From assembly GCA_012799155.1 (NCBI GenBank), contig JAAZLV010000114.1, forward strand, positions 1 to 14,956: a DNA stretch of 14,956 bases, written 5' to 3'. Shown piece by piece: positions 1 to 14,956 of the stretch. The notes under the pieces were generated by a model. It was not told the origin of the DNA, searched no databases, and saw nothing but the letters and a program-made list of their open reading frames with translations. The stretch is from Bacteroidales bacterium (GTDB lineage: Bacteria; Bacteroidota; Bacteroidia; Bacteroidales; Dysgonomonadaceae). The translations under genes and the position numbers were made by a program. Within the stretch, counting starts at the first letter, position 1. Every line of letters starts with the position of its first letter.

Positions 1-928
1 CTATCTCGTCGAGCGTGGGGATGGTGCCGTCGATCGGCATCCCCATACCGGGGTTGGTGCCATAGGTGATCATCGGCTTGATCTGCGACACGTCGAAGGT
101 CACCTCCTTGTCGAACTGTGCCCCCTCGTCGGTATGCAGCGTCTGCCAGTAGGTCATAGCCTCCTCCCAGCGTTCCCCCTTGGGTGCAAACTCACGACCG
201 CGGATGTAGTTGAAGGTGGTCTCATCGGGTGCCACCAGTCCGCCGCGGGCACCCATCTCGATGCTCAAGTTACAGAGTGTCATCCTTTCCTCCATGGTGA
301 GGTTGCGCACTGCCTCACCTGCATACTCCACGAAGTACCCGGTGGCACCGCCTGTGGTGAGCTGTGCAATCATGTAGAGCGCCATATCCTTGGCACTGAC
401 ATGCTGGTTCAGCTTCCCCTCGAAATTGATCCTCATGGTCTTGGGTCTTGTTTGCAGGATACACTGCGATGCCAGTACCATCTCCACCTCGCTGGTGCCG
501 ATGCCAAAGGCGATCGCCCCGAAGGCACCATGAGTGGATGTGTGACTGTCGCCGCAGACGATTGTCATCCCGGGTTGGGTGTAGCCGTTCTCGGGACCGA
601 TTACATGGACGATGCCGTTCTTAGGGTTGTTGAGACCGTAGTAGGTGAGCTTGTAGTCACGGGCATTTTTCGCCAGCGTGTCTACCTGAAAGCGCGAGAT
701 CTGGTCGCGGATGGGCTGATCCTGTCCCATGGTGGGGATGTTGTGGTCCGCCGTGAGCGTGGTCTGCTCCGGGCGGTAGACGCTCAATCCCCGGTTGCGG
801 AGACCGGCGAATGCCTGTGGACTGGTAACTTCGTGACAGAGATGTCTGTCGATGTATAATTGCGTGGGACCATCCTGCACGGTGGTCACCACGTGCGCAT
901 CCCAGATTTTGTCGAAAAGAGTCTTCAT
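1..928 (-). CDS. leuC: 3-isopropylmalate dehydratase large subunit (partial, C-terminus beyond left edge)
   Basis: Large subunit of isopropylmalate isomerase, an aconitase-family [4Fe-4S] enzyme that works with LeuD to convert 2-isopropylmalate to 3-isopropylmalate in cytosolic leucine synthesis. The first 309 residues of a protein usually about 465 long are present and open to the edge. It begins [14 protein letters not shown]. Family signatures seen are TADHNIPT (residues 59-66), [12 protein letters not shown] (126-137) followed by GIGTSEVEM, and [13 protein letters not shown] near the edge. The cluster-ligating cysteines of the family lie in the missing part and cannot be checked. The ATG at 928-926 is the family start. 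It lies 53 bp after leuA with no promoter between, so it is almost certainly co-transcribed and under the leuA leader. leuD and leuB are not visible. Confidence 0.96.
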
Positions 929-932
929 TTAT

Positions 933-954
933 GTTGATTTGTTGATTTGTTGAT
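933..954. repeat. Short tandem repeat in the leuA-leuC spacer
   Basis: The unit gttgattt (8 bp) is repeated about 2.75 times. On the transcribed strand it reads as A-rich AAATCAAC units ending a few bases before the leuC ATG. It leaves the leuC start region unstructured and free of a Shine-Dalgarno sequence. No protein or RNA binding role can be assigned. Confidence 0.6.
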
Positions 955-981
955 ATCTGACTACTGATAACTTACTCCTAT

Positions 982-2466
982 TTACCCAAACTTATTTACT
1001 GCATCGATGAATGCCTCCACCGAGGCAGCCACGATATCGGTATTGGCCGCAAAGCCGTAGTATAGGTTGCCATCGTGTTCCACCTGCATGTGCACCTTGC
1101 CGATGTCGTCACTGCCGTGGTCAATGGCCTGGATCAGGAACTCCTGGATCTTAATTTTTCTTTTGATGATGTTCTTTACCGCACGGATGGCTGCATCCAC
1201 CGGTCCGTTGCCGCTGGCGGTAGCTTCGAAGCGCTCACCGGAAATATTGAGGCAGAGGCTCGCCACGTCGCGAACACCGATGCCGCAGATCACCTGCAGG
1301 TATTCCACCTTGATGCGATGAAGGCGTGACTCCTTGCCAACCAGCATCAGGACATCATCGTCGTTCACGTTTTTCTTCTTGTCCGCCAGTTCGAGGAACT
1401 GCTGGTATACCTTGTCCAGCTCCTCCGATTCCAGCTTCACACCCAGCAGGTTGAGGCGGTTCTTCAGGGCAGCACGGCCGCTACGGGCGGTCAGCACGAT
1501 GGCATTGTCATCGATGCCCACATCCTTGGGATTGATGATCTCGTAGGTCTCCACGTTCTTCAGTACCCCGTCCTGGTGGATACCGGAGGAGTGGGCAAAG
1601 GCATTGCGGCCTACGATTGCCTTGTTGGGCTGCACGGGCATGTTCATGAGGCTGGAAACCATGCGGCTCGTGGAGTAGATGTGCTGCGTGTTGATGTTTG
1701 TATCGAAGCCGCGATCCTTGTGACTCTTGAGCGCCATCACCACCTCCTCGAGCGAAGTGTTGCCGGCTCGTTCGCCGATACCATTGATGGTCACCTCCAC
1801 CTGACGGGCACCGTTGATCACACCAGAGAGGGTGTTGGCAGTGGCCATTCCCAGGTCCTGGTGACAGTGGGTGGAGAGGATCGCATTCTTCATGTCGACA
1901 TTGTTGACCAGGTAGCTGATCTTGGCACCATACTCGTCCGGGAAGCAGTAGCCGGTGGTATCGGGGATATTCACCACAGTAGCTCCTGCGTTCACCACCG
2001 CCTGTACCACACGAGCCAGGTACTCATTGTCGGTACGTCCCGCATCCTCAGCATAGAACTCCACATCATCCACGAAGCGGCGGGCATACTTCACTGCCTT
2101 CACCGCCCGCTCGATGATCTCCTCGCGGTTGGAGTTGAACTTGTACTTGATGTGGCTATCGGAGGTGCCGATGCCGGTGTGGATCCTTTTCCGCTTGGCA
2201 TACTTGAGTGACTCGGCAGCCACCTCGATATCTTTCTCCACGGCGCGGGTCAGCGCACAGATGGTGGGCCATGTCACAGCCTTGGAGATTTCCACTACCG
2301 ATTTGAAATCACCGGGACTGGATACCGGAAAGCCGGCTTCAATCACATCCACCCCCAACAGCTCCAACGCCTGTGCGATCTGGATCTTCTCGATGGTGTT
2401 CAGCTGACAGCCGGGAACCTGTTCCCCGTCTCTTAAAGTGGTGTCAAAAACAAAAATGCGTTCCAT
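982..2466 (-). CDS. leuA: 2-isopropylmalate synthase
   Basis: Committed step of leucine synthesis: acetyl-CoA plus 2-oxoisovalerate gives 2-isopropylmalate. The 494 residues match the usual bacterial length of about 500. The N-terminal HMGL-like TIM barrel shows [13 protein letters not shown] (7-19, with catalytic Arg12 and metal ligand Asp13), metal ligands in [16 protein letters not shown] (His200, His202), and [15 protein letters not shown] (228-242). After a linker, roughly residues 370-494 form the LeuA allosteric domain that binds leucine in the family, containing the GNGPVDAA motif. The start is the ATG at 2466, preceded by an A-rich stretch and directly giving [10 protein letters not shown]. 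It is first in an operon with leuC. Expression is probably set by the attenuator just upstream, and activity by leucine feedback at the C-terminal domain (family knowledge). Citramalate synthase and homocitrate synthase are related, but the context with leuC favours LeuA. Confidence 0.97.
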
Positions 2467-2496
2467 TATTTTTTTTCTATTGATTTGTCATAACCT

Positions 2497-2529
2497 AAAA
2501 AAAAACCTTTCTCACCGGGTGAGAAAGGT
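2497..2529 (-). terminator. Intrinsic terminator in the leuA leader (attenuator, regions 3:4)
   Basis: On the minus strand ACCTTTCTCACC (2529-2518) is exactly complementary to GGTGAGAAAGGT (2516-2505), separated by one C. Sterically this gives about 10 bp with a CCCGG loop. It is followed by nine consecutive T (2505-2497). It sits upstream of the leuA start inside the leader, so termination here would stop leuA transcription. No gene ends just upstream of it other than the leader peptide. Confidence 0.92.
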
Positions 2530-2581
2530 CATCTTATTCTTTATCTGCGTCAGTATACGATATGATATGCCAGTCTCACCC
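2517..2581 (-). promoter_or_regulatory. Candidate antiterminator pairing in the leuA leader (regions 2:3)
   Basis: GGGTGAGA (2581-2574), which includes the last codon and the stop codon of the leader peptide, is perfectly complementary over 8 nt to TCTCACCC (2524-2517), the 5' arm and loop of the terminator. The two pairings are mutually exclusive. A ribosome finishing the leader peptide would cover region 2 and let the terminator form. A ribosome stalled at the Leu run (2602-2594, 12 nt before region 2) would leave it free. The complementarity is seen directly; the mechanism is inferred from known amino-acid attenuators. Confidence 0.75.
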
Positions 2582-2638
2582 TCTGAAGTCTTCCAGAAGT
2601 AGAATAGAAATGACTAGAATATCAATATTGCGGATCAT
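2576..2638 (-). CDS. Leu/Ile/Val-rich leader peptide of the leuA operon
   Basis: A 20-residue open frame, MIRNIDILVISILLLEDFRG, from ATG 2638-2636 to TGA 2578-2576. Half of its residues are branched-chain amino acids: five Ile, four Leu and one Val, with three Leu codons in a row (CTA CTT CTG, 2602-2594). It starts about 28 nt after the predicted transcription start and lies between that promoter and the leader terminator. The peptide itself probably has no function. Its translation would report the supply of charged tRNA-Leu, and possibly tRNA-Ile and tRNA-Val. There is no Shine-Dalgarno sequence, as is usual in Bacteroidota. It is too short for ordinary gene calling. Confidence 0.85.
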   Translation of the reverse strand: MIRNIDILVISILLLEDFRG

Positions 2639-2671
2639 ACGACAGTTTCAATTTTTCTTGTTTGATGGTTG

Positions 2672-2702
2672 CAAAGTAAACCCAAAAAAATGAACCGGCA
2701 AA
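2672..2702 (-). promoter_or_regulatory. leuA operon promoter, Bacteroidota type
   Basis: On the minus strand the -33 element is TTTG (2702-2699), then a 19-nt spacer, then the -7 element TTACTTTG (2679-2672). The latter matches TAnnTTTG at all fixed positions but one. The expected transcription start is near 2665-2668, giving a leader of about 200 nt before leuA and about 28 nt before the leader peptide. Confidence 0.75.
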
Positions 2703-2878
2703 ATATTTCGTAATATTTTTTGCTTTTTTGTTTACACTTCGACAACCAGACACCTCTTTTTCTTCTCATTTAACACAACTAACGGACATAACACTACACA
2801 AAATCAAATCATTATACATTGTGACAACATTTTAGGCAACAAAGAGGACAAAGACGCTTAATTTCCTCAAAATTGGTT
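2703..2878. other. Divergent intergenic region between leuA and pabB promoters
   Basis: AT-rich DNA (with leuA leader and promoter, part of a 424-bp stretch without a long gene). Minus-strand TTTG-containing stretches occur around 2840-2855, but without a paired -7 box. No convincing operator, inverted repeat or small ORF was recognised here. It may hold regulator sites for either side that cannot be identified by eye. Confidence 0.5.
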
Positions 2879-2886
2879 TATTTTTG
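2879..2886 (+). promoter_or_regulatory. pabB promoter -7 box (TATTTTTG), possible leaderless start
   Basis: TATTTTTG is an exact match to the Bacteroidota -7 consensus TAnnTTTG. No good TTTG lies 19-21 bp upstream. The ATG of pabB starts at 2891, only four bases after the box, so transcription would begin at or within a few bases of the start codon. Confidence 0.55.
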
Positions 2887-2890
2887 CACC

Positions 2891-3871
2891 ATGTTCTACA
2901 AGAGCGAGGTGATCAGGCAAAAAATGAACGAAGCAGGGTGTGTGGGCATGCCTTTTCTTTTCGGAGTGACATTCGAGGGAGAGGAGGGTTTTTTTCTACC
3001 CCACCCGCTATCGCAGCAGGAGGTGATGTTCGATATCGGCGGGAAGGGCAATGCTCCACACCTACCGGATCATACTCCCTCATTCCGTTTTGAGTCGGAA
3101 CCCGAATCGTTTGCTACCTACCAAAGACGGTTTGAAACGGTGATGCAGGGTCTACACCGTGGCGACAGCTATCTCACCAACCTCACCATACGCACGCCAC
3201 TGCGCACGTCACTCACCCTTGATGAAGTCTTCCTGCATAGCAAAGCCCGCTACCGCCTACTGGTTCCCGGAAAATTTATTTGCTTTTCTCCCGAGCGCTT
3301 CGTCACCATGTATGAGGGACGCATCGCCACCTTCCCCATGAAGGGTACCATCGATGCCTCGCTGCCCGGAGCACGGGAGATCATCCTGAGCGATCCTAAG
3401 GAAACTGCAGAGCACAACACCACCGTCGACCTGCTGCGCAACGACCTGAGCAGAGTGGCAACGCAAGTCAATGTGAAACGCTTCCGCTACCTGGATAACG
3501 TGTGCACTAGCAAGGGGGAGATCCTTCAGGTGAGCTCCGAAATTGAGGGCATCCTCCCGGATCATTATCGGGAACAACTGGGCACCATCCTCTTCAAGCT
3601 GTTGCCGGCCGGCTCCGTGTCGGGGGCACCCAAGGAGGCGACCCTGCGACTGATTGGTGCGGCTGAAGGGGAGCCTCGCGGCTATTATTGCGGAGTGGCA
3701 GGCTACTACGACGGCGAGTCGCTCGACACCTTCGTGATCATACGCTACATCGAACAACGGGGAGAACATCTATTCTTCCGCAGTGGGGGGGGCATCACCG
3801 CCCAAAGCGACTGTCGGCGTGAGTACGACGAAGCGATACAGAAAGTATATTTACCTTTTCAATCCTCCTGA
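2891..3871 (+). CDS. pabB: Aminodeoxychorismate synthase component I (short PabB)
   Basis: With a PabA glutaminase (not in this window) it converts chorismate and glutamine-derived ammonia to 4-amino-4-deoxychorismate for p-aminobenzoate and folate. The 326 residues are nearly all chorismate-binding domain. TFPMKGTIDAS carries the PabB-type catalytic lysine (Lys151), where TrpE has an alanine. ETAEHNTTVDLLRNDLSRV (171-189), LPAGSVSGAPKEATLR (238-253) and RSGGGITAQSD (297-307) are the other family blocks. The N-terminal domain of full-length PabB/TrpE (about 450 residues) is absent, as in many short PabB proteins. A TTG six codons upstream (2873) is in frame, but it lies before the -7 box, so the ATG was chosen. 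It is the first gene of a pair with pabC, 4 bp apart. Confidence 0.93.
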   Translation: MFYKSEVIRQKMNEAGCVGMPFLFGVTFEGEEGFFLPHPLSQQEVMFDIGGKGNAPHLPDHTPSFRFESEPESFATYQRRFETVMQGLHRGDSYLTNLTIRTPLRTSLTLDEVFLHSKARYRLLVPGKFICFSPERFVTMYEGRIATFPMKGTIDASLPGAREIILSDPKETAEHNTTVDLLRNDLSRVATQVNVKRFRYLDNVCTSKGEILQVSSEIEGILPDHYREQLGTILFKLLPAGSVSGAPKEATLRLIGAAEGEPRGYYCGVAGYYDGESLDTFVIIRYIEQRGEHLFFRSGGGITAQSDCRREYDEAIQKVYLPFQSS

Positions 3872-3875
3872 CACC

Positions 3876-4463
3876 ATGTTCCTCGAATCGATCTGTATCA
3901 ACGACGGCCGGCCGGAGAACCTGGAGGCACACATCGAACGGATGCACCTTACAGCTCTGGAACACGGCTTCAGATTGCCGGTGCTGCCCACCATCGCATC
4001 AGTGTTGCCAAACAACCTCACCCAGGGTAAAGTGAAATGGCGCATCCTTTACAGGGAGGAGATACAAACCATGGAGTTTCTTCCCTACAAACCCAAAACA
4101 GTGCGATCGCTCCGGTTGGTGGAGGGCAATCCAGATTATACATTCAAGTATGCCGACCGGTCAGCTCTGGAGGATCTACTTACGCAGAAAGGAGATTGTG
4201 ATGAGATTCTGGTAGTCCGTGAGGGGTTGGTCACCGACACATCTTACAGCAATGTGGTGTTGCAGCAGGGAGATCAGTTCTACACCCCAACAAGCTATCT
4301 ACTCAACGGCACCCGCCGGCAGCAACTGCTTCGAAAGGGGAGCATCAAAGAAAGAGTCATCCAGGCAACCGATCTCCACCAATACGACCGCCTCCTGATG
4401 ATCAATGCACTGCTGAATTTGAATGATTCACCCTCCATCCCCATCCACAACATTCACTGGTAA
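3876..4463 (+). CDS. pabC: Aminodeoxychorismate lyase-like class IV aminotransferase
   Basis: A PLP enzyme expected to split aminodeoxychorismate into p-aminobenzoate and pyruvate. The 195 residues are shorter than typical PabC (about 270). The N-terminal GfgyGDGvFET region is reduced to MFLESICINDG, which aligns with the FET strand, followed by HIERMHLTAL. The likely PLP lysine is Lys91 in TFKYADRSAL. TDTSYSNVVL (120-129) matches the E-x-x-x-SN cofactor block, with Asp121 where most relatives have Glu. LNGTRRQQLL (143-152) matches the GxxR phosphate-binding turn. The open frame extends upstream into pabB (to 3783), but the ATG four bases after the pabB stop is the sensible start. Identity as PabC rather than a branched-chain aminotransferase rests on the pabB pairing. 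Confidence 0.85.
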   Translation: MFLESICINDGRPENLEAHIERMHLTALEHGFRLPVLPTIASVLPNNLTQGKVKWRILYREEIQTMEFLPYKPKTVRSLRLVEGNPDYTFKYADRSALEDLLTQKGDCDEILVVREGLVTDTSYSNVVLQQGDQFYTPTSYLLNGTRRQQLLRKGSIKERVIQATDLHQYDRLLMINALLNLNDSPSIPIHNIHW

Positions 4464-4499
4464 CAAAAGAAAAACGGCACCCCTGTAAAGGAGTACCGT
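4464..4499 (-). terminator. Terminator of the nqr operon in the convergent pabC/nqrF gap
   Basis: On the minus strand ACGGTACTCCT - TTAC - AGGGGTGCCGT (4499-4474) forms an 11-bp stem with two G-T wobbles, followed by TTTTTCTTTT. On the plus strand the same wobbles become C-A mismatches and the following bases are CTTGTTC, so it should work much better for nqr than for pabBC. It lies about 70 nt beyond the nqrF stop. Confidence 0.82.
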
Positions 4500-4570
4500 C
4501 TTGTTCAATATATCTACAGCCTTACAGCCGCGCTTTTCATTCTTTCACTTCAAGAAACTGATCACAATTA

Positions 4571-5845
4571 TTATCCGAAGTCATCAAACATGATCATCTC
4601 CGGCGGCACGCCCAGGTCGTCCAGCATACGCTGAACGGCTGCAGCCATTGGACCGGGACCACACATGTAGTACTCGATATCTTCGGGTGCGTCGTGATCC
4701 TTCAGGTAGGTATCGTGAATCACCTGGTGCACGAAGCCCGGGGTGTACTTCACGCCGGCGGCATCGGCTGCCGGGTCGGGACGGTCGAGTGCCAGGTGGA
4801 ACGAGAAGTTGGGAAACTCGCGTTCCAGTTCGTAGAAATCTTCAAGGTAGAAGGCTTCCACCAGTGCACGGGCACCGTAGAAGTAAGACATCTTCCGGTC
4901 AGTGATCTTGAGTGTCTTGGTGAGGTGCATGATTTGCGCACGGAGGGGAGCCATACCGGCACCACCGCCCACCCAGAGCATCTCGCGCTTGCTGTCGAGG
5001 ATGGGGTGGAAGTCACCGTAGGGACCCGACATCATCACCTTGTCGCCCGGTTTCAGGTTGAAGATATAGGAGGAGACAATACCCGGGTTGACATCCATCC
5101 AGCCTCCCTTGGCACGATCGAATGGAGGAGTTGCTACACGCACGTTGAGCATGATGACGTTCCCCTCGGCGGGATAGTTGGCCATGGAGTAAGCACGTAC
5201 CGTATCTTCCTCGTTTCTGGCAACCAGATCCCACATCTTGAACTTGTCCCACTCCGGCTTATATAGTTCATCAATCTGAAAATCGGCAAAACGAATCTGA
5301 TCGTACTTGGGTACTCTGATCTGGCTGTAGGACCCCGGCTTGAAGTCGAGCTTCTCACCTTCGGGCAGCTTCACCACGAACTCCTTGATGAACGATGCCA
5401 CGTTGTTGTTGGAGATCACCTCGCACTCCCATTCCTTGATGCCGAACACCTCTTCGGGGACGATGATCTTCATATCTTCCTTCACCTTCACCTGACAGCT
5501 CAGTCGCCAGTTGTTCATTTGCTCCTTACGGCTGAAATGACCTTTCTCGGTGGGGAGAATCTCACCGCCACCTTCAACTACACGACAACGGCACTGGGCG
5601 CAGGTGCCCCCGCCACCGCAGGCAGAAGAGAGGTAGATGTCCTGTGCCTGCAGGGTATTAAGCAGCGTGCTGCCCATCGGCACCTTCAGCTCTTTTTCTT
5701 CGTTCACGGTGATCTTGACGTTGCCCGAAGGCATCAGCTTCGCCTTTGCTACCAGGATGATCACTACCAGGACCAGAATGACCAGCAGGAATACGATGAC
5801 ACTCGCCCATATGGTCATTCCGCCCGCACTCAATAATACACTCAT
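4571..5845 (-). CDS. nqrF: Na+-translocating NADH:quinone reductase subunit F
   Basis: Electron entry subunit of Na+-NQR: it takes hydride from NADH onto FAD and passes electrons to a [2Fe-2S] cluster. 424 residues. One N-terminal membrane helix (about 12-33) anchors it. A plant-type ferredoxin domain follows, with Cys76, Cys82, Cys85 and Cys117 ([10 protein letters not shown], then LSCQV) as ligands. The flavodoxin-reductase part has RAYSMANYP (217-225, FAD), [10 protein letters not shown] (293-302, NADH) and MCGPGPM (394-400). It is the last gene of nqrABCDEF, 48 bp after nqrE. Some phenol hydroxylase and monooxygenase reductases look similar, but the membrane anchor and the operon settle the identity. 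Confidence 0.97.
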
Positions 5846-5893
5846 ACTTATGTATTTTATTTATTTCGTTACTTTGTTGCTAACTGTTGTGGA

Positions 5894-6508
5894 TTAAATA
5901 TTGATCCCGGAGAAGCTCATGAAGCCGATGGCCATCAGCGCCGTCACAATAAAGGTGATGCCCAGTCCCTTGAGCGGTTTGGGCACGTGCGAGTACTCCA
6001 GTTTCTCGCGTATGGCGGCCAGTCCCACGATGGCCAACAGCCAGCCAATACCTGAGCCAAAGGCATAAGAGGTAGCCAGACCAAGTGAGGCAAACTCGCG
6101 CTGTTGCATGAAGAGCGATCCACCAAGAATCGCACAGTTCACGGCGATCAGCGGCAGGAAGATGCCGAGTGAAGCATAGAGTGAGGGACTGAATTTTTCG
6201 ATGATCATCTCCACCAACTGTACGATGGAAGCGATAATGGCGATAAAGATCAGTAGACTGAAAACACTCAGATCCACGGCAGCATACTCTTCACCCAGCC
6301 AGGAGAGAGCTCCCGCCTTGAGCACATAGTTTTCCAGAAGATAATTGATGGGAAGGGTGATCACCAACACGAAGGTAACGGCGATACCAAGCCCCAGGGC
6401 AGTTTTCACATTCTTCGATACTGCCAGGAATGAACACATTCCCAGAAAGTATGCGAATATCATGTTGTCGACGAAGATCGACCTTACAATCAGACTAATT
6501 GCATCCAT
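5894..6508 (-). CDS. nqrE: Na+-translocating NADH:quinone reductase subunit E
   Basis: Integral membrane subunit of Na+-NQR, paired with NqrD in an inverted-topology arrangement. 204 residues, with about six hydrophobic segments. The two conserved cysteines are present (Cys25 in [10 protein letters not shown] and Cys125 in AVNCAILGG). In Vibrio NQR structures the NqrD and NqrE cysteines bind an intramembrane [2Fe-2S] cluster. The start [20 protein letters not shown] is typical of the family. It is 25 bp after nqrD. RnfA is the close paralogue, but the complete nqr gene order excludes Rnf. Confidence 0.96.
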
Positions 6509-6533
6509 ATTAATAGTCGTTAATCAGTTTCAG

Positions 6534-7166
6534 TTAATTGGTTTCTTCCTGCAAGTCCTTGTTGCGGGCCCTGTGCACCCAGATGATCACTGCCACCAGG
6601 ATCAGCGCCATCGGGGCCAGCATCATCAAACCGTTGTTCTCATATCCGGCATCATACATGAATTGTGGGATTACCTTATAACCCAATAATTCACCTGAAC
6701 CGAGCAATTCACGGAAGAAGCCTACAACTACCAGGATCCAACCATAACCCAATCCATTGCCGATACCGTCGAGGAAGGAGGGCCAGGGGCCGTTACCGAG
6801 GGCAAACGCCTCAAGGCGTCCCATCAGGATACAGTTGGTCACAATCAGTCCCACGAACACCGAAAGCTGCTTGTTCACATCATAGGCAAAGGCTTTGAGC
6901 ACCTCGCTCACGATGGTTACCAGAGCAGCCACAACCACCAGCTGTACGATGATGCGGATACGTGTGGGAATGGTTTTGCGCAACAATGAGATAATCACAT
7001 TGCCGAAAGCTGTCACCAAGGTTACGGCTACAGCCATCACCAGCGAAGGTTCCAATTTGGAGGTCACTGCCAGTGCGGAGCAGATACCGAGCACCTGCAC
7101 GATTACCGGGTTGTTTTTGTTCAACGGTCCCAGCAAGACCGCTTTTGTTTGATTCGATAATGCCAT
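6534..7166 (-). CDS. nqrD: Na+-translocating NADH:quinone reductase subunit D
   Basis: Membrane subunit homologous to NqrE and RnfE. 210 residues, with a hydrophobic profile of about six helices. The cysteines that share the intramembrane Fe-S cluster with NqrE are at Cys29 (VLGICSALAV) and Cys112 (IVTNCILMGRLEAFA). The segment LEAFALGNGPWPSFLDGIGNG is typical of the NqrD/RnfE family. The ATG at 7166 follows nqrC by 27 bp. Membrane-located; it takes part in the electron path coupled to Na+ transport. Confidence 0.96.
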   Translation of the reverse strand: MALSNQTKAVLLGPLNKNNPVIVQVLGICSALAVTSKLEPSLVMAVAVTLVTAFGNVIISLLRKTIPTRIRIIVQLVVVAALVTIVSEVLKAFAYDVNKQLSVFVGLIVTNCILMGRLEAFALGNGPWPSFLDGIGNGLGYGWILVVVGFFRELLGSGELLGYKVIPQFMYDAGYENNGLMMLAPMALILVAVIIWVHRARNKDLQEETN

Positions 7167-7193
7167 ATTCTTACTCTTTTATGTAGACTGACC

Positions 7194-7904
7194 CTATTGG
7201 GCAGCGTTCAGATTCAACAAAAATTTACTGTATTGCCCCACACTGTTCAGCAGCATGGCATCCACTCCCTTACTGGTAATGGTACCGCCAGAGATACCAT
7301 CAACATAGTCGCGGTCGGATGTTGCCTGACCAGGCTTTACCACCGCTACCGAGCGGAAGTGACCTTCCTTGATCAGCTCCTTGCCAATAAACTGTTCTCG
7401 GAAGGAGAGCATTACAATCTCTGCTCCTAGCCCCGGAGTTTCCCCCTGGTGTCCAAACTCCGATCCGTAGATGGTACTGCCATCGGCTTCCACAGCCAGG
7501 TAACCCCAGATAGGGCCCCAGAGTCCGGTACCCTGCATAGGAATAATGTATTTTTGTGATCCCTCTACTATTGCTTCAAATACTGGCAATCCGGCAGCCG
7601 CCTCATCACTTGGATCGATGGAAAATGCGGGGTCATTGGGTGTTGTACCCTCGCTGCCCTCCACCTTCACCCCATCGGGAGTGATCAGGTAGGCGTTCTG
7701 TACCAGCTCATCATACACCTGTTGTGCTTCGGCAGCAGAGGCATTAATGTTGAGCGAGCGCAGGATCTGCTGCATCTTGTCGATGTTCACGTTGGCAGTC
7801 TGCCGGTCACTCAGGGCCTGATGCGTGAATGCCAGCCCCAGTGCGACAAGGATTACCATCACAGCTGCGTATATTATCGTGTATCCACTGTTTTCTCTGT
7901 TCAT
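7194..7904 (-). CDS. nqrC: Na+-translocating NADH:quinone reductase subunit C (covalent FMN subunit)
   Basis: Carries a covalently bound FMN on the periplasmic side of Na+-NQR. 236 residues: a short N-terminus, one membrane helix (about residues 8-27), then a soluble FMN-binding domain with GHQGETPGLGAEIV and, near the end, GISGGTITSKGVDAML. The flavinylated threonine is expected to be Thr208 in SGGT, which differs from the commoner SGAT by Gly for Ala. The frame is open to a TTG six codons upstream (7922), but the ATG at 7904 gives the normal start MNRENSGYTIIYAAVMV. Flavin transfer needs ApbE, which is not in this window. Spacing to nqrB is 43 bp. Confidence 0.95.
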   Translation of the reverse strand: MNRENSGYTIIYAAVMVILVALGLAFTHQALSDRQTANVNIDKMQQILRSLNINASAAEAQQVYDELVQNAYLITPDGVKVEGSEGTTPNDPAFSIDPSDEAAAGLPVFEAIVEGSQKYIIPMQGTGLWGPIWGYLAVEADGSTIYGSEFGHQGETPGLGAEIVMLSFREQFIGKELIKEGHFRSVAVVKPGQATSDRDYVDGISGGTITSKGVDAMLLNSVGQYSKFLLNLNAAQ

Positions 7905-7947
7905 ATCGTTTGATTTATGCAATCTTGATGCGTTTCTGTTTCAGTCA

Positions 7948-9162
7948 TTAACCTTTTAATGATGCGGTTGCACGTTTCGCACGCCGTTTGATGTTGGCAT
8001 CGATCACGTAGAAGTCGATGAGCGGTGCAAAGGCGTTGATCAGCAGGATCGCCAGCATCATTCCTTCCGGGTAACCCGGGTTGAAGACACGGATGGCAAC
8101 CGCTACCAGCCCAATCAGGAATCCAAAGATCCACTTACCTTTCTCCGTGCGGGCCGATGTCACCGGGTCGGTAGCCATGAAGACGGCACCGAAGGCAAAG
8201 CCACCCAGCAGGAAGTGATAGTAGAAGGGCATATCCATCATTGCATTCTGTGCGAATGAATTTACCAGCAGGACACCCACTGCACCACCCACGAAGACGG
8301 AGAGCATTGTCTTCCAACTGCCCACGCCGGTGGCAATCAGAATCAGCGCACCTAGGAGGATTGCGAAAGTGGATACCTCACCCACCGATCCGGGGATGAA
8401 TCCGAAGAACATGTCACTGATGGAAAGGGGATTGCCGGTAATGCCGTGGAAGGTGAACTCACTGAAGCTGCCTGCATCGGTGGTAGCAATCTGTCCCAAT
8501 GGTGTGGCACCGGAATATCCGTCTATCACGGTTCCCTTACCCATTCCGAAGGTGTCTGCTGTGCGAACCCAAACCTGGTCGCCCGACATCTTGGTGGGAT
8601 AGGAGAAGAAGAGGAAGGCACGCGCGATGAGTGCCACGTTGAAAATGTTGTAACCGGTTCCACCGAACACTTCCTTGGCGAATATCACCGAGAAGGCAGT
8701 GGCTACGGCGACCATCCAGAGGGGTGTATCAATGGGCACGATCATCGGGATCAGCATTCCGGATACAAGAAACCCTTCGGCAACTTCTTCCTTTTTTACC
8801 TGAGCCATGGCAAACTCAATGCCGAGACCCACCACGTAAGAGACTACGATCAGCGGTAACATGGCGATCAGTCCGTAGAGGAAGGTATTGAGCAGCGACA
8901 TCTCCTGCCCGATGGCCATATAGTGTTGCAGCCCCACATTGTACATACCCACCAGCAGTGCCGGCACCAGGGCCAGGATCACGATGATCATGGTGCGCTT
9001 GGAGTCACGCGCATCATGGATATGTACACCCGTCCTTGAAGTGGTGTTGGGTACAAACAGAAACGTCTCAAACGCATCGTATGTGGAATAGAGCCAATGC
9101 AGCTTACCCCCCTCTTCGAAATTGGGCTTTATCTTGTCAAGATAGTTTTTTAACGCTTTCAA
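7948..9162 (-). CDS. nqrB: Na+-translocating NADH:quinone reductase subunit B (covalent FMN, TTG start)
   Basis: Largest membrane subunit of Na+-NQR, which holds FMN, riboflavin and quinone-related sites and the sodium path. 404 residues with about ten hydrophobic segments. The flavinylation motif DGYSGATPLGQ is intact, with Thr220 as the FMN attachment residue by homology to Vibrio Thr236. The N-terminus KALKNYLDKIKPNFEEGGKLHWLYSTYDA aligns in pattern with the usual start, and the codon there is TTG (9162-9160). No in-frame ATG lies nearby upstream, and the next ATG is over 50 codons in. nqrA ends 42 bp before it. The spacer is A-rich; the AGGAGG next to the nqrA stop is too distant to serve this start. 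Confidence 0.95.
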   Translation of the reverse strand: MKALKNYLDKIKPNFEEGGKLHWLYSTYDAFETFLFVPNTTSRTGVHIHDARDSKRTMIIVILALVPALLVGMYNVGLQHYMAIGQEMSLLNTFLYGLIAMLPLIVVSYVVGLGIEFAMAQVKKEEVAEGFLVSGMLIPMIVPIDTPLWMVAVATAFSVIFAKEVFGGTGYNIFNVALIARAFLFFSYPTKMSGDQVWVRTADTFGMGKGTVIDGYSGATPLGQIATTDAGSFSEFTFHGITGNPLSISDMFFGFIPGSVGEVSTFAILLGALILIATGVGSWKTMLSVFVGGAVGVLLVNSFAQNAMMDMPFYYHFLLGGFAFGAVFMATDPVTSARTEKGKWIFGFLIGLVAVAIRVFNPGYPEGMMLAILLINAFAPLIDFYVIDANIKRRAKRATASLKG

Positions 9163-9204
9163 AGTTCTATGTTTTAGTAGTTATTATTATTTGATTCCCT
9201 CCTG

Positions 9205-10551
9205 TTACTCCATCTCCTTGCGAAGCATGTCGAGACCGGTGCGGACAATATGTTGTAGCTCCAGCTTGGAGGTGTCTACAAACTCACAGAGTGCAAAATC
9301 CTCCGGAGCCACCTCATAGATGCCCAGAGCCTCCATCTTGTCGATATTGAAGGCGATGATCGCCTTGATCAACTGTTCGGGATAGATATCCATTGGGAAC
9401 ACCTTGTCATACTCGTTGGAGACTATGATTGCACGAGGACCACCCAGCATACGGGCATCCATCCGATAGGCTTTCTTCAGAGTGGGATAGGTGCAACCGG
9501 CACTGTAACGCTTGGGCGAGAGCGATGCCCAGCCAAACGCCTCATGCACGTCATCCCCTTCGGGAATGACCGTCACCTGCGAGTGACCTGCACGCAGGAC
9601 ACCATCGGCATCGATCTTCTTACCGGTGAGCGGGTTGCCGCTGATATAGCGTAGTGAAATTCCCTCGGTCACATTGTTCAGGAAGAGCTGCTTCAGTTGT
9701 GTACCAATCACCATCTTCCAGTAGCCGGTCTGCTTCACTTCAGAGCCCGTAAGAGCTACGGTGCGTGTCAGATCTACGATTCCTGTGTTGAAGAGGTGGC
9801 CGATGATGGCTACATCGAGAGCGGTAAGTGTCCATACGGTCTCACCGCGGTTCACCGGTTTGAGGCGGTTAATCTGCACACCCACGTTACCAGCTGGATG
9901 AGGACCGTCAAACTCATTGATCACAACGTTTTTCGCCTCACGAAGACCCTTGTTGCTGCTCTTAGGGCTGATGGACAGGAAGACCTTTCCGGCAGTAAGC
10001 TTTGCCAGCGCATCGAAACCGGCCTGCAGATCTGCCTCACGGTTCTGCAGCAGAAAATCATAGCTGGGAGCCAGTGGAGCGCTATCGAAACCGGTAACGA
10101 AGATATCGCGTGGTGCCTTGCCGGGAACAGCTACCACATCATATGGGCGTTGTTTGATCAGGAACCAGATGCCTGCATCGAGGATTGTCTTCTTCACCTC
10201 CTCACCCGAGAGAGTGGCCGGTTTCTTGCTGCCGAAATCAACGTAGTCGGTGGTTTTATCGGCCTTCACCTCGATGTAGAGGATACGGCGTTTCTCACCA
10301 CGTTCTATGTTGGTTACCACACCGCTTACCGGTGAGGCAAAAAGCATTTCAGGATGGTTCTTATCGTAAAAGAGCGGTGCACCGGCTTTCACGTTATCCC
10401 CCGCCCTTACGGATAACTTGGGAGTGATGCCCTGATAATCTTCGGGACAAATCCGCACCAACTCGCTTGTCACGGTGCCGCGCAGTGTCTCCTCACACTC
10501 ACCCAACAAAGGGATCCGTAAGCCTTTCTTAATTTTAATTCGATTAGCCAT
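9205..10551 (-). CDS. nqrA: Na+-translocating NADH:quinone reductase subunit A
   Basis: Cytoplasmic, cofactor-free subunit that in Vibrio contacts the quinone site at the NqrA/NqrB interface. 448 residues, the family length. It begins MANRIKIKKGLRIPLLGE. The barrel-like N-terminal part (about 30-110) includes KAGAPLFYDKNHPEMLFASPVSG. The central part has FVTGFDSAPLAPSYDFLLQ. The C-terminal part has RMLGGPRAIIVSNEYDKVFPMDIYPEQL and the helical end ELQHIVRTGLDMLRKEME. First gene of the six-gene operon, with an ATG at 10551. A strong -7 box lies about 110 bp upstream, giving a long 5' UTR. Confidence 0.96.
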   Translation of the reverse strand: MANRIKIKKGLRIPLLGECEETLRGTVTSELVRICPEDYQGITPKLSVRAGDNVKAGAPLFYDKNHPEMLFASPVSGVVTNIERGEKRRILYIEVKADKTTDYVDFGSKKPATLSGEEVKKTILDAGIWFLIKQRPYDVVAVPGKAPRDIFVTGFDSAPLAPSYDFLLQNREADLQAGFDALAKLTAGKVFLSISPKSSNKGLREAKNVVINEFDGPHPAGNVGVQINRLKPVNRGETVWTLTALDVAIIGHLFNTGIVDLTRTVALTGSEVKQTGYWKMVIGTQLKQLFLNNVTEGISLRYISGNPLTGKKIDADGVLRAGHSQVTVIPEGDDVHEAFGWASLSPKRYSAGCTYPTLKKAYRMDARMLGGPRAIIVSNEYDKVFPMDIYPEQLIKAIIAFNIDKMEALGIYEVAPEDFALCEFVDTSKLELQHIVRTGLDMLRKEME

Positions 10552-10662
10552 ATAGTTGTGTAATAAGTTACCTTGTAGTGATCTTTTTGAGTAACCAATT
10601 GTCTATCAAAAGGTTTTTATTTAGCTGTGAATAAACATGGGAACAGTGCCCCTGAATGAGCG

Positions 10663-10670
10663 CAAAGATA
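10663..10670 (-). promoter_or_regulatory. nqr operon promoter -7 box (TATCTTTG)
   Basis: An exact match to TAnnTTTG on the minus strand, between the zinc-ribbon gene and nqrA. The -33 position is imperfect: TTCG lies about 20 bp upstream. The predicted start near 10657 gives a 5' UTR of about 105 nt, with a weak hairpin (GGGG/TCCC, 10639-10652) at its beginning. No recognised riboswitch was seen. Confidence 0.65.
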
Positions 10671-10758
10671 CATCTTTTGTCACAAAACAACGAAGATTAA
10701 CGCTACAAATAGGGAAAAAAATCCTTAATAAATCACTCTCCCAATCCATACCCACTGC

Positions 10759-11526
10759 TTACTTATCCAAAACTCCCGCCATTTCGGGATCAATCATGAT
10801 ACGACCACAATATTCACATACAATGATCTTCTTACCCAGTTTGATATCCATCTGCTTCTGTGGTGGAATCTTATTGAAGCAACCGCCACAGGCACCACGC
10901 TGGATGGGTACGATGCCCAGTCCGTTGCGGGCATTCTTGCGTATACGCTTGAATGCAGCCAACAGTCGCGGCTCAATGGTGGTTTCTGTCTTCTTGGCCT
11001 TCTCGCGGATCTTCTCTTCCTGCGCCTTTGTCTCCGAGACGATGTCGTCGAGCTCTTTCTTCTTGTGTTCCAAATCGCTCGACTTATCCTTCAGCAGTTC
11101 GTTGGCTGTGGCAATCTGCTCACCAATAGAGGTCATCAGCTGGCCATGCTCACGGATGTGCTTCTCGGAGAGTTCAATTTCCAGTGTTTCAAATTCTATC
11201 TCCTTCGAGAGGTGGTCATATTCCTTGCTGTTACGCACATTGTCGAGCTGCTTGGTATACTTCTCGATCTTCGCCTTGCTGGTCTCAATCTTGCCCTTCT
11301 GCAACTTGCTGTTCTCATCCAGCTGTTTCAGCTCCAGCTCGAAGTTGTTGATGCGGGTACCTAAACCGGCGATCTCATCGTCCAGGTCGGCTACTTCCAG
11401 TGGCAGTTCACCACGAAGTGTCTTGATACGGTCAATCTCGGAATAGTAGGACTGCAGCTTGTGTAGCGACTTCAGTTTCTCTTCTACTGAAACTTCCTGT
11501 TCTGTTGCTTTCTTTTTTGTTGCCAT
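10759..11526 (-). CDS. Coiled-coil protein with C-terminal C4 zinc ribbon (COG1579/zf-RING_7 family)
   Basis: 255 residues. A lysine-rich start (MATKKKATEQE) leads into a nearly continuous charged helical region from about 15 to 185, rich in Leu, Glu and Lys heptads, expected to fold as a coiled-coil hairpin. A C4 zinc ribbon follows: CGGC (Cys213, Cys216) and CEYC (Cys237, Cys240), with RGACGGCFNKIPPQ and IIVCEYCGRIM. Relatives include Helicobacter FlgZ (HP0958) and Chlamydia CdsZ, which act as chaperones or binding factors for flagellar or type III secretion parts and, for HP0958, mRNA. Bacteroidota homologues lack those systems, so the role here is unknown. It follows nif3, a common neighbour in this phylum as far as I recall. 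Expression may come from an unseen promoter or from read-through of the nif3 terminator. Confidence 0.9.
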   Translation of the reverse strand: MATKKKATEQEVSVEEKLKSLHKLQSYYSEIDRIKTLRGELPLEVADLDDEIAGLGTRINNFELELKQLDENSKLQKGKIETSKAKIEKYTKQLDNVRNSKEYDHLSKEIEFETLEIELSEKHIREHGQLMTSIGEQIATANELLKDKSSDLEHKKKELDDIVSETKAQEEKIREKAKKTETTIEPRLLAAFKRIRKNARNGLGIVPIQRGACGGCFNKIPPQKQMDIKLGKKIIVCEYCGRIMIDPEMAGVLDK

Positions 11527-11611
11527 AAGATTTTCTTTTATATGATATAATAGTTGATGTTCTGATTTCCAGCACCTGCTTTTTACGATGCCCGTCGATA
11601 CGCTTCTAACG
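11527..11611 (-). other. Unexplained leader of the zinc-ribbon gene
   Basis: About 85 nt between the nif3 terminator and the start codon. No TAnnTTTG box was found. It contains GC-richer stretches (CGTATCGACGGGCATCG; GCAGGTGCTGG) able to form only weak local pairings, then an AT-rich run to the ATG. The promoter must be degenerate, lie further upstream, or be absent. Confidence 0.35.
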
Positions 11612-11655
11612 AAAAAATGCAGTAGCCAAACGTTGCAAAACGTCTCGCTACCACA
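11612..11655 (-). terminator. Intrinsic terminator after nif3
   Basis: On the minus strand TGTGGTAGC (11655-11647) pairs with GCTACTGCA (11626-11618) in nine pairs, two of them wobbles. Inside, a GAG/TTG internal loop leads to ACGTT/AACGT closed by TTGC. Six T (11617-11612) follow. It lies 38 nt beyond the nif3 stop. Confidence 0.78.
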
Positions 11656-11693
11656 TTCACTGTAACTGCGGGAACTAGTCGGACCGCTTTCTT

Positions 11694-12788
11694 TTACAGG
11701 TACTTCACCGGATTCGCGTCGAATGCCGATTTATGTATTGCAAAGGTAGGAAATTTAATTGAAAGCAAATCGTAAAAGAGATCTTTTGTGCAGATTTCTG
11801 ACTCATAGTGACCCACAACCGCCAACAACAGGCGATCTTCCGCATCATAGTAGTCGTTGTATTTCACCTCACCAGTCACGAAGGCATCAGCACCGTAAGA
11901 GACAGCACGCGGAATCAGAAATGCGCCTGATCCACCACAGATGGCCACGTCTCGTATCTCGCGACCCTGCAGTTTGGTGTGGCTGATGGTAGGCAGGTTA
12001 AAGATATCTTTCAGGAGATAGAGAAATTCCTGTTCAGGCATTGGCTCCGGCAGAACACCCACAACGCCGCTACCATGCTGACCCCATTCGTTTGCAATGG
12101 GATAGAGGTCATAGACCGGCTCCTCATAAGGGTGCACCGCTAGCAGGGCCCGCAACACCTCCTCTTTACGCATTACCGGCAGCACTGTTTCAATCCGCAC
12201 TTCCTGCTCAAAGTGTAGCTTCTCAGCCTCCCCAACGAATGGGTTTGACCCTACACCCGGCCGGAAGGTACCCTCGCCGGTGAGGTTATAACTGCAACTG
12301 TCATAGTTGCCGATATGTCCGGCACCGGCATTGAAGAGTGCATTGCGTACACTCTCGGCATGTAGTAGCGGGACAGTGGTAACAAACTTGAGGAGTGAAT
12401 TATCTTTGGGTAAAAGGATCTTTACGTTCTGTAACTCCAACATCTCCGCCAGTTTGTAATTCACCCCACCTTGTGCGTTGTCGAGGTTGGTATGGGCAGC
12501 ATAGAGTGCCACATCATTGCGGATGGCCATGATCATGGAGCGCTCCACGTAGTTCCTGCCAGTGAGCGAACGAAATGGGCGAAAGGCAATGGGGTGATGT
12601 GAGATAATCAGGTTGCATCCCAGTGCGATGGCCTCCTCAATCACATCTTCTGTCACGTCGATGGCTAGCAGCACGCCTGTGGCCTCCCTATTGGGATCAC
12701 CGCACTGCAGACCGCTGTTGTCATACTCCTCCTGTAAAGGCAGCGGAGCCAGCTGTTCAATAACCTGAATGATCTCCTTGATCCGCAT
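11694..12788 (-). CDS. Nif3-like dinuclear metal-binding hexameric protein
   Basis: NIF3/YbgI family (often annotated as a GTP cyclohydrolase I type 2 homologue), cytosolic, with a two-metal site; the true reaction is unsettled. 364 residues, the long form in which a ferredoxin-like insert (about 130-240) interrupts the two halves. N-terminal motifs are EYDNSGLQCGD (21-31), IISHHPIAFRP (61-71, metal ligands His64 and His65) and AAHTNLDNAQGGVN (97-110, Asp103 ligand). The insert has VHPYEEPVYDLYPI. The C-terminal half has ICGGSGAF, DAFVTGEVKYNDYYDA and VVGHYESE (His327 and Glu329 as ligands). All expected ligands are present. A -7 box lies about 25 bp upstream and a terminator downstream, so it is probably a single-gene unit. 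Confidence 0.94.
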   Translation of the reverse strand: MRIKEIIQVIEQLAPLPLQEEYDNSGLQCGDPNREATGVLLAIDVTEDVIEEAIALGCNLIISHHPIAFRPFRSLTGRNYVERSMIMAIRNDVALYAAHTNLDNAQGGVNYKLAEMLELQNVKILLPKDNSLLKFVTTVPLLHAESVRNALFNAGAGHIGNYDSCSYNLTGEGTFRPGVGSNPFVGEAEKLHFEQEVRIETVLPVMRKEEVLRALLAVHPYEEPVYDLYPIANEWGQHGSGVVGVLPEPMPEQEFLYLLKDIFNLPTISHTKLQGREIRDVAICGGSGAFLIPRAVSYGADAFVTGEVKYNDYYDAEDRLLLAVVGHYESEICTKDLFYDLLSIKFPTFAIHKSAFDANPVKYL

Positions 12789-12813
12789 AACAGTTTCTAT
12801 TTAGTTGTTTCTG

Positions 12814-12821
12814 CAAATATA
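12814..12821 (-). promoter_or_regulatory. nif3 promoter -7 box (TATATTTG)
   Basis: An exact TAnnTTTG match on the minus strand, 25 bp before the nif3 ATG and within the 55-bp gap after the NDH-2 gene. A run of eight A lies just upstream. There is no TTTG at the ideal -33 distance. The expected 5' UTR is about 20 nt. Confidence 0.6.
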
Positions 12822-12843
12822 ACCTTTTTTTTCAACCCGATTC

Positions 12844-14085
12844 TCAATCGGTATCCTTCAGAATCAGTCGTAACGAATTGTTTTTGGTGAAGTAGTTCCA
12901 GGCCCAGTTGATGAAGATCACCAACTTGTTGCGTACACTCAGGATCAGCATCAGGTGAAGGAACATCCAGACGAACCAGGCAAAGCGTCCCTTGAACTTT
13001 ACAAAGGGGAGGTCAACTACCGCCTTGTTGCGACCGACTGTGGCCATGGTTCCCATGTTGCGGTACTCGTAGGATTTCAAATCATCAACACCGGCATCTA
13101 TCTTCTTCAGGTTCCTTGCAAGGTTCTTCCCCTGCCCTATCGCCACGTTGGCCAGCTGCGGATGCCCCTTGGGATACTTCTCCGTTTCCATATAGGCTAC
13201 GTCACCTATGGCAAAAACATTGTCTGATCCCCCTACCCGGTTGTAACGATCCACCCTTATACGCCCCGACCGCAGGATGCTCTCACCGGGTAACCCGCCA
13301 ATGAGATTACCGGTCACACCGGCAGACCAGATCACGTTGCGCGTAGTGATGGTCTCACCCGTATTGAGGGTAACCCGCTCACCGTCGTAATCCTGCACAA
13401 GAGTTCCGGTCTTCACGATCACACCCATGGACCGAAGGTAGTTTTCTGAATATTTTTGTGCAAAGGGACTCATGGCTGCCAATGTGTGTGAGCCACCTTC
13501 CAGCAGATAGACATGTACCTTCTCGGCATCGATATTGGGATAATCCTTCGGCAGAATCTCACGGGTCATCTCGGCAAAGGCTCCCGCCAACTCCACACCG
13601 GTGGCACCACCTCCCACAATCACGATATTGTAGAGTCCCTCCTTGTTCTCCGCATAAAGAAGCTTTTCAAAGTTATAGAGGATGTAATTGCGAACGTTGA
13701 TGGCCTGATATGTTGACTTCAACTCCAGTGCATGCTCCTGGGTGGCGCTGTTACCGAAGAAATTGGTACGGGTACCGGTGGCGATCACTAAGTAATCAAA
13801 AGCAAACAATCCGATGTTGGTCTCTACAACCTTCTTTGCATCATCAACGGCAAGCACCTGTGCCAGACGGATACGCACATCTCTTCTTTTCTGAAATATC
13901 TTGCGGATGGGAAACGAGATGGTGGCCGGTTCAATTTGTGATGCGGCCACCTGGTAAAAGAGTGGCGGAAATTGGTGATGATTGATCTTATCGATCACCA
14001 TGATGTCATACACTCCCTTGGGTAAGTGATTGACGAACTGCAATCCACCAAAGCCGCAGCCAACCACAACAATCTTCTTCTTCAT
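12844..14085 (-). CDS. ndh: Type II NADH dehydrogenase (NDH-2), FAD-dependent
   Basis: Single-subunit, non-pumping NADH:quinone oxidoreductase bound to the inner face of the membrane. 413 residues. The FAD Rossmann motif VVVGCGFGGLQ (6-16) is followed by DKINHHQFPPLFYQVA, the ATG box VIATGTRTNFFG (100-111), the NADH Rossmann motif IVIVGGGATGVELAGAFAEM, and the second FAD motif VFAIGDVAYME. The C-terminus WFVWMFLHLMLILSVRNKLVIFINWAWNYF is aromatic and hydrophobic, as in the membrane-binding end of NDH-2. The frame is open for 58 more codons upstream, but that stretch covers the rplQ terminator, so the ATG at 14085 (MKKKIVVVG) is the start. No convincing promoter box was found in the 55 nt before it. 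Confidence 0.94.
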   Translation of the reverse strand: MKKKIVVVGCGFGGLQFVNHLPKGVYDIMVIDKINHHQFPPLFYQVAASQIEPATISFPIRKIFQKRRDVRIRLAQVLAVDDAKKVVETNIGLFAFDYLVIATGTRTNFFGNSATQEHALELKSTYQAINVRNYILYNFEKLLYAENKEGLYNIVIVGGGATGVELAGAFAEMTREILPKDYPNIDAEKVHVYLLEGGSHTLAAMSPFAQKYSENYLRSMGVIVKTGTLVQDYDGERVTLNTGETITTRNVIWSAGVTGNLIGGLPGESILRSGRIRVDRYNRVGGSDNVFAIGDVAYMETEKYPKGHPQLANVAIGQGKNLARNLKKIDAGVDDLKSYEYRNMGTMATVGRNKAVVDLPFVKFKGRFAWFVWMFLHLMLILSVRNKLVIFINWAWNYFTKNNSLRLILKDTD

Positions 14086-14140
14086 ATCGCACAATTTGAA
14101 TGGTGAAATGGTAAAACAATCCGTCAAGAAGAATTGTTGC

Positions 14141-14175
14141 AAAAAAAAAGCGCTACGAATCACTCGCGGCGCTTT
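14141..14175 (-). terminator. Intrinsic terminator of the rpoA-rplQ operon
   Basis: On the minus strand AAAGCGC (14175-14169) pairs with GCGCTTT (14153-14147). After one C-A mismatch, the stem continues as GCGAG/TTCGT to a small loop. A run of nine T (14149-14141) follows. It lies about 147 nt after the rplQ stop. Confidence 0.88.
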
Positions 14176-14226
14176 CTTCATGTTTAACATTTTAAAAATC
14201 ACAGCTTCACTGCAAATCAGATCATC

Positions 14227-14249
14227 GACAGAGGTTGCAGATCTCTGTC
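14227..14249 (-). other. Hairpin in the rplQ 3' UTR (distal)
   Basis: GACAGAG (14227-14233) and CTCTGTC (14243-14249) are perfect complements around a 9-nt loop. No T run follows on the minus strand, so it is not itself a terminator. It may protect the 3' end of the transcript. Confidence 0.5.
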
Positions 14250-14285
14250 TGACTGACAACCATCCCTGCAGTGTTTCGATGGGGA

Positions 14286-14308
14286 GGGATGAAGATTCAC
14301 TTCATCCC
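14286..14308 (-). other. Hairpin just after the rplQ stop codon
   Basis: A perfect 8-bp inverted repeat, GGGATGAA (14286-14293) and TTCATCCC (14301-14308), with a 7-nt loop, starting about 13 nt after the rplQ stop. It lacks a T run. It is either an RNA stability element or a remnant terminator. Confidence 0.55.
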
Positions 14309-14321
14309 CCTGGTTGAGGAT

Positions 14322-14900
14322 TTACTCCTCCCCTGTCTTTTCGGCTTCTGCCTGTGCTGCTTCAGGCTGCGGGAGCTCTTCTTCCTTTACAGTTTCCTGC
14401 TTGGGTGCTGTCTCCTTCTTTTTAGCCTCTTTGGCTTTTGGTGCCTTTGTTGCTTCCGCTTCAGGTGCTGAAGAAGTAGCGCCCTTTCTGCGTGAACGAC
14501 GTGTCTTGGCCTTCTTGGCACCGCCATCACCGAGCATATTCTCGTTGAAGTCCACCAATTCAATAAAACACATGGCTGCGTTGTCACCAAGACGGAAACC
14601 TGTCTTGATGATCCGGGTGTAGCCTCCCGGACGATCTGCAACCTTCTGTGATACAGTCTGGAACAATTCCGTAACGGCGGTCTTGCTCTGCAGCAAGCTG
14701 AAAACCTCTCTCCGTGAGTGGGTAGTGTCTTCCTTGCTGCGGGTGATGATAGGCTCCACGAATTTTCTCAGTTCCTTGGCTTTGGGAACGGTGGTAAAAA
14801 TGCGTTTGTGCATGATGAGGGAGGTAGCCAAATTGGACAACATAGCCCCACGATGTGCAGTCTTACGCCCTAAATGATTAAATTTCTTATTATGTCTCAT
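14322..14900 (-). CDS. rplQ: 50S ribosomal protein L17 with extended C-terminal tail
   Basis: Large-subunit ribosomal protein. 192 residues against about 120-127 for E. coli-type L17. Residues 1-120 are the globular domain, with [43 protein letters not shown] and [24 protein letters not shown]. From about 126 to the end is a low-complexity tail, first basic ([13 protein letters not shown]) and then Ala/Glu/Lys/Pro-rich with no defined fold, as found in Bacteroidota L17 proteins to varying length. The ATG at 14900 lies 8 bp after the rpoA stop, the conserved end of the ribosomal protein/RNA polymerase operon. No Shine-Dalgarno sequence is needed or seen. Confidence 0.97.
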
Positions 14901-14908
14901 TGCAGTTG

Positions 14909-14956
14909 TTAGTCTTTATCTAATTTGTATTTCGAGGTATCCATCCCGAAGGAGAG
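14909..14956 (-). CDS. rpoA: RNA polymerase alpha subunit, last 15 codons (partial)
   Basis: The minus strand from the right edge reads [15 protein letters not shown] then TAA (14911-14909). This matches my recollection of the Bacteroidota RpoA C-terminus, and the position 8 bp ahead of rplQ is where rpoA stands in almost all bacteria. The alpha subunit assembles RNA polymerase and its C-terminal domain contacts promoter DNA and activators; only the tail is visible here. Confidence 0.88.

Follow-up and report, generated by a model that had tools for sequence, protein, structure and literature searches.

A probable ribosome-mediated attenuator ahead of the branched-chain amino acid genes of Bacteroidales

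The window, that is, the whole 14,956-nucleotide stretch analyzed here, comes from a Bacteroidales bacterium of the Dysgonomonadaceae (assembly GCA_012799155.1, contig JAAZLV010000114.1) and carries on its minus strand leuA, encoding 2-isopropylmalate synthase (positions 982 to 2466; NCBIfam TIGR00973, 661.8 bits against a cutoff of 598.7), and leuC (positions 2 to 928), which runs past the window edge and whose homolog in a relative (G024; L112, 5552 to 6934) scores above the leuC cutoff. The divergent neighbor of leuA is a plus-strand gene for aminodeoxychorismate synthase component I (2873 to 3871), which is overlapped by a small plus-strand gene (3783 to 4463) without an NCBIfam match at an E value of 1e-10 or below. 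Six further genes on the minus strand (4571 to 10551) resemble, by eye, an operon for the Na+-translocating NADH:quinone reductase (nqr).

The leader elements, given here in window numbering, all lie on the minus strand upstream of leuA, the first structural gene. A promoter, recognized by motif only, spans positions 2672 to 2702 and consists of TTTG (2702 to 2699), a 19-nucleotide spacer, and TTACTTTG (2679 to 2672), which on direct reading is one base off TAnnTTTG, the form given for the -7 box in PMC9723704. Matches from a scan for sigma-70-type promoters were dropped because this is not the appropriate type of promoter and their number was close to chance expectation (three found versus 1.7 expected). 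Downstream of the promoter is an open reading frame (2576 to 2638) for the 20-codon leader peptide MIRNIDILVISILLLEDFRG, with five Ile, four Leu, and one Val. Codons 6 to 9 constitute segment 1 (GATATTCTAGTC, 2612 to 2623), the 5' strand of a helix in which 11 of 12 positions pair with GACTGGCATATC (2564 to 2575). RNA folding places inside this helix (2623 to 2612 with 2575 to 2564) both a small hairpin (2580 to 2599), with the arms CTTCTGGA (2599 to 2592) and TTCAGAGG (2587 to 2580), and the antiterminator half. The latter is segment 2, GGGTGAGA (2574 to 2581), which has the TGA stop codon of the leader inside it and is complementary to segment 3, TCTCACCC (2524 to 2517), in the 5' arm and loop of a terminator; the last two C residues of segment 3 fall in the loop. 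The intrinsic terminator, segment 3:4, reads GACCTTTCTCAC(CCG)GTGAGAAAGGTT followed by nine T residues (2497 to 2530; stem, 2530 to 2519 with 2515 to 2504; T run, 2505 to 2497). The Leu run ends at position 2594, 12 nucleotides ahead of GGGTGAGA.

The first-pass annotation had described the promoter, the peptide, the 8-nucleotide antiterminator half at the stop codon, the terminator, and the T run correctly base for base, and its distance of 12 nucleotides between the Leu run and the antiterminator half is likewise borne out. Absent from that account were the small hairpin and the helix 1:2, which is the segment 1:2 of the classical attenuator scheme. The locus offers a putative promoter upstream of a short reading frame rich in codons for the amino acids of the pathway and a predicted intrinsic terminator between that frame and the first structural gene. 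A comparable reading frame (ATG start, 12 to 40 codons, at least 50% Leu/Ile/Val, and at least 10 of these residues) arose in 8 of 5,000 dinucleotide shuffles of the leader, and in 20 of 2,000 when GTG and TTG starts were allowed. The fold of the leader RNA including the terminator was better than that of 200 of 200 shuffles (z = -3.44); when the leader was cut before the 3' arm of the terminator, this was no longer so (z = -0.69, with 49 of 200 as good). A chance origin of the leader is implausible because the leader is conserved in relatives.

Conservation was assessed at leuA loci from two sources, namely, relatives of the window's genome, among which 50 of 61 genomes had a match, giving 30 loci including the window's own, and the best 80 of the matches listed among named genome contigs, mostly from Bacteroidales and with the near relatives labeled Proteiniphilum. 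From 111 loci, a paralogue (L002) and three loci that over the aligned leader region were identical to others (L032 to L034, identical to L006, L011, and L010, respectively) were left out, leaving 107. A fixed rule called for a leader tail no longer than 26 residues in which 7 or more were Leu/Ile/Val and accounted for 30% or more of the tail, a terminator arm containing CTT, and an antiterminator complement of 6 or more. This combination of a branched-chain amino acid (BCAA) reading frame, a complementary antiterminator, and a terminator was found in 83 of the 107 leuA upstream regions, including all 32 of the genus group (30 from the genus itself plus two from named metagenome-assembled genomes at 88% identity) and 51 of the 75 others. 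The BCAA-rich mini-ORFs that the first-pass annotation had proposed to look for in related Bacteroidales thus recur. As examples, Bacteroides fragilis has the leader MNQSFIHILLCGIIILLAKVGGSECRA with GGAAGTGAG and CTCACTTCC, and a Dysgonomonas locus has the leader MKLFTNILSSIILLWENLRVSSAA. The remaining 24 regions failed the rule; some of them appear by eye to be failures of the rule itself, such as L037, where the BCAA-rich frame is kept and the TGA is lost, and L044 and L099, which have leader-like reading frames. At others of the 24, such as two Salinivirgaceae loci (L085 and L091) and one Muribaculaceae locus (L105), a terminator scan found none.

The promoter motif is retained as well. The pattern TTTG-N17..22-T[AT]NNTTTG was present at 78 of the 82 qualifying loci with sufficient upstream sequence, compared with a mean of 2.2 and a maximum of 6 in 100 dinucleotide shuffles, and the stricter pattern TANNTTTG was present at 52 of the 82. 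An RNA model built from a 64-locus alignment (A2, below) recovered the full-length leader, with E values under 1e-14, in 22 of the 25 genus genomes, including the window's own, with matches at the A2 loci arising by construction since the model was built from them. The three genomes missed are 59 to 76% complete; two contain no LeuA match (G014 and G021), and one contains only a distant paralogue (G019). Beyond the order, where 91 other genomes had a match, 29 loci from other orders and classes were inspected, and none of these had a recognizable leader directly before leuA; four of them (L121, L123, L126, and L142) had a terminator-like hairpin but lacked such a reading frame. The evidence from relatives raises an attenuator from plausible to very likely.

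The reading frame and the codon usage of the leader likewise speak for an attenuator. The distance from TATTCTA to GGTGAGA in the 32 genus-group loci is 41 in 26 loci, 44 in 4, 47 in 1, and 42 in 1. The frame is kept by the insertions of 3 and 6, and the single extra base, in L035, sits behind the BCAA run. The spacer behind the leader occurs in nine different lengths; of 19 departures from the modal length, 13 are not divisible by 3. Among relatives, the peptide is variable at its N and C termini but retains the BCAA run with its spacing. The codon CTA supplies two of the four Leu codons in the leader versus 21 of 435 in the genes of the window. In the Salmonella leu attenuator, the control codon is reported to be CUA, and swapping CUA for CUG lowered sensitivity (PMC1183508). 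The first CTA of the leader also lies within segment 1, and pairing may constrain that codon too.

Base pairing was examined in two alignments, A1, comprising 33 of the loci L001 to L037, and A2, made with MAFFT from 64 loci of the folding set described below (only 15 of the 32 genus loci were taken, so as to keep redundancy low, along with 49 others, and two duplicates were dropped). In the genus alignment, where alone covariation of helix 1:2 was examined, 97.7 to 99.0% of the cells of this helix were paired and two pairs had changed on both sides; helix 1:2, the small hairpin, and the terminator taken jointly were 98.7% paired, with five double changes versus 0.7 in shuffles. The antiterminator stem was 97.0% paired and nearly invariant within the genus, with no double changes, so that covariation is uninformative at this depth. 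Across the 64 loci of A2, the antiterminator was 88.6% paired with 28 double-changed cells versus 7.2 in shuffles (reached by 0 of 500), and slid registers gave at most 15. At column pair 111:183, for example, A-U is replaced by G-C, and at 113:181 U-A is replaced by C-G. Double changes fell on six of the nine antiterminator pairs, compared with 3.5 in shuffles, a number equaled by 20 of 500. The terminator was 94.1% paired with 52 double-changed cells versus 16.1 (0 of 500 shuffles). Loci were admitted to A2 with a complement and a terminator already found, which favors high pairing counts, and the shuffles leave relatedness in place among loci that are not independent, so these counts are not probabilities. 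In a permutation over 86 loci with 52 distinct arms (L074 and L110 included), a locus's own terminator arm fit its leader better than the arms of others did (19.6 versus 16.2; standard deviation, 0.40; 0 of 5,000). The covariation of stems 2:3 and 3:4 that the first-pass annotation had named as a second check is therefore found in the 64-locus alignment, with 2:3 hardly varying within the genus. The wide alignment, as distinct from that of the genus, argues for a mutually exclusive antiterminator that shares the 5' arm of the terminator and has been kept through covariation.

Whether these parts could work as a switch was modeled by folding each leader with the bases under an assumed ribosome footprint, reaching from roughly -14 to +15 relative to the P site, held unpaired. 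The folding set consisted of 83 loci and differed from the 83 meeting the rule in that L099 was included and L084 was not; L037, L074, and L110 were excluded by hand. At full length and at equilibrium, a stall position favoring the antiterminator was found in only 21 of the 83 loci; in the window, A-site positions 12 to 14 favored it when this locus was folded singly, and 11 to 14 in the run over all loci. The switch must consequently be kinetic in most loci. Classical attenuation systems are kinetic switches, and folding of a transcript cut where segment 3 ends, which was run on all loci after the equilibrium result, is, we think, a better picture of such a switch than full-length equilibrium.

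With the cut transcript, the antiterminator of the window formed with a probability of 1.0 at every A-site position tried from codon 3 to 16 and was lost (0.003 or below) for A sites from codon 17 to the stop. A stop codon in the A site turned the antiterminator off in 82 of the 83 loci. Leu, Ile, and Val made up 659 of 1,118 codons at which the antiterminator was on versus 149 of 712 at which it was off; with two alternative footprints, the shares were 57 to 58% and 20 to 24%, and the stop turned the antiterminator off in 77 and 82 of 83 loci. In 68 of 83 loci, the last "on" codon was no more than two codons away from the end of the BCAA run, defined by the final Leu/Ile/Val pair ahead of the antiterminator; the switch point was farther away in 14, and in L101 the antiterminator never formed. 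Counting against the model, the ribosome-free cut transcript favored the antiterminator in 32 of 83 loci, including the window (probability, 0.96). In this model, a stall at the regulatory codons would leave segment 2 free, and a ribosome at the stop codon would cover it.

Taken together, these observations lead us to assign a probability of about 90% to the leader being a ribosome-mediated (leader-peptide) transcription attenuator of an operon for isoleucine, leucine, and valine biosynthesis. The features by which such an attenuator can be recognized from sequence all appear to be present, with a reservation over full-length folding. In the mechanism we infer, which covers the transcript, the stalling, and the regulation with its direction, plentiful BCAA-tRNAs would allow the ribosome to reach the TGA stop and sit on GGGTGAGA, leaving TCTCACCC free, so that the terminator would fold and transcription would end near position 2497. 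If charged Leu tRNA (or that for Ile or Val) were short, the ribosome would stall within the Ile-Leu-Leu-Leu run and cover segment 1; GGGTGAGA would then stay open and pair with TCTCACCC, disrupting the terminator and allowing RNA polymerase to enter leuA and the downstream genes. Helix 1:2 could serve to restrain the antiterminator half.

The genes behind leuA fit the composition of the peptide. The genome of the window (G000) is 85% complete and lies in 444 contigs, with leuA and leuC on the window's contig and leuD, a second synthase gene, leuB, and ilvD on another (C123). In G024, a near-complete genome in three contigs whose LeuA is 99% identical to that of the window, leuA-leuC-leuD-cimA-leuB-ilvD-ilvB-ilvH-ilvC stand consecutively on one strand; here leuA, leuB, leuC, leuD, and ilvD score above the NCBIfam cutoffs, and ilvB, ilvH, and ilvC were named by eye from sequence. 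The second synthase is likely cimA, its best match being the citramalate synthase (CimA) model at 656.8 bits, under the cutoff of 950, and its product would feed isoleucine. This row of genes covers the synthesis of all three BCAAs, which explains why the peptide mixes Ile (five residues), Leu (four), and Val (one). Judging by the full row in G024, the candidate operon would make the very amino acids that its leader is predicted to sense. Of the first-pass reading of a leucine attenuator, the attenuator stands, and leucine alone is too narrow, the gene row pointing to BCAA (ilv-leu) control; the hint in the same account that more than leucine is sensed gains support from the leu and ilv content of the operon in G024.

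A terminator-like site is also what would be expected if the hairpin simply terminated transcription or formed the 3' end of a small RNA, with the mini-ORF present by coincidence, and small RNAs and RNAs derived from 5' untranslated regions are described for Bacteroides thetaiotaomicron (PMC7366714). That explanation is very improbable: the gene upstream (2873 to 3871) is divergent, so there is no same-strand upstream gene needing a terminator, and the BCAA codons, the frame, and the antiterminator complement are all conserved. Slightly less probable again is that a small-molecule riboswitch or a T-box, a tRNA-binding leader, governs the terminator and the reading frame is a mere marker. A structured leader and a terminator before a BCAA operon are the layout of a T-box too, but the structure is built around the reading frame, with the stop codon within segment 2, and the T-box covariance model was not matched by the leader. 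No family of Rfam 15 reached its gathering score in the window, nor did any at the loci of ten relatives except for two rRNA matches in L053; at an E value of 5 or below, the leader region gave ten subthreshold matches with no T-box among them. The Rfam leader families (Leu_leader, Phe_leader, and others) were not matched at threshold, and the one leader-peptide family among the weak matches was Phe_leader, which scored 16.4 bits where the gathering score is 55. Least credible is a trans-acting small protein with attenuation as a secondary effect, for although leader peptides with roles in trans exist, such as peTrpL (PMC7298713), relatives preserve the BCAA run of this peptide with its spacing while differing at both ends of it.

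The RNA model of the leuA leader also led to other operons. Twenty-eight regions among the further matches of the RNA model were examined, with downstream genes named by eye except for hisG in five genomes. The E values of the leaders found ranged from 3e-9 (L164) to 0.22 (L191), so several of them rest on peptide and gene and not on model score. Ten regions (L173, L177 to L179, L181 to L183, L186, L189, and L190) had no amino acid leader and were taken as chance matches. One match (L167; E value, 7e-5) has a short reading frame and a terminator ahead of a gene that by eye resembles gltB, and no clear control codons. Leader peptides rich in Val, Ile, and Leu precede ilvD in other families of the order (L164, L165, L166, L169, and L185) and suggest a second BCAA attenuator, i.e., one where ilv stands as a separate unit; the antiterminator complements of the two loci tested, L164 and L165, were matched by 8 and 48 of 1,000 letter shuffles. 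A His leader with an HHHH run and a terminator lie upstream of hisG at L170, found by the model, at L223, L225, and L226, and, by eye, at L224, and direct inspection of the window's own genome revealed the His leader MKANKFHHHHFHTCNQAS and a terminator before hisG (contig C28, L227). Two his antiterminator complements were matched by 35 and 32 of 1,000 letter shuffles.

A conserved leader peptide, NGYWWR(Y/F/C)L, precedes trpB-trpE in the genus (L171, L172, L174 to L176, L180, L184, L188, L191, and L222), the set consisting of nine same-genus loci and G024, found by pattern; a simple test of one case, L222, gave no antiterminator complement, with 983 of 1,000 shuffles as good. Upstream of pheA at L168 are the Phe/Tyr-rich leader FLFTYTNFYYFWFF and an 8-nucleotide antiterminator complement matched by 1 of 1,000 letter shuffles. 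The genes metY-metX are preceded at L187/L192, which are the same place, by the Met leader MKLNKNMMMSMMMSKEIYAKDIII, a terminator, and a second Met leader, MRFINNNTNSMMMGMMQMMMHIMLLYYPD; L193 has two tandem Met leaders, the second with fewer Met residues, and L194 has one. Each of these Met-rich leaders (MMMSMMM and similar; L192, L193, and L194) has a terminator and a complementary stretch behind it, weak in L194, and shuffles were as good in 2, 12, 14, 14, and 125 of 1,000 cases for the two complements of L192, the two of L193, and that of L194. Among the best 30 metY loci, from 92 genomes with a match, a clear Met-run leader was present in only these three. The Met leaders are possible Met-sensing attenuators. 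On balance we lean, by a modest margin, toward the view that Bacteroidales make wide use of a set of ribosome-mediated attenuators for amino acid operons, the leuA leader among them, which respond to BCAAs (leuA), Val/Ile (ilvD), His (hisG), Trp (trpB-trpE), Phe (pheA), and, as a new case, methionine (metY-metX).

In the Bacteroidales, which figure prominently among gut and anaerobic bacteria, the leader provides a defined, testable control point for the entire BCAA pathway in the form of an RNA element that matches no family of Rfam release 15 at threshold. Attenuation requires a ribosome close behind RNA polymerase, and conservation of the leader therefore predicts coupled transcription and translation, a matter that, to our knowledge, is not settled for the phylum Bacteroidota. 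Should the wider set of attenuators be real, tight coupling would be required in Bacteroidales, and methionine would be added to the amino acids sensed through ribosome stalling.

Attenuators of this kind are already known, and they have been proposed elsewhere in the phylum. Lopatovskaya, Seliverstov, and Lyubetsky reportedly predicted attenuation in 2010 for amino acid operons in many groups, reportedly with Bacteroidetes/Chlorobi among them. The first-pass annotation had likened the locus to the enteric leu/ilv leaders, and the layout is indeed the same. The leuL and ilvL leaders of Escherichia coli and Salmonella share with it a BCAA-rich peptide, the alternative helices 1:2, 2:3, and 3:4, and a terminator before BCAA genes, and the Salmonella leu attenuator has CUA control codons as well (PMC1183508). 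The leader described here differs from the enteric ones in lacking an Rfam family at threshold, in its peptide, in having the stop codon inside segment 2, in its Bacteroidota-type promoter, and in standing as a single leader before a joint leu and ilv gene row. In Corynebacterium glutamicum, alternative hairpins are likewise proposed to attenuate a BCAA operon, ilvBNC; the likeness is one of description, the organism belongs to the Actinobacteria, and the operon is a different one (PMC11857589). Within the phylum, long 5' untranslated regions of B. thetaiotaomicron are described as holding short reading frames that resemble leader peptides (PMC7366714). For Flavobacterium psychrophilum, "strong clues" are reported for leader-peptide attenuation before amino acid operons, together with conserved 5' elements before pheA and hisG that had no Rfam match; this organism is a flavobacterium, and the main text of that report contains neither "leuA" nor "ilv" (PMC9723704). 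Among the literature matches listed, by title and abstract opening, none concerned this leuA leader or a methionine leader peptide. As far as these listings go, what appears to be new beside the systems above is this BCAA leader itself, with its wide conservation and covariation.
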